Assembly (NCBI GenBank): GCA_038728085.1
Contig: JAVYUU010000005.1
Coordinates: forward strand, 1-64,000
Direction: 5' to 3'
DNA length: 64,000 nt
Origin: Candidatus Bathyarchaeia archaeon
GTDB taxonomy: Archaea; Thermoproteota; Bathyarchaeia; Bathyarchaeales; Bathycorpusculaceae
A program made the position numbers and the translations under genes. Below are positions 1 through 64,000 of the stretch, one piece after another. Positions within the stretch are counted from its first letter, which is position 1; every line of letters starts with the position of its first letter. The notes under the pieces were generated by a model. The model did not search any database. It had not been told where the DNA came from and saw nothing but the letters and a program-made list of their open reading frames with translations.

Positions 1-660
1 TACTGTTAGTATTGAGGTTGTTTGCCATGGTATGTTTGGTAGGATGGGGCTGAACCATGTGAAGAGGGCTGGAACCGCCATGTAGGCTAGGTTTGCTGGG
101 AAGCCGCCTAGGTAGGCGAGGTAGGTGGCTAGGAGGCTTGTGGCTAGGGTTGGTATGAATGTTCGGATTAGGAATTCAGCTATGGCGAGGGCGGATGTTA
201 GGTTTTGGTATTGGGGGATTGTTGGCGTTAGAAGCGCATAGAACAAGCCTATTAGGAGGATGGCGGCTGTTGGTTTGTGTTTGCCTACCGTTTGGGCTAG
301 GTAAGCCCTTGAGATTTCGTTTGCCAAGAGAGGCGCTAACAGGAATGGGAAGTATAGGGCTAGTGCTCTTGGCGTCCAAACTAGGGCGTTTCTGCCGAAG
401 CCCATGAAAAACGCCATAAAAATGGAAAGGAAGACTTGGAAGACTGCGATTATTGTGGCTATTTGGATTAGGGTTTTGTCTGTTTTCAGAATGTTGGTTT
501 GGGAATGTTTAGCGGTGAAAAGTGTTAATGGGATTATGGATGCCCATAGAATGGCGTCTACAATAAAAATCATTTCGCCCCTAAAGGCATATGGAACAAG
601 CATGTTGGTGAGTAGATAAACGGTTAAGATTAGAACGGAAACCGTGAATATGTACCTCAT
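1..660 (-). CDS. Polytopic membrane protein, partial (cut by window edge)
   Basis: An open minus-strand frame runs from an ATG at 660 (first residues MRYIFTVSVL) off the left edge, giving 220 codons without a stop. Almost the whole visible part is hydrophobic, with roughly six to seven membrane segments separated by short polar turns, so it is an integral membrane protein. No family motif was recognised. It lies 3' of the TasA-like genes on the same strand, about 75 bases beyond the stop of the 736-1323 gene, so it could be co-transcribed and help export or anchor those secreted proteins; that is only inference. Codon use is strikingly rich in A and C in the sense direction. Confidence 0.7.
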   Translation of the reverse strand, partial: MRYIFTVSVLILTVYLLTNMLVPYAFRGEMIFIVDAILWASIIPLTLFTAKHSQTNILKTDKTLIQIATIIAVFQVFLSIFMAFFMGFGRNALVWTPRALALYFPFLLAPLLANEISRAYLAQTVGKHKPTAAILLIGLFYALLTPTIPQYQNLTSALAIAEFLIRTFIPTLATSLLATYLAYLGGFPANLAYMAVPALFTWFSPILPNIPWQTTSILTV

Positions 661-735
661 CTTGCCCTATTCCAGACGAATATTCAAGTGAAATTAAAAA
701 TAAAAGGGAAAATATGTGGGAACGCTTTGGAGCGT

Positions 736-1323
736 CTATTCTACCATGTTCCACTGGACGACGTCAACTGATATCGTGAACGTGTATGTTGTGCCCGGCG
801 TTGCTGATTGTTTGATGTGTATTCTTAGGCTCCATTCAACATATTTGCCTGGATGTACTTGTTTGTTTTCTCCGTCTATGTACATGAAGTTTGCGTCTGG
901 TTTGCCGTCTCCATCTAGGTCTATGTCAACCCATTCACTATCAACCAGTTCTATTTTTGTGCCGTTGGCTAGTATCACTACTGGTGTTTGCATGAACCAT
1001 GGTATGGTTCCAGTGTTTTCTATATCGCATGTAAATTTAACCGTGTAAGATGGATATGCGTTTCTAATTGTAACGTAAGCATAATGAGGGTCTTCTTTGT
1101 CTATTGAACAGAAGCATTGGGCTACATCCTTCGTGTAGCCTGGGTCTTTGCCCTCATCGTTGCAATACCAAGTTACGATGGCTGCGTCTAATTCACCTGT
1201 TTCTACTTCACCTCTAACGCGTATACATTCTGACCAGTGGGCGTAGCTGAAGCCTACAATCGCTAATGCAACTAGCACTATTGTGGCGATGGCTGGGATT
1301 GAGGTTTTCTTTTTAAGCATCAT
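736..1323 (-). CDS. TasA/camelysin-like secreted protein
   Basis: 195 residues. It begins with a lysine-rich start and a hydrophobic signal segment (about residues 8-27) ending near SYAHWSECIRVRGEVETGEL. The 'AHW...V.G.V.TG.L' context after the signal peptide is typical of SipW-dependent TasA/camelysin-like proteins, which form extracellular fibres or surface layers in bacteria and have archaeal homologues. The remainder is a beta-rich domain with 'NTGTIPW' and a calcium-like DLDGDGKPD loop. It is 32 bases downstream of the paralogue at 1356-1910 and probably shares its transcript. It contains several cysteines (for example CFCS), unlike its neighbour, so disulphides are possible. Function beyond secretion is inferred. 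Confidence 0.72.
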   Translation of the reverse strand: MMLKKKTSIPAIATIVLVALAIVGFSYAHWSECIRVRGEVETGELDAAIVTWYCNDEGKDPGYTKDVAQCFCSIDKEDPHYAYVTIRNAYPSYTVKFTCDIENTGTIPWFMQTPVVILANGTKIELVDSEWVDIDLDGDGKPDANFMYIDGENKQVHPGKYVEWSLRIHIKQSATPGTTYTFTISVDVVQWNMVE

Positions 1324-1355
1324 GGGCTATCACCCGTTTGCTTTGGAGTTTAATC

Positions 1356-1910
1356 CTAAGCGTTCCAGTTGACCCACTCGAACCGTGCCCAGAAGCCCAT
1401 CCAAGCATTCTGGGGCATTACCTCGCCTTGTGCATTTTCTTGCTCGAAGTGTATCGTTAGCCACAGCACCACCGAGTCGCCTGGGTCGAGTTGCTCAATG
1501 CTTCCGGGAACACCATCTCCGTTGCCATCAACTCCAATGAACTCGCACTTAAGTACTTTAATCCAAGGTAGCAGGTTAGTGCTTCCTTCCTCTAATCCCC
1601 ATTTCCAATCATACAGTTTAACTGGTATCGTCCCAGTGTTTGTAACGTCAATCGTCATGTTCACGGTTAAGCATGGATAGACATTGGTCAAGTTAACCCA
1701 CAAACAGCCATCCTCAATCTCATAATCAAGCTCAGCGACAGGCTTTGTCTGAATCAACTCGCCTTCAAAGGACCATTCTAAGTCAAGATAACCAGTAGTA
1801 ATCTCACCCTCAATATAGACAGTTGCGGTCCAGTGGGCGTAGGCGAATCCCGCTATGCCTAGTGCGATTATCAATATTGCAAATGTTGCCATCAACTTCT
1901 TAGTATCCAT
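1356..1910 (-). CDS. TasA/camelysin-like secreted protein
   Basis: 184 residues, ATG start preceded by a strong purine-rich Shine-Dalgarno region. Residues 5-27 form a signal segment ending in FAYAHWTATVYIEGEITTGY, the same post-signal pattern as the following gene. The mature part contains 'NTGTIPVKLYDW' and a GVDGNGDGVPG loop that looks like a calcium site. It is the first gene of a probable two- or three-gene operon (1910 to 736, possibly continuing to the membrane protein). A 40-nt structured leader element lies 24 bases upstream of the start, and a TATA box lies about 135 bases upstream. Probably an exported surface or fibre protein; the role is inferred from family. Confidence 0.72.
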   Translation of the reverse strand: MDTKKLMATFAILIIALGIAGFAYAHWTATVYIEGEITTGYLDLEWSFEGELIQTKPVAELDYEIEDGCLWVNLTNVYPCLTVNMTIDVTNTGTIPVKLYDWKWGLEEGSTNLLPWIKVLKCEFIGVDGNGDGVPGSIEQLDPGDSVVLWLTIHFEQENAQGEVMPQNAWMGFWARFEWVNWNA

Positions 1911-1933
1911 TTTACCGCATCACTCTCCTTCCT

Positions 1934-1973
1934 CCATTTGGGTATATTTAACGTGCCCCACCCTCGGCACGGG
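1934..1973 (-). promoter_or_regulatory. Conserved structured leader element, copy A
   Basis: On the minus strand this 40-nt block lies between the TATA box and the start of the 1356-1910 gene. It contains a hairpin with stem CGTGCC/GGCACG around a GAGGGTGG loop, followed by an ACCCAAATGG turn next to the ribosome binding site. 38 of 40 positions are identical to copy B at 2785-2824. Upstream, GGTTAGGC (about 2020) can pair with GCCTAACC (about 1976), adding a longer stem. Equal placement before two secreted-protein units suggests a cis-acting mRNA element, but no known riboswitch class was recognised. Confidence 0.6.
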
Positions 1974-2046
1974 TTAGGCCGCGCGGCCCAACCATTCTAT
2001 TATAGCCGGCCCTAAAGCCTAACCAACAATATGTTTAACACCACCC

Positions 2047-2054
2047 CATATAAA
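2047..2054 (-). promoter_or_regulatory. TATA box for the TasA-like operon
   Basis: TTTATATG on the minus strand, about 137 bases upstream of the ATG at 1910. The identical octamer stands before the sister unit at 2890-2897. A start site about 25 bases downstream would place the whole structured leader in the transcript. Confidence 0.55.
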
Positions 2055-2132
2055 CCCCCATGAAACAATAGTCTAGAACAAAAGACTAGAAAAATAAAAG
2101 GAGAAAAAGAACGGGGGGAAACCAGCAGCCCC

Positions 2133-2765
2133 CTAAACAGCCTGAACCACATTAAGCGTTATCGTAAAGCTAATAGACCCCTGATAGCCGCTGCCAGCCC
2201 CAGCATCCATCTCCAGATAGGCGTAAACCGCATACCACTCGCCCGACCCAAAAGCAATCTGCGGCACACCAGCACTCGCATAATCCAACTCATAACCATT
2301 CCAAGCATTCAAAGTATTCTTGAAATACACCACCTGATTCCAAGCCGTAGCCCACTTGCACGGCGCATCCACATCCACGCCTGGAATACCAAAGTAAATA
2401 ACCCCGCCGAGATTATCAGTGTCGCTGGTCACATCAATCCTCATGGACTTAATCTTAACCGGCAAAGTGCCAACATTCTTTATAGCCAAGCCCAAGATAC
2501 CCTTAGCCCCAGCATAAAAGTTCTCCACCGTAATCGTCGCCTCATAAACATAGTTTGGACCCCTATAGCCGCTGGCGATAACGCCCTCAGGAACGAGGAA
2601 AGGATGCATTACAAGTTTCCATTCTTGGTCGACAAGCCACTCCACCGCCACCGTGCCAGTGCTCACCGTCGTATAAACAAACGCCTGCTTCATAAACAGG
2701 GCATAGCTGACACTGGCGCCAAGCAAAGCCACCATCAAAACAGCAAAAACGCTAACAGCCTTCAC
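2133..2765 (-). CDS. Secreted TasA-like or archaeal surface protein
   Basis: 210 residues beginning at a GTG after a GGAGGAGG ribosome binding site. Residues 1-22 are a signal segment (VFAVLMVALLGASVSYA), followed by a beta-rich domain with 'STGTVAVEW' and 'NVGTLPVKIKSM'. The latter matches the 'NTGT(I/L)P' pattern of the two downstream paralogues. It is longer and more diverged than they are and forms its own transcription unit. The promoter and 40-nt leader are nearly the same as those of the 1356-1910 gene, which suggests co-regulation. No enzyme motifs are present; an extracellular structural role is inferred. Confidence 0.68.
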   Translation of the reverse strand: MKAVSVFAVLMVALLGASVSYALFMKQAFVYTTVSTGTVAVEWLVDQEWKLVMHPFLVPEGVIASGYRGPNYVYEATITVENFYAGAKGILGLAIKNVGTLPVKIKSMRIDVTSDTDNLGGVIYFGIPGVDVDAPCKWATAWNQVVYFKNTLNAWNGYELDYASAGVPQIAFGSGEWYAVYAYLEMDAGAGSGYQGSISFTITLNVVQAV

Positions 2766-2784
2766 CCAACCCCCTCCTCCTCAC

Positions 2785-2824
2785 CCATTTGGGTATGTTT
2801 TACGTGCCCCACCCTCGGCACGGG
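2785..2824 (-). promoter_or_regulatory. Conserved structured leader element, copy B
   Basis: Minus-strand leader of the 2133-2765 gene, 20 bases upstream of its GTG. It differs from copy A at only two positions, both in the spacer between the CGTGCC/GGCACG hairpin and the ACCCAAATGGGT hairpin. The flanks (GGCGC...GCGCC and CCAACC...GGTTGG stems) form other helices and are not conserved with copy A, so conservation is confined to the element. Confidence 0.6.
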
Positions 2825-2889
2825 CGGACAGCGGCGCCACCCCCACCAAGCGCCACCATCCAACCGAAAAATGGTTGGTTCAAAAATTC

Positions 2890-2897
2890 CATATAAA
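2890..2897 (-). promoter_or_regulatory. TATA box for the 2133-2765 gene
   Basis: TTTATATG on the minus strand, 125 bases upstream of the GTG start and identical to the octamer at 2047-2054. The spacing from TATA box to leader element is also similar (66 versus 74 bases). Confidence 0.55.
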
Positions 2898-3035
2898 GTT
2901 TAATGGAAAAACATTCTAGAAAAAACATCAACACTCAAACAAAAACCATACCAAAGGTCTAGCCTAAAAGACCTCAACCATTTATAAGCAGCCAAACCTT
3001 AAACCTCTTAACAAACCTCTCCAGAAGGCGTTTCC

Positions 3036-3422
3036 TTGTCAACAAAACTTGAAAGGCTTTTAACGCTTCTCAACGACAACCAATGGCACAGCATAAACGA
3101 AATAGCCGAAACCCTCCAAACAACCCCAGAAAACGCCCAAAAAATAATAGAAATCCTAGCCGAAGCAGACATGATCCAACACAACCCCACAACAAACCAC
3201 ATAAAACTGAACCAAAACTGGAAAACCCTCATAATAAACCAGAAAGAAACAACGCCAGAACAACCACAACAAGCCACAGCCATAGCCACCATAATAATAC
3301 CACCCCAGAAAACGCTAACCATCCAACAAACCCGCATAACAAACCTAACAGACACAAGCCTAGAACTAGAAATCCGCATAAACAAAAAGCTAAGCGAAAT
3401 AGCCATAAACAAAATCCACTAG
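3036..3422 (+). CDS. Small winged-helix protein
   Basis: 128 residues from a TTG start. The first 60 residues read as a winged-helix domain (LLTLLNDNQWHSINEIAETL, then a recognition-helix-like TPENAQKIIEILAEADMIQ). The tail is a threonine- and isoleucine-rich beta region ending in a short basic stretch. A TATA-like TTTATAA sits near 2980. The gene is unusually A/C-rich in its sense strand, unlike the metabolic genes further right. It converges with and overlaps by 4 bases the winged-helix gene at 3419. A transcriptional regulator is likely, but its target is unknown. Confidence 0.6.
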   Translation: MSTKLERLLTLLNDNQWHSINEIAETLQTTPENAQKIIEILAEADMIQHNPTTNHIKLNQNWKTLIINQKETTPEQPQQATAIATIIIPPQKTLTIQQTRITNLTDTSLELEIRINKKLSEIAINKIH

Positions 3423-3706
3423 ACAGACAGAAACTCGTCAGCCTTCTCCAAAATCTTCAAAAGCTCCCGCCCCTTCTCCGTAGTCCTATACAAAACCATG
3501 CCAGCCTCCGGATTAGCCGCAACCCGCTCCAACAAACCCGCATCCAGCAACTCCCGCAAATAACGATTAAAACGCCCAAAATTCAAATTACAACGATACA
3601 TAAGCCTAGTCTTGTTAGCGCCATCCAAAGCCTCCCTCAAAATCTCCCTAATAACCTCAACCCGACTACGCCTACGCCTAATCCCACCTCCCCCACCATC
3701 GCCCAT
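3419..3706 (-). CDS. Winged-helix regulator (ArnR/HTH_45-like)
   Basis: 95 residues if started at the ATG at 3706 (MGDGGGGGIRRRR); the frame is open a further 28 codons upstream, but that part does not look conserved. The core (EVIREILREALDGANKTRLM, YRCNLNFGRFNRYLRELL, GLLERV..., YRTTEKGRELL) matches the small archaeal winged-helix family in which one domain binds DNA and a C-terminal helix dimerises. The glycine run and RRRR patch at the N-terminus are notable. It overlaps the convergent gene at 3422 by four bases. Regulatory target unknown. Confidence 0.72.
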   Translation of the reverse strand: MGDGGGGGIRRRRSRVEVIREILREALDGANKTRLMYRCNLNFGRFNRYLRELLDAGLLERVAANPEAGMVLYRTTEKGRELLKILEKADEFLSV

Positions 3707-3812
3707 GGCAACCACAAACTTAGACACTAAAACCAACAAATGCAAATAAGCACAATCGAATCTAATAAAACTAACCATCAACAAAAGCAAGAAAATAAAA
3801 ATGGAAGAGGAG

Positions 3813-4322
3813 CTACGTCGACGGAGCCACTTTCAAGGCTTCCTGAAACAGCTTCCTAGTAGCCGTTATCCGAGCCTTCTGCGCCAGCACATCCGCCGTG
3901 ACGAGATCCAAAGCCTCCTCTGGACACCACTTAACACACTGGGGGCCGTCAGGCTTATCCTTGCATAAATCGCAGACAAAAACCACCTTCTTGTCCGGAT
4001 GAAGCATAATCGCCCCATAATCGCAAGCCTCAATGCACCATCCGCAGCCATTGCACTTATCCTCATCCACTAATATGGTGCCGTTCTCCTCAGACTGGGT
4101 TAAGGCATCCCTTGGACATGCAGCCACACACGGCGGATCCTCACAAAGCCGGCAGGTGATGGAAACATTAACCAGCGGATTAAGCCTAACAACCCTAATC
4201 CTAGACTTCAGCGGATTAAAAGCCTTCTCCTTAGTCCAAGAACAAATGTACTCGCAGACCTGGCAGCCAACACACTTGTCCGGATCAACCGAAACAAACT
4301 TTCTCTCATGAATCTTAACCAT
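3813..4322 (-). CDS. 4Fe-4S electron-transfer protein paired with AOR
   Basis: 169 residues with four cysteine clusters: CVGCQVCEYIC, CRLCEDPPCVAAC, CNGCGWCIEAC and CDLCKDKPDGPQCVKWC. This is the four-cluster arrangement of HycB/DmsB-type ferredoxin subunits. The start is 12 bases downstream of the AOR stop, so the two genes form an operon. It likely passes electrons between the tungsten enzyme and a ferredoxin or another acceptor in the cytoplasm. No signal peptide is present. The C-terminal 30 residues lack cysteines and may contact AOR. Confidence 0.88.
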   Translation of the reverse strand: MVKIHERKFVSVDPDKCVGCQVCEYICSWTKEKAFNPLKSRIRVVRLNPLVNVSITCRLCEDPPCVAACPRDALTQSEENGTILVDEDKCNGCGWCIEACDYGAIMLHPDKKVVFVCDLCKDKPDGPQCVKWCPEEALDLVTADVLAQKARITATRKLFQEALKVAPST

Positions 4323-4334
4323 AACACCGCCCTC

Positions 4335-6197
4335 CTAAGCCTTTCGTATTTTCGCCTCCACAATGGGGATCAAGTCATCTATGCCCAACTGTCTGAGCTT
4401 TTCAGGCGTCGGTACGCCATCCCTAGTCCAACCCCTCACCTCATAGTAGTCATCCAACATCAAATCAAGCTCCTCCTTACTGACATAGGCGCCCTTAGAC
4501 GGACCCTCATCTGGAATCGGCACATTCATAACCTTCCACGGCAACGTGTCATCCTTGCGGCTTAAGCCCTCCCGCACATTAATGACCCTGGCAAGATTAT
4601 TGATCCGCTCACCCTTCAAGCGCATCTCCTCAGGCGTCGTCTCCCAACCAGTCACAAGCGTGTAAAGCTTAGCCAAATCCTCAAACTCCTTGTAGTAGGT
4701 GCCCCTTGAGAACTTGCAGATAATCAGCGAGTCAATAACCGTGTAAACGTCCTCAAGATCCTTGACATATTTAGCTCTGCCCTTCTCATACTTCAGCCTA
4801 TTAAACTTGCCCTTCACATCGAAGGCATAAGCACCATGCCTATTGTGGTCGGCGCCACGGAAGGACACGGCGAAGCCTAAAGCCGCCGTCTTTAAGCAGC
4901 GCAGGTCATACCCCGTAACCTCAACACCCTTAATGTGCTGGGCAAGCTTCTCAGCACCCTTGCCAATCTTCTCAGCCGCAATCTTCACACCCTCAGCCAG
5001 AATGTCGCCGATACCCTCCCGCTTGCCAATCTTCTCGATAAGCTTCACCATCGCCTCATGATTGCCAAAACGAGCCTCAATACCATCAGTATCCTTGACA
5101 GTTAAAATGCCATTCTCAAAACAGTCCATGGCAAAACCAACGATCACACCAGCGCTAATAGAGTCTATCCCATAATAGTTGCAGAGCTCACAACCCTTAA
5201 TAATGGCGTCAAGGCGATCAACCCCACAGTAGGGACCCATAGCCCACAAAGGCTCATATTCAACCCTTGCCATAGCCCCCTTATACGGCCCCTCATTGAC
5301 AATGCAAATGTGCTCGCAGCGCATGGCACAAGAACTACAGCCGATAATTTTGGCTACATACCGCTCGTTCAAGTATTCACCGCTAACCTTCTCAGCAGCC
5401 TCGAAATGAGCGTTATTATAGTTGCGGGTCGGCATACAGTGCAGAGCATTGTGCACCAAAACGTTCTCAGGAGTGCCTAAAGTCCTATACTTCTTTGTGG
5501 CAGGCCCCTTCATCCTCTCATGAAATTCCTTAACAAACTCTAGAAACTCGTCAGGTTTAGCAACCATAACATCCTTTGTCCCGCGAACAGCAATAGCCTT
5601 CAAATTCTTCGATCCCATAACAGCGCCAAGACCGCATCTACCAGCAGCCCTGGACTTCTCGTTGATTATACAAGCTATCCGCACAAGCTTCTCCCCAGCA
5701 GGTCCAATGGCAGCCACGCGGATATAGTAGTCTCCCAACTCCTCCTTTATCATGTCTTCAGTTTCAGCAGGCGACCTACCCCACAGGTGGGAGGCATCCA
5801 AGATCTGAACAGAATCGTCGTCAATCCACACGTAGACAGGCTTTTCAGCCCTTCCATGGAATATGACGCCGTCATAGCCAGCCCGCTTTAGCTCCGTGCC
5901 AAAACTGCCATGGGACTTAGCCTCAGCGATACCATAACTCTGCGGAGACTTAGCCACAAAAGCATGGCCATTGCCACCGGTGGGCCAAACAGTGCCGGAG
6001 GTTGGCCCGGTTGTCAAAACCAGCGGGTTTTCAGGGCTGAAGGGGTCAACACCCGCCTTTGAATAGTCAAGCCACAATCGCATTCCAAGACCTATGCCGC
6101 CAATGTATTTTTTGGCATACTCCTCGTTTAAGGGTTCAACACGCGTCTTCCCCGTCGTCAAGTCCACATGAAGAATTCTGCCAGCATAGCCATACAA
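4335..6197 (-). CDS. aor: Aldehyde ferredoxin oxidoreductase (tungsten enzyme)
   Basis: 620 residues, the usual AOR length. It oxidises aldehydes to acids with a tungstopterin and one [4Fe-4S] cluster, giving low-potential electrons to ferredoxin. Family features seen are the N-terminal MYGYAGRILHVDLTTG, the GPTSG...PTGGNGHAF pterin-binding region, the AGRCGLGAVMGSKNLKAI segment, and the cluster ligands in IGCSSCAMRC near residues 290-300 with a distal Cys in the C-terminal half. The start is a TTG with GGAGG about 10 bases upstream. A TATA-like TTAATATATC lies near 6250. Cotranscribed with the ferredoxin-like gene at 3813. Substrate cannot be told from sequence. Confidence 0.93.
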   Translation of the reverse strand: MYGYAGRILHVDLTTGKTRVEPLNEEYAKKYIGGIGLGMRLWLDYSKAGVDPFSPENPLVLTTGPTSGTVWPTGGNGHAFVAKSPQSYGIAEAKSHGSFGTELKRAGYDGVIFHGRAEKPVYVWIDDDSVQILDASHLWGRSPAETEDMIKEELGDYYIRVAAIGPAGEKLVRIACIINEKSRAAGRCGLGAVMGSKNLKAIAVRGTKDVMVAKPDEFLEFVKEFHERMKGPATKKYRTLGTPENVLVHNALHCMPTRNYNNAHFEAAEKVSGEYLNERYVAKIIGCSSCAMRCEHICIVNEGPYKGAMARVEYEPLWAMGPYCGVDRLDAIIKGCELCNYYGIDSISAGVIVGFAMDCFENGILTVKDTDGIEARFGNHEAMVKLIEKIGKREGIGDILAEGVKIAAEKIGKGAEKLAQHIKGVEVTGYDLRCLKTAALGFAVSFRGADHNRHGAYAFDVKGKFNRLKYEKGRAKYVKDLEDVYTVIDSLIICKFSRGTYYKEFEDLAKLYTLVTGWETTPEEMRLKGERINNLARVINVREGLSRKDDTLPWKVMNVPIPDEGPSKGAYVSKEELDLMLDDYYEVRGWTRDGVPTPEKLRQLGIDDLIPIVEAKIRKA

Positions 6198-6407
6198 CTC
6201 AATTTTCCTCCATCACTTTTAACGAGAATTAGATTAACTTATGCAGTTGATATATTAAGGTATCTATCAACTTTTCCAAACATCAAACATCCGAGTAAAT
6301 CATGGCTGAATCAGAGCGCTTGAAGTTCACATTCTCTTTTAGGATTTTCGATAACGCTTAAATGAGAGAGAAAAGGCTATCTCTGAGAGCAACCTTGGCT
6401 GGTAGCT

Positions 6408-6638
6408 GTGGTGGAGGCGAAACTTGCAAGTTTCAAGGAAAGATACAAGCGGTTCTTGAAAGATGGCAGTGAAGATCCAATGGCACTTAAAGCGGAGGCG
6501 GAGAGACTTCTCACCGAGACCAAAGCTCATGGCGACCAGAGCTTAGCGGAGGAACTCGAGGAAATCCTAATAGACTTAACTTTTTCAGTTGAAGAGGCAA
6601 AATGCCGCTGTCACATGGCAAATCGTTGCAGATGCTAA
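6408..6638 (+). CDS. Small protein with Cys/His-rich C-terminus
   Basis: 76 residues from a GTG start. Mostly charged helix (KERYKRFLKDGSEDPMALKA, AEELEEILIDLTF), ending in AKCRCHMANRCRC, where four Cys and one His could hold a metal or cluster. It converges on the fumarate-reductase-like gene. No family was recognised. Length, helical pattern and Cys-rich tail favour a real gene, but nothing else proves it. Confidence 0.5.
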   Translation: MVEAKLASFKERYKRFLKDGSEDPMALKAEAERLLTETKAHGDQSLAEELEEILIDLTFSVEEAKCRCHMANRCRC

Positions 6639-6664
6639 AGATGCAATGGGCGCATGATAAGATT

Positions 6665-8230
6665 TTACAAGGCTTCCCTCAGAATTTCAAGGATATCCTT
6701 GACGGCTATTTTGTCCTCCACTTCCAGAACTTTAACGGCGTCTTCCAGGGTTGTTATGCAGAATGGACACGCTACGGCTATGACTTCCACGCCTAGTTCC
6801 AGAGCCTCCCTAACACGGTTCACGCAAGGCCTCTTCTCCAGTGGGGCTTCTTCTGTCCAGACTCTGCCAGCCCCGCCACCGCAGCAGAAGCTTGCTTCTC
6901 TTGTGCGTTTCATTTCGACAAATTCCAAGCCGCTTATGGACTGGAGTATGTGTCTTGGCTCCTCATAGATTTGGTTTCGTTTCCCAAGGAAGCATGGATC
7001 ATGGTAGGCAACCCGCTTTGGATAGGGCTTTGATGGTTTAAGTTTACCCTTGTCTATGGCTTCAGCCAAGAACTGCGTATAATGCTGAACGTTTAGGCCT
7101 AAATCCTTGTAGGGCTTTTCGTTTTTGAATGTGTTGTAGCAGTGGGGTGAAATCGTCAAAACCCGGTTTGCGTTAAACTTTTGGAAAATAGCCACGTTAT
7201 GTTCTGCAAGCATTTCGAATAAGCCTTTCTCGCCCATGCGGAGGATATGATCTCCACAGCACCATTCCTCCTCGCCTAAAGTGGCATAATCAATGCCCAG
7301 CTTTTCCAGCAAAACCGCCATGGCTCTGGCGGCCTCTCGATTCCGCACGTCATAGGCTGTTGAACAGCAGACGAAATAGAGCACATCCGCCTTCGCCACG
7401 TTTGGATAGGCCTTAACATTTAAGCCTTCAGCCCATGCCATCCGCCTGCTCTGATGAGTTCCCATAGGATTATGGTATTTTATCACGCTCTCAAGGACGT
7501 CCTTAACAGTTCTCGGGATCATGCCCGCTTCCACCAAGAGGCTGCGGTTTTCAACCACAGAGTTCGCACAATTGACAAGTTTTGGACAGAAAAGTGTGCA
7601 GGAATTACAGGAAGTGCATAGCCAAACGTTGTCAGCCACAACCTTAAGCCTCCCATCTAAACCCTCGTCTCTCGAATCGGCGATAAACCTGTAATTGGCT
7701 GTTAAGGCTGAAGGGCCGAGGAACTTCTCGTCTATGGCGGCTGGGCAAGCGGAATAGCAGATTGAGCATTTTGTGCAGAGCGTCAAGTCCCAGTACCTCT
7801 TTAAGTCTTCGGGAGACTGAATGAACTCTTCAGACCTTTTGAAGGCTTCAGGAGGCTTAACCAGCACATTTCTGACTTTCCTAAGGTTCTGGAAGAAGGG
7901 CTGAATGTCCACAACTAAGTCCTTTATAACTGGAAGGTTTGACAGGGGCTCAATAACCACAGTGTCGGCGTTTAGGTCTAACACTTGTGTATAGCATGCC
8001 AGCATAGGCTTGCCGTTAACGTTTACGGCGCAACTCCCACAGATCCCCATCCTACAAGAATGCCTGAACGTAAGGGTCTCATCCAAATTCTCCTTAATAT
8101 AGTTAAGCACGTCGAGGACTGTCGTCCCACGGCGAATCGGCACCATATAAGTGGAAACATAACTCCTTCCAGTGTCTGGGTCATATCTGCGAACCCGGAA
8201 CTCAACAACCTTCACAACCTCACCGTTCAT
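6665..8230 (-). CDS. tfrB: Fumarate reductase iron-sulfur/CCG subunit (TfrB-like)
   Basis: 521 residues. The N-terminal 240 residues are SdhB/FrdB-like: a [2Fe-2S] site (CRMGICGSCAVNVNGKPMLAC) and two ferredoxin-type motifs (CTKCSICYSACP, CTSCNSCTLFCP). The C-terminal half is HdrB-like with two CCG repeats (EEWCCGDHI with HDPCFLGKRN, and SFCCGGGAGRVW with ACPFCITTLED). This fusion is the layout of the methanogen thiol:fumarate reductase subunit B, which couples CoM/CoB thiol oxidation to fumarate reduction in the cytoplasm. No membrane anchor gene is adjacent. It lies 13 bases after the flavoprotein gene. The donor here is unknown: a thiol, or a quinone-independent partner. Confidence 0.88.
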   Translation of the reverse strand: MNGEVVKVVEFRVRRYDPDTGRSYVSTYMVPIRRGTTVLDVLNYIKENLDETLTFRHSCRMGICGSCAVNVNGKPMLACYTQVLDLNADTVVIEPLSNLPVIKDLVVDIQPFFQNLRKVRNVLVKPPEAFKRSEEFIQSPEDLKRYWDLTLCTKCSICYSACPAAIDEKFLGPSALTANYRFIADSRDEGLDGRLKVVADNVWLCTSCNSCTLFCPKLVNCANSVVENRSLLVEAGMIPRTVKDVLESVIKYHNPMGTHQSRRMAWAEGLNVKAYPNVAKADVLYFVCCSTAYDVRNREAARAMAVLLEKLGIDYATLGEEEWCCGDHILRMGEKGLFEMLAEHNVAIFQKFNANRVLTISPHCYNTFKNEKPYKDLGLNVQHYTQFLAEAIDKGKLKPSKPYPKRVAYHDPCFLGKRNQIYEEPRHILQSISGLEFVEMKRTREASFCCGGGAGRVWTEEAPLEKRPCVNRVREALELGVEVIAVACPFCITTLEDAVKVLEVEDKIAVKDILEILREAL

Positions 8231-8243
8231 GGAACCTCACCCC

Positions 8244-9950
8244 CTAATATTTTCTGGCGGCTGGCTGCCACCTCGTGATGGTTACTGGAATATAGTCAAG
8301 CCTTGGGCCTTCCACTGTGTAGCAGGCTAGAGTGTGGACAAGCCATTTTTCGTCATCCCGGTTTGGATAATCAAGCCTTGTGTGGGCGCCTCGGGACTCT
8401 GTTCTGGCCAGGGCGCTTATGGTTGTGACTTCGGCTAGGTCCAGCATAAAGTCAAGTTGAAGGGCGGCCACAAAGCCCGTGTTGAAGATTTTGCCTTTAT
8501 CCTCAACTTTTATGCGTTTGAAGCGTTCCTTGAGCGTTCTAATCTCCTTCAGGGCGGTTTTAAGTTCCTCGCCTGTGCGGAAAATCCAAACTTTGGTGTT
8601 CATGATTTTCCGCATTTCATCCCTAAGCTGGGGCACCCTTTCGTCGCCCTCGCTTCCAAGAATTCCATCGTAAACCCGTTTTTCTTCAGCTAAAGCCTTC
8701 TCGACTGGAAACTCGTGGAATCCCGAGGACATGGCGTATTTGGCTGCCTCTTCGCCGGCAACCGCCCCGAAAACAAGGCATTCAGCCGTCGAGTTTGTTC
8801 CAAGCCTGTTGGCGCCATGAAGGCTTAAACATGAGCATTCGCCAGCCGCATATAAGCCTCTAATAGGTGTTTCGGTTCTGATGTTGGCTTTAATTCCACC
8901 CATGGAGTAGTGGGCCGCCGGCCTTATTGGAATAAGCTCCTTAACCGGGTCCACCCCGGCAAGTTTTATGGCCACCTCCCGTATAAGAGGCAGCCTTTCA
9001 TTGATTTTCTCCTCGCCTAGATGTCTAAGGTCTAGGGCTATGTATGGTCCATAAGGCCCTTGGAAGGCCCTTCCCTCAAGGATTTCGGTTTGCTCAGCCC
9101 TTGCAACCACATCTCTGGGCGCCAGCTCCATCATAGCTGGCGCATACCTTTTCATGAAGCGCTCGCCGAGGGCATTTATGAGGTAGCCGCCTTCACCCCG
9201 GGCGCCTTCGGTTATTAGGACGCCTGACGGCACAAGCCCCGTTGGATGGAATTGGACGAACTCCATGTCTTCTAGGGGTGCGCCAGCCCTGTAGGCCATG
9301 GCCATGCCGTCGCCAGTTGTGGTGTGGGAGAACGTTGTAAACTCGTATATGCGTTCATGTCCGCCCGTCGCCATGATTACAGCCTTTGCCTGGAAAGCAT
9401 GCATTTCGCCTGTTTTAAGCTCTATGGCTGTTAAGCCCAGCACCGTGTTGTCTTCAACGATCAGCGAGGTGGCAAACCACTCATCATAAAATTTCACGTT
9501 TGGATATGTTATGGCCTTGCCATAAAGCGTGTGCATTTCATGAAAACCCGTCATATCCGCCGCAAAGCAAGCCCTTGGATAGGAGTGGCCGCCAAAAGGT
9601 CTCTGATCAATTTTGCCGTCTGGCGTGCGACTCCACGGGCAGCCCCAATGCTCCATCAACACTATTTCTTTGGGTGCTTGTCTAACAAAGAACTCTACAA
9701 CGTCCTGATCCGCCAAGTAGTCGGCACCCTTAACCGTGTCAAAGGCGTGTAGATCAAAGGAGTCTTTTTCCTGCATTACGGCGGCTGTTCCGCCTTGGGC
9801 ACACACGGAATGCGATCTTAAAGGGTGAAGTTTAGAAATCACGGCTATGTCCAGTTTGTCGTTATATTCTGCGGCTGCTACGGCGGCCCTTAAACCAGCC
9901 AAGCCCGCTCCGACAATAACAACGTCGTGGGAATGTTTCTCCATCAACAT
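8244..9950 (-). CDS. tfrA: Fumarate reductase/succinate dehydrogenase flavoprotein (TfrA-like)
   Basis: 568 residues with an N-terminal FAD dinucleotide fold ([17 protein letters not shown]), the [10 protein letters not shown] segment that carries the flavin-attachment histidine in this family, the substrate-binding HPTG and GARGEGG motifs, and the [24 protein letters not shown] segment. The C-terminal helical domain is full length. It interconverts fumarate and succinate. First gene of the two-gene unit with the TfrB-like subunit. A TATA-like ATATAAAC lies near 9990 on the minus strand. No SdhC/D genes follow, so a soluble enzyme is likely. Divergent from the biotin carboxylase gene, suggesting a shared metabolic role. 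Confidence 0.92.
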
Positions 9951-10096
9951 GCACCCTCATCTGGAGGGGATACCTAATTCTTTTCCCAATGTTTATATCT
10001 TTTATGTGAAACCTATATGTCTACTCGGGCGTTTAACGCTTATTTTGGCGTGCACCCTTAAGCTTAACCGAGGCACCGCAGCCATAGTGATGATGC

Positions 10097-11608
10097 ATGT
10101 TCAGGAAGATTCTCGTCGCAAACAGGGGGGAAATCGCCGTAAGAGTGATTAGAGCGTGCAGGGAGCTTGGCGTTAAAACGGTTGCCGTTTACTCGGAGGC
10201 TGATGCTGCCTCGCTGCATGTACGCTATGCCGATGAAAGCCACTTTATAGGCGCAGCGGAGCCAAGCCAAAGCTATTTGAACATAGCGAGGATAATCGAG
10301 GTTGCCAAAAAGTCCGAGTGTGAAGCCATCCACCCCGGCTACGGTTTTTTGTCGCAGATTTCAGCATTCGCCCAGGCGTGTTCTGAAAACAACTTGGTTT
10401 TCATTGGGCCTCCAGCTGACGTTTTGAGGCGCATGGGGAACAAGGTTGAGGCTAGAAAAGCCGCCGCCAATGCTGGGGTGCCTGTGATCCCCGGTAGCTT
10501 AGAACCCCTTGAAAGTGTGGAGGAAGCCGTTGAGCTTGCCCGCGTGTTAGGTTATCCGGTTTTGGTTAAGGCTGTTTACGGCGGCGGCGGGAGGGGCATG
10601 AGGCTTGTCCAAAGCGAGGAGGAAATGCGAAAAGTTTTAGAAACAGCCAGTTTAGAGGCAGAGTTTTCCTTTGGAAGCCGTGAAATCTACGTGGAAAAGT
10701 TTCTTCCAAAGGCGAGGCACATAGAGTTCCAGATATTAGCCGACGGAAAAGGCAATGTAATCCACCTCGGCGAGAGGGAATGCTCCATCCAGAGGCGCTA
10801 CCAAAAACTGATCGAGGAAACACCCTCCCCCCTCTTAACGGAGGATATGCGGAGGGAAATGGGCGCAGCCGCCGTGAAAATCGCCGAGGCTATAAGCTAC
10901 GTGAACGCCGGAACCGTGGAATTCCTTGTGGATCAAAACATGAACTATTACTTCTTGGAAATGAACACAAGGCTTCAAGTGGAACACTTAATCACCGAAA
11001 TGGTGACGGGCATAGACATAGTTAAGGAGCAAATTAGGATTGCGGCTGGCGAGGAGCTAGCGTATAAGCAGATGGAAATTGAAGCCCGGGGGCATGCCAT
11101 AAATTGCCGAATAAACGCCGAGGATCCCTACAACAACTTCGCCCCCTCGCCGGGAACCATAACCCACCTACATTTGCCGGGCGGACCGGGGGTTAGAGTT
11201 GACACCCACATTTATGTTGGCTACACGGTTCCAGTCTTCTATGACCCATTAATCGCCAAGCTTGCTGTTTGGGGGTCCAGTCGCCTCGAAGCTATTAGGC
11301 GAATGCGCGGCGCCCTTGAAGAGTTTGTGATAGAGGGCGTTAAAACCACAATCCCCCTTCATAAGGCGATAATGGAAGACGAGGATTTCTTGAGGGGGCA
11401 GATCCACATAAACTTCGTTGATGAGAGGATTGAAAGGCTCCTGCCACCACAGAAAACCCTAACAGACGAGGAAGCGGCAGCCTTGGCCGTTGTCCTCTTC
11501 AATCGAACCCAGGCGAGGGCGAAGGCGTTGACGCTTAAAAAAGAAGGGAAGGACGTGTCCCCATGGAAAATGGCTGGAAGAACCTGGAGGGTGATTGGAG
11601 CCCATTGA
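10097..11608 (+). CDS. Biotin carboxylase subunit (acyl-CoA or pyruvate carboxylase)
   Basis: 503 residues. ATP-grasp biotin carboxylase: N-terminal [20 protein letters not shown], the [10 protein letters not shown] glycine loop, [10 protein letters not shown], the [10 protein letters not shown] catalytic segment and a C-terminal B-domain end. It carboxylates the biotin of a carrier protein using bicarbonate and ATP. Beyond the usual end (about residue 450) there is an extra tail with [13 protein letters not shown], then KALTL and [10 protein letters not shown]. This tail is also found on the carboxyltransferase at 17069-18610. Overlaps the next gene (biotin carrier) by four bases. Whether the acceptor is pyruvate or an acyl-CoA cannot be decided from this subunit. 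Confidence 0.92.
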
Positions 11609-12147
11609 AGACTTATGAAGTTTCAGTGAACAAGAAACTCCATCGTGTTAAAATTGTGGAAAAAGGCGAGGGCTTATTTTCCGTGGACTTAAATGGGAAA
11701 AACGTTGAAGTGAAATTCACTGCGCCAAGCGGCGGGAAAAATCTCTTCATGGAAATGAATGGAAAAATGGTTCAAGTGGAGGTTGTCAGCGCCCTTGGCA
11801 ACACATGGCATGTTCGGGTGAATGGAAAGACTTTTGAGGTTCAGTATCCAATCTCAACCATTAAAACCGAAACCATGAGAGCTGAGCTGACTCCTACCTC
11901 GTCTAAAGAATCCTCCGCAAGCTTCATTCCCGTGAAGAATGCGGTTCTAGCTCCGATCGCTGGGAGGATTGCCGCCTTAAAGGTTAACGTGGGGCAAAGG
12001 GTCTCCAGAGGGGACTGCATATGCATCTTGGAAGCTATGAAAATGGCGAATGAGGTGGCTGCTCCATGGGATGGCATCGTAAGGGAAATCTGTGTTTCCG
12101 AGGGAGCCGTTGTAAATAAGGGTGATGTTTTGGCGGTTATAGCCTAG
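11605..12147 (+). CDS. Biotin carboxyl carrier protein 1
   Basis: The C-terminal 70 residues are a biotinyl domain with the EAMKMANEV biotinylation site (lysine of AMKM). The N-terminal part is a repeated beta-hairpin region. I place the start at the TTG at 11605, which overlaps the biotin carboxylase stop (TTGA). The protein then begins [15 protein letters not shown], parallel to the MSTYEILVDGKLKRV start of the second carrier at 18613. A longer in-frame ATG at 11563 exists but would overlap by 46 bases. It accepts the carboxyl group from the adjacent biotin carboxylase and delivers it to a carboxyltransferase. Confidence 0.88.
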
Positions 12148-12207
12148 AAACTTTTATAGCATGTTGCAGCTGCATTTTAAACCTCAAGAATAGAGGAGTG
12201 TTTAACA

Positions 12208-12609
12208 GTGTTTATGGGAGTTGACCATGTAGGTGTGGCTGTAAAAAACTTGGATGAAGCCTTAAGCGTTTACCTTGACGTTTTGGGCTTCAAGCTTTTA
12301 GGCGTGTATGTTTTAGCTGAGCGGAAAGTGAGGGTGGCTTTTCTCTCTACGGGAGGTGAAACCCGCATAGAGCTTTTGGAGCCTGTTGGAAGCGACAGCC
12401 CAGTGGCTAAATTTCTTGAAAACCGCGGCGAGGGAATCCATCACATCGCCGTAAAGGTGGATAATATCGAGAGGGCTTTAGAAGAATTCAAAAGAAAAGG
12501 CGTGATGCTTGTCGATGAAAAGCCTAGGATTGGGGCTGAGGGCAAGAAAATAGCCTTCGTCCACCCTAAAAGCACTAAGGGTGTGCTTCTCGAGCTAGTG
12601 ATGGAATGA
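12208..12609 (+). CDS. mce: Methylmalonyl-CoA epimerase
   Basis: 133 residues (GTG at 12208; ATG at 12214 also possible, beginning MGVDHVGVAVKNLDEAL). Vicinal oxygen chelate fold with the metal ligands expected from the family: His in DHVGVAV, Glu in TRIELLEP, His in EGIHHIAVKV and the C-terminal LLELV Glu. It racemises methylmalonyl-CoA so that the S form from carboxylation can be used by the R-specific mutase. It stands 60 bases after the biotin carrier with AGAGGAG upstream. The mutase gene lies 7 kb further on. Confidence 0.9.
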   Translation: MFMGVDHVGVAVKNLDEALSVYLDVLGFKLLGVYVLAERKVRVAFLSTGGETRIELLEPVGSDSPVAKFLENRGEGIHHIAVKVDNIERALEEFKRKGVMLVDEKPRIGAEGKKIAFVHPKSTKGVLLELVME

Positions 12610-12642
12610 GAATGGTGTTTGCTCTTCCATCAGCATGGGTTG

Positions 12643-13770
12643 ATGTTGTTGCGTTCAGTTAGGGATGTCCTGCTCATTCAAGTGCTCCATTCCTTTTCAA
12701 GCGGGGTCTTAGGCGTTGTCATACCCTTGGTTATGAAGGCGCGGAGCATCGAAGTGATTTTGATTGGCTTCGTGTTCGCTTCCATGCCTCTAATAATGCA
12801 GTTTGGTAGGATGTTCTTCGCCACGCTTTCAGATTTTTTCGGAAGAAAGCCCTTCTTCATCTTGAACGGTTTCCTCGGCACCGTTTCAAGCCTAGTTTAT
12901 TGTTTCGCCCACACACCCATGGAGTTCCTTTTCGGCAAGATAGCCGAGGGGACAAAGGAGGGCGCTATATGGGCTGTGAATAGGGCTTATCTGCTTGAGA
13001 GAAGCCGTGAAAACTGGAGAGTTCTAGTGCACTTGAGAACGGTTGTTTATTTGGCTTACGCCGCTGGCAGCCTGGCTGCAGGTTTTCTTGTAGCGTTTTT
13101 CCTTTTCGAGGGAACCATGATTTTATGCGCTCTGTTCGGCGTTTTTGGCATGCTGCTTTCTATAAGGCTTGTGGACGAGAGAAAGGGTGAATTCAACGTG
13201 GAGCAAGCCATGCGCTTCCTTGACTTTAGAAAGAAGGAGTGGAAGTTTAAGGTGTCCCTCCTCCTATTTTTCATGATGGGTTTGGCTTTCGGCTTTCGCG
13301 CAGGATACGTGATACCCTACTTTCTTAGCAGCGTTGGCTTCTCCACCGAAGCCGTTGGGCTGATTGTTGGCGTCATGATTCTGTTGGCTGGGCTGTCGGC
13401 GTACATGTTTTCCAAGTGCACCAACGTAAGGAGGTTGATCCTCATAAGCGGGATATCCTACTCAATTCTGCTGGTTCCACTGGGCTTTAGTCCACCGGTG
13501 GCTGCAGCGGTCCTCGTGATGGCTGTTGGCTTCGCCGAGGGAATGAACAGCATAGGCCAGGAGGGCGTGCTCTCCAAAATATGTGGCCGAGAATCCTATG
13601 GAACGGATATAGGCTTGCTTATGATGGGCCTTCATGTAGGAGAATCCATCAGCCTAGCCTTGAGCGGCGTTTTAATTGCAAGTTGGGGCTTCGCCGCTTC
13701 CTTTATACCGGCAGCCCTCCTATACGCTGTCTTCTACATGGGCGTCTTCATGCTTTTTGGAGAGGAATAG
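12643..13770 (+). CDS. Major facilitator superfamily transporter
   Basis: About 375 residues with some eleven to twelve hydrophobic helices. MFS features include GRMFFATLSDFFGRKPFFIL, the G-x3-D-x2-G-R-K loop between helices 2 and 3. An upstream TTG at 12619 is in frame, but the ATG at 12643 (MLLRSVRDVLLIQ) starts closer to helix 1. Lies nine bases after the epimerase gene and immediately before the biotin ligase gene, so it could export or import a carboxylate linked to this pathway, or biotin. Substrate unknown. Confidence 0.8.
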   Translation: MLLRSVRDVLLIQVLHSFSSGVLGVVIPLVMKARSIEVILIGFVFASMPLIMQFGRMFFATLSDFFGRKPFFILNGFLGTVSSLVYCFAHTPMEFLFGKIAEGTKEGAIWAVNRAYLLERSRENWRVLVHLRTVVYLAYAAGSLAAGFLVAFFLFEGTMILCALFGVFGMLLSIRLVDERKGEFNVEQAMRFLDFRKKEWKFKVSLLLFFMMGLAFGFRAGYVIPYFLSSVGFSTEAVGLIVGVMILLAGLSAYMFSKCTNVRRLILISGISYSILLVPLGFSPPVAAAVLVMAVGFAEGMNSIGQEGVLSKICGRESYGTDIGLLMMGLHVGESISLALSGVLIASWGFAASFIPAALLYAVFYMGVFMLFGEE

Positions 13771-13771
13771 C

Positions 13772-14575
13772 ATGCCAGCCACAATAAAAGCGGACAGAAT
13801 CCAAGAAGGATTGAAAACCAAACTTTTTGGGAAATACCTTTTCTTCGCCCGTGAGGTGGGATCCACCAATGACTGGGCTAAGGAGTTGGCGGAACTAGGG
13901 GCTCCGGAGGGCACAGTTGCCATAGCTGAGGTTCAAACTGCCGGACGCGGCAGGCTTGGCAGGAAATGGCACTCGCCAAGGGGTGGATTATGGTTCTCCA
14001 TAATCATCAAACCGAACCTAAAGCCTGCTGAAACGGTCCAACTGGTGTTCTTGGCAAGCCTTGCCGTAGTGGAAGTCCTCCGCGAACTCTACGGCTTAAA
14101 AGCTGAGACTAAGTGGCCAAATGATGTTCTGGTGGAGGGCCGCAAAGTCTGCGGCATCCTATCAGAAATGAAAACTGTCGGCGAAAAAGTGGAGTATGCG
14201 GTTTTAGGCGTGGGCTTGAACGCCAACATCGACGTGGAAAAGGAGTTTCCATTGGAGCTTGGGGAAACAGCGACATCGCTGGAGAAAATGCTTGGGAAAG
14301 AGATTGCTCTAGAAATTCTCTTGAAGGCTTTGCTTGAGAAAATGGAGAGCCTTTACCAAATCTTCCTCGAGGAGGGCTTCAATTATATTTTGGCGAAATG
14401 GAAAACTCACGCTTCCTTTCTAAGATGTGAGGTGGAAGTTTACAGTGGAGACGAAAAATTTGAAGGCTTAGCCCTCGACGTTGACGGTGACGGCGCTTTG
14501 GTTTTGAGGCTTAGGGATGGCACGGTGAAGCGTATTTTCACCGGAGATCTTTCCATTAGGGTGAGAAGGCAGTAG
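13772..14575 (+). CDS. birA: Biotin-protein ligase (BirA)
   Basis: 267 residues from the ATG just after the transporter stop, with GGAGAGG upstream. It has the catalytic domain: STNDWAKELA, the ATP/biotin-binding AGRGRLGRKWHSPRGGLWFS loop, the TKWPNDV segment with the lysine that binds biotinyl-AMP, and a C-terminal SH3-like region with a G..VKRI..GDLSIR end. No N-terminal DNA-binding domain, so it is a monofunctional ligase. It presumably biotinylates the two carrier proteins encoded at 11605 and 18613; this placement within the carboxylase cluster supports that. Confidence 0.93.
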   Translation: MPATIKADRIQEGLKTKLFGKYLFFAREVGSTNDWAKELAELGAPEGTVAIAEVQTAGRGRLGRKWHSPRGGLWFSIIIKPNLKPAETVQLVFLASLAVVEVLRELYGLKAETKWPNDVLVEGRKVCGILSEMKTVGEKVEYAVLGVGLNANIDVEKEFPLELGETATSLEKMLGKEIALEILLKALLEKMESLYQIFLEEGFNYILAKWKTHASFLRCEVEVYSGDEKFEGLALDVDGDGALVLRLRDGTVKRIFTGDLSIRVRRQ

Positions 14576-14583
14576 GAAGAGGG

Positions 14584-15357
14584 CTAGCTTTTTCTTTCAG
14601 TTATGTGGAAACCGCGTTTTTCAAGTTGTTCTAGAAGCACCTTTGGATCTGGAAACCATTGTCCCCACTTTCGGCAAATATGCTCTGTCCAACTGTAATT
14701 CTCATAGGTGTACGGGTCTGGGCGACCGTTTTCCAGCGGGATTTTCGCGTTCAGCCGCCTATAATAATTCTGCGCCAAGTAGCCCTCATCCATAACCCGC
14801 ATGGCTTCTGAAATCATTTCGTCCGTTAGCTCTGGATATTTGCCCTCAAAAAGCGTGAATTCTAAGGGGTATCTTGGCCGCGGCGGAGGATCCTCATCTG
14901 GATAGCCCACAACCAGCTGCACAAGCGGGAAAACCCTTTTTGGCAAAGAGTACTCCTTTGCTATTTCTTCCGCATGAAGCATAGCGCCCCCAAGAAAGCA
15001 GCTTCCCAAACCTAGGCTTCTAGCTGCCACCACCATGTTTTCCGCCATTAAGGCGGCGTCTTGAATCCCGAAAAACAATAGCACTAAATCGTTTGTTCGC
15101 ATTTTCCAGCCCCGCCTCTCCATAATTTTCTCAAACTTGTAGTAGTCCACGCATATTGTGAACAGCAGCGGCGCCTTGTATGGGTGGCGTTCCCTGTCCC
15201 GCGACAATACTATGCTGTAGGCCTGGGAGGCGAAGGGCGCCTGTTGACCAGCCCTTACAATGGTGCGGATGACATCGTCGGATGGCATGTCTGGCTTATA
15301 TTTGCGGATGGACTTGTGGCTTAACAGCGTTTCAATAACGGGATTAAACAAAGTCAT
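14584..15357 (-). CDS. Nitroreductase-family flavoprotein
   Basis: 257 residues when started at the ATG at 15357 (MTLFNPVIETLLSHKSIRKY); the frame is open 24 codons upstream. The N-terminal R-K-Y motif (SIRKYKPD), AGQQAPFASQAYS, AALMAENMVVAARSLGLGSC and the LVVGYPDE segment identify an FMN-binding nitroreductase/oxidoreductase. The C-terminal 60 residues are an extra helical region with several aromatic residues (YTYENYSWTEHICRKWGQW). Transcribed against the flanking carboxylase genes. Substrate unknown. Confidence 0.85.
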   Translation of the reverse strand: MTLFNPVIETLLSHKSIRKYKPDMPSDDVIRTIVRAGQQAPFASQAYSIVLSRDRERHPYKAPLLFTICVDYYKFEKIMERRGWKMRTNDLVLLFFGIQDAALMAENMVVAARSLGLGSCFLGGAMLHAEEIAKEYSLPKRVFPLVQLVVGYPDEDPPPRPRYPLEFTLFEGKYPELTDEMISEAMRVMDEGYLAQNYYRRLNAKIPLENGRPDPYTYENYSWTEHICRKWGQWFPDPKVLLEQLEKRGFHITERKS

Positions 15358-15445
15358 GGCTTTCCCTCTTCTATCCCATGAAGTTTGCACAGATTCTAAA
15401 TATGCTTGTCGCCATAAATGTTCACGCAACTAGAGGTGCTCATGT

Positions 15446-17014
15446 ATGGTTGAGGTTAGGGAGCCAACCGTTGAGGAAAAGATTAGGCGTTTGCGTGAAA
15501 TGCGGGAGCAAGCCAAACTTGGCGGTGGATTAAAACGCATCGAAGAACAGCATGCCAAGGGCAAGCTTACCGCCAGAGAACGCATAGACCTCCTCCTAGA
15601 CCCGGGAAGCTTCAATGAGCTTGACCAGTTTGTTGTCCACCAGTGCACGGAGTTCGGCATGGCTGAACGCAAATACTTGGGCGACGGCGTTGTTACGGGC
15701 TACGGAACAATTGATGGAAGGCTTGTCTACGTTTTTTCGCATGACTTCACCGTTTTCGGAGGCTCGCTTGGCGAGATGTTTGCTAGGAAAGTGTGCAAGC
15801 TCATGGACTTGGCCATGAAAACCGGCGCGCCGGTTATAGGCCTAAACGATTCCGGAGGAGCGCGTATCCAAGAGGGCGTGGCAAGCCTCGCCGGATACGG
15901 CGACATATTCTTCCGCAACGTGACGGCTTCAGGCGTAATCCCCCAAATATCCGCCATCATGGGGCCCTGCGCCGGCGGCGCCGTGTATTCGCCAGCCCTC
16001 ACCGACTTCATAGTTATGGTGGACAAGACAAGCTACATGTTCATCACCGGGCCGGATGTTGTTAAGGCAGTGCTGGGGCAGGAGGTCACTTTTGAAGAGC
16101 TCGGCGGAGCCATGGTGCACAGCCAAACCAGCGGCGTTGCCCACTTCATAGCCAAGGACGAGGAGCACTGCATCCAGATAATTAAGAAGCTTTTGAGCTA
16201 TTTGCCAAGCAACTACCTTGAGGATCCGCCCTATGTGGAGACGGGCGACGATCCGAACCGCACAGATGAGGATTTGGCGCGTGTAATGCCCGATGATCCG
16301 GACAAGCCCTATGATGTTAAGGAGGTAATCCGCCGCGTCGTGGACAACGGCGAATTCTTTGAGGTTCAGCCTCTCTGGGCGCCCAACATTGTCATAGGAT
16401 TCGCAAGACTAAACGGGCATGTGGTCGGCATAGTGGCAAACCAGCCCGCCTACTACGCCGGAGCCTTGGACATAGACTCGTCGGTTAAAGCCGCAAGGTT
16501 TGTGCGCTTCTGCGACTGCTTCAACATACCCATAATAACCTTCGTGGATGTGCCGGGCTTTCTGCCGGGCATAGAGCAAGAGCACGGCGGCATAATCCGC
16601 CATGGCTCGAAACTGCTTTACGCCTACTGCGAAGCCACAGTTCCAAAGATAACGGTTATCCTGCGGAAGGCCTACGGTGGAGCCTACGACGTCATGGGAT
16701 CAAAGCATTCCGGCGGAGACATAAACTATGCCTGGCCAACCGCCGAAATCGCCGTCATGGGACCCCAAGGAGCCATAAACATAATCTTCAGGAAGGAAAT
16801 CGCCGAAGCCCCGGACCCGGAGCAGAAGCGCCTAGAGCTTGTAAGCGAGTACCGCCGGAAATTCGCCAATCCCTATGTGGCGGCGCAGAAGGGCTACATA
16901 GACGACGTCATTGAGCCAGCGGAGACGCGCCCCAAATTGATAAGCGCCCTTGAAATGCTAGGCACAAAACGAGAGGCGAGACCATCCAAAAAACACGGCA
17001 ACATTCCACTATAG
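15446..17014 (+). CDS. Acyl-CoA carboxyltransferase (PccB/MmdA/12S type)
   Basis: 522 residues, the standard length. Crotonase-fold carboxyltransferase with both halves: N-terminal [20 protein letters not shown] and [20 protein letters not shown] with [16 protein letters not shown], and C-terminal [20 protein letters not shown] and [12 protein letters not shown] with [12 protein letters not shown]. It moves CO2 between biotin and an acyl-CoA (propionyl/methylmalonyl-CoA in this family). Followed 54 bases later by a PycB/5S-type subunit and then a biotin carrier. That is the subunit set of soluble transcarboxylase. It could also serve propionyl-CoA carboxylase with the biotin carboxylase at 10097. 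Confidence 0.93.
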
Positions 17015-17068
17015 ATAAATAAGTGGTTTACAAAGTTTCACCTCTACTGTCCTCCAAAGTGAAAGGGC

Positions 17069-18610
17069 TTGGCTAAACCCGTTAAAATTACGGACACAAC
17101 ATTCCGTGATGCACATCAGTCGCTAATGGCTACTCGAATGCGCACGGAGTCCATGCTTCCCATAGCTGAGAAAATGGATCATGTTGGCTTTTTCTCCATG
17201 GAGGTTTGGGGCGGCGCCACCTTCGACGTCTGCATCCGCTATTTGATTGAAGACCCTTGGGAAAGGATCCGCCAGCTAAAAAAGCGTATTAGGAATACGC
17301 CTCTGCAGATGCTTCTAAGGGGGCAGAACGTTGTCGGCTACAGAAATTACCCCGACGATGTTGTCGTAAAGTTTGTGGAGAAGGCGGCGGAAAACGGCAT
17401 AGACATCTTCCGCATCTTCGACGCCCTAAACGATGTGCGCAACATGGAAGTCGCCATAAAAACCGTTAAAAAAGTGGGCAAACATGCCCAAGGCACCATA
17501 TGCTACACCATAAGCCCAGTCCACACAATAGAATACTATTTGAGTGTTGCCAAAAGGCTGGCGGAGCTAGGCTGCGACTCCATATGCATAAAGGACATGG
17601 CTGGAATGCTGGCTCCCCAACCAGCCTACGAGCTTATAACCGCCCTAAAGAGGGAGGTTGGCTTGCCAGTGCATTTGCACTGCCACTGCACCAGCGGAAT
17701 GGCTATGATGACCTACCTAAAGGCATGTGAGGCTGGAGTGGACATGTTGGACGCGGCGTTCTCGCCCCTAGCATGGGGCACGTCTCAGCCGCCTGTGGAA
17801 TCCATAGTGGCGGCGTTAAAAGATACGCCATACGACCCCGGCTTAGACATGAAGCTTCTGCAGGAGATTGCCCAATACTTTTGGGAGTTGAGGGAAAAGT
17901 ACTATGACCCGCTTGGGCTTATAGACCCTAAAGCCGAGAGGATAGATCCATCCATAATGGTTCACCAGATTCCTGGCGGAATGTTCTCCAATCTTCTTGA
18001 ACAATTGAGGGAGCAAAGCGCCCTTCATAGGCTTAAAGAGGTTCTCGAGGAGGTTCCAAGAGTTAGAAGGGAGCTCGGATATCCGCCGCTGGTAACACCT
18101 ACTAGCCAAATTGTGGGCACACAAGCTGTCCTAAATGTTTTGTCCGGAAAACGCTACGGCATCGTGCCTAAGGAGGTTAGGGATTATGTCAAGGGGTTTT
18201 ATGGGCAACCTCCAGCCCCCATAGATGAGGAGGTTAAACGGCTCATCATAGGCGACGAAGAGCCTATAACATGTCGTCCGGCAGATCTCCTCGAGCCAGC
18301 CCTAGACAAAATTCCGGAGGAAGTTAAACCATACATTGAAAGCGAGGAGGACATGCTTACATACGCTTTGTTCCCCACGGTAGCCGTCGAATTCTTCAAG
18401 AAACGAAGGGCAAAAAGGGAAGAAGTCAAAACAGAGGTGCCTCCAGAAAAACTGGCTGAACTTGAAAGGGCAGCGGCTATCCTAGCCGCTATTGCTATTC
18501 ATACTGCAACCCAGAGCGAGGTTAAAGCCCTAACTTTGCGGAAAGCTAAACGTGAAATTTCACCTTGGGTTTTGGCTTGGCGTCAAAGCCTAGCTGAACA
18601 TGGTGCATAA
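17069..18610 (+). CDS. Pyruvate/oxaloacetate carboxyltransferase (PycB/OadA/5S type)
   Basis: 513 residues from a TTG. TIM-barrel carboxyltransferase: ITDTTFRDAHQSLMATRMRT (metal-binding Asp), the carboxylated lysine in CIKDMAG, the HLHCHCTSGMA metal histidines, and the conserved PSIMVHQIPGGMFSNL and PTSQIVGTQA segments. It transfers CO2 between biotin and pyruvate/oxaloacetate. There is no biotinyl domain; instead the protein ends in a tail with ERAAAILAAIAIHTA, KALTLRK and ISPWVLAWRQ. That tail resembles the tail of the biotin carboxylase at 10097 and the C-terminal part of OadG-like subunits. The next gene, three bases on, is the biotin carrier. Confidence 0.93.
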   Translation: MAKPVKITDTTFRDAHQSLMATRMRTESMLPIAEKMDHVGFFSMEVWGGATFDVCIRYLIEDPWERIRQLKKRIRNTPLQMLLRGQNVVGYRNYPDDVVVKFVEKAAENGIDIFRIFDALNDVRNMEVAIKTVKKVGKHAQGTICYTISPVHTIEYYLSVAKRLAELGCDSICIKDMAGMLAPQPAYELITALKREVGLPVHLHCHCTSGMAMMTYLKACEAGVDMLDAAFSPLAWGTSQPPVESIVAALKDTPYDPGLDMKLLQEIAQYFWELREKYYDPLGLIDPKAERIDPSIMVHQIPGGMFSNLLEQLREQSALHRLKEVLEEVPRVRRELGYPPLVTPTSQIVGTQAVLNVLSGKRYGIVPKEVRDYVKGFYGQPPAPIDEEVKRLIIGDEEPITCRPADLLEPALDKIPEEVKPYIESEEDMLTYALFPTVAVEFFKKRRAKREEVKTEVPPEKLAELERAAAILAAIAIHTATQSEVKALTLRKAKREISPWVLAWRQSLAEHGA

Positions 18611-18612
18611 GC

Positions 18613-19170
18613 ATGTCAACCTACGAGATTTTAGTAGACGGGAAGCTAAAAAGGGTTGAGATTTCAAGAATTAGAGAAAAAGTTTTCATGGTCAAAGTTG
18701 ATGGTGAAACTTTCACAGTCGAAGTTCCAATGGGCAAGCCTGCCAACAACAAGGAGTTTGAGGTGAAAATCGGTGACAAGGCTTACGCTGCGCTGCTGCA
18801 TGAGGTCAGCAAAACAAAGCCTTTCACTGTAAAGGTGGGAAAGGCTTCCTTCAAAGTGGAGTTGAAGAAGCCGGCGCTCGGGGAGCGGGTTGCACCGACA
18901 ACTGAACAAGCCATTCAAGCCTTCAGTGTGAAGACTGTAAAGCCTAAACAGGTGGTTTCTGGAACCGTTACCGCGCCCATGACGGGCAAAATCGTATCCA
19001 TAAAAGTTAGGAGGGGCGAACGAGTTAAGGCTGGACAAGTTTTATGCATTTTGGAAGCCATGAAAATGGAAAATGAGATTACGGCGCCTGTGGCTGGCAC
19101 GGTTCGCGAGATCCTTGTTTCTGAAGGGGCGTCAGTAAATGAGGGCGACCCATTATTCGTTGTCAGCTAA
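18613..19170 (+). CDS. Biotin carboxyl carrier protein 2
   Basis: 185 residues, ATG three bases after the 5S-type subunit. The C-terminal biotinyl domain (TAPMTGKIVSIKVRRGERV, EAMKMENEITAPVAGTV) carries the canonical AMKM lysine. The N-terminal region repeats short beta segments (MSTYEILVDGKLKRVEI) shared with carrier 1, so the two carriers are paralogues. With the 12S- and 5S-type subunits directly upstream, this gene is placed like the 1.3S subunit of transcarboxylase. It ends seven bases before the convergent mutase gene. Confidence 0.92.
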   Translation: MSTYEILVDGKLKRVEISRIREKVFMVKVDGETFTVEVPMGKPANNKEFEVKIGDKAYAALLHEVSKTKPFTVKVGKASFKVELKKPALGERVAPTTEQAIQAFSVKTVKPKQVVSGTVTAPMTGKIVSIKVRRGERVKAGQVLCILEAMKMENEITAPVAGTVREILVSEGASVNEGDPLFVVS

Positions 19171-19176
19171 TATAGT

Positions 19177-20856
19177 CTAGAATATGGCTGGAGGCTTGTA
19201 TTCGCCGAAAACCTCGCGGAGAACATTGCATATCTCGCCCAGCGTGGCGTATTCCTTCACAGCCTCAATTATATGGGGCATTAGGTTTTCATCCTCCTTT
19301 TCCGCGGCTCGGCGCAGTTTTTCCAGGTTTTCCTTAACTTTAGCGTTGTTTCTTTGACGTTTAACCTCGTTTAGGCGTTCAATGAGCTTCTTTTCGACTT
19401 CTGGGTCTATTCGCAAAATTGTTATGGGAGTTTTCTCTTCGCTTATGAACTCGTTTACACCCACGACTATGCGCTTTTTACTTTCAACTTCCTTCTGGTA
19501 GCGATAAGCGCTTTCCATTATTTCCCGCTGCATGAAACCCTTCTCTATGGCTGCCACAGCTCCACCCATCTCGTCTATACGCTCTATGTACTCGGCGGCT
19601 TTCTCTTCAATCTGGTTTGTCAAATACTCCACATAATAGGAGCCGCCAAGGGGGTCTATGGTGTCCGCAACACCGCTTTCGTAGGCTATTATCTGCTGGG
19701 TTCTAAGGGCTATGGTGACGGCTTGCTCGCTTGGCAATGCATAAGCCTCGTCAAAGGAGTTTGTGTGAAGCGACTGGGTTCCGCCTAAAACCGCCGCGAG
19801 GGCTTGAAGCGTCACGCGGATAATGTTGTTTAGAGGTTGCTGGGCTGTAAGCGAAACCCCCGAGGTTTGAGTGTGAAAGCGCAGCATCCAAGAGGCTGGA
19901 TTTCTGGCTTTGAAACGCTCCCGCATAATTTTCGCCCAAAGGCGTCTGGCAGCCCTGAACTTGGCGACTTCCTCGAAAAGGTTGTTGTGTGCCGCGAAGA
20001 AAAACGAAAGTCTACCGGCAAACTGATCAACGTTTAAACCGCGATCGATGGCCGCCTGCACATAGGCAATCGCGTTTGCAAAGGTGAAGGCAACCTCTTG
20101 GACGGCGGTGGCGCCTGCCTCGCGGATGTGATAGCCGCTTATGCTGATGGCATTCCACTTAGGCACGTTTTTTGCGCAGTATTCAAAGATGTCCGTGACC
20201 AAACGCATGGAAGGCTTAGGTGGGAAGATATACATGCCTCTGGCAACATACTCCTTCAAAATGTCGTTTTGCACGGTGCCATCTAACATGTTCCGGGGTA
20301 TACCTTGTTTCTCACCTACAACAATGTACATGGCAAGCAGTACAGCCGCTGGAGCGTTGATTGTCATTGAGGTTGTAATCCTGTCGAGGGGGATGCCGTC
20401 AAAAATGATTTCCATGTCCCGCAGTGTGCTTACACTGACGCCAGCCCTGCCCACCTCACCCCTCGCCATGGGATGATCGCAGTCATAGCCCACTTGGGTT
20501 GGAAAGTCAAAGGCAACGCTTAAGCCAGTTTGACCCTGACTCAGCAGATATTTAAAACGTTGGTTTGTCTGTTCAGCCGTGCCGAAGCCTGCGTACTGCC
20601 GCATGGTCCATAAACGCGCCCGATACATTGTTGGGTAGATGCCCCGAGTGAATGGGTATACCCCTGGAAACCCTAAGTTCTCTAGGTAGTCAATGTGGGC
20701 GACGTCCAAGGGAGTGTAGAGACGGTTAACCGGGATGTCTGAGCTTGTTGAAAATTCGCCTCTTTCGGGGAGACGCTCGAGGCTTTTAGCCACAACTTCC
20801 CTTTCCCAGGCGTCCATCTCTAGGCGGATTTTCTCCAGAACTTTGCTGTCAAACAA
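19177..20856 (-). CDS. mcmA1: Methylmalonyl-CoA mutase, catalytic N-terminal subunit
   Basis: About 559 residues with a TTG start at 20856 giving [18 protein letters not shown]; the frame is open 17 more codons. Mutase barrel signatures: [69 protein letters not shown], the [18 protein letters not shown] motif and [14 protein letters not shown]. The cobalamin-binding domain is absent, as in archaeal two-subunit mutases, and its small subunit is not in this window. It interconverts succinyl-CoA and (R)-methylmalonyl-CoA. Convergent with the biotin carrier gene. Confidence 0.93.
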
Positions 20857-20982
20857 GTAGTGCACCCAAAAGCTACATTGCCAAACCGCATATAAATGAC
20901 TATTCAAACGGCAAGCAAATCACGAATTTTTTGCTTTAAAGTTTAAAGGACTGCAGCGCCAAATCTTGGATGAGGAAGAAGC

Positions 20983-23370
20983 ATGAAAATCACATTCTGG
21001 CTGCTGGATGTGAATTATGAGGTTAAGAACCATGAGCCCGAGATCTGGCTTTGGGGGGTCGACGCTTCCGGAAACAGAGTTTTGGTTATCGACAGAAGCT
21101 TCATAACGTATTTTTATGCTGTTGTTGAAAATGGCTTTGACCCCACTAGGCTTGCCGCCGAGATCACGTCGAGGAAGGCTCTTTATCCATTTATTGTTGG
21201 GATTGAGCCCGTTGAGAGGCGATTTTTCGGCAAACCCGTTAAGGCTTTGAAAATTTGCTGTAAAGATCCGGATTTGGCGGCTAAATACGCCAAGACTATT
21301 CAAAAATTGGACGGAGTGAAAGAGTGCCTTGAGGATGATATTCGATATTCTATGCGGTATCTCATCGACAACGGGGTTATTCCCTGCGGTTGGCATGAGG
21401 TTGAAGTTGAAGAGGAAGCTGGAACACACAACGTTAAAGTTGACCGGATATATGTGGCTAAGCATCCTCCAAGATTTATTGAGAAAACGGACGTTCCAAA
21501 CCTTAGGATTCTCGGCTTTTCAATGATATGCTATGGCAAGGAGGGCGCACCCAAGCCCGACAGAAATCCAGTTGTCATAATTTCGACGGCAACAAACACT
21601 GGCGAGGAGAAGCAGTTTATAGCTGGCGACGACATGAACGACAAGCCTCTTTTAGAGGCTTTCATTGGTTATGTGCAGCGTTTCGACCCGGACATAATCG
21701 TTGGTTTTGGGGTTAATAGGCAGGATTGGAGCTACCTTAACGAGCGATGCAAGAGGCTTGGACTGCGCTTATCCGTTGACAGGGCTGGAACAGAACCCCA
21801 CACAAGCGTTTATGGGCATATCTCGATAACTGGAAGAGCTAACGTGGACCTCTTCGACTTCGCCGAAGAGTTTCCAGACGTGAAGGTTAAAACCTTGGAG
21901 AACCTGGCGGACTATTTGGGTGTAATGAAGCTTGAAAATCGCGTTTTAATAGAGGATGTGGATTTCGCCAACTACTGGGACGACAAAGAAAAACGTGAAA
22001 TTTTGAAGAGGTTTTCTATGGAGAACACCCGCTGCATAATGGGCATAGCCAATGCCCTTCTGGATTTCGCCATGCAGCTTTCAAGCCTTGTTGGTTTACC
22101 TCTAGACCACATTGGAACAGCCGCCGTCGGCTTTCGTGTAGAATGGTTCCTAATAAAGCACGCCCACAAGATCGGCGAGCTCGTGCCTAAAAGGGTTGAG
22201 CAGCCATATAGGCCTTATGCCGGTGCCATAGTGCTTAGCCCAAAGCCCGGGCTACATGAGAACATAGCAGTCTTGGACTTCGCCTCTATGTATCCAAACA
22301 TCATGATAGCATACAACCTCTCTCCGGACACTTACGTGGCTCCCAAAGAGCCCACACCGCCCTGCGGAGTTTATGAGGCACCCGAGGTCAAGCATAGATT
22401 TAGAAAGGAGCCGCCCGGATTCTACAAGGAAGTTTTATCCTACCTCATTAACGTGAGAAACGAGATCCGCGCCAAGATGAAGGAGTACTCCGTGGACAGC
22501 GTTGAATATCGGATTTTGGACGCTCGGCAGAAGGCTGTGAAGGTCATAACAAATGCTTCTTATGGTTATGCAGGCTGGATTGGCGCCAGATGGTACATGA
22601 AGCCCGTTGCAGAAGCCGCGACAGCATGGGGTAGGCACACAATTTTGACGGCTATCAAGATGGCTGAAGAGGAGGGCTTGACGGTTGTTTACGGCGACAC
22701 AGATAGCATCTTCATAAAATATGACCCGGAGAAGGTGGAAAGACTCGCTGAGAAGATCTGCGAAAAACTTGGCTTAGAAATAAAGCCGGACAAAATCTAC
22801 ACGCGCATCTTCTTCACGGAAGCCAAAAAACGGTATGCTGGACTTCTCCCAGATGGAAGATTGGACATTGTCGGGCTGGAAGTCATAAGAGGCGACTGGG
22901 CAACCGTCGCCAAAAAAGTTCAGGAAAAGGTTTTGGAGGTTATCTTGAAGGAGCAGTCGCCCCAGAAGGCGGCGCGGGTTGCTAGACAGTTTATCCAAGA
23001 TCTTAGGCAGAGGAAGGTTCCATACCGCGACCTGATAATATGGAAGACTTTAACCAAGTCTATTGACGAGTATGAGGTTAAGGCTCCCCACGTGGCGGCT
23101 GCGAAGATGTTAATGGAGAAGGGCTGGAAGCTTGCCATGGGCGACAAGGTTGGCTATGTTGTCATTGCTGGTTCTGGAAGGCTCTATGAGCGGGTTAAAC
23201 CCTACATGTTTGCCAGCTATGACGAGGTGGACGTGGAATATTATGTGTCCAATCAGGTTGTGCCAGCCGCCGCTCGCGTTCTCGAATGCTTCGGCATAAC
23301 AGAGGAGCAGCTGCTTAAGGCTGGGGTTGAGGAAGGCACCACGAGGAAGCTCACAGACTTTTTCGGCTAG
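20983..23370 (+). CDS. polB: Family B DNA polymerase with decayed exonuclease motifs
   Basis: 795 residues. Polymerase motifs are intact: motif A DFASMYPNIM, motif B KVITNASYGYAGW and motif C YGDTDSIF. The 3'-5' exonuclease domain is present but its catalytic positions look changed. The Exo I segment that should read like 'FDIEVY' is FSMICY (179-184). Exo II keeps an Asp (NRQDW, D248). In Exo III the expected Y-x3-D is FSMEN (344-348). It therefore probably polymerises without proofreading. Overlaps the convergent primase gene by four bases. Which archaeal PolB group it belongs to cannot be settled by eye. Confidence 0.93.
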   Translation: MKITFWLLDVNYEVKNHEPEIWLWGVDASGNRVLVIDRSFITYFYAVVENGFDPTRLAAEITSRKALYPFIVGIEPVERRFFGKPVKALKICCKDPDLAAKYAKTIQKLDGVKECLEDDIRYSMRYLIDNGVIPCGWHEVEVEEEAGTHNVKVDRIYVAKHPPRFIEKTDVPNLRILGFSMICYGKEGAPKPDRNPVVIISTATNTGEEKQFIAGDDMNDKPLLEAFIGYVQRFDPDIIVGFGVNRQDWSYLNERCKRLGLRLSVDRAGTEPHTSVYGHISITGRANVDLFDFAEEFPDVKVKTLENLADYLGVMKLENRVLIEDVDFANYWDDKEKREILKRFSMENTRCIMGIANALLDFAMQLSSLVGLPLDHIGTAAVGFRVEWFLIKHAHKIGELVPKRVEQPYRPYAGAIVLSPKPGLHENIAVLDFASMYPNIMIAYNLSPDTYVAPKEPTPPCGVYEAPEVKHRFRKEPPGFYKEVLSYLINVRNEIRAKMKEYSVDSVEYRILDARQKAVKVITNASYGYAGWIGARWYMKPVAEAATAWGRHTILTAIKMAEEEGLTVVYGDTDSIFIKYDPEKVERLAEKICEKLGLEIKPDKIYTRIFFTEAKKRYAGLLPDGRLDIVGLEVIRGDWATVAKKVQEKVLEVILKEQSPQKAARVARQFIQDLRQRKVPYRDLIIWKTLTKSIDEYEVKAPHVAAAKMLMEKGWKLAMGDKVGYVVIAGSGRLYERVKPYMFASYDEVDVEYYVSNQVVPAAARVLECFGITEEQLLKAGVEEGTTRKLTDFFG

Positions 23371-24524
23371 TCTCCCATTACCTCTGAGAAGGTTGCAAGC
23401 TGCACATTTAATGGCGGTTTCACAGCTTCTGATATGCGGGATGCGACAATGTTTTTTATGTTTTTCTCGCTGGCTATGTCCACTATCCGCTGGGTTATTA
23501 TGCCATCAAAGACAACGGTGTCCACACCGCTTACCTGTTGAAGCCTTTCGGCCAGCTGGCTTACTGGCAGTCTTTCCATGGGCTCCAGCTTCTCGTTTAG
23601 GAGCACAGCCTCCAAAGTGCCCTCTAACTCCCTCACCAGCTGAACTATCTCCTTTGGAAATTCTGCTGGGCGTTTCTCTCTTCTTGGTGGATGTTTTAAA
23701 AGCTCTTCCACGGGAACTCGGGCAGCTAGAGCCTCAAAGATTTCCTTGCAGTTAAGCTCCTCCACCTCCTTGCCCCTGGGCGCCCTAGCCACGTATTTTA
23801 TGTTGGTTACTTGCAGTAGTTCCTTGAGAATGAGGTCTCCACCCCGATCTCCATCGAGGAAGGCTGTTGCCTCCTTCTCTCGGCAGAGCTTCTTGATGGT
23901 TTCTGGAACTTTTGCGCCCTCAAGGGCTATGACGTTATGGATTCCGCAACGCAGGAGGTTGATTACGTCAGCCCGCCCCTCGACTATTATGATTTCCTTG
24001 GCACTGTCAACTTCCGGTCCTGCTGAAAGCTCTTCTGGACCATACTTTTCCACCTTCGCCACCTTCAGGGTCTCCGCCAACTCCTTGAAGATTTCATCCA
24101 CTGTGGGCATGGTCTCAATGGTCCACTGATGGAGAATCTCCTTAGCCCTGTCAATGATGGCTTTTCGACGTGCCTCCCTAACGTCCTCAATTTTTTCCAG
24201 CGTTACCTTCGCGGCGCATGGGCCAACGCGGTTTATGCTTTCTATGCTTGCCGCCAAAAGGGCTGTGGTAACCCTGTCCAAGCTTGTTGGAATTATTATT
24301 GTGCCTGTTGTCCTGTCATTTTTCGAGTGGAGTTCAATTTCGATTCTGCCGATTCGCCCCGACTTCTGGAGCTCTCTGAGGTCTAGTTCTGGTCCGAAGA
24401 GTCCTTCTGTCTGCCCGAAAACCGCTCCTATAACGTCCGGCTTTTCAACTACCCCGTCTACTTCGATTTTCGCGCGGATTACATACTTTACAGTGAGGGT
24501 TTGTGATGAACCCGTAAGCGTCAC
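23367..24524 (-). CDS. dnaG: Archaeal DnaG-type primase / exosome subunit
   Basis: 385 residues. The archaeal DnaG layout is visible: an N-terminal RNA-binding-like region (VIGAVFGQTEGLFGPELDL, GRIGRIEIEL, GTIIIPTSLDRVTTALLAA), a central Toprim domain (IIIVEGRADVINLLRCG with catalytic Glu, and AFLDGDRGGDLIL with the DxD acids), and a C-terminal DnaB-like region. In archaea this protein associates with the RNA exosome and has primase activity in vitro. The GTG start sits directly inside a GGAGGTG sequence, so either the Shine-Dalgarno overlaps the start or initiation is unusual; no other start codon lies nearby. Convergent with polB. Confidence 0.93.
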   Translation of the reverse strand: MTLTGSSQTLTVKYVIRAKIEVDGVVEKPDVIGAVFGQTEGLFGPELDLRELQKSGRIGRIEIELHSKNDRTTGTIIIPTSLDRVTTALLAASIESINRVGPCAAKVTLEKIEDVREARRKAIIDRAKEILHQWTIETMPTVDEIFKELAETLKVAKVEKYGPEELSAGPEVDSAKEIIIVEGRADVINLLRCGIHNVIALEGAKVPETIKKLCREKEATAFLDGDRGGDLILKELLQVTNIKYVARAPRGKEVEELNCKEIFEALAARVPVEELLKHPPRREKRPAEFPKEIVQLVRELEGTLEAVLLNEKLEPMERLPVSQLAERLQQVSGVDTVVFDGIITQRIVDIASEKNIKNIVASRISEAVKPPLNVQLATFSEVMGD

Positions 24525-24630
24525 CTCCTTTATACATGGTTTATGCCTTTATGTTAGTTTGATTTTGTGATGAGAGAACAGTGCTCTCAACACTGGATTA
24601 TGTAGTAAATACTGTCGATATATATTACCT

Positions 24631-25050
24631 TTATGAATCTCCAATCTTGTTTTTCAATGTTTGCATGTAGGTGGCTAAGCCTTCCACATCCTTGACTTCT
24701 CTGCCCGTTAGGCTTGAAAGCTTAAGCCAGTAGTGAGTGTTCGCCTTTATGCCCACCTTCTCCATGTGGTTTTTCAGTTGTTCGGTTAGCTCTCTGCCTT
24801 CCTTGTCGAAGTCCAACATTAATATGACTTCGTCTGGGCTGGATGCTTCTATTTCTGAAACCACGTCTAGGAGGGTTTTCAAGCCTTTTTTGGCAAAAAT
24901 TATTTTGCCGCTTATTATTCCGAGGGCTTTCAGGGCTTGCTCGTCTTTCCGCCCCTCCACTATGATGGGTTTTCCGCTTTTGGCTTCTTCCGCCAGCTGC
25001 TCCAAAATATGTTGAATTTGTTCTGCCTTCTCCTTTAGGTGGGTGGACAA
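24631..25050 (-). CDS. Toprim-domain protein (small archaeal primase-like/UPF0292-like)
   Basis: 139 residues. A single Toprim domain: PIIVEGRKDEQALKALGI (catalytic Glu) and VILMLDFDKEGRELTEQL (DxD motif), flanked by an N-terminal helix of about 28 residues and a short C-terminal helix. The family is archaeal and of unknown precise function; the Toprim fold implies Mg-dependent nucleic acid cleavage or synthesis. It begins five bases after the TyrRS stop and is probably cotranscribed with it, and it lies next to dnaG, which carries a related domain. Confidence 0.82.
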   Translation of the reverse strand: MSTHLKEKAEQIQHILEQLAEEAKSGKPIIVEGRKDEQALKALGIISGKIIFAKKGLKTLLDVVSEIEASSPDEVILMLDFDKEGRELTEQLKNHMEKVGIKANTHYWLKLSSLTGREVKDVEGLATYMQTLKNKIGDS

Positions 25051-25055
25051 GGTTT

Positions 25056-26132
25056 TTACCTTGTTATCTCCGCTTTCTTTACAACTTCTAGGCTTTCTCG
25101 GGCTTCCCTATCTGTTTCAAAGTACCGTCTTATGGGCTCAAGGATTTTGGCTAGTTCCTTGGCTACGGCGCTTTTAAGGTCTTGGGGATGAAGCTGTCCG
25201 GTTCTGTAGGCTTTTTCCAGTTCAGCATAGCTTTCAAAGGTTATGGTTCCACCGTATTTGGATGGACGTTCCACCGTAAATGCGTCCCTTTCATGGAATA
25301 TTATGTATTTGGCGATTTCCAGAACGGGATTCATTTCCGTCTGTTTTTCTGGACACCATGCCCTTCTGAGTTTGGCTTGGATTTGCTCTTCGCTGTCGTG
25401 GATGAATATAGCCGTCCAAGGCTTGGATTTGCTCATTTTGCTGGCAATCACCTGCTCCAGCTTGTCCCTAGTCTCAAGTTTAACTGGCTCAGCTAAACCC
25501 ATCAACAGGTGGTGGTGTACTGCCACAGGCTTTTTCCACCCCATTTTCGGGAAGATTTCCCGGGCTAACACGTGGGCTTTGCGTTGGTCCATGCCGCCGT
25601 GCGGTATGTCAGCGCCTATCATTTTGATGTCTACGGCTTGCATGGGCGGGTAGAAATACTGCGACAAATCAAGCTTTTCCGTTTCGCTTCGCCCCATAAT
25701 CGTGAGACATCGCAGTGTACGGCTCAGGGTCATGTGTTTAGCAAACTTTAGCAGGTTCCGCCAGTACTCGTCATTATTATGGTAGAGCTCCGAGCCCACC
25801 ATTATTTTTACGCCGGGGCAGAAGAACTGGAAGGCTTTCGCGTAGTACTTTGTGGCCTGGAGGATTTTGTCCCAATCTCCGCCGAACTTGTTGTTTATGT
25901 AGCTGTGCCAGTCCGCCAAAAAAACTTGGCAGCGGATTCCCGCCTTCAAAAAGTCGTTTATCTTAAAACCGGAAATCACAAGATTTCCAAGATGCAGCAG
26001 GCCGGAAATCTCAAAGCCAATGTAGTGGCCGGGATGTGGATTCGTTTCAAGCAACTCCCGTAACTCGCTTTCGACGAGAATTTCCTCTGTGGGCGGGCGC
26101 TTAATCAGGTCAATTTTGGTTTCTATGTCCAA
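25056..26132 (-). CDS. tyrS: Tyrosyl-tRNA synthetase
   Basis: 358 residues, archaeal length. Class I synthetase: the HIGH-type region is SGLLHLGNLVISGFKINDFL after HPGHYIGFE, tyrosine-binding residues occur around ADWHSYINNK and QAVDIKMIGADIPHGGMDQRK, and the KMSKS loop is ASKMSKSKPW. The enzyme charges tRNA-Tyr. The ATG is followed by MDIETKIDLIKRPPTEEILV. Upstream, at 26211-26458, lies a strongly structured sequence that may be a long leader or a separate RNA. The Toprim gene follows in the same operon. Confidence 0.94.
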   Translation of the reverse strand: MDIETKIDLIKRPPTEEILVESELRELLETNPHPGHYIGFEISGLLHLGNLVISGFKINDFLKAGIRCQVFLADWHSYINNKFGGDWDKILQATKYYAKAFQFFCPGVKIMVGSELYHNNDEYWRNLLKFAKHMTLSRTLRCLTIMGRSETEKLDLSQYFYPPMQAVDIKMIGADIPHGGMDQRKAHVLAREIFPKMGWKKPVAVHHHLLMGLAEPVKLETRDKLEQVIASKMSKSKPWTAIFIHDSEEQIQAKLRRAWCPEKQTEMNPVLEIAKYIIFHERDAFTVERPSKYGGTITFESYAELEKAYRTGQLHPQDLKSAVAKELAKILEPIRRYFETDREARESLEVVKKAEITR

Positions 26133-26210
26133 GACAGGTCAAGCCTTCACATTATATGCAAAAGCGCAACTTAAAAGTTGTTTCCAAAAAGGCTGTAACA
26201 TTTTATCGCG

Positions 26211-26458
26211 GGCGCCCCTAATTGTCTCCCAACGTCACCTATCACTTAACCTCATCGTGGAGCCATGCGCTCCCCTTGGTTAAGCTCTCTCCGGCGTGGG
26301 AGTTTTAGGGGGCACCCGCGCCCGCCGGTGTCCCATGCTTGGGTAAACCCGCCTTCACGGCAACAAGCGTTCAAGCTTGCTGCTCGGTTGGGTCCGTCGG
26401 CATGGATTTATCCCGGCGGGATTCCCAAGAAGGCTCACGTTATAGGCGTTTCATCGCC
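26211..26458 (-). ncRNA. Structured RNA candidate upstream of tyrS
   Basis: In the 527-base gap 26133-26659 several nested helices can be drawn. First unit: 26215-26221 with 26305-26311, 26226-26231 with 26297-26302, 26245-26251 with 26278-26284, and 26259-26263 with 26269-26273. Second unit: 26321-26328 with 26413-26420, 26333-26338 with 26400-26405, and 26360-26368 with 26375-26383. A small hairpin lies at 26445-26458. One helix position is A-C on the plus strand but G-U on the minus strand, which favours minus-strand transcription towards tyrS. It lacks the SRP helix-8 and RNase P core motifs I looked for. It could be a long leader or an independent RNA. 26421-26659 otherwise shows nothing else. 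Confidence 0.5.
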
Positions 26459-26659
26459 AAAATAGGTTAAAGCTTTTCAAGAATTAAACGTTGCTGTTTA
26501 AAACTTGTCCCCTTGGAACTAATGATTCTTTAATTTTCAGGAAGTCAATTTTGCTGCTGGCTGCGGACTGCAAAATTGATAGCCCCCCTCTAGATTTTCC
26601 AGCAACAGAATTAGATGGTTGCTGGTGAAAAGGAAAATGGAGGGAGTTTAAGTTTGTGT

Positions 26660-27334
26660 TTAGCTTCTTTTGTGTCGTGTGTATATTACGGCTGATGATA
26701 CTATGGCGATTGCCGCCATTGTTGAAGTGATAAGGGATAACATCTCTATTGAAAGGCTTGGCATGTTTGAAAGCGGGTTTGACGGAGGCTGCCAAATGTT
26801 TGTGTTGGTTGCTCTGTAGGCGATTGAGGCTGAGCCCTGGGTGACGCTTATCTCTAAGAGGATCCCTGTCTGCTTATCCCAGCGGTAAGTGTACTGTTCA
26901 GATTCCCCAGCTAGGCTTGCGTAAACATAGGTTCTGCTTGCTCCAGCACATGTCCCGGTTGCTTCCTCGGTGATTGTCACGCTGCCGTTGGTAACTAACT
27001 GGATAGTGTCACCAGTTTTCGAGTTTGCCGGGATGACTATTTGGAAAAATGCATTTCCAGAGCCCGTTGTAACATCAATGGTCCAAGTTTCCACGTGTTC
27101 TGCCCCATCGCTCATGTGCATCGTCATCCTAAAAGTCACATTTGTTCCGGCGACTGAGGTGCATTCTGCTTTAACCCATTGAGGCAGGTTCGACGGAGGA
27201 GTAGTGCCGCTAACGGCTAGTTCGTATTTTATCCAGTCGCCCATTTTGACGCCCACTTGCACTTCTGCATAAGCCAGGTTTAGGCAAAGTAAAAACGCCA
27301 CAGCTGTTACTACGAAGGCTGCAGATCTCTTCAT
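26660..27334 (-). CDS. Secreted, C-terminally anchored protein
   Basis: 224 residues with an N-terminal signal segment (residues 5-22, ending near LNLAYAEV), a beta-rich extracellular region of about 160 residues containing a DWIKYELAVSG start and several threonine-rich strands, and a C-terminal membrane helix (about 198-217) followed by TRHKRS. This is the common layout of archaeal surface proteins anchored by one helix. A GGAGG lies nine bases before the ATG. It follows the calcium-repeat protein gene at 27413 in the same orientation, and both probably act at the cell surface. No enzymatic motif. Confidence 0.72.
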   Translation of the reverse strand: MKRSAAFVVTAVAFLLCLNLAYAEVQVGVKMGDWIKYELAVSGTTPPSNLPQWVKAECTSVAGTNVTFRMTMHMSDGAEHVETWTIDVTTGSGNAFFQIVIPANSKTGDTIQLVTNGSVTITEEATGTCAGASRTYVYASLAGESEQYTYRWDKQTGILLEISVTQGSASIAYRATNTNIWQPPSNPLSNMPSLSIEMLSLITSTMAAIAIVSSAVIYTRHKRS

Positions 27335-27412
27335 GCGTTATCCTCCATCATCCGCGTTTAACTATTATGGCTGCTATTACAGAAGCCACTGCCACGATGG
27401 CTATTGACAGTA

Positions 27413-27946
27413 TCAGCCACCGTAGCCCAGTATGCCGGTTAAATCTACACCGCCAACGCCTCCGCCACCGCCGCTTAAATGCGTTGTTAATTGGTGGTAG
27501 CTGTGGTGGTATTGCACATAGATTTGGGCGTATCCGCCAGCCTGGCTTATTTGAAACTCTAGGGGTTGATTGTCCAATGTGACTGTTACAGCTGAAAGGG
27601 AGCTAATCATATCTATCGGCACTGTTATGTTGGCTACTCCCGCTGTTCCGTCTGAACCGCCAACGTTGACGGTTAAAGCCATGCTTGCGGAGTTGAAAAC
27701 CACGCCGAGAACAGAAGAGTTTGTTGAAACATACATCCTCTTGTTTCGCCACTCGAGCTGCATGCGAATCCAACCCGCAGGCAAGACAGTAATAAAGGCA
27801 GCATCTAAACCCGTTGCTGCAGCCTCAAGACCATCAGCTACGCCGTCACCATCCGTATCCCGCTTCATCGGATTCGTCAGGAAAACTTTGATTTCAACAC
27901 CGTCGCTGAGCCCGTCTCCATCGGAATCACTGTTGAACAGCTTCAT
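27413..27946 (-). CDS. Calcium-repeat (thrombospondin type 3) protein, probably frameshifted at the 3' end
   Basis: 177 residues. The N-terminus has two TSP3-type calcium repeats (DSDGDGLSDG, DTDGDGVADG), then a beta domain and a glycine-rich stretch before the stop. No signal peptide precedes the repeats. Directly after the stop, the sequence in another frame encodes a clean membrane helix (LILSIAIVAVASVIAAIIV, then KRG and a stop at 27348). This ends 14 bases before the next gene and mirrors that gene's own C-terminal anchor. A one-base shift near 27413 would attach it. So the gene, or the assembly, is probably frameshifted. A truncated 5' end is also possible. Confidence 0.62.
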   Translation of the reverse strand: MKLFNSDSDGDGLSDGVEIKVFLTNPMKRDTDGDGVADGLEAAATGLDAAFITVLPAGWIRMQLEWRNKRMYVSTNSSVLGVVFNSASMALTVNVGGSDGTAGVANITVPIDMISSLSAVTVTLDNQPLEFQISQAGGYAQIYVQYHHSYHQLTTHLSGGGGGVGGVDLTGILGYGG

Positions 27947-27999
27947 AAAAATAATTCTAAAAGTCCGTCAAGATTTCAGTTAAGCTTGATTTAGAATAC

Positions 28000-29673
28000 T
28001 CATTTCTTTTGTTTATTGGTTATAAACGATTCTAGGTCTATTTCGAGGGCAGCTGTCGGATTTTCAATTTCAAAATTGTTTAAGATTTGTGGGTGGATTT
28101 CGCCTAACACGCCAATCTGTTTGTTGCCGACGTAGAGGGCGGCTGTTCTCCCCGTCAAGAAGCTTGAATGCTTGGCTTCCCTTACTTGCCAGTTGGTTAA
28201 GCCCATGTTGGCTAGGAGTGCCTCGCAGACGGCTCTTATTTCTGTGTAGTTGGCTGTGGAATGGCATGTGACGGCCGCCAGGTGCAAGCGTCTTTCGCAC
28301 ATGGTTTCTTGGCGGCGGTTTATTTTTGCAACGTCAGACACTTCAAAAAGCCTTTGCGGGTAGCTTTCATGCTTGTTTTCGGCCAGGTTCTTCAATAGTC
28401 CCGGCAGAAGCATCTCCCTCACTATGGTGTATTCAGCTGAAACTGGGTTGGCTATGCGCACAGGGTTTTTGGGCTTCAACCTCATGAACTCATAATGAAT
28501 CCGCTCATTTGTTAGCGTGAAGTTCATAACTTCCAGGAATCCCAAGCCCACCATGATTTGACGGATGACTTCCGCCAGCTTGTTAACTGGATGCTTTTCG
28601 CCAACTGTTATGGTGGCTGGTATTGTTGGTTCAAGCCTGTAATAGCCGTAGCCTATGGCAACCTCCTCCACGAGGTCTATTTCGTGGAGTATGTCGATGC
28701 GGTAGGGTGGAATGGCAACTTCCAAGACATCCTTTCCAATAGCCCTTATGTCAAGCCGGCATTTCCGTAGGCAGTAGGCAGCATCATCTATGGAAAGCCT
28801 TAAGCCAAGCATTCTGTTGGCGTAGCCCAACCTGAGCCTCATTTTCTCCGGTTCAAGGTTCGGCGAAACCAATGTGCGGTCTGGATAATGCACAACCACC
28901 TTCTCTAGTCTGCCGCCCATGTCCGCCAGCGCCGTTGCCAAAACTTTTAGACTTTTCTCCACTGCCTCAAAGCTTGGACCCGTAACGTCCAAGAAGAGGT
29001 TTCTGGTGTTTTCGTCTACTCTTGTTAGCTCGCCGTTTATGATGGGCGGCATGGATAAAACTCGCCCATGCTTGTCTATGAGGAGTGGATATTTGGGCGC
29101 CCAGTCAATTAGGTGGCGGTACGCTATTCCCTTCTCGTGTTTCTCCAGAATCTCCTTAAGCGTCATTTCTTCTGTTTTGCCAAGAGGTACAAATTTCACG
29201 CTTGTGGGTTCCACAGCCGTGTAGGTGAAGGGCGGCTCAACAGCGTCCAAGTTGTGGATGCCTATAGAAGCCTTTTTGCGGTTTCTTCCAATACCCCAGT
29301 GAAGGTCCTCTTGCATCTCCATAAGCTCCACAACAGCATCCTCGTTTAACTCGACATTACGGACCACGGCGGCCAACATGTAGGGTCTAACGCTGGAAAC
29401 CGCGCGGTCAACGTTCAATGTTATTTTCGGCGGTTCAGCATGATATTTGGGCATTCCGGTTTCTAGCTCTAGGAAGCCTTTCAAGGCGCGGGCTACGCCA
29501 GCGTGGCTGCAGAAGTCTATGCGATTCGGGTTGTATTCCGCCTTAACATAGTCTTCGCCAACTTCCTCCAAGTCGAAGCCGATCCAAGGCAGCCACTTGG
29601 CTAACTCTTCGCTGGTGATGGGTTTGCCCAGAAACTTTGACAATTTTTTCACGTGGAGGTTTATCACCGGCAT
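28000..29673 (-). CDS. pheT: Phenylalanyl-tRNA synthetase beta subunit
   Basis: 557 residues, the archaeal/eukaryal length. Begins MPVINLHVKKLSKFLGKPIT and contains the B3/B4-type editing region, the B5 domain with LRKCRLDIR and IPPYRIDILHEIDLVEEVAIGYGY, and the catalytic-like domain with NPVSAEYTIVREMLLPGLL. The subunit pairs with PheS to charge tRNA-Phe and edits mischarged Tyr. Its start overlaps the end of pheS by ten bases, so translation is coupled. The C-terminal tRNA-binding domain of bacterial PheT is absent, as expected. Confidence 0.94.
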   Translation of the reverse strand: MPVINLHVKKLSKFLGKPITSEELAKWLPWIGFDLEEVGEDYVKAEYNPNRIDFCSHAGVARALKGFLELETGMPKYHAEPPKITLNVDRAVSSVRPYMLAAVVRNVELNEDAVVELMEMQEDLHWGIGRNRKKASIGIHNLDAVEPPFTYTAVEPTSVKFVPLGKTEEMTLKEILEKHEKGIAYRHLIDWAPKYPLLIDKHGRVLSMPPIINGELTRVDENTRNLFLDVTGPSFEAVEKSLKVLATALADMGGRLEKVVVHYPDRTLVSPNLEPEKMRLRLGYANRMLGLRLSIDDAAYCLRKCRLDIRAIGKDVLEVAIPPYRIDILHEIDLVEEVAIGYGYYRLEPTIPATITVGEKHPVNKLAEVIRQIMVGLGFLEVMNFTLTNERIHYEFMRLKPKNPVRIANPVSAEYTIVREMLLPGLLKNLAENKHESYPQRLFEVSDVAKINRRQETMCERRLHLAAVTCHSTANYTEIRAVCEALLANMGLTNWQVREAKHSSFLTGRTAALYVGNKQIGVLGEIHPQILNNFEIENPTAALEIDLESFITNKQKK

Positions 29674-31181
29674 AAGGGGGTCCTCCTAAGCCAGCCAACA
29701 TTGTTCGCATATAACATGCGGATATCATCCAAGCCCAGTTCAATCATGGCTAAACGCTCTAAGCCTCCGCCCCAAGCCAGCACTGGATATTTAATGCTCA
29801 TAGGCGCCAAAACCTCTGGGCGAAACATGCCCATGCCACACAATTCTATCCAACGCTTAAGTTTGGGGTGATAGGCTACAGCTTGGGCTGAGGGCTCCGT
29901 GTAGGGGAAGTAGCTTGGCCAAAACTCTATTTTCTCGATGCCAAACTTCGTGTAGAATGTCTTCAAGGTGCCCATCAAATCCCGTAATGTAACCCTCTTA
30001 TCCATGATTACGCCTTCAATCTGGTGGAATTCGGCTAGGTGCTTGTATGTGACCTGCTCGTTTCTGTAAACCCTATCCACCGAAAACACCTTTATGGGCG
30101 GCTTCCTATGGGTTGCCAGATACTTTATTGTTTCAGCTGTTGTATGTGTCCTCAAAACAAGCTTTTTGGCTTCTTCGCTGCTCCACTTGTAGCCCCAGCC
30201 CTTAGAACCCGTGATCCACCCATCCTCATGGGTTTTCGCCACAGCATCCACAATCCTCTTGGACGGCAACCTTCCAGTCTGCGGATTAGCCAAATAAAAC
30301 GTGTCCATCATCTCACGGGCTGGGTGATCCTGGGGCTGGAAAAGGGCGTCGAAGTTCCAGAAGGCTGTCTCCACGAGGGGACCGCGGATCTCCGTGAAAC
30401 CCATCTCCAAAAAGATTTCACGAGCCCTTTGGATGATCTGTTGCAGAGGATGCATTTTACCCGGATAAACAGCCGGCCCCGGGGCTGTCACATCAAACTT
30501 TGTGAGTTTCACGTTTCTCCAGCGCCCGGAAACTATAAGCTCTGGGGTAAGCTGGGTCACTTCCTCAGTTATTTCTAAGCCTCTTCTAGCGGTTCGCCAG
30601 CCCTCCTCCGTTAATTCAAGTTCGCGGTGAACTTTTTCCTCAATCTCCACTAGGTTGCGTTTCCGAAGGATTTCTAAGACTTTTTTGAAATCTTCGTTTA
30701 GGTCTTCAACTCTTATGACGCGTTTCTCGAATATGGTGGTTAAGAGTTTCTCGTCAGCGCCGAGCGGGGGCTCCGTATTCACCGTCAACGTGCACTTCTT
30801 GCCTTTCACTATGCCCCAGTTTTTCTGCTTAATCCAGCCGAGGGCTATGGGAACCATTTTGGCGTCTAGGCCCGCCTCTTGGGCAGCTTCATCCACAGAT
30901 GCTTCGCCGCCAAGCCTTAGCAATGCACGGAGTAGGCGACGCTCCGGCAGCCCGTACTGGGCATAGTATTCGCCTTCCTCGCTTAAAGTGGCGACCTTCC
31001 ATTTCCTTTCGTGAATTTTGACAATGTTTCTTGTTGAAAGCGTTAGGGCTGCCCTCATGATAGCGGCATGGGCTAAGCCGCTTTTCTCGGCTACATCGTC
31101 CACGGAGGCTTTTCCATCAAGCATTCTCAGAGCCGTTAACGTCTTTTTTTCATGAAGTCTTAAACTAGCCATCCTAAACAC
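29664..31181 (-). CDS. pheS: Phenylalanyl-tRNA synthetase alpha subunit
   Basis: 505 residues. The N-terminal 150 residues hold winged-helix-like domains (SVDDVAEKSGLAHAAIMRAA; SVDEAAQEAGLDAKMVPIAL) typical of archaeal/eukaryal PheS. The class II core shows motif 1 near GFTEIRGPLVETAFWNFDAL, motif 2 KVFSVDRVYRNEQVTYKH and motif 3 PVLAWGGGLERLAM. First gene of the pheS-pheT unit. A divergent TATA box at 31344-31352 would place a structured 31213-31307 segment in its leader. Confidence 0.94.
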   Translation of the reverse strand: MFRMASLRLHEKKTLTALRMLDGKASVDDVAEKSGLAHAAIMRAALTLSTRNIVKIHERKWKVATLSEEGEYYAQYGLPERRLLRALLRLGGEASVDEAAQEAGLDAKMVPIALGWIKQKNWGIVKGKKCTLTVNTEPPLGADEKLLTTIFEKRVIRVEDLNEDFKKVLEILRKRNLVEIEEKVHRELELTEEGWRTARRGLEITEEVTQLTPELIVSGRWRNVKLTKFDVTAPGPAVYPGKMHPLQQIIQRAREIFLEMGFTEIRGPLVETAFWNFDALFQPQDHPAREMMDTFYLANPQTGRLPSKRIVDAVAKTHEDGWITGSKGWGYKWSSEEAKKLVLRTHTTAETIKYLATHRKPPIKVFSVDRVYRNEQVTYKHLAEFHQIEGVIMDKRVTLRDLMGTLKTFYTKFGIEKIEFWPSYFPYTEPSAQAVAYHPKLKRWIELCGMGMFRPEVLAPMSIKYPVLAWGGGLERLAMIELGLDDIRMLYANNVGWLRRTPLCR

Positions 31182-31212
31182 CTAAACTATCAGCTAAATT
31201 ATTAACCGTGCA

Positions 31213-31307
31213 GGGATGCTTACATAGAAAGCCTTCAAGGCTTTTTAAGCTATACCCGTCAAAAACCGAAAGGATGTAGTCCTTCACGGAAATTGGCAGG
31301 GCATCCC
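31213..31307 (-). ncRNA. Structured leader or small RNA between pheS and trpS
   Basis: GGGATGC (31213-31219) and GCATCCC (31301-31307) close a domain. Inside it are two further hairpins, AAAGCC/GGCTTT (about 31227-31243) and AAGGA/TCCTT (about 31269-31284), the latter flanked by CCG/CGG. On the minus strand it would lie between the TATA box at 31344-31352 and the pheS ATG at 31181. On the plus strand it would lie upstream of the trpS promoter, so the minus orientation is more likely. No known class recognised. Confidence 0.42.
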
Positions 31308-31343
31308 TTCACCCGGCAACAATGTAATGGAGACGTCAACCAC

Positions 31344-31352
31344 ATATTTATA
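31344..31352. promoter_or_regulatory. TATA box in the pheS/trpS divergent region
   Basis: ATATTTATA here reads TATAAATAT on the other strand. In the plus direction it is about 90 bases from the trpS start. In the minus direction it is about 165 bases from the pheS start. It is the only good TATA match in the gap and may serve either or both genes. Confidence 0.45.
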
Positions 31353-31438
31353 GGTTATTCCAATTTGGATGTTTCACAAAACTTAATACCCATAGCTGAA
31401 ATGTATTAGAAGCCAGATGCAGCAAAGAGGGCGCGGTT

Positions 31439-32569
31439 TTGGCTGGCGAAGAGAAAAATGAGATGGTTGTCACTCCATGGGAGGTTAGGGGCAAAGTAGA
31501 TTATGAACGTTTAATCCGAGAGTTCGGCACCCAGCCCTTGACAGATGAACTTTTACAGAGAATAGCCAAACACACTGGCGAACTTCATCTCCAGCTTAGG
31601 CGGAGAATCTTCTTTTCCCACCGTGACCTTGACACAGTCTTGGACTTGTACGAGAGGGGCGTGCGTTTCGTCCTTTACACTGGTAGAGGTCCCTCGGGTC
31701 CCGTTCATATTGGGCATCTTGTTCCATGGATATTCACTAAGCATCTGCAGGAGAAGTTTGGCACTAGGCTGTATTTTCAGATGACGGATGACGAGAAATT
31801 TGTTGTGGACGATGAGCTTATGCTTGAGGATACAAGGCGTTTTGCATACGAGAACGCCCTAGACCTTATCGCTTTGGGCTTTGAACCCGAAAACACCTAC
31901 ATAATCTTCGACGTGGAGGACATTGGCATGCTTTACGATATAGCCCTTGAAGTGGCCAAGCGCATAACCTACTCGACGGCGAAAGCCACCTTCGGCTTTC
32001 AGGAAAGCACAAACATAGGCTGGATTTTCTGGCCGGCCATACAGGCGGTTCCATGTTTTCTCCACGCCAAACTGACAGGCGAGAATGTTCCCGCCCTGAT
32101 TCCGGCAGCCATAGATCAAGACCCATATTGGAGGATAACCCGCGACGTAGCCCCAAAACTCGGCTACTATAAGCCAGCGCAGATCCACTGCCGTTTCCTT
32201 CCGGGGCTGGGTGCTGGCGGAAAAATGAGCGCCTCTGAACCCGAAACCTCCATATTCACCGTGGATCCACCGGAGGTTGTTAAGCGCAAGGTCTGGAACG
32301 CCTTCACTGGCGGCAGACCCACAGTTGCCGAGCAACGGAAGATGGGCGGAGACCCGAGCGTGTGCTCTGTTTTCCAGTACTTCTTATTCCTCTTCGAGGA
32401 GGATGACGAGAAGCTTGCCGATAGGGAACGGAAATGTAGAGCTGGCGAAATCCTCTGCGGCGAATGCAAAACAGAACTAACTGAAAGAGTTGTTAGGTTT
32501 TTAACGGAGCACCAGAAACGCCGAGAAAAGGCCAGAAACATAATAGACAAGTTTCACCTAAAACGTTAA
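31439..32569 (+). CDS. trpS: Tryptophanyl-tRNA synthetase
   Basis: 376 residues, archaeal/eukaryal type. HIGH motif in GPSGPVHIGHLVPW, tryptophan/ATP-site segment MTDDEKFVVDD, AIDQDPYWRITRDVAPKLG, and the KMSAS loop in GAGGKMSASEPETSIF. Charges tRNA-Trp; the intron-bearing tRNA-Trp gene is also in this window at 44362. Start is a TTG at 31439; an internal ATG nine codons on (MVVTPWEV) is an alternative. Followed 15 bases later by a flavin reductase gene in the same direction. Confidence 0.94.
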   Translation: MAGEEKNEMVVTPWEVRGKVDYERLIREFGTQPLTDELLQRIAKHTGELHLQLRRRIFFSHRDLDTVLDLYERGVRFVLYTGRGPSGPVHIGHLVPWIFTKHLQEKFGTRLYFQMTDDEKFVVDDELMLEDTRRFAYENALDLIALGFEPENTYIIFDVEDIGMLYDIALEVAKRITYSTAKATFGFQESTNIGWIFWPAIQAVPCFLHAKLTGENVPALIPAAIDQDPYWRITRDVAPKLGYYKPAQIHCRFLPGLGAGGKMSASEPETSIFTVDPPEVVKRKVWNAFTGGRPTVAEQRKMGGDPSVCSVFQYFLFLFEEDDEKLADRERKCRAGEILCGECKTELTERVVRFLTEHQKRREKARNIIDKFHLKR

Positions 32570-32584
32570 GGGGAGCGGAAACAG

Positions 32585-33151
32585 TTGAAGGAGAAAAACG
32601 TTGTGAATGTTAGGTTGACAAACGCTTATAGGCTTGTTCATCCCATGCACACTGTGCTTGTTTCATGCGCTGGCAAGGATGGAAAACCAAACATTATAAC
32701 GCTTGCATGGGCCATGCCGACCTCCATTAATCCGCCGCTTGTCGCCGTCAGCATTGCACCCCGCCGTTACTCCTACAGCCTCATCGAGGAGACAGGCGAG
32801 TTTGTGGTGAACATTCCAACAATAGAAATTTTGGACGCCACATTATACTGTGGAGCTGTCAGCGGGAGAAGCCGCGACAAGTTCAAGGAAGCTGGTTTAA
32901 CGCCGCTGCCTGCAAGGCGTGTTAAGCCCCCCATAATTAAGGAGTGCGTCGCCCACTTGGAATGCAAGCTTTACGGCAAATATCCAACAGGAGACCACAC
33001 CATCTTCGTGGGTGAAGTCGTGGAGGCCTACGCCGACAAAGAATGCTTCAGCGAGGCAGGCTACGATCTTGAAAAGGCGAAGATGATTTTCCATTTAGGC
33101 GGAAGCGAGTTCGCAACCCTTGAACCAAAAATCTACAGGCCGAAAATCTAG
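32585..33151 (+). CDS. Flavin reductase-like (flavoredoxin) protein
   Basis: 188 residues. Split-barrel FMN-binding fold: HPMHTVLVSCAGKDGKPNIITLAWAMPTSINPPLVAVSIAP is the standard N-terminal region of the flavin reductase-like family, followed by YSLIEETGEFVVNIP and the conserved C-terminal HTIFVGEVVEAYAD. Archaeal members act as flavoredoxins or NAD(P)H:flavin oxidoreductases. Probably cotranscribed with trpS, with no obvious functional link. Start is a TTG (MKEKNVVNVR). Confidence 0.87.
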   Translation: MKEKNVVNVRLTNAYRLVHPMHTVLVSCAGKDGKPNIITLAWAMPTSINPPLVAVSIAPRRYSYSLIEETGEFVVNIPTIEILDATLYCGAVSGRSRDKFKEAGLTPLPARRVKPPIIKECVAHLECKLYGKYPTGDHTIFVGEVVEAYADKECFSEAGYDLEKAKMIFHLGGSEFATLEPKIYRPKI

Positions 33152-33166
33152 AAAGAAGGGGAAACC

Positions 33167-33838
33167 CTAGAACTCAAAGCTCTCGCCGGGACTTAAAACC
33201 ACAACCTTAGTCGTAGCTGCTTTTCTCTTCACCTTTTCCACGAACTCGTCCGCCGACTGAGCTAGAACTGGGAAAGTTTTGTAGTGCATTGGGATAACCA
33301 CCTTGGGCTTCAAGAGTTTGACGGCCTCCGCCGCCTCTAGGGCGCCCATAGTATAGTAGCCGCCTATGGGTAGAAGCGCCAGATCCGGCTTATACAATTG
33401 CCCAATAAGCTTCATGTCCATGAAAAGCCCGGTATCTCCTGCATGGTAGACGGTTTTGCCCTCCCCCTCAACGACGACGCCCGTGGGCGCGCCCCTTGAA
33501 CTGGTATGGAAAGCCTGCACCATGTGAAGTTTTATGCCCTTCACTTCCACGCATCCGCCAATGTTGAGTCCAGCAACTTCTTTAACGCCGTTTTCGCTGG
33601 CATAATTGCCTAACTCGAAGGTGGAAACAAAAGTGGCGTGGGTCCGTTTACAGATGGCTATGGCGTCGCCTAAATGATCGCCGTGGTCATGTGTAACATA
33701 AACAATATCCGCCTTGCCAATTTCAGAAGCCTTTATGGGCGCAGAGGGATTTCCATCCAGCCATGGATCAATTAAAATGATTTTGCCGGCTAACTCAAGT
33801 TGGAAGGCTGCATGTCCAAGCCATGTTGCCTTTGCCAT
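33167..33838 (-). CDS. Metal-dependent hydrolase, beta-lactamase fold (UPF0173 type)
   Basis: 223 residues. Metal ligands seen: THDHGDHLGD (H-x-H-x-D-H), the later His in TFELG..N and HAGDTGLFMDM, and the terminal PMHYKTFP histidine. Starts MAKATWLGHAAFQLELAGKI, the usual beginning of this family. Cytoplasmic hydrolase of unknown substrate. Converges on the flavin reductase gene with 15 bases between stops. Confidence 0.9.
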   Translation of the reverse strand: MAKATWLGHAAFQLELAGKIILIDPWLDGNPSAPIKASEIGKADIVYVTHDHGDHLGDAIAICKRTHATFVSTFELGNYASENGVKEVAGLNIGGCVEVKGIKLHMVQAFHTSSRGAPTGVVVEGEGKTVYHAGDTGLFMDMKLIGQLYKPDLALLPIGGYYTMGALEAAEAVKLLKPKVVIPMHYKTFPVLAQSADEFVEKVKRKAATTKVVVLSPGESFEF

Positions 33839-33906
33839 CCCACCGCCTCCACAATCAAACCTTTTAAGGCTCCAGCTGGGTTAATAAAGGTTAAAGTGAA
33901 GGCAAA

Positions 33907-34812
33907 TTGAAGAACTTGGACGAGGAAGCATTTAAAAAGCTCCGCCAGTCAGGCAGAATTCTCCGTGAAACCCGCGAGGAGCTGAAGGGTTTTGTCCGCG
34001 AAAACATGCCAATAATAGAAGTCTGCGAAAAAGCCGAGGATCTCATAAGGCATAAGGGTGCAAAACCGGCCTTTCCATGCAACATTTCAGTAAACGAGAT
34101 AGCCGCCCACTACACCTCACCACCCGGCGACAAGAGGAGGATCCCAGAAGGCTCCCTTGTGAAGGTGGATATAGGTGCCCATGTTGATGGATATGTGACG
34201 GACACCGCCGTAACAATATGCTTCAATCATGAGCTTAGGGATATGGTGGAAACGGCTGAGCAGGCCCTCAAAAAGGCTATTGAAACAATCCAGCCGGACA
34301 TGTCCACGTCGAAGCTTGGAGCAGTAATTGAGTGGACCATAAAAGCCAGAGGCTACAAGCCTATATCAAATTTGACAGGCCACCAGGTTAGTAGATATCT
34401 GGTGCACGCGGGCACATCGCTCCCAAACGTGGCGCATATTTCCCTTGCAAAGGTTAGGCTCGGCGAAGCCTACGCCATTGAACCCTTCGTCACGGTTCAA
34501 AACGCCGTGGGAAGGGTGGAGAACAGCAGCGAGGTCACCATCTTCCGTTTTGTGAAACAGAAGCCCCTGAAAAATCCCTATGCAAAAAAACTGCTTGAAT
34601 ACATCGAGGAAAACTTTAGGACACTGCCCTTTGCTGAAAGGTGGATTCAAGGGGTTATACCTCAAGAACACTATAAGGAAGCGTTCCGAGAGCTTCTCCT
34701 CTCAAAGGCAATTATGGGTTATCCAGTCTTCGTTGAGGCTAGCGGAAAACCCGTAGCCCAGGCGGAACACACGGTTCTGGTGGTTGAAGATGGCTGCCTA
34801 GTCCTAACCTAG
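33907..34812 (+). CDS. map: Methionine aminopeptidase, type II
   Basis: 301 residues starting at TTG. Pita-bread fold: substrate histidine region CNISVNEIAAHYTSPPGD, metal ligands in KVDIGAHVDGYVTDTAVT, GHQVSRYLVHAG, EPFVTVQ, and the terminal QAEHTVLVVEDG. The inserted helical region near residues 205-260 makes it type II, as in all archaea. Removes the initiator methionine cotranslationally. Overlaps the next (convergent) gene by four bases. Confidence 0.94.
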   Translation: MKNLDEEAFKKLRQSGRILRETREELKGFVRENMPIIEVCEKAEDLIRHKGAKPAFPCNISVNEIAAHYTSPPGDKRRIPEGSLVKVDIGAHVDGYVTDTAVTICFNHELRDMVETAEQALKKAIETIQPDMSTSKLGAVIEWTIKARGYKPISNLTGHQVSRYLVHAGTSLPNVAHISLAKVRLGEAYAIEPFVTVQNAVGRVENSSEVTIFRFVKQKPLKNPYAKKLLEYIEENFRTLPFAERWIQGVIPQEHYKEAFRELLLSKAIMGYPVFVEASGKPVAQAEHTVLVVEDGCLVLT

Positions 34813-35228
34813 AAGGGGAAGGAAGACTTCGGTTTTTCACGCACTTCACGGTATATGGCTGTGATCAACATTTTCTCGTTGCATTTTTGGCAGACATCCA
34901 CTTCCTTGAAAATGTAGTCGCCCCGCTGGAACTCTCTTACGGTTTTGAAGCCGCATTTCCGACATTCAATCGTCGTTGTTATAGGCGGGAGCTCAATCCT
35001 TAAACGTATCAAGCGTTGCCTCATCTGGAAAAGCATGTAAGTGCCCGCTGCTACGCCTATAAAGCCGACCAACAGCAGAACGGTGGCGATTTCGTATTCA
35101 CCCGCAAAATAAAACTGGACTGAGTTAGCGAGGGCCATGACGGCTATAACCAGCGTTATGAAAATCGCCATCAAGACAAATGGTGAAACCTTCACCGGAG
35201 GCTGCTGTTCAGAATATGTTTGGCTCAA
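34809..35228 (-). CDS. Two-helix membrane protein with zinc ribbon
   Basis: 139 residues when started at the TTG at 35228 (MSQTYSEQQPPVKVSP); the frame is open 16 codons upstream but would overlap the preceding gene. Two membrane helices (about residues 18-37 and 45-65) are followed by a cytoplasmic zinc ribbon with CRKCGF and CQKCNEKM. It follows the DUF1512 gene by 11 bases and is probably cotranscribed with it. Function unknown; the membrane-plus-ribbon arrangement suggests a small regulatory or assembly factor. Confidence 0.75.
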   Translation of the reverse strand: MSQTYSEQQPPVKVSPFVLMAIFITLVIAVMALANSVQFYFAGEYEIATVLLLVGFIGVAAGTYMLFQMRQRLIRLRIELPPITTTIECRKCGFKTVREFQRGDYIFKEVDVCQKCNEKMLITAIYREVREKPKSSFPF

Positions 35229-35239
35229 GGCATAACCCC

Positions 35240-36391
35240 CTATTGTCCTATGCCTATTGTGTTGCCAACTCCGCAAATAATAACCTTGTCACCCTCCTTG
35301 GTCCGCTCTAGAATGAGTTGCTTAATTCTCTCGATGGCTTTATCCGCAGCTTCGAAGATTTCCCTCCGCATGGGCGAAACCGCATCACCAATATCCTCCT
35401 TAATTATCACGGCGTTTATTGGTATACGATACTTCAGAATAGTCTCTTCAATTTTGAACTGATCCACGCCGGGGCCGCCTATGGCTGCTCCAACGCCGTC
35501 AGCTACCTCACCAACCTCTTCGCCTTCAAGCTTCAAGGCAGCGTCAATCATTATTATGTTGGCGATTTTACCCTCGTTTTCCTCTATGATGGTTTTAATA
35601 GCGTCTCCCGGTTTGCCCACATTCCCTCCGGGGCCCTCAGCCTTTATAACGTAGGCTGTTCTCCCCTCTATGGGAACTGTAGCCACGACACAGTCCTTAG
35701 GCACTTTCCGGATGGGGTGGCCGTGCATAAGCTTGGCGGCCACGAGGGCGCCTATACCGTCGCCTATGGGCTGCCCATAGGCAAAAGCTTTAAGGGCGCT
35801 GGCGTAGGCTTCTGCCTCCCGCATTACGAGAGGCAATATCATCTGAATCTGCATTATGATGTAGAGGCTTAACGTTTTCTTGCCAAGCAGGAAGTAATGT
35901 CTTATCACCTTGTAAATGTAGTTTAGAGCCATGGCTGCCTCAAGCGTGTTTTCCAAGTTGTTTATTTGGGTCTCGTCGGCGGAGGGTGCTAAAAGCCTAA
36001 CTTCATCCTTAAACCGGGTGTCCCGGACATCCAAAATATGCTCTAGCTTCCAAACAATGCCCACGGGATCCAGGCTTTGGGGTGAAATGGTGAAATACTC
36101 GAGGAAACGGTCAACTCTGGGCGTGGGGTCTGTTTGAGGTTTCCCCACCTCTTTGATGGCCTCTATGGCTATTCTTCGCCCTTCATCCCTTAAATATTTC
36201 AGCTTGTAAAGGGAGCCTTCAATCTCGTTAAGCCAAATACGAAGCTGAAGCCTCTGCCCATAAAACATGGAAATAAGCAACATGACTATGAATATGATTG
36301 AAACAATTTGCGAGAATAACTCTCCCGGCATCTGTAGTAGCCAGCTTTGCAGCATAACTAACGCAACCGGCAGCATAACCGCTATGTTCAC
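35240..36391 (-). CDS. DUF1512 family membrane protein
   Basis: 383 residues. Two hydrophobic segments at the N-terminus (about residues 4-45), a long helical cytoplasmic region (QLRIWLNEIEGSLYKLKYLR), and a C-terminal domain with the conserved GQPIGDGIGALVAAKLM, EGRTAYVIKAEGPGGNVGKPG and GVGAAIGGPGVDQFKIEE segments characteristic of the archaeal DUF1512 family. Function of the family is unknown; the glycine-rich loops recall nucleotide binding. Followed by the small zinc-ribbon membrane protein. Confidence 0.82.
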   Translation of the reverse strand: MNIAVMLPVALVMLQSWLLQMPGELFSQIVSIIFIVMLLISMFYGQRLQLRIWLNEIEGSLYKLKYLRDEGRRIAIEAIKEVGKPQTDPTPRVDRFLEYFTISPQSLDPVGIVWKLEHILDVRDTRFKDEVRLLAPSADETQINNLENTLEAAMALNYIYKVIRHYFLLGKKTLSLYIIMQIQMILPLVMREAEAYASALKAFAYGQPIGDGIGALVAAKLMHGHPIRKVPKDCVVATVPIEGRTAYVIKAEGPGGNVGKPGDAIKTIIEENEGKIANIIMIDAALKLEGEEVGEVADGVGAAIGGPGVDQFKIEETILKYRIPINAVIIKEDIGDAVSPMRREIFEAADKAIERIKQLILERTKEGDKVIICGVGNTIGIGQ

Positions 36392-36472
36392 GAAATCACC
36401 TTCCGTGAAACTAGCAAAATCTCAGTTATAAGTTTTAAGATATTCCAAGTATAATACTACAAATACAAATAG

Positions 36473-37270
36473 TTAGGCACTCTGCAAGTTTTTCAGCGTC
36501 ATGTTCACACTTGCCACCAAGAGCATAGCCGCAAAAACAAAACTCAAGCTTCTACTTGAAAGCTTCCGGCTTGTATAAGCCCCGACTTGGGCACCGACAA
36601 CGGAGCCTAAACCCAGATAAACCGCATACAACGCATGGACATTTCCTAGCCGCACATGGTTTATCACGCCGGATATTGAAGTGAAAATCATGATAAACAT
36701 GGATGTGGGAATTGAAAAGTATATTGGGAAACCAAGCGCATAGTACATGACCGGTACAAGGATAACTCCTCCACCTATGCCAAGAAGCCCCGAAGAAACT
36801 CCTCCCAAAAAGCTTAGAAACAACCCCGGAAGCATTCGCCTCCAATCCTTTAAAAGTGCATTCTCGAAGGCCGGGTCAATGGTTACCGAGGCTCTAATGG
36901 GCTTTGTCCTTAAAGCCTTGTAAACCATTTGAAAAGCAACCAATATTAGGAAGACGCCGAAAATCAATCCAAGCCACATTTTCACTAAGGGAACAGCCGT
37001 TATTTCCGCTCCCAAATAGCCTCCGGGCGCGGAAGCGCAGGCTAAAATGAGTCCAGCCTTAACGTAAACGCGTTTCTGCCTAAAATAGTTCGCTGAAGAA
37101 GCCAAAGACGTAATAACGATGGTCGTCAAGCTTGTGCCAACAGCTGTCACTGGCTCAAAATTGTAGAGAAGCGTTAATAGGGGTACAATGAATATTCCGC
37201 CTCCAACACCAGTTAATGCCGCGGCAATACTTATCAAGAAGCCGAATAAGGGCAGCAGCCACTCCCACAT
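36473..37270 (-). CDS. TauE/SafE-family anion exporter
   Basis: 265 residues, about eight membrane helices. Two inverted halves share the family pattern: ALTGVGGGIFIVPLLTLLY in the first and GVSSGLLGIGGGVILVPVMYYALGFP in the second. Members move sulfite, sulfoacetate or other small organic anions. Lies just downstream of the 5S rRNA gene on the same strand with its own gap. Substrate unknown. Confidence 0.88.
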   Translation of the reverse strand: MWEWLLPLFGFLISIAAALTGVGGGIFIVPLLTLLYNFEPVTAVGTSLTTIVITSLASSANYFRQKRVYVKAGLILACASAPGGYLGAEITAVPLVKMWLGLIFGVFLILVAFQMVYKALRTKPIRASVTIDPAFENALLKDWRRMLPGLFLSFLGGVSSGLLGIGGGVILVPVMYYALGFPIYFSIPTSMFIMIFTSISGVINHVRLGNVHALYAVYLGLGSVVGAQVGAYTSRKLSSRSLSFVFAAMLLVASVNMTLKNLQSA

Positions 37271-37374
37271 ACCAAAGCCTCTGATGATTTGAGCTATTGT
37301 GAATAGAAAACATGCTTAAGCCATCCACTATTTAAGGCGTATCCAACAGAGGGCTGAAAAATGGCAAATTAGGT

Positions 37375-37498
37375 GGGGCTGCCGGCTTTCCCGGGTTCGC
37401 GTGGCCGAAGACCACACTACTGCCGGGAACGGAGCGCGGTTTAACTTCCGAGTTCGGAATGGGATCGGGTGGGTCCCGCGCCCTATGGCCGGCAAACC
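37375..37498 (-). rRNA. rrf: 5S ribosomal RNA
   Basis: Minus-strand reading gives the conserved 5S core: terminal helix TGCCGGC/GCCGGCA, CCCGATCCCATTCCGAACTC (loop C region), GAAGTTAAACCG, and the GTAGTGTGG/CCGCGCGGACC-like loop E arm. Length about 120 nucleotides. It stands alone, without 16S or 23S genes nearby, as is common in archaea where 5S is unlinked. Exact ends are uncertain by two to four bases. Confidence 0.95.
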
Positions 37499-37548
37499 CC
37501 AAAATACACGGTTAACTATTACACTTTAACTTTTCGCTTTTGGTAAGC

Positions 37549-38475
37549 TTATTTCTCACTTTTAAGGAGTTCCCAGATTCCAAAGCCGCCGACGGTTTCC
37601 GGCCTTTCTACGGGATTGTACCACTGCTTTTTTGTGCCTATTTTGGATCGTATTTTCCATCCGAGGGATTTGGGCTCCTTGTCTATGGCTTCCAGTATCT
37701 TGTCCACTTTTTGGATTATTTCCTCCCTCTCCTCCGTGCCGACTTGTTTTGGGTCTATGTTTGCCTCATGGCCAAACTGGTCCATCTTCGCCAGAAACGC
37801 CTTAATCCTCTTGAGGTTTGTTGTGGCCGTATACCAGAACCCCCAGTCCCGAGCTAATAGTCTAGCAATATAGGAGGAGTCTATGCTCTCCTTTTCAGGC
37901 TTTTGACTTACACCGTGAGCCTTCAAGAGAAGCAGGCAGTCTTTAAGATCCTTGACGCTGAAAGCCTCCCAGATCTGAATTTTTTCAAGGAGCATGTCCG
38001 TAACCGTCACCGTTGGATAATCCAACTCAAGCCGTTCCCTGAAGTCGATGGGGTGATTTGCCACCAGAAGCCTATCGAAGAAAACGTCCACGTAGAACCA
38101 GCCTTTTGGATGGAAGTAGATTTGCCTTTCAGAGGCCGCTGTGGAGAGGGTGGCTCTTCTCTTCACATAGCCCAGCCTATCAAATAACGCCTTTACCTTG
38201 TCCCTATAAATGCGGTATGAGACTAGGTCTATGTCGCTGTACTCCTGTCCTTCGGCGACGCCTGTTCCCACCCTGCCAAGTTTTCTGGCAAAATCCATGC
38301 AGTCTTGACAGTGTATCGCTATGCCCAGCCCGCCTAAAATCCTTAGAACTATGCCTTCCCGCTCTGCCTCCTTAACAATCCTCTGGGATTCTTGCAGAAA
38401 GATTTCGGTTGGAACTATGCCCCTCCATTCCTCAGGTAGCTCGCGTTTAATCTCCCTTTCAAGGAGCCAAGCCAT
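37549..38475 (-). CDS. Nucleotidyltransferase-fold protein
   Basis: 308 residues. The region ILRILGGLGIAIHCQD followed by EGQEYSDIDLVSYRIYRDKV has the GG...(D/S)DxD pattern of polymerase-beta-like nucleotidyltransferases (AbiEii-like). A third acid probably lies in YVDVFFDRL. The following TVTVTDMLLEKIQIWEAF and KDLKDCLLLL helices match the post-catalytic part of that family. The protein at 43121-44245 has the same layout, so the two are likely distant paralogues. It could modify an RNA or protein, or be the enzyme half of a toxin-antitoxin pair; no partner is adjacent. Confidence 0.7.
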   Translation of the reverse strand: MAWLLEREIKRELPEEWRGIVPTEIFLQESQRIVKEAEREGIVLRILGGLGIAIHCQDCMDFARKLGRVGTGVAEGQEYSDIDLVSYRIYRDKVKALFDRLGYVKRRATLSTAASERQIYFHPKGWFYVDVFFDRLLVANHPIDFRERLELDYPTVTVTDMLLEKIQIWEAFSVKDLKDCLLLLKAHGVSQKPEKESIDSSYIARLLARDWGFWYTATTNLKRIKAFLAKMDQFGHEANIDPKQVGTEEREEIIQKVDKILEAIDKEPKSLGWKIRSKIGTKKQWYNPVERPETVGGFGIWELLKSEK

Positions 38476-38483
38476 GGCTGCTC

Positions 38484-39458
38484 CTAGCCCTCTATCCTCT
38501 GAAGCCTTGTGATTTTGTTGCCCTTAAACTCGATTAGAAAAGCCCTCAAAATTCCCTCAGCATATTCGCTTCCGGGGTTCACACAGTATGTTCTTCCAAT
38601 CTTCATGGAGCCGGCTGACTCGTGAATGTGCCCATGAAGCCCCAGGAATGGCTGATATTTCTCGATCATTTTCCTAACCGCCTTTGAGCCCACTGGAACC
38701 ATAACGACGCTTCCACTGCGGATCACCGGGTTGAAGTTCTCGTCTAGGAGGGGAGCTTCATCAAGTTTTGACTGGTATGGTGGAGCGTGGAAGTTGAATA
38801 TGGCGTTTTCAACGTTCTTGACTTGGGAAATATACCTTTCAAGGCGTTCCTCCAGCTTATCCTCCTCTTCCTCACGGGACGTCTTCCAAGGACTCGGATT
38901 TACCCATCCGCAACTAATCATCTCATGGGCGTCGTCGATTTCTATAACCTTGCCCTCACCATTAATCACGTATTTGTGACTGTTAACCACCTCGTCGATG
39001 ATTGGTCTATCATCGTTTCCTGGACAGACAACTACCCGTGTGTCGCCTGGAAGTTTCTGGGGGATTAGATCAAGCCAACTCTTTATTGTTGAAACCATGA
39101 CTTCTTGAAAGACCTCTTCAACTTTTTTGGGGTTTCTAATCATCTCCTCATATTCAGCCTCGTCTGTCAGGTAAGGGTAATAGCCTATCCCCCTTATCTC
39201 CTTCATGGCCCTCTCTATTTCGCTCTCTTCAACCACCTGGGTTCTTTTCAAGTGATAGAAGGAGTATTTGCCATCTTTGCGTTTAACGATGGGCACTAGC
39301 ATCTTGCCAGTTAAGTCTCCACCGCAGATTGCCCAATCAACCTTGAGCATTGCAGAGGCGTTTAGGAATTTCCGCCAAACCCCTTCAGATCCATGCATGT
39401 CCGTGGCAAACAGAATTCTCGTTTCTTCCTCCTTCTTTCGCTTAAACAAAAACGACAC
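38484..39458 (-). CDS. Metallophosphoesterase
   Basis: 324 residues. Calcineurin-like motifs in order: FATDMHGSEGVW, ICGGDLTGK, CPGNDDRP, NFHAPPY and LHGHIHES. The metals are held by the Asp, Asn and His residues of these blocks. A long insertion between motifs 2 and 3 covers residues 60-135. Starts MSFLFKRKKEEETRIL. Eight bases upstream of the nucleotidyltransferase-fold gene, in the same orientation, so probably cotranscribed. Substrate unknown; a phosphodiester is likely. Confidence 0.88.
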   Translation of the reverse strand: MSFLFKRKKEEETRILFATDMHGSEGVWRKFLNASAMLKVDWAICGGDLTGKMLVPIVKRKDGKYSFYHLKRTQVVEESEIERAMKEIRGIGYYPYLTDEAEYEEMIRNPKKVEEVFQEVMVSTIKSWLDLIPQKLPGDTRVVVCPGNDDRPIIDEVVNSHKYVINGEGKVIEIDDAHEMISCGWVNPSPWKTSREEEEDKLEERLERYISQVKNVENAIFNFHAPPYQSKLDEAPLLDENFNPVIRSGSVVMVPVGSKAVRKMIEKYQPFLGLHGHIHESAGSMKIGRTYCVNPGSEYAEGILRAFLIEFKGNKITRLQRIEG

Positions 39459-39592
39459 TCTTAATCATCCTTCCCCGGTATTTTCCATAATTTCCCGTTA
39501 TAAGAGGCGAGGTTGTGCTATTTAAACTCTAAGGTTGATGGAAAGTTTTAAATTCAGACGGGGCTAAAACTAAATCTCCGGTGTTATAAAGA

Positions 39593-41284
39593 ATGGTTGC
39601 GAAAAAGCCTGAACTTTTTGCCAGAGAGGCAACTGGACTTGTGAGGGAGATAGGCTTCACTGTAGGTGTCATCATAATTCTAAGCCACGTCATCGGTTTA
39701 GGATGGCAGAAACGGGCATTCCAGTTTGCAGGTCCAGCGCCTATGTCAATATCAGACATGCCCTTGGGCTTACCCGCCATGTTCTGGGCGTTTCTGGTAT
39801 GCGGCATAGTGGTGTTGATCACGGGGTATGCGGCGGGTTATGTAACAGCAGCCATGCCTAGATCAGGTGGAGGCTATGTCACGATTTCCCGCGTTATACA
39901 CCCATTTGTGGGTTATATTGCAGCGTGGCTAATGTTCCTTGCTGAGGCCTTTTCCTATGGGCTTATAGGTGTGGCTGTTTTTGAAGCCATCACGATATTC
40001 TATAACATTGCGTTGGCTCCCACGGTTATAGAAATAGGCGCTGCGGAGCTATTCATCGGCGGGCTCGTGATAGTTTGGATTTTCGCGATAGTAGCCCTTC
40101 TTGGAACGAAGCTATATGGGCGGCTGATGGAAGTCCTATTCTATATACCGGCAGTTATAACCATCATCTTCTTTGTAATGTGGATTGCCGGGGCACTGAA
40201 CCCAGACCTGGTCTCAAGAGGTGTCACCGAAGTTATGGGGGTGACGCCCGAGAGAATCGTACAGCTTGCAAAGAACACTGGCATGACTGCCTATAGAACT
40301 GGCTTTTTTGATGCTTTCTCGCTGGCTTTGGGTGGAGCCTTCTGGGCTTACATGGGATGGTACGCTACAACCTTCGTCGCCGGAGAAGTGAAGGAAGCCA
40401 ACAAGAAGCTCCCAATGATTCTTCTGGTCGCTGGCTTGGCCGTTATGATCGTTTACCTGTTGGCGTCATCCCTCTCCGCCATCGCCTGCATGAATGTGGC
40501 TTCAGACGGCCAATGGAGCTTCTATCAAGCCTACGCTTGGCTTAGCTACCCACCTAAAGCTGCAGAGGACGCTGTTGCAGCTGCTGTGGCAACGATTCCA
40601 AACTTCCAGTCGGCATGGAGCACCGGAATTGCCTCGATGATCGCTAGGGGGATGGGCTTAGGATGGCTTTCATGGCTCATTGCGCTTGGAGGCGTATTAT
40701 GGGTAGCCAACGACATTCCGCCCTTCCTGCTGGTGGCTTCTAGAACCTTCTTCGCCATGTCCTTTGACAGAATGTTGCCCGAAAAATTCGCCTATGTCAG
40801 CGAGAAGTGGCATGCACCCGTATGGTCCATAATAATCACGGCGGTCTTCGCCATCCCAGCATGCATGGCTGAAGCAAACTTCCCAAAGGGCGCAGCAACA
40901 TATTTGGCGTTTGCAGGTGTGGTTGGAACAGATATCTTCGACGCATTCTTCTTGACGCTGTTCTGCCTATCCTGTATGCTTCTACCCCTTGAAAGAAGAG
41001 ACATTTACGAGCGGGCAGCCGTCAAACACTCGGTGGGAACGGTGTGCACGCTTGGCTTCTTTGCAACGCTAGGCGCTGCCTTCTGCCTCTACATATTCAT
41101 CAAGGAATCATCTTGGATCTGGTCGCTCTTCACGTCGGGTGCAGACATAGGCGAGGTGGTTAGCGCTATAGGATTCTTCGGATGCATAATTGTTGGTATA
41201 CTGCTCTACGTCTACTACATGTACAGAAACACAACAAGAGGCATAGACATGCGCACACTATACCTCAACATACCGCCAGAATAG
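39593..41284 (+). CDS. APC-superfamily amino acid permease
   Basis: 563 residues with twelve or more hydrophobic helices. The first helix region GLVREIGFTVGVIIILSHVIG and the PRSGGGYVTISRVIHPFVGY motif (equivalent to the AP.SGG.Y motif of the amino acid-polyamine-organocation family) support the call, as does FVAGEVKEANKKLPMILL later on. Secondary transporter for an amino acid or related amine. The following gene is close (50 bases) and is also membrane-bound. The substrate cannot be told. Confidence 0.87.
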   Translation: MVAKKPELFAREATGLVREIGFTVGVIIILSHVIGLGWQKRAFQFAGPAPMSISDMPLGLPAMFWAFLVCGIVVLITGYAAGYVTAAMPRSGGGYVTISRVIHPFVGYIAAWLMFLAEAFSYGLIGVAVFEAITIFYNIALAPTVIEIGAAELFIGGLVIVWIFAIVALLGTKLYGRLMEVLFYIPAVITIIFFVMWIAGALNPDLVSRGVTEVMGVTPERIVQLAKNTGMTAYRTGFFDAFSLALGGAFWAYMGWYATTFVAGEVKEANKKLPMILLVAGLAVMIVYLLASSLSAIACMNVASDGQWSFYQAYAWLSYPPKAAEDAVAAAVATIPNFQSAWSTGIASMIARGMGLGWLSWLIALGGVLWVANDIPPFLLVASRTFFAMSFDRMLPEKFAYVSEKWHAPVWSIIITAVFAIPACMAEANFPKGAATYLAFAGVVGTDIFDAFFLTLFCLSCMLLPLERRDIYERAAVKHSVGTVCTLGFFATLGAAFCLYIFIKESSWIWSLFTSGADIGEVVSAIGFFGCIIVGILLYVYYMYRNTTRGIDMRTLYLNIPPE

Positions 41285-41334
41285 CCTTAAATATCCCCCT
41301 TTCATTTTTTAAACCCGAAAATGGTGTTTTAAAC

Positions 41335-42228
41335 GTGTATGAGCTGGATTTTGCCGTCGACATGGTGGAGGAACAACTAGTCAAGGGGAATCTACGCTGG
41401 CTAGCCAACTTCAGCGAAATCCACAAAGAATACAAAGTTGGCGACATAACATTCCCATTATACGCTTTTGGAAGCCTACAGGAGAAAGGCTTCTTCTTGT
41501 CGAAAATCTTCTCAGCACTGGTCACCCCCAGATACAAGGTTCATCTGCTCATCTACACAGAGCAAAGCTTTGACCCCAAACTTGTTAGGAAGCTGGTTTT
41601 AGCCTGCAAAAACAAGTTTGGCTCCGAGGACTGGATTTTCCTGGGTCTTGTCCAAAGAGAGACCTTCCAAAAGGCTGTGAGGGATGCTGTAGCCAATATT
41701 GCAGATAAGAACGTTGGCGTGGTTGCCTACAGTTTGGCTTCAAAGGAGATGGTGGTTTCTGGAAACATTTTGGGCAGGGGTTTAGCGAAACAGCTGAGGC
41801 TTACAGAAGCCAAATTTGAAGCCTTCGACCTTCCAAACTACCTCAAAAGCTTCACGATAACCTTCTTCTCAGTGGTGTTAATCCTTGTTTTCCTAATGCT
41901 TTCCGGCTTCCAGAACATTATTAACCCTCTATCCTTGCTAATAGCCATCATAATCTCGCTTGTTCTGGGCTATCACCTCTACAAAAACCGCTATCACGTC
42001 TCTCTCTCCTTGGACGGTAGAGGCTTTCAACTATGGGAGGGCAAAAACCTCAAAGAGGGAAAATGGACCGATTTTTCAGATGTAGCCATCTACGTTACAC
42101 CCCAGCGTGAAACATGCTTAAGGCTCTATTCAAAGAATGGAAGTGTGGATCTACCGCTTTCAAGGGTTGGGCTGTCGAGGAAAGAGGCATACCGGGTGAT
42201 CAAGCAACTTATAAAGGAAGGCGGGTAG
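41335..42228 (+). CDS. Uncharacterised protein with two membrane helices
   Basis: 297 residues when started at the GTG at 41335 (MYELDFAVDMVEEQLV); a longer open frame overlaps the permease and is unlikely. The N-terminal 180 residues are mixed alpha/beta with no motif recognised. Two adjacent membrane helices lie at about residues 184-204 and 208-227. The C-terminal 70 residues look like a PH-like or beta domain (YHVSLSLDGRGFQLWEGKNL, TDFSDVAIYV). In the same direction as the permease, perhaps cotranscribed. Function unknown. Confidence 0.62.
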   Translation: MYELDFAVDMVEEQLVKGNLRWLANFSEIHKEYKVGDITFPLYAFGSLQEKGFFLSKIFSALVTPRYKVHLLIYTEQSFDPKLVRKLVLACKNKFGSEDWIFLGLVQRETFQKAVRDAVANIADKNVGVVAYSLASKEMVVSGNILGRGLAKQLRLTEAKFEAFDLPNYLKSFTITFFSVVLILVFLMLSGFQNIINPLSLLIAIIISLVLGYHLYKNRYHVSLSLDGRGFQLWEGKNLKEGKWTDFSDVAIYVTPQRETCLRLYSKNGSVDLPLSRVGLSRKEAYRVIKQLIKEGG

Positions 42229-42302
42229 CTCAATAATTTCGTTCTGGAAAGAATTGTTATCTATTAGGAGGCAGCTTTCAACGGTTGTAGAGGGTTGACT
42301 TT

Positions 42303-43220
42303 ATGGAGAAAATCGCCGTTATAGGCGCCGGAGTAATAGGTGGGGCAATTGTTAAAAGCCTTCTGATAAAGGGCTATCAAGGCAGGGTTATCGCCACCAG
42401 ACGTGACGCTGAAAAGCTCAAGGAGCTTGAAAAGCTCGGGGCCTTGGTGACGACGGATAATAAGAAAGCTGCGAAAGAGGCTGACATAATATTTCTATGT
42501 ATTAAGCCAAATGATGTGGCGAAGGTTCTAAAGGAGATAAGCGCTGAAATCGAAAACAAGATTGTAATTTCCACGGCTGCAACCATCCCCCTTCAATTTT
42601 ACAAAAACCTAGCGCCAAGAGCAAAGTTTGTTAGAACCATGCCAAATATTGCGGCCTTAGTGCAGGAGTCTTTCACTGCCTACTGCTGCGACAACAGCCT
42701 AAGCAATGAGGAGAAAATGCGGGTTAAGCGGATTCTAGACGCCATGGGCGTTTCCGAGGAGGTTGAAGAAAATTACATGGACGCCATAACCGCCCTAAGT
42801 GGTAGTGGACCAGGATACATCTCCATAATTATAGAAGCCTTAATGTATGCAGGGTTAAAGGTTGGATTGCCAAGAGATCTAGCCCTATACAGCTCCGCCC
42901 AGGCAGTCCTCGGAACTGGAAAGTTGATTCTCGAAACACGAGAGCATCCTGCCAAGATAAAGGATATGGTGACCACACCGGGCGGCACGACGATCGAGGC
43001 AATTTTCGAGCTTGAGGGAAGCCAGATACGTCAAGCTTTAATGAAAGCCGTTGAGGAAGCCACCAAGAAATGCGAAAAAATTCGGGAAAAAAATTATCGG
43101 TACCTGAAGGTCGGGCACTCTCACTCTATGACTGGTGTTTCTACGGCGGTGTTCCACCATGGCTTATCCCACTTCTTATCGACAACGGGCAAAACTTTGA
43201 GAAGCTCCTGTATTCGCTGA
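42303..43220 (+). CDS. proC: Pyrroline-5-carboxylate reductase, 3' end probably frameshifted
   Basis: The first 268 residues are a standard ProC: IAVIGAGVIGGAIVKSLL (NADPH fold), LCIKPNDV, RTMPNIAALVQESFTAY, ALSGSGPGYISIIIEAL and the DMVTTPGGTTIEAI..LE signature. It makes proline from pyrroline-5-carboxylate. After KKCEKIREK the reading frame runs 40 more codons through sequence complementary to the next gene. A run of seven A at 43087-43093 precedes this. With six A the frame would stop at 43107, just before the convergent gene at 43121 and at the normal length. I suspect a one-base error or slippage there. Confidence 0.88.
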   Translation: MEKIAVIGAGVIGGAIVKSLLIKGYQGRVIATRRDAEKLKELEKLGALVTTDNKKAAKEADIIFLCIKPNDVAKVLKEISAEIENKIVISTAATIPLQFYKNLAPRAKFVRTMPNIAALVQESFTAYCCDNSLSNEEKMRVKRILDAMGVSEEVEENYMDAITALSGSGPGYISIIIEALMYAGLKVGLPRDLALYSSAQAVLGTGKLILETREHPAKIKDMVTTPGGTTIEAIFELEGSQIRQALMKAVEEATKKCEKIREKNYRYLKVGHSHSMTGVSTAVFHHGLSHFLSTTGKTLRSSCIR

Positions 43221-44245
43221 GTGACTGTTGAAACTTGACTCTTCGACATCCACCTTCCTAAAACATCCGACCTTTCAACCAAGTTTTTGAGGTTCAATGT
43301 GACGGTTAAGGCGAGTTTCTTGTCTTTATCCAAAATTTTCCTCATTTTCTGTGCATCAATTCTCTCGGGTCCAACTCCGATTTCATGGTCTAGGAATATG
43401 GCGCAGACATCCTTGATGTCTTTCTCCTCCATCCCGATGATTATTCTGTCCTTTGCATAGTATGGATAAGATAGAATTCTGTAGTCGCATTCGCACTCTT
43501 CCAGTTCCCTTGTACACTCCTTTGGCATGTCAAAGATGAACTGAGCTTTCGAAATTATAAGGTTCTCCAAGCCAATGGTGTAGAGATTCTCCTTATACCT
43601 TGGAAAGGCATCACGGATATCCACCCGGTGCCTTAGGTCGATGACATCGCAGAACAAATCCAGAACAGTTATTTTCGGCAATCCCTCAGGCGTTATGTCA
43701 TTTATTGTTGTCAGCCTATACCTTTCGCCATGCCTCCAAGCGTTAAATCGCCTATCATTCGCTGTTGCAAAAGACTTGTACTGCGTGCCGAAAGCTCTAT
43801 CCATTTGTAGCAGAAGCCTATAGAAGTCGACGCCTTGCCTTTTTGGGACAATGAAGTCCGTGTCTTTAATGGGTCTTTCGAGGGATCCTCCAGCGTTAGC
43901 GCTTGGACAGTGAATTTTGACGGCTGCACCGCCAAACAGCAAGGCTGGAATCGGATTTTTACTTACCACTTTATTGAATGCCCTGGGATAAAGCTCATGA
44001 AGCTTCGGCGCGTTCACAGCCGCCCAAAGAGTGACCATGGCGCTTCTCATTGGGAAATAGTTCAAGTCTATGTATGAGGGCAACTCCAAAGCGTCTCTCA
44101 ACTCTTCAACGTTGACGTGGGAGGTTAGTGGTAAATCAACCTCGTAGGTGGTTCCATCTAGATCTCTGTACAGAACGAACCTGCCCCTTGCAACCCCTTC
44201 TCCAGTTAAACCTCTGTCACATTTACTCCAATTTTGACCGAACAT
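43121..44245 (-). CDS. Nucleotidyltransferase-fold protein, second copy
   Basis: About 374 residues from the ATG at 44245 (MFGQNWSKCDRGLTGEG). The frame is open further, but that part overlaps the tRNA-Trp gene and its TATA box. The block IPALLFGGAAVKIHC, then IKDTDFIVPKRQGVDFYRLL and VLDLFCDVIDL gives the GG, DxD and third-acid pattern, and EEKDIKDVCAIFLDHE matches the KD(L/I)KD helix of the 37549 protein. C-terminal region helical with many charged residues. Function unknown; perhaps a nucleotide-transfer enzyme related to AbiEii. Converges on proC. Confidence 0.66.
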   Translation of the reverse strand: MFGQNWSKCDRGLTGEGVARGRFVLYRDLDGTTYEVDLPLTSHVNVEELRDALELPSYIDLNYFPMRSAMVTLWAAVNAPKLHELYPRAFNKVVSKNPIPALLFGGAAVKIHCPSANAGGSLERPIKDTDFIVPKRQGVDFYRLLLQMDRAFGTQYKSFATANDRRFNAWRHGERYRLTTINDITPEGLPKITVLDLFCDVIDLRHRVDIRDAFPRYKENLYTIGLENLIISKAQFIFDMPKECTRELEECECDYRILSYPYYAKDRIIIGMEEKDIKDVCAIFLDHEIGVGPERIDAQKMRKILDKDKKLALTVTLNLKNLVERSDVLGRWMSKSQVSTVTQRIQELLKVLPVVDKKWDKPWWNTAVETPVIE

Positions 44246-44361
44246 CAATAATAAACCAAATAAACCTTCACGAAACAGTAAATAAGTGTTATTCTTTTGG
44301 GCAGAAATGGAATAACGCATATATCCAAATTCTATAATTTTCTCTAAATGCCGCAACTGGA

Positions 44362-44537
44362 GGGGCCGTAGTCTAGGCAGGTATGACGACGGGCTCCAGA
44401 ACACGCCAACACGGGTTTGCGGACCGCCATGCGGAATGAAGAGGTTCTGGAGCGGTCTGTAGGGAAACCCGTAGAAACAGCCGCTTGAAGGCTGTTTCGG
44501 GGAAAGGTCGTCGGTTCAAATCCGGCCGGCCCCACCA
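44362..44537 (+). tRNA. trnW: tRNA-Trp (CCA) with two apparent introns
   Basis: Acceptor helix GGGGCCG (44362-44368) pairs with CGGCCCC (44527-44533), followed by A and an encoded CCA (to 44537). Anticodon stem ACGGG (44389-44393) pairs with CCCGT (44468-44472). The loop CTCCAGA holds anticodon CCA at 44396-44398. A 67-nt intron (44400-44466) sits at the canonical position after base 37. The T arm GTCGG/CCGGC with TTCAAAT starts at 44510. Between 44473 and 44509 there are 37 bases instead of five, with a 9-bp hairpin (GAAACAGCC/GGCTGTTTC), which implies a second intron of about 32 bases in the variable loop. A TATA box GCATATATCC lies at about 44318. Confidence 0.85.
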
Positions 44538-44569
44538 CCGGTAATGGTTTGGGCTGCGTGGTTGGAGCT

Positions 44570-45013
44570 ATGGCTAAGAAAGTGTTTATGATGAGGTTAA
44601 GTGATATACAGCCAAGTCAGCTTCATATTTGCTCTGAAAAGCTATCTGAAGTTATGAAGACTTTTAATCTTAACAAGCTGAGGACTATGGAGCCTATACC
44701 GGTTAAAAGGCTTAAAGGTGACGTGATTCTTGTGAATGGCCACACAAGGGCTTTTGCAGCCTATCTTTGCGGTTTCGCAGAAGTGCCAGTTTATTGGGAA
44801 AAAGAAGAACTCGCTTGGGACGTGTACAAAGTTTGCGTAGAATGGTGTAAGAAGGAGGAGATACGCACCATTGCCGACCTTGAAAATAGGATAGTGCCTC
44901 AAGGAGAATACGAAAGACTATGGTATGCACGGTGCGAGAAACTGGAGCAAGAATTAAAACGCAAGAGAAAAAGTGCACTTAAGAAGACATTGCGGCATAA
45001 AATTAGGAGCTGA
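44570..45013 (+). CDS. ParB/sulfiredoxin-like domain protein
   Basis: 147 residues from the ATG at 44570 (MAKKVFMMRLSDIQPSQLHI). A ParB-type nuclease/CTPase-like core is indicated by IPVKRLKGDVILVNGHTRAFAAYLCGFAEVPVYW, where NGHTRA is the conserved box II of this superfamily. The C-terminal half is helical and strongly basic (LKRKRKSALKKTLRHKIRS), suitable for nucleic acid binding. Similar small archaeal proteins are annotated as ParB-domain proteins of unknown role. Directly downstream of tRNA-Trp and six bases upstream of the cofE gene. Confidence 0.72.
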   Translation: MAKKVFMMRLSDIQPSQLHICSEKLSEVMKTFNLNKLRTMEPIPVKRLKGDVILVNGHTRAFAAYLCGFAEVPVYWEKEELAWDVYKVCVEWCKKEEIRTIADLENRIVPQGEYERLWYARCEKLEQELKRKRKSALKKTLRHKIRS

Positions 45014-45018
45014 GATGT

Positions 45019-45822
45019 TTGAGGTTGTATGCTGTAAAGACAAGGGTTATCCATGTTGGCGACAATCTTGTTGATCTGGTTTTGAAGGCTTTAACTGAAC
45101 AAAATCTTTTATTGGAGGATAATGACGTTTTGGTTTTTGCCTCCAAGATTGTGGCGTATGCGCAAGGACGAATTGTTAAATTGGATGATGTGAAGCCGTC
45201 CAAAAGGGCGGTGGAGCTTGCCGAACGATTTTCCATTAGAAGCGAGCTTGCCGAGTTGATACTGCGTGAAGCAAACGCGGTTTATGGTGGTGTTGAAAAA
45301 GCTGTTTTAACGCTCAAGAATCACGTGTTAACGGTTAATGCTGGGATAGACAATAAAAACGCACCTTTAGGCTGCGTTGTTTTGTGGCCTGAAAACGTCA
45401 AGGAGACAGCGAAACAATTGAGGGAGGAGATCCTTCACAAAACTGGAAAGAAGGTTGCAGTTCTAATAGTTGATAGTGGCTTGATGCCGCTGAGAAAGGG
45501 AACAATGGGTCTTGCTTTGGCTGTTGCAGGCTTTAAACCGGTTGAAGACTATCGGGGGCAGAGCGACCTCTATGGAAGGGAAATAGTGATCACGCAACAC
45601 GCTATTGCGGAGGATTTGGCCTCTGCAGCCCATCTGCTTATGGGCGAATCATCTGAGAAGACTCCAATAGTGCTTGTTAAGGGGGCTCCGCTCAAGTTTG
45701 ATGATGGTGTCTACGGCCCTGAAGACTTGGCTCTGCCCAGCAGTCAATGCGTTTTCATGAACGCTTTTTCAGCACAACCATCAAACGCTTTGATGAGGCC
45801 AGCGTTTTCTAGGGCTTTGTGA
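45019..45822 (+). CDS. cofE: Coenzyme F420-0:L-glutamate ligase-like protein
   Basis: 267 residues from a TTG start. Family features are DVLVFASKIVAYAQGRIV near the N-terminus, ILREANAVYGGVEKAVLTLKNHVLTVNAGIDNKNAP, and the DSGLMPLRKGTMGLALAVAGF and EDLASAAHLLMGESSEKTP segments. CofE adds glutamates to F420-0. So the organism probably makes F420 or a related deazaflavin, though no other F420 gene is in the window. The 3' end overlaps the convergent membrane gene by 79 bases, which is long; the last 15 residues may be extra. Confidence 0.85.
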   Translation: MRLYAVKTRVIHVGDNLVDLVLKALTEQNLLLEDNDVLVFASKIVAYAQGRIVKLDDVKPSKRAVELAERFSIRSELAELILREANAVYGGVEKAVLTLKNHVLTVNAGIDNKNAPLGCVVLWPENVKETAKQLREEILHKTGKKVAVLIVDSGLMPLRKGTMGLALAVAGFKPVEDYRGQSDLYGREIVITQHAIAEDLASAAHLLMGESSEKTPIVLVKGAPLKFDDGVYGPEDLALPSSQCVFMNAFSAQPSNALMRPAFSRAL

Positions 45823-46499
45823 ACCGCGACCCCGATTAGTGTAGAGCCAAGCGCTATAAGTATTCGTTCAATTGGATAAAGGAAGGTTGTTGCTTGCCAT
45901 ATACCCTTCCAGACGTTCAAGTCCTGTAGAAAAATGGGCCAATAGAGAACCTCAAAAGTTAGAGAGCCCGCAATTTGGCCAGCCAATGTTGAGACTAGGG
46001 AGAAAATCAGAAACTTGATGGTTAGGTTTAAGTTGCCTCTATGTCGGGTTAGCCAGATTAAGATTAAAAAACCCGCTATTTGAAACCACATGGAAGGCGG
46101 GAAAAGCCAGATAGGCCCCACAGGCGGATAAAAGCCGAAAACAAGAAGCAAAATCATGTAAACGAAAATGCACAATTTCCTCTTTTCCTCTTTTAGAAAG
46201 CCAGCTAGTAACCCGGCGGTCACTCCTGAAACAAGGCTGGGCGGCGATATAACTCCTGCAAAAAATCCTATGAAACCGCCTATAAGAGTGGAAGCTGCAC
46301 CAATCAAAGGTCCGAATAACATGCCGATTGTCGGGGCAAACATAGCCGCTAGTGTTATGAAGTTTTGTGAGCCAACTATTCGGAAGAGAGGAATAAAGCA
46401 CGCAACCGCATACAGTCCTGAAAAACAGATGATTAAGGCTAGTTGCTTTGAGTTTATTGCGAATGAGCTTCTAGCAATGTTTGCTCTAGTGATGTCCAT
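45744..46499 (-). CDS. ECF-type transporter substrate-binding membrane protein
   Basis: 251 residues from the ATG at 46499 (MDITRANIARSSFAINSKQL); a TTG eight codons upstream is an alternative. Six to seven hydrophobic helices; the stretch FAPTIGMLFGPLIGAASTLIGGFIGFFAG resembles the S components of energy-coupling factor vitamin transporters. The ATPase and T subunits are not in this window. Substrate unknown. Overlaps cofE at the 3' ends by 79 bases. Confidence 0.62.
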   Translation of the reverse strand: MDITRANIARSSFAINSKQLALIICFSGLYAVACFIPLFRIVGSQNFITLAAMFAPTIGMLFGPLIGAASTLIGGFIGFFAGVISPPSLVSGVTAGLLAGFLKEEKRKLCIFVYMILLLVFGFYPPVGPIWLFPPSMWFQIAGFLILIWLTRHRGNLNLTIKFLIFSLVSTLAGQIAGSLTFEVLYWPIFLQDLNVWKGIWQATTFLYPIERILIALGSTLIGVAVHKALENAGLIKAFDGCAEKAFMKTH

Positions 46500-46615
46500 T
46501 TTGAACCTATTCCTTGCTGGCAAAATGGCTTCAAATAGCTATAATCAATTTTGCGGTTTACAGTTGAAAATAAGAATGTGCAAAATAAGCGGTTTAAACG
46601 GCTTATTCGCGTGGA

Positions 46616-46882
46616 CTACTCTTCTGCTGGAGCCTCCACGACTTCGGCTTCGGCGAATCTTCGGCTTATTCTTGTTATCCTTATTTTGACGTGGTCGCCT
46701 GGCTTCGTGTTTGGTATGAAGGTTACTAGTCCCTGGATGCGGGCTATTCCCTCACCTCTTCGGCTTGTTTCTGTGACGTCTACTTCGTATTCTTTGCCTA
46801 GCTCAACTGGTTTCGGTGGGAAGCGTTTTGGTCCTCCTCTTCCGAAGTCTCTTCTTCCGCCGAATCTTCTTCTCTCTTCCAT
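46616..46882 (-). CDS. TRAM-domain protein
   Basis: 88 residues. An arginine/glycine-rich N-terminal tail (RRRFGGRRDFGRGGPKRFPP) precedes a TRAM domain (YEVDVTETSRRGEGIARIQG, FIPNTKPGDHVKIRITRISR). Small archaeal TRAM proteins bind RNA and can act as cold-responsive RNA chaperones. Last gene of the 47517-46616 unit with another TRAM protein and an OB-fold protein. Confidence 0.9.
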   Translation of the reverse strand: MEERRRFGGRRDFGRGGPKRFPPKPVELGKEYEVDVTETSRRGEGIARIQGLVTFIPNTKPGDHVKIRITRISRRFAEAEVVEAPAEE

Positions 46883-46922
46883 ACGTTCTCACCTCTCATG
46901 TGTGGATAAAATGTTCCGCGAG

Positions 46923-47213
46923 CTATTTGACGGTGAGTTTTCCGTATTTTCCAACGTTTAGCTGGATTTCGCCTTTGAAGCTTGTTACGTAGCCGTTTTC
47001 CACCTTGACTGTATCGTTGATGTTCACTTGGTTTATTTGCTCGTTCCAAAGCGTCAGTTTCACTGTGCCTGTTTCGTCTGCTATGATGGCTGTTGCCACT
47101 TTGTGGGTGGTGTCCTTGAACCTTGAAATAACCTCCCGTGGGGCGGTTTTGTTCACAACTTTGGCTTCAATGTTTACGCGTCTCATGCCGTTTCGCAGTT
47201 CTTTAATCTTCAA
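46923..47213 (-). CDS. Single OB-fold nucleic acid-binding protein
   Basis: 96 residues forming one OB fold: MRRVNIEAKVVNKTAPREV, ATAIIADETGTVKLTLWNEQ, VNINDTVKVENGYVTSFKGE, LNVGKYGKLTV. The 'V..A.I.DETG.(I/V)K..LW' pattern is typical of archaeal single-stranded DNA-binding and RPA-like proteins. No acidic C-terminal tail follows, unlike crenarchaeal SSB. It lies between two TRAM genes, so it may act on RNA rather than DNA. Confidence 0.85.
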   Translation of the reverse strand: MKIKELRNGMRRVNIEAKVVNKTAPREVISRFKDTTHKVATAIIADETGTVKLTLWNEQINQVNINDTVKVENGYVTSFKGEIQLNVGKYGKLTVK

Positions 47214-47232
47214 TTTTCATCCTCCTTTCGGT

Positions 47233-47517
47233 TTAGGGTATTCTTTCCGCGATGGCGAATTTTCCGCCGACGGATAAAATCCGCACTTTGACACGTTCGC
47301 CTATTCTGCTGTTTGGAACAAAAATCATGTAGCCTTGAATGCGGGCTATGCCATCGCCTCTGCTTCCAATGTCGTCTATGACAACTTCTAGCTCTTGATT
47401 CTCCTTTACTGGTGCTGTTTGGAAGAGTGGTTTGTCGGGGAGAAAGCGTCTACTGCTTCCAAACCTTCTCGGTTTTCTTTCAACGTATTTCGTTTTTTCT
47501 GGGAGCCTTCTTGGCAT
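47233..47517 (-). CDS. TRAM-domain protein, first gene of the TRAM/OB operon
   Basis: 94 residues with a basic N-terminus (PRRLPEKTKYVERKPRRFGS) and a TRAM domain (LEVVIDDIGSRGDGIARIQG, MIFVPNSRIGERVKVRIL). Paralogue of the gene at 46616. The leader of this unit, between a TATA-like TTTATATG near 47629 and the ATG, holds a large hairpin (47544-47599), which an RNA-binding protein could recognise for self-control; that is inference. Confidence 0.9.
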   Translation of the reverse strand: MPRRLPEKTKYVERKPRRFGSSRRFLPDKPLFQTAPVKENQELEVVIDDIGSRGDGIARIQGYMIFVPNSRIGERVKVRILSVGGKFAIAERIP

Positions 47518-47543
47518 ACTGTTTTTTCGTCCTTATCGCGGAA

Positions 47544-47599
47544 CAGCCTTCAACCCAAAAACCAAGTGTCTCCTTTCCGGAAACACTGGTTTAAGGCTG
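47544..47599 (-). promoter_or_regulatory. Long hairpin in the leader of the TRAM/OB operon
   Basis: CAGCCTT (47544-47550) pairs with AAGGCTG (47593-47599), and AAACCAAGTGT (47559-47569) pairs with ACACTGGTTT (47583-47592) with one bulged base. An eight-base bulge CAACCCAA lies on one side. A second small hairpin CTTGT/ACAAG lies just upstream on the minus strand (about 47603-47616). It sits 26 bases before the ATG at 47517 and behind a TATA box near 47629. No rho-independent-like U run follows it, so a translation-level or RNA-stability element is more likely than a terminator. Confidence 0.5.
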
Positions 47600-47718
47600 A
47601 GGCTTGTCAGAACAAGAGACATCCACGCATATAAATCTTGCTAGAGTAAACGGTATATTACAGTTGCATGTTATTTGCCATAGTTAGTTAGGATATATGG
47701 CTAGGACGATGAGCGAAA

Positions 47719-48453
47719 TTGCCGGAAACGTCACCGACAAAACCCCTGATTCAGCTTGTGGACGTTTACAAAGAATACAGAGTAGGAGCCATTTCCACAA
47801 TGGCTCTTAAAAGGGTGAATTTTAATATCTACAGCGGGCAACTTATTGCCATAATGGGGCCTTCTGGGTCTGGAAAAACAACCCTCCTGAACATGATAGG
47901 ACTTTTGGATAGACCATCAAAAGGCAAAATTTACTTTGACGGGGTTGATGTTTCAAGGCTTGACGATAAAGCCTTGGCGAATCTGCGCAATACCAAGCTT
48001 GGCTTTGTCTTTCAAACATTCAACCTTATCAACAGGCTGACGGTATTCGAAAATATTGAGCTACCTCTAATACCGAGGGGTATACCCCGCGGCGAAAGGG
48101 CAAAAATGGTTTTGGAAGCGCTAACCAAGGTTGGTGGAGAAGAGGGTTGGCTTCGCAAAAAGCCAAACCAGCTTTCAGGTGGGCAACAACAGCGGGTCGC
48201 CATAGCCAGAGCCATTGTTGGAAACCCTGTTGTCCTTTTGGCGGATGAGCCCACTGGAAACTTGGACAGAGCCTCAGCTAAACTGGTTGTGGAAACATTC
48301 CTAAACCTAAACAAGGCTGGACACACCGTGGTGGTTGTCACTCATGACCCAGAAGTGGCGAACTGCATGGATAAAATATATGTCATAAGAGATGGAGAAA
48401 TTATAGGCGAATTTCCAGCCAAAAAGTCGGAATCCCTTATAAGCAAGGGATAA
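47719..48453 (+). CDS. ABC transporter ATP-binding protein (LolD/MacB type)
   Basis: 244 residues from a TTG start. Walker [14 protein letters not shown]-loop FQTFNLI, signature [14 protein letters not shown], Walker [14 protein letters not shown] and the H-loop VTHD. The spacing and sequence match the LolD/MacB/FtsE group that works with FtsX-like permeases. The permease is two genes downstream (51710), with a surface protein between them. The three form one transcription unit. Confidence 0.95.
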
Positions 48454-48476
48454 AATCAGCTGGAAGAGGTGAAACC

Positions 48477-51400
48477 TTGAGGGTCTTGAAGAAAGCCTTA
48501 AACATCTTGTTGGTTGTCGCCATCACATTGCAGTATGCTTCCACGTTGATTAGCGGAATAGTCCTTGGAAATTCCCAAGCAGATTTCGTCATAAGAAGTT
48601 ATTATGCAAGGTCTTCGGCCGACACCTCCAACATTTATCCGGGTAGCAGGAGAGTTTACCTGAAAATCGAGGCGGAATATCAAAACAGCGCATTCAGCGC
48701 TACAATGGTTTTTGGATGGCTGAAAACACCGGAAGGTATAAGCTTCAGCTCCGGAAGCGACGTCTCCTCTCCGGCCAAATTTAATGGAAGCGTGGTCAGA
48801 GAAGTCACTTTCGGCATGGTTATAACGTTTGAGTATCTGCTAGACTTTTCTAGAGGCTTATCTCCAGGCACCTACTACTTAACTTTGAACATAACTTATG
48901 TGAAGGGTTCCATCCCCTCCTACGACCTGCACCCGAACGAAGTAAAAATCGAAGTTTCATCATATCCAGACATTTCGCTGAGAGTCATCGACGCCTACTT
49001 CTCGCCATCCCCCTATCCGGGCTCTGTGGATACAAACCTCTATGTGGTTTTGGAGAATAACGGAAGTACTATAAACTCTGTATACTTTAACCTTACACGC
49101 CTTAACGGGTTTATTGTTAAAAACCCCCGGGCAAGTGTGGGGCTTGTCAATAGAGGCGACAGGTTCACAATAACCTTTACAGGCGTGTCAATACCGCCAG
49201 ACGCTTCTGTTGGGACATATTTTGCGGAAATCTACTCCGACTGTAGTGCACGGACGGAGGACGGTGTAGCCTACACCAAAACCGCGAACTTGACTGTTCC
49301 AGTGAAAGTTGAGGCTCCTCCTCCGGAGCAGCCTGTCCAGGTGGCGGATGTGAACACGCTTTATGGGGGGTCTCCTGCCCCGCTTTTGCCTTCATCTAGG
49401 GGCGTTGTTTTGCGGGTTTATCTCATCAACAGACTTCCAGACGCCATAAATGCGATGATTGTAAACGTCAAGCTTCCAGGGGGGATAGAGCTCAGAGCTA
49501 TTTCGGGAACCTACATGAATGGTATGGCTTCTGGCGGTACATGTTTTGTCGACTTAACCGTGGACGTTGACTCAAACATAAACTTGGCTAGGTACAATGG
49601 CACATTGGATATAACCTACTTCAAGATTGCCGGCGGATCCTCCTTCCCCATGAATCAGACGGTTTCATTTTCAATAAGTGTTGAAAGTCCCCACAGCCAT
49701 GTATCCGAGTTAATGCTCGTCGAGGCTTATTGGGGCTATCCAGATCCGATGCCAGTCTATTCAACGTCGCGCTACGTGCCCTTAACCCTGAAATTTGCCA
49801 ATACTGGACGTTATCCCATTTGGGGTGTTGTGGTTAACGCTTCATCCCAGCATCTTAGACCAATCAAGGATTCGGAAGCCTGCGCTACAACCGTTGCAAG
49901 CGGCGGCTCCTGCACAGCAGTCCTTTACTTCGACATGAACACGACTGCGCCAACGATTCCCGTAAAGGTTTCAGCAAGTTACCTATTCACCGAGTTTGGG
50001 GCTCATATAAGCCTTGTTAGGGATTTCACGGCTTGTTTGCTTATTGAAAGTTATCCAGCCTCAGAAAGCATACTCTCCATTGTAAATGCTGGCTGGCAGA
50101 ACAATCTGAATGTCTTCCCCAAAACCAGCAACGCCACATACCAAGTGACATTGGCGAACAGGGCGCCCTACTCTCTGGGCGGAATAAACCTCAAACTCAA
50201 ATTGCCCAGTGGAATGACCTCCAAAGGGCAAAGCGAAGCCACCGCCTACATTGAAGGTCCCATTAGAAGCCTAGCTTCCTTCACAGCATCCTTCACGATA
50301 ACTGTTGGCGACGTGCCGCCCGGAAGCTACAAGGCAAACTTAACCGTTGACTGCGTAATGAGTTCCGGAGGTCCAGGAGTTAGGCGTGTTGAAGAATTTA
50401 ATGTGCAGGTAACGGTTAACGATGATGGCGCGGCTCTTGAGCTTCTTGAGACCAGATGGTATGAGGGAACTGTTGGCCCCTACACTTATGGCGCTCACCT
50501 CATAATTATGATCAGAAACGTCTACGTGGACGGTTTAAGGGGCGCCATGCTGGAGCTTGAACTACCAGGCGGCTTCCGCAACGCCGTGGACAACTCAACA
50601 AGGGTTAAAACCCCACCTCTGTCAGTGCAACTTCCCCAGCAACTGCAAGCCCTGAACTTGGCGGAAATCCTAAACGCCTTCTTTAGCGCCCAATACGCTG
50701 GGCCCACGCAAGTTTACGGTAGGGGTGACATCCTAACCTTTATGGTTAGCTTAAACATATTTAATGTTGAAATGGGCAGCCATGTGTTTAACGGAGTTCT
50801 TTCATACATTGACGCTTGGGGCGGAAATAGGCGAATCCCCTTAACAGTTCAAGTTGCAGTACTTGGCAAGGCTGGATACATTGAGGTAGCAGTGGACAAA
50901 AGCCTAAGCGTCAAAAGCCGCTATGTAAACACCACTCTCACGCTTGTGAATCATGGAAGCACACCCATGTATGACGTATACATTGTGGTTTCACCATATC
51001 AAACAAACCCGGTGTTGATAGCCTCCCCGGCGGTGAATCACATCCGAAAAATAAACCCGAGTGAAGCATGCACAATACCATTAACTTTGGCGTACAACCC
51101 GCTGGGCTTCTACACCCAAATGGGCTCAGCATCCTACATAACCTATGGACCCGTTCCATTAATGGTTTCAGTCTTCTACAGAGATGCATGTGGATATTAC
51201 CGAACCTTCAACAACTCCGTAACGGTGGTCGTTGAACCCTTCATAGAGCTTGCCATAAAAAGCGTTAAGGCAACGGGAACAAACGTATCCTCAACCGTGA
51301 CTGGAACAATCATCAATTATGGTTCTTCAACAGCATATCGTGTCGAGGTGGAACTGCGAGTGGGGGACACTGTGGCTTCTGAAACCATAGGCGACGTTGG

Positions 51401-51689
51401 CCCAGGCGAAGAGATTGCCTTTAGAGTGGATATCGGCAAGTACGGTGAGACCGCCGTTCTAGCCGTGCGCTATTACAACGTTTTCAATGAAAAAGAATCA
51501 AAGGAAATGAGCATTAATATAACAAGGCGGGAGGAAGCGGCGCCTCCGACAGCGAAGGAGGAAGGACTGCCGATTGAAAGATGGGTTATCGTGACTGGAG
51601 TGATAATCTTCTTAATTGTGTCAGCCCTATTGATATATAGGATGATGAAGAAGACCAAAATTGTGGAAAGCGTACCTCCCGAAATGTAA
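48477..51689 (+). CDS. Large surface protein of the ABC unit, repeated beta domains
   Basis: 1070 residues from a TTG start 23 bases after the ATPase. Signal segment at about residues 8-32, then some six or seven beta-sandwich units of about 130 residues that repeat motifs such as LPGGIELRAISG, GGSCTAVLYFDM and LASFTASFTITVGDVPPGSY. These resemble the COG1361 S-layer/CARDB-like domains. The C-terminus has one membrane helix (WVIVTGVIIFLIVSALLIY) and KKTK. It lies between an ABC ATPase and an FtsX-type permease, so it may be the extracellular part of a tripartite exporter, as seen in several archaeal loci. Confidence 0.82.
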   Translation: MRVLKKALNILLVVAITLQYASTLISGIVLGNSQADFVIRSYYARSSADTSNIYPGSRRVYLKIEAEYQNSAFSATMVFGWLKTPEGISFSSGSDVSSPAKFNGSVVREVTFGMVITFEYLLDFSRGLSPGTYYLTLNITYVKGSIPSYDLHPNEVKIEVSSYPDISLRVIDAYFSPSPYPGSVDTNLYVVLENNGSTINSVYFNLTRLNGFIVKNPRASVGLVNRGDRFTITFTGVSIPPDASVGTYFAEIYSDCSARTEDGVAYTKTANLTVPVKVEAPPPEQPVQVADVNTLYGGSPAPLLPSSRGVVLRVYLINRLPDAINAMIVNVKLPGGIELRAISGTYMNGMASGGTCFVDLTVDVDSNINLARYNGTLDITYFKIAGGSSFPMNQTVSFSISVESPHSHVSELMLVEAYWGYPDPMPVYSTSRYVPLTLKFANTGRYPIWGVVVNASSQHLRPIKDSEACATTVASGGSCTAVLYFDMNTTAPTIPVKVSASYLFTEFGAHISLVRDFTACLLIESYPASESILSIVNAGWQNNLNVFPKTSNATYQVTLANRAPYSLGGINLKLKLPSGMTSKGQSEATAYIEGPIRSLASFTASFTITVGDVPPGSYKANLTVDCVMSSGGPGVRRVEEFNVQVTVNDDGAALELLETRWYEGTVGPYTYGAHLIIMIRNVYVDGLRGAMLELELPGGFRNAVDNSTRVKTPPLSVQLPQQLQALNLAEILNAFFSAQYAGPTQVYGRGDILTFMVSLNIFNVEMGSHVFNGVLSYIDAWGGNRRIPLTVQVAVLGKAGYIEVAVDKSLSVKSRYVNTTLTLVNHGSTPMYDVYIVVSPYQTNPVLIASPAVNHIRKINPSEACTIPLTLAYNPLGFYTQMGSASYITYGPVPLMVSVFYRDACGYYRTFNNSVTVVVEPFIELAIKSVKATGTNVSSTVTGTIINYGSSTAYRVEVELRVGDTVASETIGDVGPGEEIAFRVDIGKYGETAVLAVRYYNVFNEKESKEMSINITRREEAAPPTAKEEGLPIERWVIVTGVIIFLIVSALLIYRMMKKTKIVESVPPEM

Positions 51690-51709
51690 TTTGCAACGGT
51701 GAACAGCGA

Positions 51710-52921
51710 ATGTTCATGGACTTTATTCGACTGTCGCTTAAGGCTTTAAGCGAAAGAAGAGTGCGGGCGGCCCTAACCATAACGGGCATAGCTATTGGTC
51801 CTCTGGTTCTGGTTATGATGAGTTCGGTTGTTGGAAGCTACTCCAACTACATAGAGCAGAGGATAACCTCTCTCGGGCAAAATGCCATTGCCATCTTTCC
51901 AACAGAAAACTATCGGCTCGACGAGGAAGACCTAAACTATATTAGAACGATAGAGGCCGTTAGAAGGGCTGAACCCTTCTATAACACCCAAGGAGTTGTG
52001 AAAAGAGGAACAGAAGATGTTAAAATAGCCATGTTTGCCGTGGATTACCGCCTACTTTTTGAGGCTATAGGAAGCCTAGAGATAGATGAAGGCGCTGTTC
52101 CATCGGAGACTGAAGTTATAAGCTCGATTGTTGGCAGAAAAATAGCCTACAAAAACTATGAGAAACACTTCGACTTGGGCGATGTTGTCACGGTGACAGT
52201 TCCAAAAATTGAGGGGGGCAAGATCACAGGCAAGAAAACCGTGAACTTAGTTGTTGGAGCCATCCTCAAGGAGTATGGCGGCGCATTAATCGTTGACCCG
52301 GACTCAACCATTTTTATATGTCTGGAGGCTGGCAAAAGGCTTCTTGGAATGGAGCGGTGGTCTGGGATTCTTGTTTTGGCCGACAGTCCCGCCAACGTCA
52401 AGCCTATAGTCTCCGTCTTGCGGCAGCATTACGAGGATAAAGCCCAAATAATTGCCTTCAACTCCATAGCCGAAGCTGTCTCCAGCGTAACCGGAGCAAT
52501 AAACTTCATAAACTTTTCAACTTCGCTTTCAGCCTTCGCCGTGGCCATTGCCGGCGTGGCTGCCACAATGATAACCTCAGTAATGGAGCGCACCAGAGAA
52601 ATCGGCGTGATGAAGGCCATCGGCTACACTAATGGGCAGATTCTGCTGCTAATTCTCATGGAATCCATTGTAATGAGTCTCGTGGGCGGGGCCGCCGGAA
52701 TTTCCTTAGGCGTTATTGGTGCCTACATTCTTTCGTCAAGGGGCTTTAGGATAGGCGGAATAGGTGAAAGCGGCATAGTTCTACAGTTAAGCCCGCTCAT
52801 AACGCCGACCCTCATAACCCAAACATTAACCCTAACAATTCTGATAGGATTGGTTGGCGGTGTCCTCCCAGCCTACAGAGCCTCAAAAATACCACCTGTG
52901 GTCGCCCTAAGATATGAATAA
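51710..52921 (+). CDS. FtsX/MacB-type ABC permease
   Basis: 403 residues. One N-terminal membrane helix (about residues 18-44, TITGIAIGPLVLVMMSSVVG), an extracellular MacB periplasmic-core-like domain of about 220 residues, then three membrane helices with the FtsX signature SVMERTREIGVMKAIGYTNG, and LVGGVLPAYRASKIPPVVAL at the C-terminus. Works with the ATPase at 47719; it probably exports a lipid, peptide or signal, or transmits force through the surface protein. Substrate unknown. Confidence 0.92.
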   Translation: MFMDFIRLSLKALSERRVRAALTITGIAIGPLVLVMMSSVVGSYSNYIEQRITSLGQNAIAIFPTENYRLDEEDLNYIRTIEAVRRAEPFYNTQGVVKRGTEDVKIAMFAVDYRLLFEAIGSLEIDEGAVPSETEVISSIVGRKIAYKNYEKHFDLGDVVTVTVPKIEGGKITGKKTVNLVVGAILKEYGGALIVDPDSTIFICLEAGKRLLGMERWSGILVLADSPANVKPIVSVLRQHYEDKAQIIAFNSIAEAVSSVTGAINFINFSTSLSAFAVAIAGVAATMITSVMERTREIGVMKAIGYTNGQILLLILMESIVMSLVGGAAGISLGVIGAYILSSRGFRIGGIGESGIVLQLSPLITPTLITQTLTLTILIGLVGGVLPAYRASKIPPVVALRYE

Positions 52922-52932
52922 TAGGCGAGGGC

Positions 52933-54084
52933 TTAGATCTGCATTAGGAAGGTTTCAAGGAAAACTGCGACGAAGTATGCTGTGAAGGCTGTTAGGAGGC
53001 TTGTCGTCCATGGGAATTCCGTTGCCAAGCGGATGGCAATACCGCACAGCACTACGCTCCAAACAAGTATGACCATCTGCAAAACACTGTAAACCCTATT
53101 TACAAGCCAAGTTTCCTCCAAGATTTTGTTGTAGGCAATTTCTGCTTCGCCCTTAACGCCCCCAATGTATTCGAGAGGATACTTTAATGTTGGCAGTGCT
53201 GAGAAGGTTGCTGCGCTAGCCACAGCCTGTACGAACATGGTTATTAACGTGAAACCTGCCAGAACTAGGCTGACACGCCAGATCGTTTTAGCCTTAAACA
53301 GCCTAGTGAGAAGATAAATCATTCCGCCGAGCAAGAACCACCTCAAGGAAAATTGCATGAAGGAATTGACTGCATACAGGGCTATGTAGGTGGTGGCTTC
53401 TTCGGCGTAGGGCTTATAAACACCACCAAAGAATAGACCATCCAAGAGAACTCTAATATTTGCGGTTTGGTTCCACGCCATTTCCAGCCTTAAGCCCGTC
53501 ACGTTTCCCCAGTCTATATCGCCAAGACGCTCCAAATCTGCAAGGGTAATCGTCAAATTATTCCAAACATTAGGGGCAGCGCTGGAAAACTTGCCAGTTA
53601 TATCTAGATGAGAACTTGCAGCGCCAGAGTAAATGCATAGTGAGGCGTTTTGAGGCGCATAATTTGGGCTTGTCCACTTCACCCTCAAATAGATCCTTGT
53701 GTAGCCTCCTTGAGAGCAGTTCACGCTTCCAATGTTTTGGAGTTCCATAGCTATCTTGTCGCTTTGCTCAACGGAAAATTCTATGCTTCTGTTTCCATAG
53801 TAGTTGCCAGCAATGTAATCCGTAGAATTTTCAACGCACTGGGCGCCATTGAGGGGACGCCAAAAAGCCTTGTCCTCAGTCCACAAGTCCCTCTTATCGG
53901 GCTCTGTTGCCTCAACATAGGTTTTTGTAATCAGCACGTAAAAAGCGCCCACGTTCGCCCCGATGAAAAGAAGCATTATCAGTATAGGTCCAAAATACTT
54001 GGGGTTTTGGGCTATTTCCTTGAAGGCTTCACGGGGAGAGTATATAACCTTGAATATTCCATAGGCAAACAATATCGTCTGCAC
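52933..54084 (-). CDS. Yip1-like membrane protein with extracellular domain
   Basis: 383 residues. One N-terminal membrane helix (about 31-53) after FKVIYSPREAFKEIAQNPKY, the start typical of archaeal Yip1-domain proteins. Then an extracellular region of about 180 residues with several N-x-S/T sites and a jelly-roll-like beta domain, and finally four to five membrane helices. The extracellular insertion may bind sugars; this is inferred from its beta pattern only. Convergent with the ABC unit, ending 12 bases after it. Confidence 0.72.
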   Translation of the reverse strand: MQTILFAYGIFKVIYSPREAFKEIAQNPKYFGPILIMLLFIGANVGAFYVLITKTYVEATEPDKRDLWTEDKAFWRPLNGAQCVENSTDYIAGNYYGNRSIEFSVEQSDKIAMELQNIGSVNCSQGGYTRIYLRVKWTSPNYAPQNASLCIYSGAASSHLDITGKFSSAAPNVWNNLTITLADLERLGDIDWGNVTGLRLEMAWNQTANIRVLLDGLFFGGVYKPYAEEATTYIALYAVNSFMQFSLRWFLLGGMIYLLTRLFKAKTIWRVSLVLAGFTLITMFVQAVASAATFSALPTLKYPLEYIGGVKGEAEIAYNKILEETWLVNRVYSVLQMVILVWSVVLCGIAIRLATEFPWTTSLLTAFTAYFVAVFLETFLMQI

Positions 54085-54122
54085 CGTGCATATTTTATCC
54101 TAAGCGTTTATTAAAGAGTTTG

Positions 54123-55631
54123 CTACATGCCAAGCTTAAGCCGTCTATAAGTGTTGTAATCCACATACTCTAGGAAGGGATTCTCCGCCTGATATTTCAC
54201 GGTCATTTTTTGGCGCTGCCTCTTCTCGACTATCTGGCTTGTCGTTATGAAGGAGTAGGCGTCGCTTCCAGCTCCAGACCCATAACTGACTATTAAGATA
54301 CGTTCTTCTGGCTTTGCGATGTCGAGGACTGCCGCCAAACCCACAGGAGATGAGCCGGAATAGGTGTTGCCGAACTTTGCCACTTGCAGTGAGGGCAGAT
54401 ACTGCTCCTCCTTGAAGCCTAGCTCCTTGGCTATTCTGACGGGGAAGGCTATGTTAGGCTGATGAGCCACAAAATAATTTATGTCGCTTGGCTGAAGCCT
54501 CAGCCTTTCCATAAGCTTCTTTGCGGCCTTTCTAATGTGTTTAAAGTAGGCTGGATCGCCTGTGAAGCGGCCGCCGTGCATCGGGTATGGTTCCCCGTCT
54601 CTCCGCCAGAAGTCCGGTGTGTCGGAGGTGCATGAATACCAGCCTTCCAACTCAGCTATGACGTCGGTTTTGCCGAAGATGTAGGCGCATCCTCCATATC
54701 CGACGAAAAAATCTAATTCTCCACCGGGGCTGTCCCTTGGAGCCGCTTGTGAGTTGTCTGCGCCTATAACCATGGCGTATGGCACATCCATCCTTGGATA
54801 GCCTACAAGGGAGGCAGCGTCCTTAAACATGCTTGTAGCCGCTTTACATGCGAACTCCGTGTCTACAGCGTCTACTCCTTGAACATCCTCATCCTCTTCG
54901 CCAAGCTTCAAAACCTGGGCAACTTTTGAGGCTATGGGCTTGACAGCGTATGGATTTGACTCTGAACCCACGTAAACCTTGCCGATAAGCGTGCTGTCTA
55001 CACCCGAATGGATAAGGGCGAGTTTTCCAGCCTCAACAGCCGCTGTTATGGCGTCCTCGTCTATAAACGGAACAGCCCTCTCCATATTGCCCTCTCTTAT
55101 CCTAAACTTTGAGGTGTAAACGCCATAGCCTACAATGCCAGGTACGTCATACTCCTTTTTGGGTTTTAGTGGTTGATATTCTTGATGCGGGTAATATTCG
55201 TCGGCGAATGTGAAAGCCAGCGAAATCGTTGGGATTATCTCGCTTCTCTCAACGGAATAACGCCTCCTAAACCTTGGAACAACCTCTCTGCCTTCAAGGC
55301 TTGCAAAGTCGATGATTTCCCCGTCCCTAATAATTCTGTCCGTCAGTCTCCCTGGGACTCTTATTTTGCCATTGTGGAATGAAACTATGCCATAAATGTA
55401 GTTGCCAAGTTTTGTGAACTTGTTCGTTGGCTCAGTTATGAGGGTACAAAGTTCAAGTTTTCCCTTCTCATAGAAGAAGTCTATGTTCTCCATCTTGCCG
55501 AAACTCTTTCTGCCGCAGTTTCCGCAGTAGTCCCTCAGTTCAAAGTATTCTTTGCCGCAAAGCTGGCAGCGTCTACCCCTAAGTCTGTCGCCAAGATATG
55601 AAACACGCCTTTCTATTGGCTCGCTGCTCAT
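54123..55631 (-). CDS. HMG-CoA synthase fused to an N-terminal DUF35 domain
   Basis: 502 residues. Residues 1-130 are DUF35: a zinc ribbon (CQLCGKEYF, CGNCGRKSF) and an OB fold (IYGIVSFHNGKIRVPGRLTD). Residues 160-502 are archaeal HMG-CoA synthase: VGSESNPYAVKP (Glu), EFACKAATSM (catalytic Cys), the DTPDFWRRDGEPYPMHGGRF segment, FVAHQPN (His) and FGNTYSGSSPVGLAAVL. In most archaea DUF35, thiolase and HMG-CoA synthase are separate proteins that form one acetoacetyl-CoA channelling complex. Here the first and last are joined. The ATG follows the thiolase stop directly, so they are coupled. Confidence 0.93.
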   Translation of the reverse strand: MSSEPIERRVSYLGDRLRGRRCQLCGKEYFELRDYCGNCGRKSFGKMENIDFFYEKGKLELCTLITEPTNKFTKLGNYIYGIVSFHNGKIRVPGRLTDRIIRDGEIIDFASLEGREVVPRFRRRYSVERSEIIPTISLAFTFADEYYPHQEYQPLKPKKEYDVPGIVGYGVYTSKFRIREGNMERAVPFIDEDAITAAVEAGKLALIHSGVDSTLIGKVYVGSESNPYAVKPIASKVAQVLKLGEEDEDVQGVDAVDTEFACKAATSMFKDAASLVGYPRMDVPYAMVIGADNSQAAPRDSPGGELDFFVGYGGCAYIFGKTDVIAELEGWYSCTSDTPDFWRRDGEPYPMHGGRFTGDPAYFKHIRKAAKKLMERLRLQPSDINYFVAHQPNIAFPVRIAKELGFKEEQYLPSLQVAKFGNTYSGSSPVGLAAVLDIAKPEERILIVSYGSGAGSDAYSFITTSQIVEKRQRQKMTVKYQAENPFLEYVDYNTYRRLKLGM

Positions 55632-56834
55632 TTAGGCTTCCTCCACCCCTAAAATATGAACATGACCCTTAGTGCCGAACCCTTCCAGTTCAAGCACACA
55701 CCCGTATCTGAGGGGCTTGTCGTCCACAACTTGGCGTTCGCCAGCCTCCCCCCTCAATTGCTTAAAAACTTCATAAATTTGGGCGCCGCCCGTGGCTCCC
55801 AGTGGGTTTCCATCAGCTTTTAATCCACCATTCATGTTCACAAAAAGCTTCTTTCCGTCTATGCGGTAATATCCCCTATAGTCTTGGCAGCTTTCGAAAA
55901 TCGTTTTCCAAGCTGTTCCACGGGGACAGAAGCCTAAATCCTCCAATGATATCATTTCCATAACTGTTGACTGATCATAAAGCTCTAAAACCTGTATGTC
56001 CCAGAGGCTTATACCCGCCATCTTCAAGGCTTTCTCTATGGCTAGGCGGCTTACAATAAAGCCTGTTAAATCCTCCCTTGCCGGGTATGTTAGATAATCT
56101 GTTGCTGACGCAGAGCCAAGCACGTAAACGGGTTTATCCGTCAACTTTTTGGCGGTTTCCTCGTTGGCCAGAATCACCGCCGTGGCACCGTCGGAGATGG
56201 GCGCGAAATCATAAAGTCCCAGAGGTCTTCTAGCGGCTTTTCTAGCTTCCAGCACTTGCTCCACGGTTATTTTCCTCTGATACTGGGCGTACTCGTTTTT
56301 CAAGGCGTTCAAATGATTTTTTACGGAGATCTGGGCTAAGGCTATGTTAAGCTTTTCAAGGTTCTCGCCAGTTATGCCATAACGTTTAATGTAGGCTCTG
56401 AGCATAAGCTCGTGGTTTGCCTCAGGTGTGCATCCTGCATAATAGCTCCAAGGATCCTCCAAGAGCATAAGGTCATCGCGAATCTTATCCCAGCGGTCCG
56501 TCATCTTCTCTATTCCGCCAACAAGCACTAGGCTATATCTTCCGGCTTGTATAGCATTGCAGGCGTTGGAAAAAGCTGAGCTGAAGGAGCGTGCCACATC
56601 CATGGGCACATGGAGCTCCGTAAACTCCGATAGGAAGCCTTCCTCAAGCCCAAGCTTGTTCGTTATCGGAAGAAAGTAGTCTGATAAGTAGCATGCCTCC
56701 AAATCTTTTCGTTCCAGCCCGATTTCCCCAGAGGCCTTTAGCCAGGCCTCTTCAATTAAGCGTTCGGGCTGCTTCTCGTAATGCTCTCCAAACTTTGTTC
56801 TTCCAGCAGCAACAATCACTGGACGGCTTCCCAT
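55632..56834 (-). CDS. Thiolase homologue, catalytic residues apparently absent
   Basis: About 400 residues from the ATG at 56834 (a GTG four codons upstream is an alternative). Thiolase fold throughout: VLVGGIEKMT, FAPISDGATAVILA, NMNGGLKADGNPLGATGGAQ and QLRGEAGERQV. At the nucleophile position, where family members read like ACASG, the sequence is VARSF, so the Cys looks replaced by Ala (A85). GHP is GNP, and the C-terminal HN box is absent (ELEGFGTKGHVHI). It may be a structural partner of the DUF35-HMG-CoA synthase rather than an active thiolase. Confidence 0.82.
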   Translation of the reverse strand: MGSRPVIVAAGRTKFGEHYEKQPERLIEEAWLKASGEIGLERKDLEACYLSDYFLPITNKLGLEEGFLSEFTELHVPMDVARSFSSAFSNACNAIQAGRYSLVLVGGIEKMTDRWDKIRDDLMLLEDPWSYYAGCTPEANHELMLRAYIKRYGITGENLEKLNIALAQISVKNHLNALKNEYAQYQRKITVEQVLEARKAARRPLGLYDFAPISDGATAVILANEETAKKLTDKPVYVLGSASATDYLTYPAREDLTGFIVSRLAIEKALKMAGISLWDIQVLELYDQSTVMEMISLEDLGFCPRGTAWKTIFESCQDYRGYYRIDGKKLFVNMNGGLKADGNPLGATGGAQIYEVFKQLRGEAGERQVVDDKPLRYGCVLELEGFGTKGHVHILGVEEA

Positions 56835-57007
56835 AGCCGAACACACCTTTCCAGCAAATAATCACTAAAGGCTTTTAAGTGTTTGCCAATTCAGCGTTCA
56901 CCATGACAAGTCTAACTTGAAGGAGACAAAGTGGCCGTACAGCGACTTCCACACTGGCGGACAATAGTATCCTTGACGAGAAAACGTTAAGATAAAACTG
57001 GTTTTAT

Positions 57008-57646
57008 TCAAATCAAACGTCTCGCGAATTCTCGGAGATCCCTCACCCTACACTGGGATGAGACGCACCTGTACACGTCCTGCCTATCAAGGAGGTAAGC
57101 GCTAATACCTACGCTTCTCGGAGACTCAAAATCGTCATGTAGACGATCACCTACGTGAACGATCTCGAATGGCGCCACACCCATAACCTCGCATACCTTT
57201 CTGTAGGTTTCAGGATTCCTCTTCAGAAGCCCGAACTCCGAGGTTGTTGAAAACACCCGGTCAAAATAGTGGATTATGGGTTGCGCCAAGATATCAACAA
57301 AAAGCCTATTCGAATTCGTAATCATAATCAGCCGGTATTTACGGCTAAGCTCCCCAAGAGCCTCTACAGCATCCGGGTAAACGCGAACATAACTCCTGTA
57401 AGAGGCTACTAAACGCTGCGGGTCACCGGGCAAATCGAAGCGCCTAAACCAATAGGAAATATCATACCATTCAACGCGATCTTCGCCAATCCGCGCATAC
57501 TCACCCAAAACAACCCTCTTAGCTTCATCAAAGCCTAAACCAGCCTTTAAAGCATAAAGCCTAGGCAAGCCCTCATTCCAAACCAAATCACTAAACGTCA
57601 TATCCACAAGTGTACCCTCAAGATCAAAGGAAACAACACGAATCAA
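57008..57646 (-). CDS. HAD-superfamily hydrolase
   Basis: 212 residues. Motif I SFDLEGTLVD (nucleophile Asp with second Asp changed to Glu, as D-x-E-G-T), motif II IMITNSN, motif III KRNPETYR and motif IV VHVGDRLHDDFESPRSVGI. A helical cap follows motif I. Phosphatase of unknown substrate. Ends the chromosome part before the tRNA-Glu 3' half that begins the integrated element. Confidence 0.88.
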   Translation of the reverse strand: MIRVVSFDLEGTLVDMTFSDLVWNEGLPRLYALKAGLGFDEAKRVVLGEYARIGEDRVEWYDISYWFRRFDLPGDPQRLVASYRSYVRVYPDAVEALGELSRKYRLIMITNSNRLFVDILAQPIIHYFDRVFSTTSEFGLLKRNPETYRKVCEVMGVAPFEIVHVGDRLHDDFESPRSVGISAYLLDRQDVYRCVSSQCRVRDLREFARRLI

Positions 57647-57696
57647 GCGCTTCCCTCAGCATCTAAAACCTTAACAAACTTAAAAACGCAAATAAA

Positions 57697-57739
57697 TGCT
57701 CCGGGCGGGATTTGAACCCGCGTCTCCGGCTCGAAAGGC
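57697..57739 (-). repeat. Left attachment repeat (tRNA-Glu 3' half)
   Basis: 43 bp identical to 61773-61815. Read on the minus strand it holds the anticodon loop CTTTCGA, the variable region, the T arm and the acceptor 3' strand of tRNA-Glu, but no 5' half follows, so it is not a working tRNA gene. Confidence 0.93.
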
Positions 57740-57744
57740 TTAAA

Positions 57745-58611
57745 ATGGCTTCTTTGGCTGAAATAGGCGGTTTTCATGGTTTTGATTGGGAAAGGTTTGA
57801 AGTTTGGCTTTTGCAGAGTCATAGGGAAGCTGTGGCTAAAAATATTGTTAGTTATGCTAGGCGTTATGCGGATTGCTTGTTCAATATGGATTTGAGTCGT
57901 GTGGCTGTTTTGAGGCATACTTTGAGGCGTCATGTTGTCGGAGCTTTAAGCAATCTAGCCAAGTTTCTAGGAGTTTACGAGGATTATAAGCGTCTGCTTA
58001 AAAGTTATGGAATCGGCTGGAATGGTAAAAGCGTTGATGACTTGATAATTCAGAGGCTTCTTAAAGTTAGGAACCCAAATGAGGTTTGGGATTGGGTTAG
58101 GCGTGTTAAAACTGAACGTCCAGAGCTTAGCGTTTTCATGGATTTCTTGGCTATAACGGGTTTAAGGTTTGATGAGGCTGTTCAAAGCTACAACTTGATT
58201 ATCCAGCTTAACAGGGAAGGAAGGCTCAGCGAATATTATAATGAGGTGAACGAGTGTCTTGAACATTTCCGGTTTAAAGACTTGTTTATAAGGCGCACTA
58301 AGAAGGCGTTTGTCAGCTTTGTTCCCAAGAAGCTTGTAATGGAAATATGCAAAGCTCAGCCCTTCCAGACTAGAGGCGTTATACAGAAAAGAGTGGAACG
58401 GAAGGGGCTGGCTGTAAGGTTCAGCGATGTAAGGGAAGCCCACAACACGGTTTTAACACGCTACCTATCTCAGCCTGAAATAGACTTTTTGGCTGGAAGG
58501 ATTAGCGCAAACGTGTTTATGGCAAACTATTTTAACCCAGCCTTAATAGGCGACTTTAAAGAGAGGGTTTTCAAGGCGATAACTGAAATTCAGAGCAAAA
58601 TAACCTCCTAA
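57745..58611 (+). CDS. SSV-type integrase, C-terminal part (int-C)
   Basis: 288 residues from the ATG at 57745 (MASLAEIGGFHGFDW). The frame is open through the attachment repeat to at least 57697 with a TTG at 57712. Tyrosine recombinase features: first arginine in FLAITGLRFDEAV, lysine in RRTKKAFVSFV, second arginine in DVREAHNTVLTRYL and the nucleophile in IDFLAGRISANVFMANYF (Tyr). The GR...Y spacing is that of archaeal SSV-type integrases. In the excised circle, the frame continues from the 61506 gene through the repeat, giving a protein of about 393 residues. A T-rich stretch after the stop (58628) may end transcription. Confidence 0.88.
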   Translation: MASLAEIGGFHGFDWERFEVWLLQSHREAVAKNIVSYARRYADCLFNMDLSRVAVLRHTLRRHVVGALSNLAKFLGVYEDYKRLLKSYGIGWNGKSVDDLIIQRLLKVRNPNEVWDWVRRVKTERPELSVFMDFLAITGLRFDEAVQSYNLIIQLNREGRLSEYYNEVNECLEHFRFKDLFIRRTKKAFVSFVPKKLVMEICKAQPFQTRGVIQKRVERKGLAVRFSDVREAHNTVLTRYLSQPEIDFLAGRISANVFMANYFNPALIGDFKERVFKAITEIQSKITS

Positions 58612-58668
58612 CTTTCCCTTTTTTGTGTTAAGAGAAAAAGAGGGGGAAGTTGGTGTAGGCGGATCCGC

Positions 58669-58911
58669 CTAGAATCCTCCGCCTCTTCCTCCGCTGAACA
58701 AGCGTAGGAGGACGACTGCGCCAACGACAAGTGGAATTATCACAAGCAGCCCGAAAACTGTCCAAACGTTGCCTATGAGAGCGTTCCATGTAGAGTTTGC
58801 TTGGGCGCTCCAGCCTGAACGGTTGACGCTGTTTATGAGTGTGCCTATGACAACCATGCCTATCATGAAGGATATGATGATGCCTATGATTGCGCCTATA
58901 ACAGCCCTCAA
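58669..58911 (-). CDS. Small two-helix membrane protein (spindle-virus capsid-like)
   Basis: 80 residues from a TTG start. Two hydrophobic helices (about residues 4-27 and 50-72) are separated by a polar loop with NSVNRSGWSAQANSTWNALI, and the C-terminus is short and basic/glycine-rich (RLFSGGRGGGF). Two helices with an N/S/T-rich loop and a small basic end is the layout of fusellovirus major capsid proteins VP1/VP3. Many unrelated small membrane proteins share it, so the virus link is a hypothesis. It converges on the integrase and has a promoter-like inverted repeat upstream (58910-58963). Confidence 0.72.
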   Translation of the reverse strand: MRAVIGAIIGIIISFMIGMVVIGTLINSVNRSGWSAQANSTWNALIGNVWTVFGLLVIIPLVVGAVVLLRLFSGGRGGGF

Positions 58912-58963
58912 AGTTTAAACCTCTCCAGAGAAATTTAGATAGCGGACTGAACGTTTAAACTTT
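58910..58963 (-). repeat. Inverted repeat with TATA-like TTTAAA cores
   Basis: AAAGTTTAAAC (58910-58920) and GTTTAAACTTT (58953-58963) are perfect inverted 11-mers, 32 bases apart. The outer copy could be the TATA box of the 58669-58911 gene, placing the start site near 58935, and the inner copy overlaps the start codon. A repressor binding both halves would block transcription and translation. Confidence 0.5.
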
Positions 58964-58970
58964 GCAGTGA

Positions 58971-59543
58971 TTACACTGGTGATGATACATACCCTTCTAA
59001 CATGCTTGAGGCTTCTCGGAGCAGGAGTGCACACGCCCGCTTAAGCCTTTTCTCGTAGAGAACACTTGCACCTTCCAAGATTTCTCTGAACAAGCCGTCA
59101 TCAGCTTCAGGCGTAGGCTTAGGCGTAGCCTTATTTTCCCTCTCCCTCATTTTCATTTTACGCAGAATCGTTGTAGCGCTGGTTTTGAAGCCCATTTCCC
59201 TAAGCCTTTCAGCAATCCGCATATAACTGAAACCCTGATCTCGCATGTCCTCGACAAGCTTGAAGTTTTCAGGAGTCCATTCAAACGGCTTGAGCGGCTT
59301 AGGCTGTTGCTGAGAAGCCGGTGGGGCTTGCGGTTCAGAAACGCTTTGGCTATTACTGTTCTTTTTGCGGACAAGAAAAACCATACGATTGTTTAGGGCT
59401 GACTGGAAAACCGAACAGTTTTCAGCCTTCAACTGCTCAGCCCATTCCGACCTGAAGGCTTGAATCGGAATAATCAAGCAGACGCCATAGGGCTCGACAA
59501 AATCTTCAGGGAAACTTTCAGCTAATTGTTCATAGAGGCTCAA
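58971..59543 (-). CDS. Element-encoded HTH protein
   Basis: 190 residues. N-terminal 60 residues form a mixed domain (FVEPYGVCLIIPIQAFRSEW), then a proline/glutamine-rich linker (PPASQQQPKPLKP). An HTH region follows (WTPENFKLVEDMRDQGFSYM, RIAERLREMGFKTSATTILR) like those of recombinase or transposase N-termini, and a helical C-terminus. A TATA box next to an inverted repeat lies 60 bases upstream (59604). Likely a DNA-binding regulator or replication factor of the element; no close family recognised. Confidence 0.66.
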   Translation of the reverse strand: MSLYEQLAESFPEDFVEPYGVCLIIPIQAFRSEWAEQLKAENCSVFQSALNNRMVFLVRKKNSNSQSVSEPQAPPASQQQPKPLKPFEWTPENFKLVEDMRDQGFSYMRIAERLREMGFKTSATTILRKMKMRERENKATPKPTPEADDGLFREILEGASVLYEKRLKRACALLLREASSMLEGYVSSPV

Positions 59544-59612
59544 GCCCGCAAGCCCTTATAATATTGAAGCAACTGAGCATTTAAAGAGTTTCCCCAGAGA
59601 CTTCATATATAC

Positions 59613-59901
59613 ACTACAAGCCAATCCACCGCATTAGAGGCTATACCATTTAAGTGTAAAAGTTTATGCTTCATTAGACATTATTTTGTAATGTCCAACA
59701 CATGAAAGCCTCACCGAAAAGAAGCCAGAAAAAAGCTCCTTTTCGGGTTCCAATTAATTAATGACATAAATATATACGCTTGTGGTTGAGGGTGTAAAGT
59801 AAACGGGTGAGTTTCGGTTTAGAGGAGCGAAACCATGAACTTCAACATCAAACTTATTTACTAACATAGGTTAGCCTTAATGCGGTGGATTGGCTTGTAG
59901 T
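59613..59901. promoter_or_regulatory. Regulatory or origin-like region with 24-bp perfect inverted repeat
   Basis: The 379-base gap 59544-59922 is AT-rich. ACTACAAGCCAATCCACCGC continues to ATTA at 59613-59636, and its exact complement is at 59878-59901 (24 of 24). An AGGCTA follows each copy with one base of difference in spacing. TATA-like boxes lie on the outer side of both copies (CATATATAC at 59604, AAATATATAC at 59902) and one in between (AAATATATAC at about 59767). Two smaller hairpins occur inside: ACATTA/TAATGT near 59679, and GTTTCG/CGAAAC around a GAGGAG loop near 59815. Suitable for an operator pair or a replication origin; not proven. Confidence 0.5.
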
Positions 59902-59922
59902 AAATATATACATAGGGCTAAG

Positions 59923-60072
59923 TTAAACCACGTATTCCCTGACTCTCTTAACACGCTCCCTATCTCTACGCAAATTCTCACTTGTCAGAAGATTCTCAAG
60001 CCTAAGCTGAATGAGAATTTCCCTGTCCACTAAATCCTGAAGGTTCCGCTTCCGCCTTTTCCTTCCGCTCAT
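59923..60072 (-). CDS. Small basic protein, 49 residues
   Basis: An ATG at 60072 opens 49 codons (starting MSGRKRRKRNLQDLVDREIL, ending VREYVV). The protein is highly charged and helical, with a KRRKR patch, and looks suitable for nucleic acid binding. No family recognised and no strong ribosome binding site, so this is tentative. The stretch from here to 60271 holds no other convincing gene. Confidence 0.4.
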   Translation of the reverse strand: MSGRKRRKRNLQDLVDREILIQLRLENLLTSENLRRDRERVKRVREYVV

Positions 60073-60271
60073 TTCCAGACAACCGCCTCTCAAGCCAACT
60101 CAATAGCCAAACGAGTTTAGAGTGAAACCAGAGCCCAATCAAGAAACCGCTAATCCAGCCTAACAACAGCCGACTTCATTCAAGCTTTACCACGCTCCAA
60201 AATTTCTTTCGCCAATTTCAAACACAGCCTTTCATATTTAGCCCGAAGTCAAAGGCTTAATGATGGATCCT

Positions 60272-60655
60272 TTATCTCGACTCATTCGAAACATCCCCAC
60301 TTAATTTTTTGCGGAAAATACGGTCATCATACTTCTCCGGGTAGATCCAATAGCGGTATCGATAGCCCTCCAAATAGAAGGGACTGCTGATAACCGAATT
60401 ATTTGCCTTCAAAATGTTAAAAGCGTGCAGCCAATTCTCCAAAATATTCTGGTTTCTGTATGCAACTTCATAATCGCCTAAAACCGCACCCTTCTCAGCC
60501 TGCCACTTTAAAATGGTGAAGGTTTCCTCTGGAATGCTGGGTTTAACACCTACAAGCCTAGCGATCTGCATTTTGAGGCGCTTAATCGCCTCTTCTTGAC
60601 TGTTCAGGTAGTCCGTGAAGTCTTTAACGAAATTCCAAAAATCTTCCATGCTCAT
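60272..60655 (-). CDS. Element protein of unknown function
   Basis: 127 residues. N-terminal coiled-coil-like helix (MSMEDFWNFVKDFTDYLNSQ, then EEAIKRLKMQIARLVGV), then a mostly helical region rich in aromatic residues (EGYRYRYWIYPEKYDDRIF). Its ATG overlaps the stop of an open frame upstream (ATGA at 60652-60655), so translation is coupled. No family recognised. Confidence 0.58.
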   Translation of the reverse strand: MSMEDFWNFVKDFTDYLNSQEEAIKRLKMQIARLVGVKPSIPEETFTILKWQAEKGAVLGDYEVAYRNQNILENWLHAFNILKANNSVISSPFYLEGYRYRYWIYPEKYDDRIFRKKLSGDVSNESR

Positions 60656-61050
60656 TTAACCCACTCCCACAAGCCATAAGCGTTAAGGAAAACTTTGCCT
60701 TCATCCTTGAAGATCTGAAACAGTTTCTCCGCCTCTTCATAACTGCATTGCTTAAGCTGGCGGATCAACTCTATCGCCCTATGGTCGTAGAAGGGCTCAG
60801 TAAGCTGTTTACGTAAGGCATCATAAACGTCTGGAATGGAGATATATTCCCCTTCACTCGGGGGTAAAATTTTTTCTGCAAGATAGTAGCGTTTTCTCCG
60901 CTTGTCTTGGTCAATGTCTTCAATGAGTAAACCGCATGATGTTAAGATGTCAAGGATTTCTTGGCATCTTTTTTGTCCTAAGGGTTTGTGGAAAATGCTG
61001 AAGTAGATTTTTTGGAAGTCGTTTCTTATGATTCCTTCATTGGGGAAAAA
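60652..61050 (-). pseudogene. Open frame without normal start, likely truncated gene
   Basis: 132 codons are open on the minus strand and end in TGA overlapping the next ATG. The inferred protein looks real: a winged-helix-like stretch (GQKRCQEILDILTSCGLLIE, then KRRKRYYLAEKILPP) and a helical end with SYEEAEKLFQIFKDEGKVFL. No ATG or GTG occurs in the frame, and the only TTG leaves 38 codons. The 5' part overlaps the opposing gene at 60988 by 63 bases. It may be truncated by a past rearrangement, use a rare start, or be frameshifted. Confidence 0.45.
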
Positions 61051-61509
61051 CTAGGGGTTTCCGAAAGAATGGCTTATCACAGAATTAAAGAAGCTGTGGA
61101 AAAGGGCGAAATATTAAAGGTAACGCTTCAAAATAGAAGAGTCCTCTATGGGCTAGCTGAATTTGGCGAACCCACCTCAAACCGTAAAGAGCTTTCTTTT
61201 GAAATTCAAAAACGCTTTTTACTGCAAAAATTATGGAATGAACTGTTTGAGATTCTTAAGGCAGACAGTTTAGGTGAAGCATATAGACAATTCAGAAAGC
61301 TAGTATTGCTAATGCCAGATGAAATCAAAGAGCAAATTCAACCTCTCGTTAAAAATTTGGACAAGCGTGTAATACGATTGTCTGATGATTACTTAGGGTT
61401 CAAATATCTTGACCAAATTATGATATTTAGGCGGGAATTCGAGGTAGCAATTGATAAGCTGGCTTCTCTTTTGCATTCTTACACTCAAAAGGTAGGTGAA
61501 AAGGCATGA
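60988..61509 (+). CDS. HTH protein cotranscribed with int-N
   Basis: 173 residues from a GTG. The HTH near the N-terminus reads SFIGEKLGVSERMAYHRIKE, then AVEKGEILKVTLQNRRVLYG, like replication-initiation or MarR-type winged helices. The remainder is helical with RFLLQKLWNELFEILKADSL and a KLASLLHSYTQKVGEKA end. Its stop overlaps the ATG of the ribbon-helix-helix gene (ATGA at 61506-61509). In the circular form it would thus precede the complete integrase gene and could regulate it. Confidence 0.65.
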   Translation: MENAEVDFLEVVSYDSFIGEKLGVSERMAYHRIKEAVEKGEILKVTLQNRRVLYGLAEFGEPTSNRKELSFEIQKRFLLQKLWNELFEILKADSLGEAYRQFRKLVLLMPDEIKEQIQPLVKNLDKRVIRLSDDYLGFKYLDQIMIFRREFEVAIDKLASLLHSYTQKVGEKA

Positions 61510-61892
61510 GTGAGTCTCCGGTTCAGTTTCTAGAAAATCACTCGAGTAAAAAACCGGAAACTACTCGAGTAACTTCTCGAAAACGAGAGGCTAGAAAAAC
61601 TGTTGGAATAACGCTTCCGCCAAGCCTATTAGAGAAGGCTAGAAAACACAAGCTAAACATTAGCAAAATCTGCGAGCAAGCTCTTCAAAGCGTTCTAGAA
61701 GCCCTTGAAACTCAAAAAACCTACAAAAACGAGAAAGGGGGAAGCGCGGAAACCCCTTCGGGGTTTTCGCAGTGCTCCGGGCGGGATTTGAACCCGCGTC
61801 TCCGGCTCGAAAGGCCGGAATACTTGACCGGGCTATACTACCGGAGCGCTGCTCTACTTTGGCATCATGCAAATATTTTCAGGTTCGGATAA
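61506..61892 (+). CDS. Integrase N-terminal part (int-N) with ribbon-helix-helix domain
   Basis: 128 residues as it stands, the last 40 being antisense to tRNA-Glu (the CSGRDLNPRLRLER stretch is the T-arm read backwards) and to flanking chromosome. Residues 29-68 form a ribbon-helix-helix (KTVGITLPPSLLEKARKHKL, NISKICEQALQSVLEAL), as in CopG/CcdA-type DNA-binding proteins. The attachment repeat is read in the same frame as in int-C. Excision would fuse these 89 codons, through the repeat, to the 57745-58611 gene. In the integrated state it is the stranded 5' end of the integrase gene. Confidence 0.78.
   Translation: MSESPVQFLENHSSKKPETTRVTSRKREARKTVGITLPPSLLEKARKHKLNISKICEQALQSVLEALETQKTYKNEKGGSAETPSGFSQCSGRDLNPRLRLERPEYLTGLYYRSAALLWHHANIFRFG
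61746..61770. repeat. 11-bp hairpin beside the right attachment site
   Basis: GCGGAAACCCC and GGGGTTTTCGC face each other across a three-base loop (TTC), three bases from the attachment repeat. One pair is G-U on the plus strand and C-A on the minus strand. It also follows the tRNA-Glu 3' end on the minus strand, so it could shape tRNA 3' processing or termination, or be a protein-binding arm for integration. Confidence 0.5.
61773..61815 (-). repeat. Right attachment repeat (within intact tRNA-Glu)
   Basis: 43 bp identical to 57697-57739. The identity ends inside the 5' side of the anticodon stem, so strand exchange must occur within the anticodon-loop to acceptor segment. Confidence 0.93.
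61773..61847 (-). tRNA. trnE: tRNA-Glu (TTC), intact, target of integration
   Basis: Minus strand. Acceptor GCTCCGG/CCGGAGC with discriminator A at 61773; anticodon stem CCGGC/GCCGG with loop CTTTCGA (anticodon TTC); T arm GCGGG/CCCGC with TTCAAAT. No CCA encoded and no intron. Its 3' half is the right attachment repeat (61773-61815). Confidence 0.96.
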
Positions 61893-61895
61893 ATT

Positions 61896-63080
61896 TTATT
61901 CTTTTAAGGCTGTTTTTAAGCATTCTTCGAGGCTTGCCAGTTTTGCTTCCGCCTTGTTTAGGGTTGGCGCGTAGTGGGCTGTTTTTGCTGAATTTGTCAT
62001 TATCGTTTTTATTCCCAGTTTATCTGTCCATGTGACTACAGCGCATGTGTCTGTTATGATTTTTGCGCCGCTTGCCTCTATCCTTTGCACGTGTTTTCTG
62101 GCTTTATCCTTTACGTGGCGGCTTGTGCAAATCCAGAGCTCCATGTCTCTCCTTACTTTTTTGTCGCCTATTTTTTCGGCTATTTCGCGGATTTCACGGA
62201 GCGAGCAGTGGGGGCAACCGATGAAGATTAGGTCTGGTTTTTGCGTTGATGTTGTGGTTAATTCCTCAATGGCTTCTTGGATGTTTCTGGCCTCTACCAC
62301 CACTTTTTCAAGCGGCTCTTGCGTAGGAGTCTTCGGTGTTGCACTGTCGTAATGAAACATGTTGACCATTCCAGAGGACGCTAATGCAGCGCCCAACTGT
62401 TTGAGTTTTTCAAGAGTTGGATTTTTTAGGCCCGTTATAAGTGGAATCTTGTCCTCCAAAACTTTGCCTAAAAATATTCCAAGGGCGCCATAGTCCACTT
62501 CTCTTTCAAGAGTTGCCCTAACTTCAACCATGACTTTGGGTTCGCGGTTTTCAGCATTGTGGATGCCGCAGTCTGGCGTCTTGCCGATTATTGCCGCTGC
62601 CAAGGCGCTGGGGCCCCCTTCACGGTTTGTCCAAGCTCCTAAAACAGAATTGGCATAAACAACGGCGGAGGATTCCGCCCAAGCAAGATGGGCGCCTTTG
62701 GTTGGCTTCTTGACATAGTATGGTGTGCAAGTATAGGACGTTCTAAAACCCATCTTCTCGAATATTTGGCAAAGCTTCAACTGAGTTTTCACAAGATTTT
62801 CCGGCAGTCTTCGAATTAAATGTTTGGGGTCCAGGCTTTGAGGGTTTAATGTGGCTTCAACCGCTACTTTCTCGCAGCTTTCCGCCAAAGCCTCCAAAAA
62901 GTCTATTGGTGCGTCGCCCAAAGTTTTGTAGGAAACTCCTGAAACGTGAGCGGATTCCACTGGAATGAGCCTCGAAGCGCCGAAAAGCTCACCCAGCTTA
63001 ACCAAAATTTTCATGCAAACTTGTTTTGCCCATCCATATTCGCCGTCATAGATGCGTTCTTCCTCCCGATTCAAATACAC
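61896..63080 (-). CDS. Aconitase-X catalytic subunit (phosphomevalonate dehydratase large subunit)
   Basis: 394 residues. DUF521/AcnX family: MYLNREEERIYDGEYGWAKQ start, LIPVESAHVSGVSYKTLG, SYTCTPYYVKKPTKGAHLAW, ESSAVVYANSVLGAWTNREG and FIGCPHCSLREIREIA with cluster cysteines. With the small subunit it dehydrates mevalonate-5-phosphate in the archaeal mevalonate pathway (cofactor a [4Fe-4S] cluster). The small-subunit gene is immediately upstream. Links functionally to the HMG-CoA synthase locus on the other side of the integrated element. Confidence 0.93.
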   Translation of the reverse strand: MYLNREEERIYDGEYGWAKQVCMKILVKLGELFGASRLIPVESAHVSGVSYKTLGDAPIDFLEALAESCEKVAVEATLNPQSLDPKHLIRRLPENLVKTQLKLCQIFEKMGFRTSYTCTPYYVKKPTKGAHLAWAESSAVVYANSVLGAWTNREGGPSALAAAIIGKTPDCGIHNAENREPKVMVEVRATLEREVDYGALGIFLGKVLEDKIPLITGLKNPTLEKLKQLGAALASSGMVNMFHYDSATPKTPTQEPLEKVVVEARNIQEAIEELTTTSTQKPDLIFIGCPHCSLREIREIAEKIGDKKVRRDMELWICTSRHVKDKARKHVQRIEASGAKIITDTCAVVTWTDKLGIKTIMTNSAKTAHYAPTLNKAEAKLASLEECLKTALKE

Positions 63081-63083
63081 TCG

Positions 63084-63506
63084 CTAGCCCTCCGCTTTCG
63101 TGGATCTTGAAACTTTAACTATGCCACTGTAGGCATCTGCCTCGATTAAGTCGCCAGTTCTTATCTGGCTTAAGTCCACCTGATCTATCATGGGAATGCT
63201 GGCAATAACTGCGCCGACAACAACCACGGGATCTGCCCTACGGTTTATTATGGCCTTTGGCGCCAGCCCATTTTTCGCTAAAGAATACAGCACATAACTG
63301 CCAACCGTTGAGCCATGCCCGTGGGGAAAACACAGAACCTTGTCCTTTATGCACTCGCCATAAAGATCATGTCGCTTCTCAATTATCTTTCCTGTAGCAG
63401 GGTCCACGTCACCCAGGAAGCTTATGGGTTTTGTGGAAACCAAAGCTTCTCCAATGCATTTTCCCTCAACGATCCCGCGTCCGCGCAAAATTATTTGGTG
63501 TGTCAT
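63084..63506 (-). CDS. Aconitase-X swivel subunit (phosphomevalonate dehydratase small subunit)
   Basis: 140 residues, DUF126/AcnX small domain: IILRGRGIVEGKCIGEALVS, the ISFLGDVDPATGKI segment, DKVLCFPHGHGSTVGSYVLY (substrate-binding serine region) and ADPVVVVGAVIASIPMID. The stop lies three bases before the large-subunit start, a coupled pair. The HGHGSTVGSY loop is the family signature. Confidence 0.93.
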   Translation of the reverse strand: MTHQIILRGRGIVEGKCIGEALVSTKPISFLGDVDPATGKIIEKRHDLYGECIKDKVLCFPHGHGSTVGSYVLYSLAKNGLAPKAIINRRADPVVVVGAVIASIPMIDQVDLSQIRTGDLIEADAYSGIVKVSRSTKAEG

Positions 63507-63516
63507 CCATTAAACC

Positions 63517-64000
63517 CTAGTAGGATATTTTGGCTGATGAGGGGATTTCGCCTAAAACTCTTGAGGCGGCATCCGCCACTCTTGCACGGTTTTTCTCGTC
63601 TGTGTAGACCCTTAGAATGTTTATGAAACCCTTTAGAACTTCGAATATTCCGGAGATTTCGCTTAGCCGCTTAACCTCCTTTCTGCCGTCTCTTGTTTTG
63701 CTGAACACTGGAATTTCCATGGGTTCCATGAACATGGACTGGTTATAGGGCACGCTTGGCACCGTTGGCACATCAATAACTATGGCTTCTGGCTCCACGT
63801 CGGCTTTTTTCGCAATTTTGTCCCTTATCTGGTTGCGGAACTCCTCGGCGCTGAAAATGTTTGAAACAGTTTTGTCCCTAACGTAGAAAGTTTGCTCATA
63901 AGCGCATTTCAGCATCCTGCGTCTCTCTAAATCCTTGATTATTTGGCTTGACCTCTTGCAGCTTTTAAGCATGGTCCAAACCGTGTAGTCGTCCATGGCT
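63517..64000 (-). CDS. HD-domain phosphohydrolase, C-terminal part (cut by window edge)
   Basis: The frame is open from the stop at 63517 to the right edge, with at least 161 codons seen. The visible part (CAYEQTFYVRDKTVSNIFSA, VIDVPTVPSVPYNQSMFMEP, MEIPVFSKTRDG, IFEVLKGFINILRVYTDEKN) matches the C-terminal region of archaeal dGTPase-like HD proteins. The HD motif itself would lie outside the window. Ten bases before the AcnX small subunit in the same direction, so it may be cotranscribed. Confidence 0.8.
   Translation of the reverse strand, partial: AMDDYTVWTMLKSCKRSSQIIKDLERRRMLKCAYEQTFYVRDKTVSNIFSAEEFRNQIRDKIAKKADVEPEAIVIDVPTVPSVPYNQSMFMEPMEIPVFSKTRDGRKEVKRLSEISGIFEVLKGFINILRVYTDEKNRARVADAASRVLGEIPSSAKISY

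Follow-up and report, generated by a model that had tools for sequence, protein, structure and literature searches.

A 4.1-kb element in a tRNA-Glu gene of a Bathyarchaeia archaeon: a predicted SSV-type integrase split by integration and a possible link to spindle-shaped viruses

In the genome of a Bathyarchaeia archaeon, a glutamate tRNA gene and a second copy of its 3' half enclose about 4.1 kb of DNA, and each copy is read in frame by an open reading frame that looks like one part of an integrase. This raises the question of whether the enclosed DNA is an integrated element that broke its own integrase gene on entry, as proposed in a preliminary description of the locus, and, if so, what kind of element it might be. 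The features that bear on the first part of the question are given below, with positions counted within the window, i.e. the whole 64-kb stretch of DNA that was analysed.

57008..57646, minus strand: flanking host gene, presumably (judged by eye) for a HAD-like hydrolase; adjoins the tRNA where the site is empty (L128)
57697..61772, unstranded: the element, bounded by the 43-bp repeat and missing from the same-genus empty site
57697..57739, plus strand: attL, copy of the tRNA-Glu 3' half and in-frame start of int(C)
57712..58611, plus strand: int(C), core-binding and catalytic domains, with R246, K291, R335, H338, R357 and Y367 (numbering of the joined protein)
61506..61772, plus strand: int(N), 89 codons; residues 30-71 (about 61593-61718) form an RHH/CcdA-like domain, which matches Pfam CcdA at 2.2e-6 and passes the cut-off of that family
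61773..61815, plus strand: attR, 3' half of the intact tRNA-Glu and in-frame end of int(N)
61772..61847, minus strand: intact tRNA-Glu(TTC) (ARAGORN; Rfam tRNA 65.7 bits)
61896..63080, minus strand: flanking host gene, which we take by eye to be aconitase-X-like; beside tRNA-Glu in most relatives with adequate flank

The two copies of the repeat (57697-57739 and 61773-61815), reported earlier as a perfect bounding repeat of the tRNA-Glu, are indeed 100% identical with sharp ends and no extension either way, and they constitute the sole exact 43-bp repeat across the window. The circle that they define is 4076 bp, with a G+C content of 43% versus 48% for the window. As is characteristic of SSV-type integration, in which the att is 40-50 bp long, the att is a tRNA segment, the tRNA-Glu is restored and int(N) abuts the intact tRNA. 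An element-free site, on which the preliminary description had made its reading depend, is found between the same two host genes in a genome of the same genus (G047), in which the flanking gene, tRNA-Glu and the HAD gene are directly adjacent; both window flanks align to this adjacent DNA, with their overlap confined to the att sequence. In two further genomes of the genus (G046 and G048), tRNA-Glu adjoins the flanking gene and the int(N) of the window element is missing, the G048 contig stopping soon after the site.

Joining the end ORFs (61506-61772 followed by 57697-58611) reproduced the predicted continuous frame across the repeat: a single stop-free frame of 393 codons, of which 89 come from the right end. 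The tyrosine recombinase catalytic residues listed above are, with the exception of position 338, invariant in the alignment of relatives (A1), and the named relatives are nearly all from Candidatus Bathyarchaeota. Phage_integr_3 (PF16795), the domain assigned to suicidal integrase families (PMC8371274), is matched by 15 of the 15 aligned relatives (best 3e-11), with the joined protein of the window alone reaching 2e-4, below the curated cut-off. The joined protein also matches the integrase family phrog_5127 (3e-11) in an alignment that crosses the joint (residues 65-370). A predicted model of int(C) (pLDDT 84) found an archaeal Xer protein and the catalytic domain of the SSV1 integrase as its best matches, the latter in Foldseek with a TM by target of 0.63-0.64, probability 1.0 and a weak E of 0.16-0.25. 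PDB sequence searches with the integrase profile recovered nothing useful, and neither tblastn against phages nor a scan of viral contigs gave a match to the integrase. The joined protein has no match to PF07935, the SSV N-terminal integrase domain that serves as a criterion for Fuselloviridae, and matches CcdA. Taken together, the Phage_integr_3, phrog_5127 and fold matches provide the family similarity that a comparison with SSV integrases had been expected to reveal, and support placing the joined protein in the SSV-type (suicidal, type I) group, with a predicted recombination activity, in an archaeal lineage other than that of the SSVs, as had been surmised.

We accordingly regard it as highly probable, for the integration part of the process, that this small integrated Bathyarchaeia element moved by means of an SSV-type (suicidal, type I) tyrosine integrase. 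The circular form would have carried an uninterrupted integrase gene, with attP, the 43 bp copied from the tRNA-Glu 3' half, inside its reading frame. On recombining with the tRNA-Glu of the chromosome, the element would make the tRNA whole again and cut the gene in two: int(N), with its RHH domain, would end up next to the restored tRNA, and the catalytic domain would be left in int(C). Exit would then occur only when a related element supplies a compatible intact integrase, i.e. by excision in trans with presumed dependence on a helper. The genome yielded no further copy of the integrase core, either whole or broken; hence, the element should leave only via the intact integrase of a related element. 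This agrees with the earlier statement that it is locked in until an intact copy acts, a superinfecting relative being the published exit.

The remainder of the element comprises the following features:

58672..58911, minus strand: 80-aa two-helix membrane protein, candidate VP1-like spindle-virus capsid (phrog_11172, family profile, model)
58971..59543, minus strand: 190-aa protein, HTH in its central part, conserved across the element family (8 of 91 family genomes; alignment A3)
59544..59922, unstranded: non-coding region, candidate origin or operator, with a 32-bp inverted repeat (arms 59605-59636 and 59878-59909)
59923..60093, minus strand: 56-aa ORF, about 98-99% identity in the second element of the genome
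60272..60655, minus strand: 127-aa protein (P127 family), common to the tRNA-Val element L071 of a same-genus genome, with distant kin in L009 and L021
60988..61509, plus strand: 173-aa winged-HTH-like protein directly upstream of int(N), with weak HTH matches only and a related ORF in L024

The non-coding region additionally contains a conserved small palindrome at 59677-59695, and a 54-aa ORF in another frame (60002-60166) overlaps the 56-aa ORF. The ORF list and the domain and PHROG matches revealed no recognisable gene for replication, an ATPase or packaging in the 4.1 kb, and a viral-contig scan with the HTH protein gave no match.

A second split-integrase element resides in the same genome, in an intron-bearing tRNA-Lys(CTT) (L009:6152-11527, 5332 bp). 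Its int(N) is homologous to that of the window (40%, E 1e-15), whereas no similarity between the int(C) sequences is detectable by BLASTP. The middle modules of the two elements alternate between tracts of 98-100% identity and stretches of 45-85%, which points to recent recombination and a mosaic make-up, and a dN/dS of about 0.3-0.4 in the common genes (about 0.35-0.40 for the 190-aa HTH protein) is indicative of purifying selection. These recent recombination tracts, together with one N-terminal domain and two unlike cores, are natural evidence for the escape from suicide by module swapping that has been proposed. That suicidal integrases arose a second time with the L009 core, which is XerA-like in NCBIfam, was also considered; this idea was dropped, as the core also matches PF16795 (2.3e-9) and hence does not refute a single origin.

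Since genes for replication, an ATPase or packaging could not be recognised, the window element could be a decaying remnant of a larger spindle-like provirus or plasmid, immobile and stripped of genes after its integrase was split. The break in the integrase, of which the genome showed no second copy, and the decayed int(N) of two relatives described below, would accord with such a history. However, the main ORFs are all intact, including both integrase halves; the same small module recurs at another tRNA with the mosaic tracts and dN/dS values just given; and a third mini-element of 3.66 kb from another genus (L021) likewise keeps int and a capsid ORF. On balance, we consider a dead remnant somewhat improbable.

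What the element might be related to is suggested by the 80-aa protein. It matches the virion structural protein phrog_11172 (E 0.0035), as do its counterparts in L021 (0.0021) and L101 (0.0012), and the best PDB match of its family profile is the SSV capsid protein VP1 (7xdi), with a weak E of 0.018. In an unbiased scan with the VP1/VP3 profile it came second of 9,919 ORFs, at a weak E of 0.31. Its predicted model is a two-helix hairpin (pLDDT 81), for which a fold search against the PDB gave no useful match, and tblastn against phages found no match to the protein. At E <= 5e-4, His1_capsid (PF25665) has only two matches in 257 genomes of the class, namely in L101 (score over the cut-off) and L021 (at the cut-off), and both lie within elements with the window-type integrase, unsplit in the former and split in the latter. 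L101 is a free-form relative on an 18.3-kb contig, with an unsplit RHH integrase that contains a tRNA-Gly attP in frame; besides the His1-type capsid ORF, it encodes homologues of the HTH protein of the window and of the P127 family. These matches make the 80-aa gene a likely, if unproven, candidate for a capsid gene.

The 4.1-kb element has no recognisable AAA+ ATPase and falls short of a genome of about 14 kb or more, two features by which spindle-shaped viruses are known. Given its integrase kin, its capsid-like gene and the lack of a recognisable replicase, we tentatively propose, at slightly less than even confidence, that it is a miniature, replicase-less relative or satellite of the spindle-shaped viruses of Bathyarchaeia. 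A different possibility is that it is a cryptic element of plasmid type that uses an SSV-type integrase and whose 80-aa membrane protein is no capsid protein, as the weak capsid similarity of this protein and the Prim-Pol (L021) and plasmid-like content of larger relatives might suggest. We judge this unlikely, in view of VP1 being the best PDB match of the family profile and of the proteins from L101 and L021 hitting both the same PHROG and His1_capsid.

The SSV-type reading of the integrase gains further weight from the host family. We sought tRNA-linked repeats around integrase relatives in 91 host-family genomes, 37 of which have relatives of the int(C) core, and found such a repeat beside the integrase ORF at 22 fetched loci, not counting the window and L009. 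The frame test covered 23 of the 24 tRNA-bounded elements, the other integrase relatives being on contigs that are too short or lacking a repeat that could be found. In 21 of these 23 the int(C) frame can be followed for 67-114 codons beyond the tRNA copy, on its upstream side, before a stop is met, and most of the other frames end within 30; L061 and L069 have a short, apparently decayed int(N). The agreement in frame between int(N) and int(C) is therefore beyond chance, and the split-integrase mode is the usual one in the host family. Integration is seen at many tRNAs, in 3' as well as 5' tRNA halves. Within the genus, complete elements were seen in three genomes, and the insertion sites differ among these three species, since those of G046 and G048 occupy tRNA-Met (L064) and tRNA-Val (L071). 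Many RHH proteins act on their own as antitoxins or regulators, and one could picture two unrelated genes here, one for such an RHH protein that reads into the tRNA by accident and one for a self-contained integrase; the agreement in 21 of 23 elements and the phrog_5127 alignment across the joint render this exceedingly improbable, and relatives with an unsplit integrase that carries the tRNA piece in frame (L101, L066 and L084) refute it. An artefact of assembly or binning is scarcely credible: although the assembly is fragmented (13 contigs), the element lies inside an 81-kb contig, its flanking genes are neighbours in a same-genus genome and its kin are present in many genomes.

With respect to known systems, the integrase resembles that of SSV1 in having attP inside the gene, where a short N-terminal part meets the core, in the length of its tRNA 3'-half att (43 bp versus 44 bp in SSV1; PMC3293823) and in the Phage_integr_3 domain and catalytic fold. 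It differs in its RHH/CcdA-like N-terminal domain, where SSV1 has PF07935, in its Bathyarchaeia host and in sequence, the similarity being very low (hhalign E 0.0012, probability 19%). By description, the integrases of pTN3 and pT26-2 of Thermococcales are likewise split on integration at tRNA genes, as is the SSV1-like integrase of the cryptic thaumarchaeal element NitEve-E3 (PMC6563490), which is however a single case in Thaumarchaeota. By its description, the Bathyarchaeia spindle-shaped provirus Huangdivirus shares the host class and a tyrosine integrase with the present elements and has VP1/VP3-type capsid proteins, to which the candidate capsid protein of the window would correspond; it differs in being a provirus with an ATPase and three structural proteins (PMC10848311). 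The suicidal mode itself is thus already known, though rare in archaea. It had initially been described to us as known mainly from Sulfolobales viruses, which is right for the Sulfolobales and too narrow in the word "mainly", as suicidal integrases have also been described for Thermococcales, Archaeoglobales and one thaumarchaeal element (PMC8371274, PMC6563490). Our literature search, with subscription papers outside its reach and priority accordingly uncertain, found no report of suicidal integration for Bathyarchaeia. A 2021 review associates this form of integration with hyperthermophiles and raises the question of how integrases of this kind are maintained (PMC8371274); here, one family of Bathyarchaeia, a class that is common in sediments, employs it as a matter of routine at many tRNAs.

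Exchange between int(N) and int(C) has been proposed for the pT26-2 integrases (PMC8371274), and in the Bathyarchaeia, in distinction to these, the exchanged N-terminal domains are unlike one another. Sorted by eye, the int(N) sequences are of an RHH kind, a Zn-finger-like kind (CxxC...H, with no Pfam match) and a third kind. On the core tree these kinds require 7 changes against a minimum of 2, and several of these are unavoidable given the strong branch support: the tRNA-Pro elements L093 (RHH) and L095 (Zn) form a sister pair with support of 100/100, and L066 (Zn) and L067 (RHH) form another with 99/97. We infer that N-terminal domains were swapped at the attachment site, with at least 7 changes. 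By way of speculation, and with more doubt than confidence, we suggest that there is a family of capsid-gene-carrying, replicase-less satellites of the Bathyarchaeia spindle-shaped viruses, 3.7-5.3 kb in size, each locked in a different tRNA through its own integration and freed by the intact suicidal integrase of a helper, in which swaps of unlike N-terminal DNA-binding domains at att are a source of new target specificities. If the capsid link is confirmed, such mini-elements would rank among the smallest spindle-virus relatives.

The DNA adjoining the attachment site contains one more feature:

61746..61770, unstranded: 25-bp near-palindrome GCGGAAACCCCTTCGGGGTTTTCGC inside int(N), 2 bp from attR (z 6.7 versus shuffles)

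Strong palindromes abut attP on the int(N) side in six of nine RHH elements versus none of ten Zn elements (Fisher p 0.003, at a threshold of z above 3 that was picked after the values were seen). The near-palindrome of the window is a candidate binding site of the integrase or of its RHH domain, and the stretch that includes it is 94% identical to L021 over 72 bp.

The genome from which the window derives carries, on another contig, a second split-integrase element, inserted in an intron-bearing tRNA-Lys(CTT) gene, which has the middle module in common with the window's element. The non-coding region of the window's element contains a pair of inverted repeat arms, and its palindrome at 59677-59695 is kept in the second element.

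Second element: 5332 bp long, at L009:6152-11527 on contig C2
Inverted repeats of the window's element: two arms of 32 bp each, separated by 241 bp, at 59605-59909 of the window

At the same tRNA-Glu in two other genomes (L131 in G064 and L132 in G065) we observed a different ORF 3' of the gene, recombinase-like by eye, together with GGGACCGTCC repeats; based on these, we suggest that this site may be a hotspot.

Six elements (L064, L071, L073, L074, L075 and L094) are inserted in the 5' half of a tRNA gene, with int(N) coding DNA, that of the N-terminal integrase part, occupying the former position of the tRNA promoter; the promoter may be provided by the inserted element. Locus L021 (2846-14691) holds two adjacent elements:

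Element 1: at tRNA-Leu, 8 kb, Prim-Pol
Element 2: at tRNA-Ala, 3.66 kb, capsid ORF

We propose that L101, an 18-kb contig of G045, is likely to be a spindle-shaped virus genome: it encodes an unsplit RHH integrase with a tRNA-Gly attP in frame, a His1-type capsid ORF, a P-loop ATPase-like ORF and a surface-like protein of 1132 aa. Integrase relatives also occur in MAGs labelled as archaea of other groups, Njordarchaeum (L104), Thaumarchaeota (L113) and Wolframiiraptor (L124), which may reflect either transfer or misbinning.
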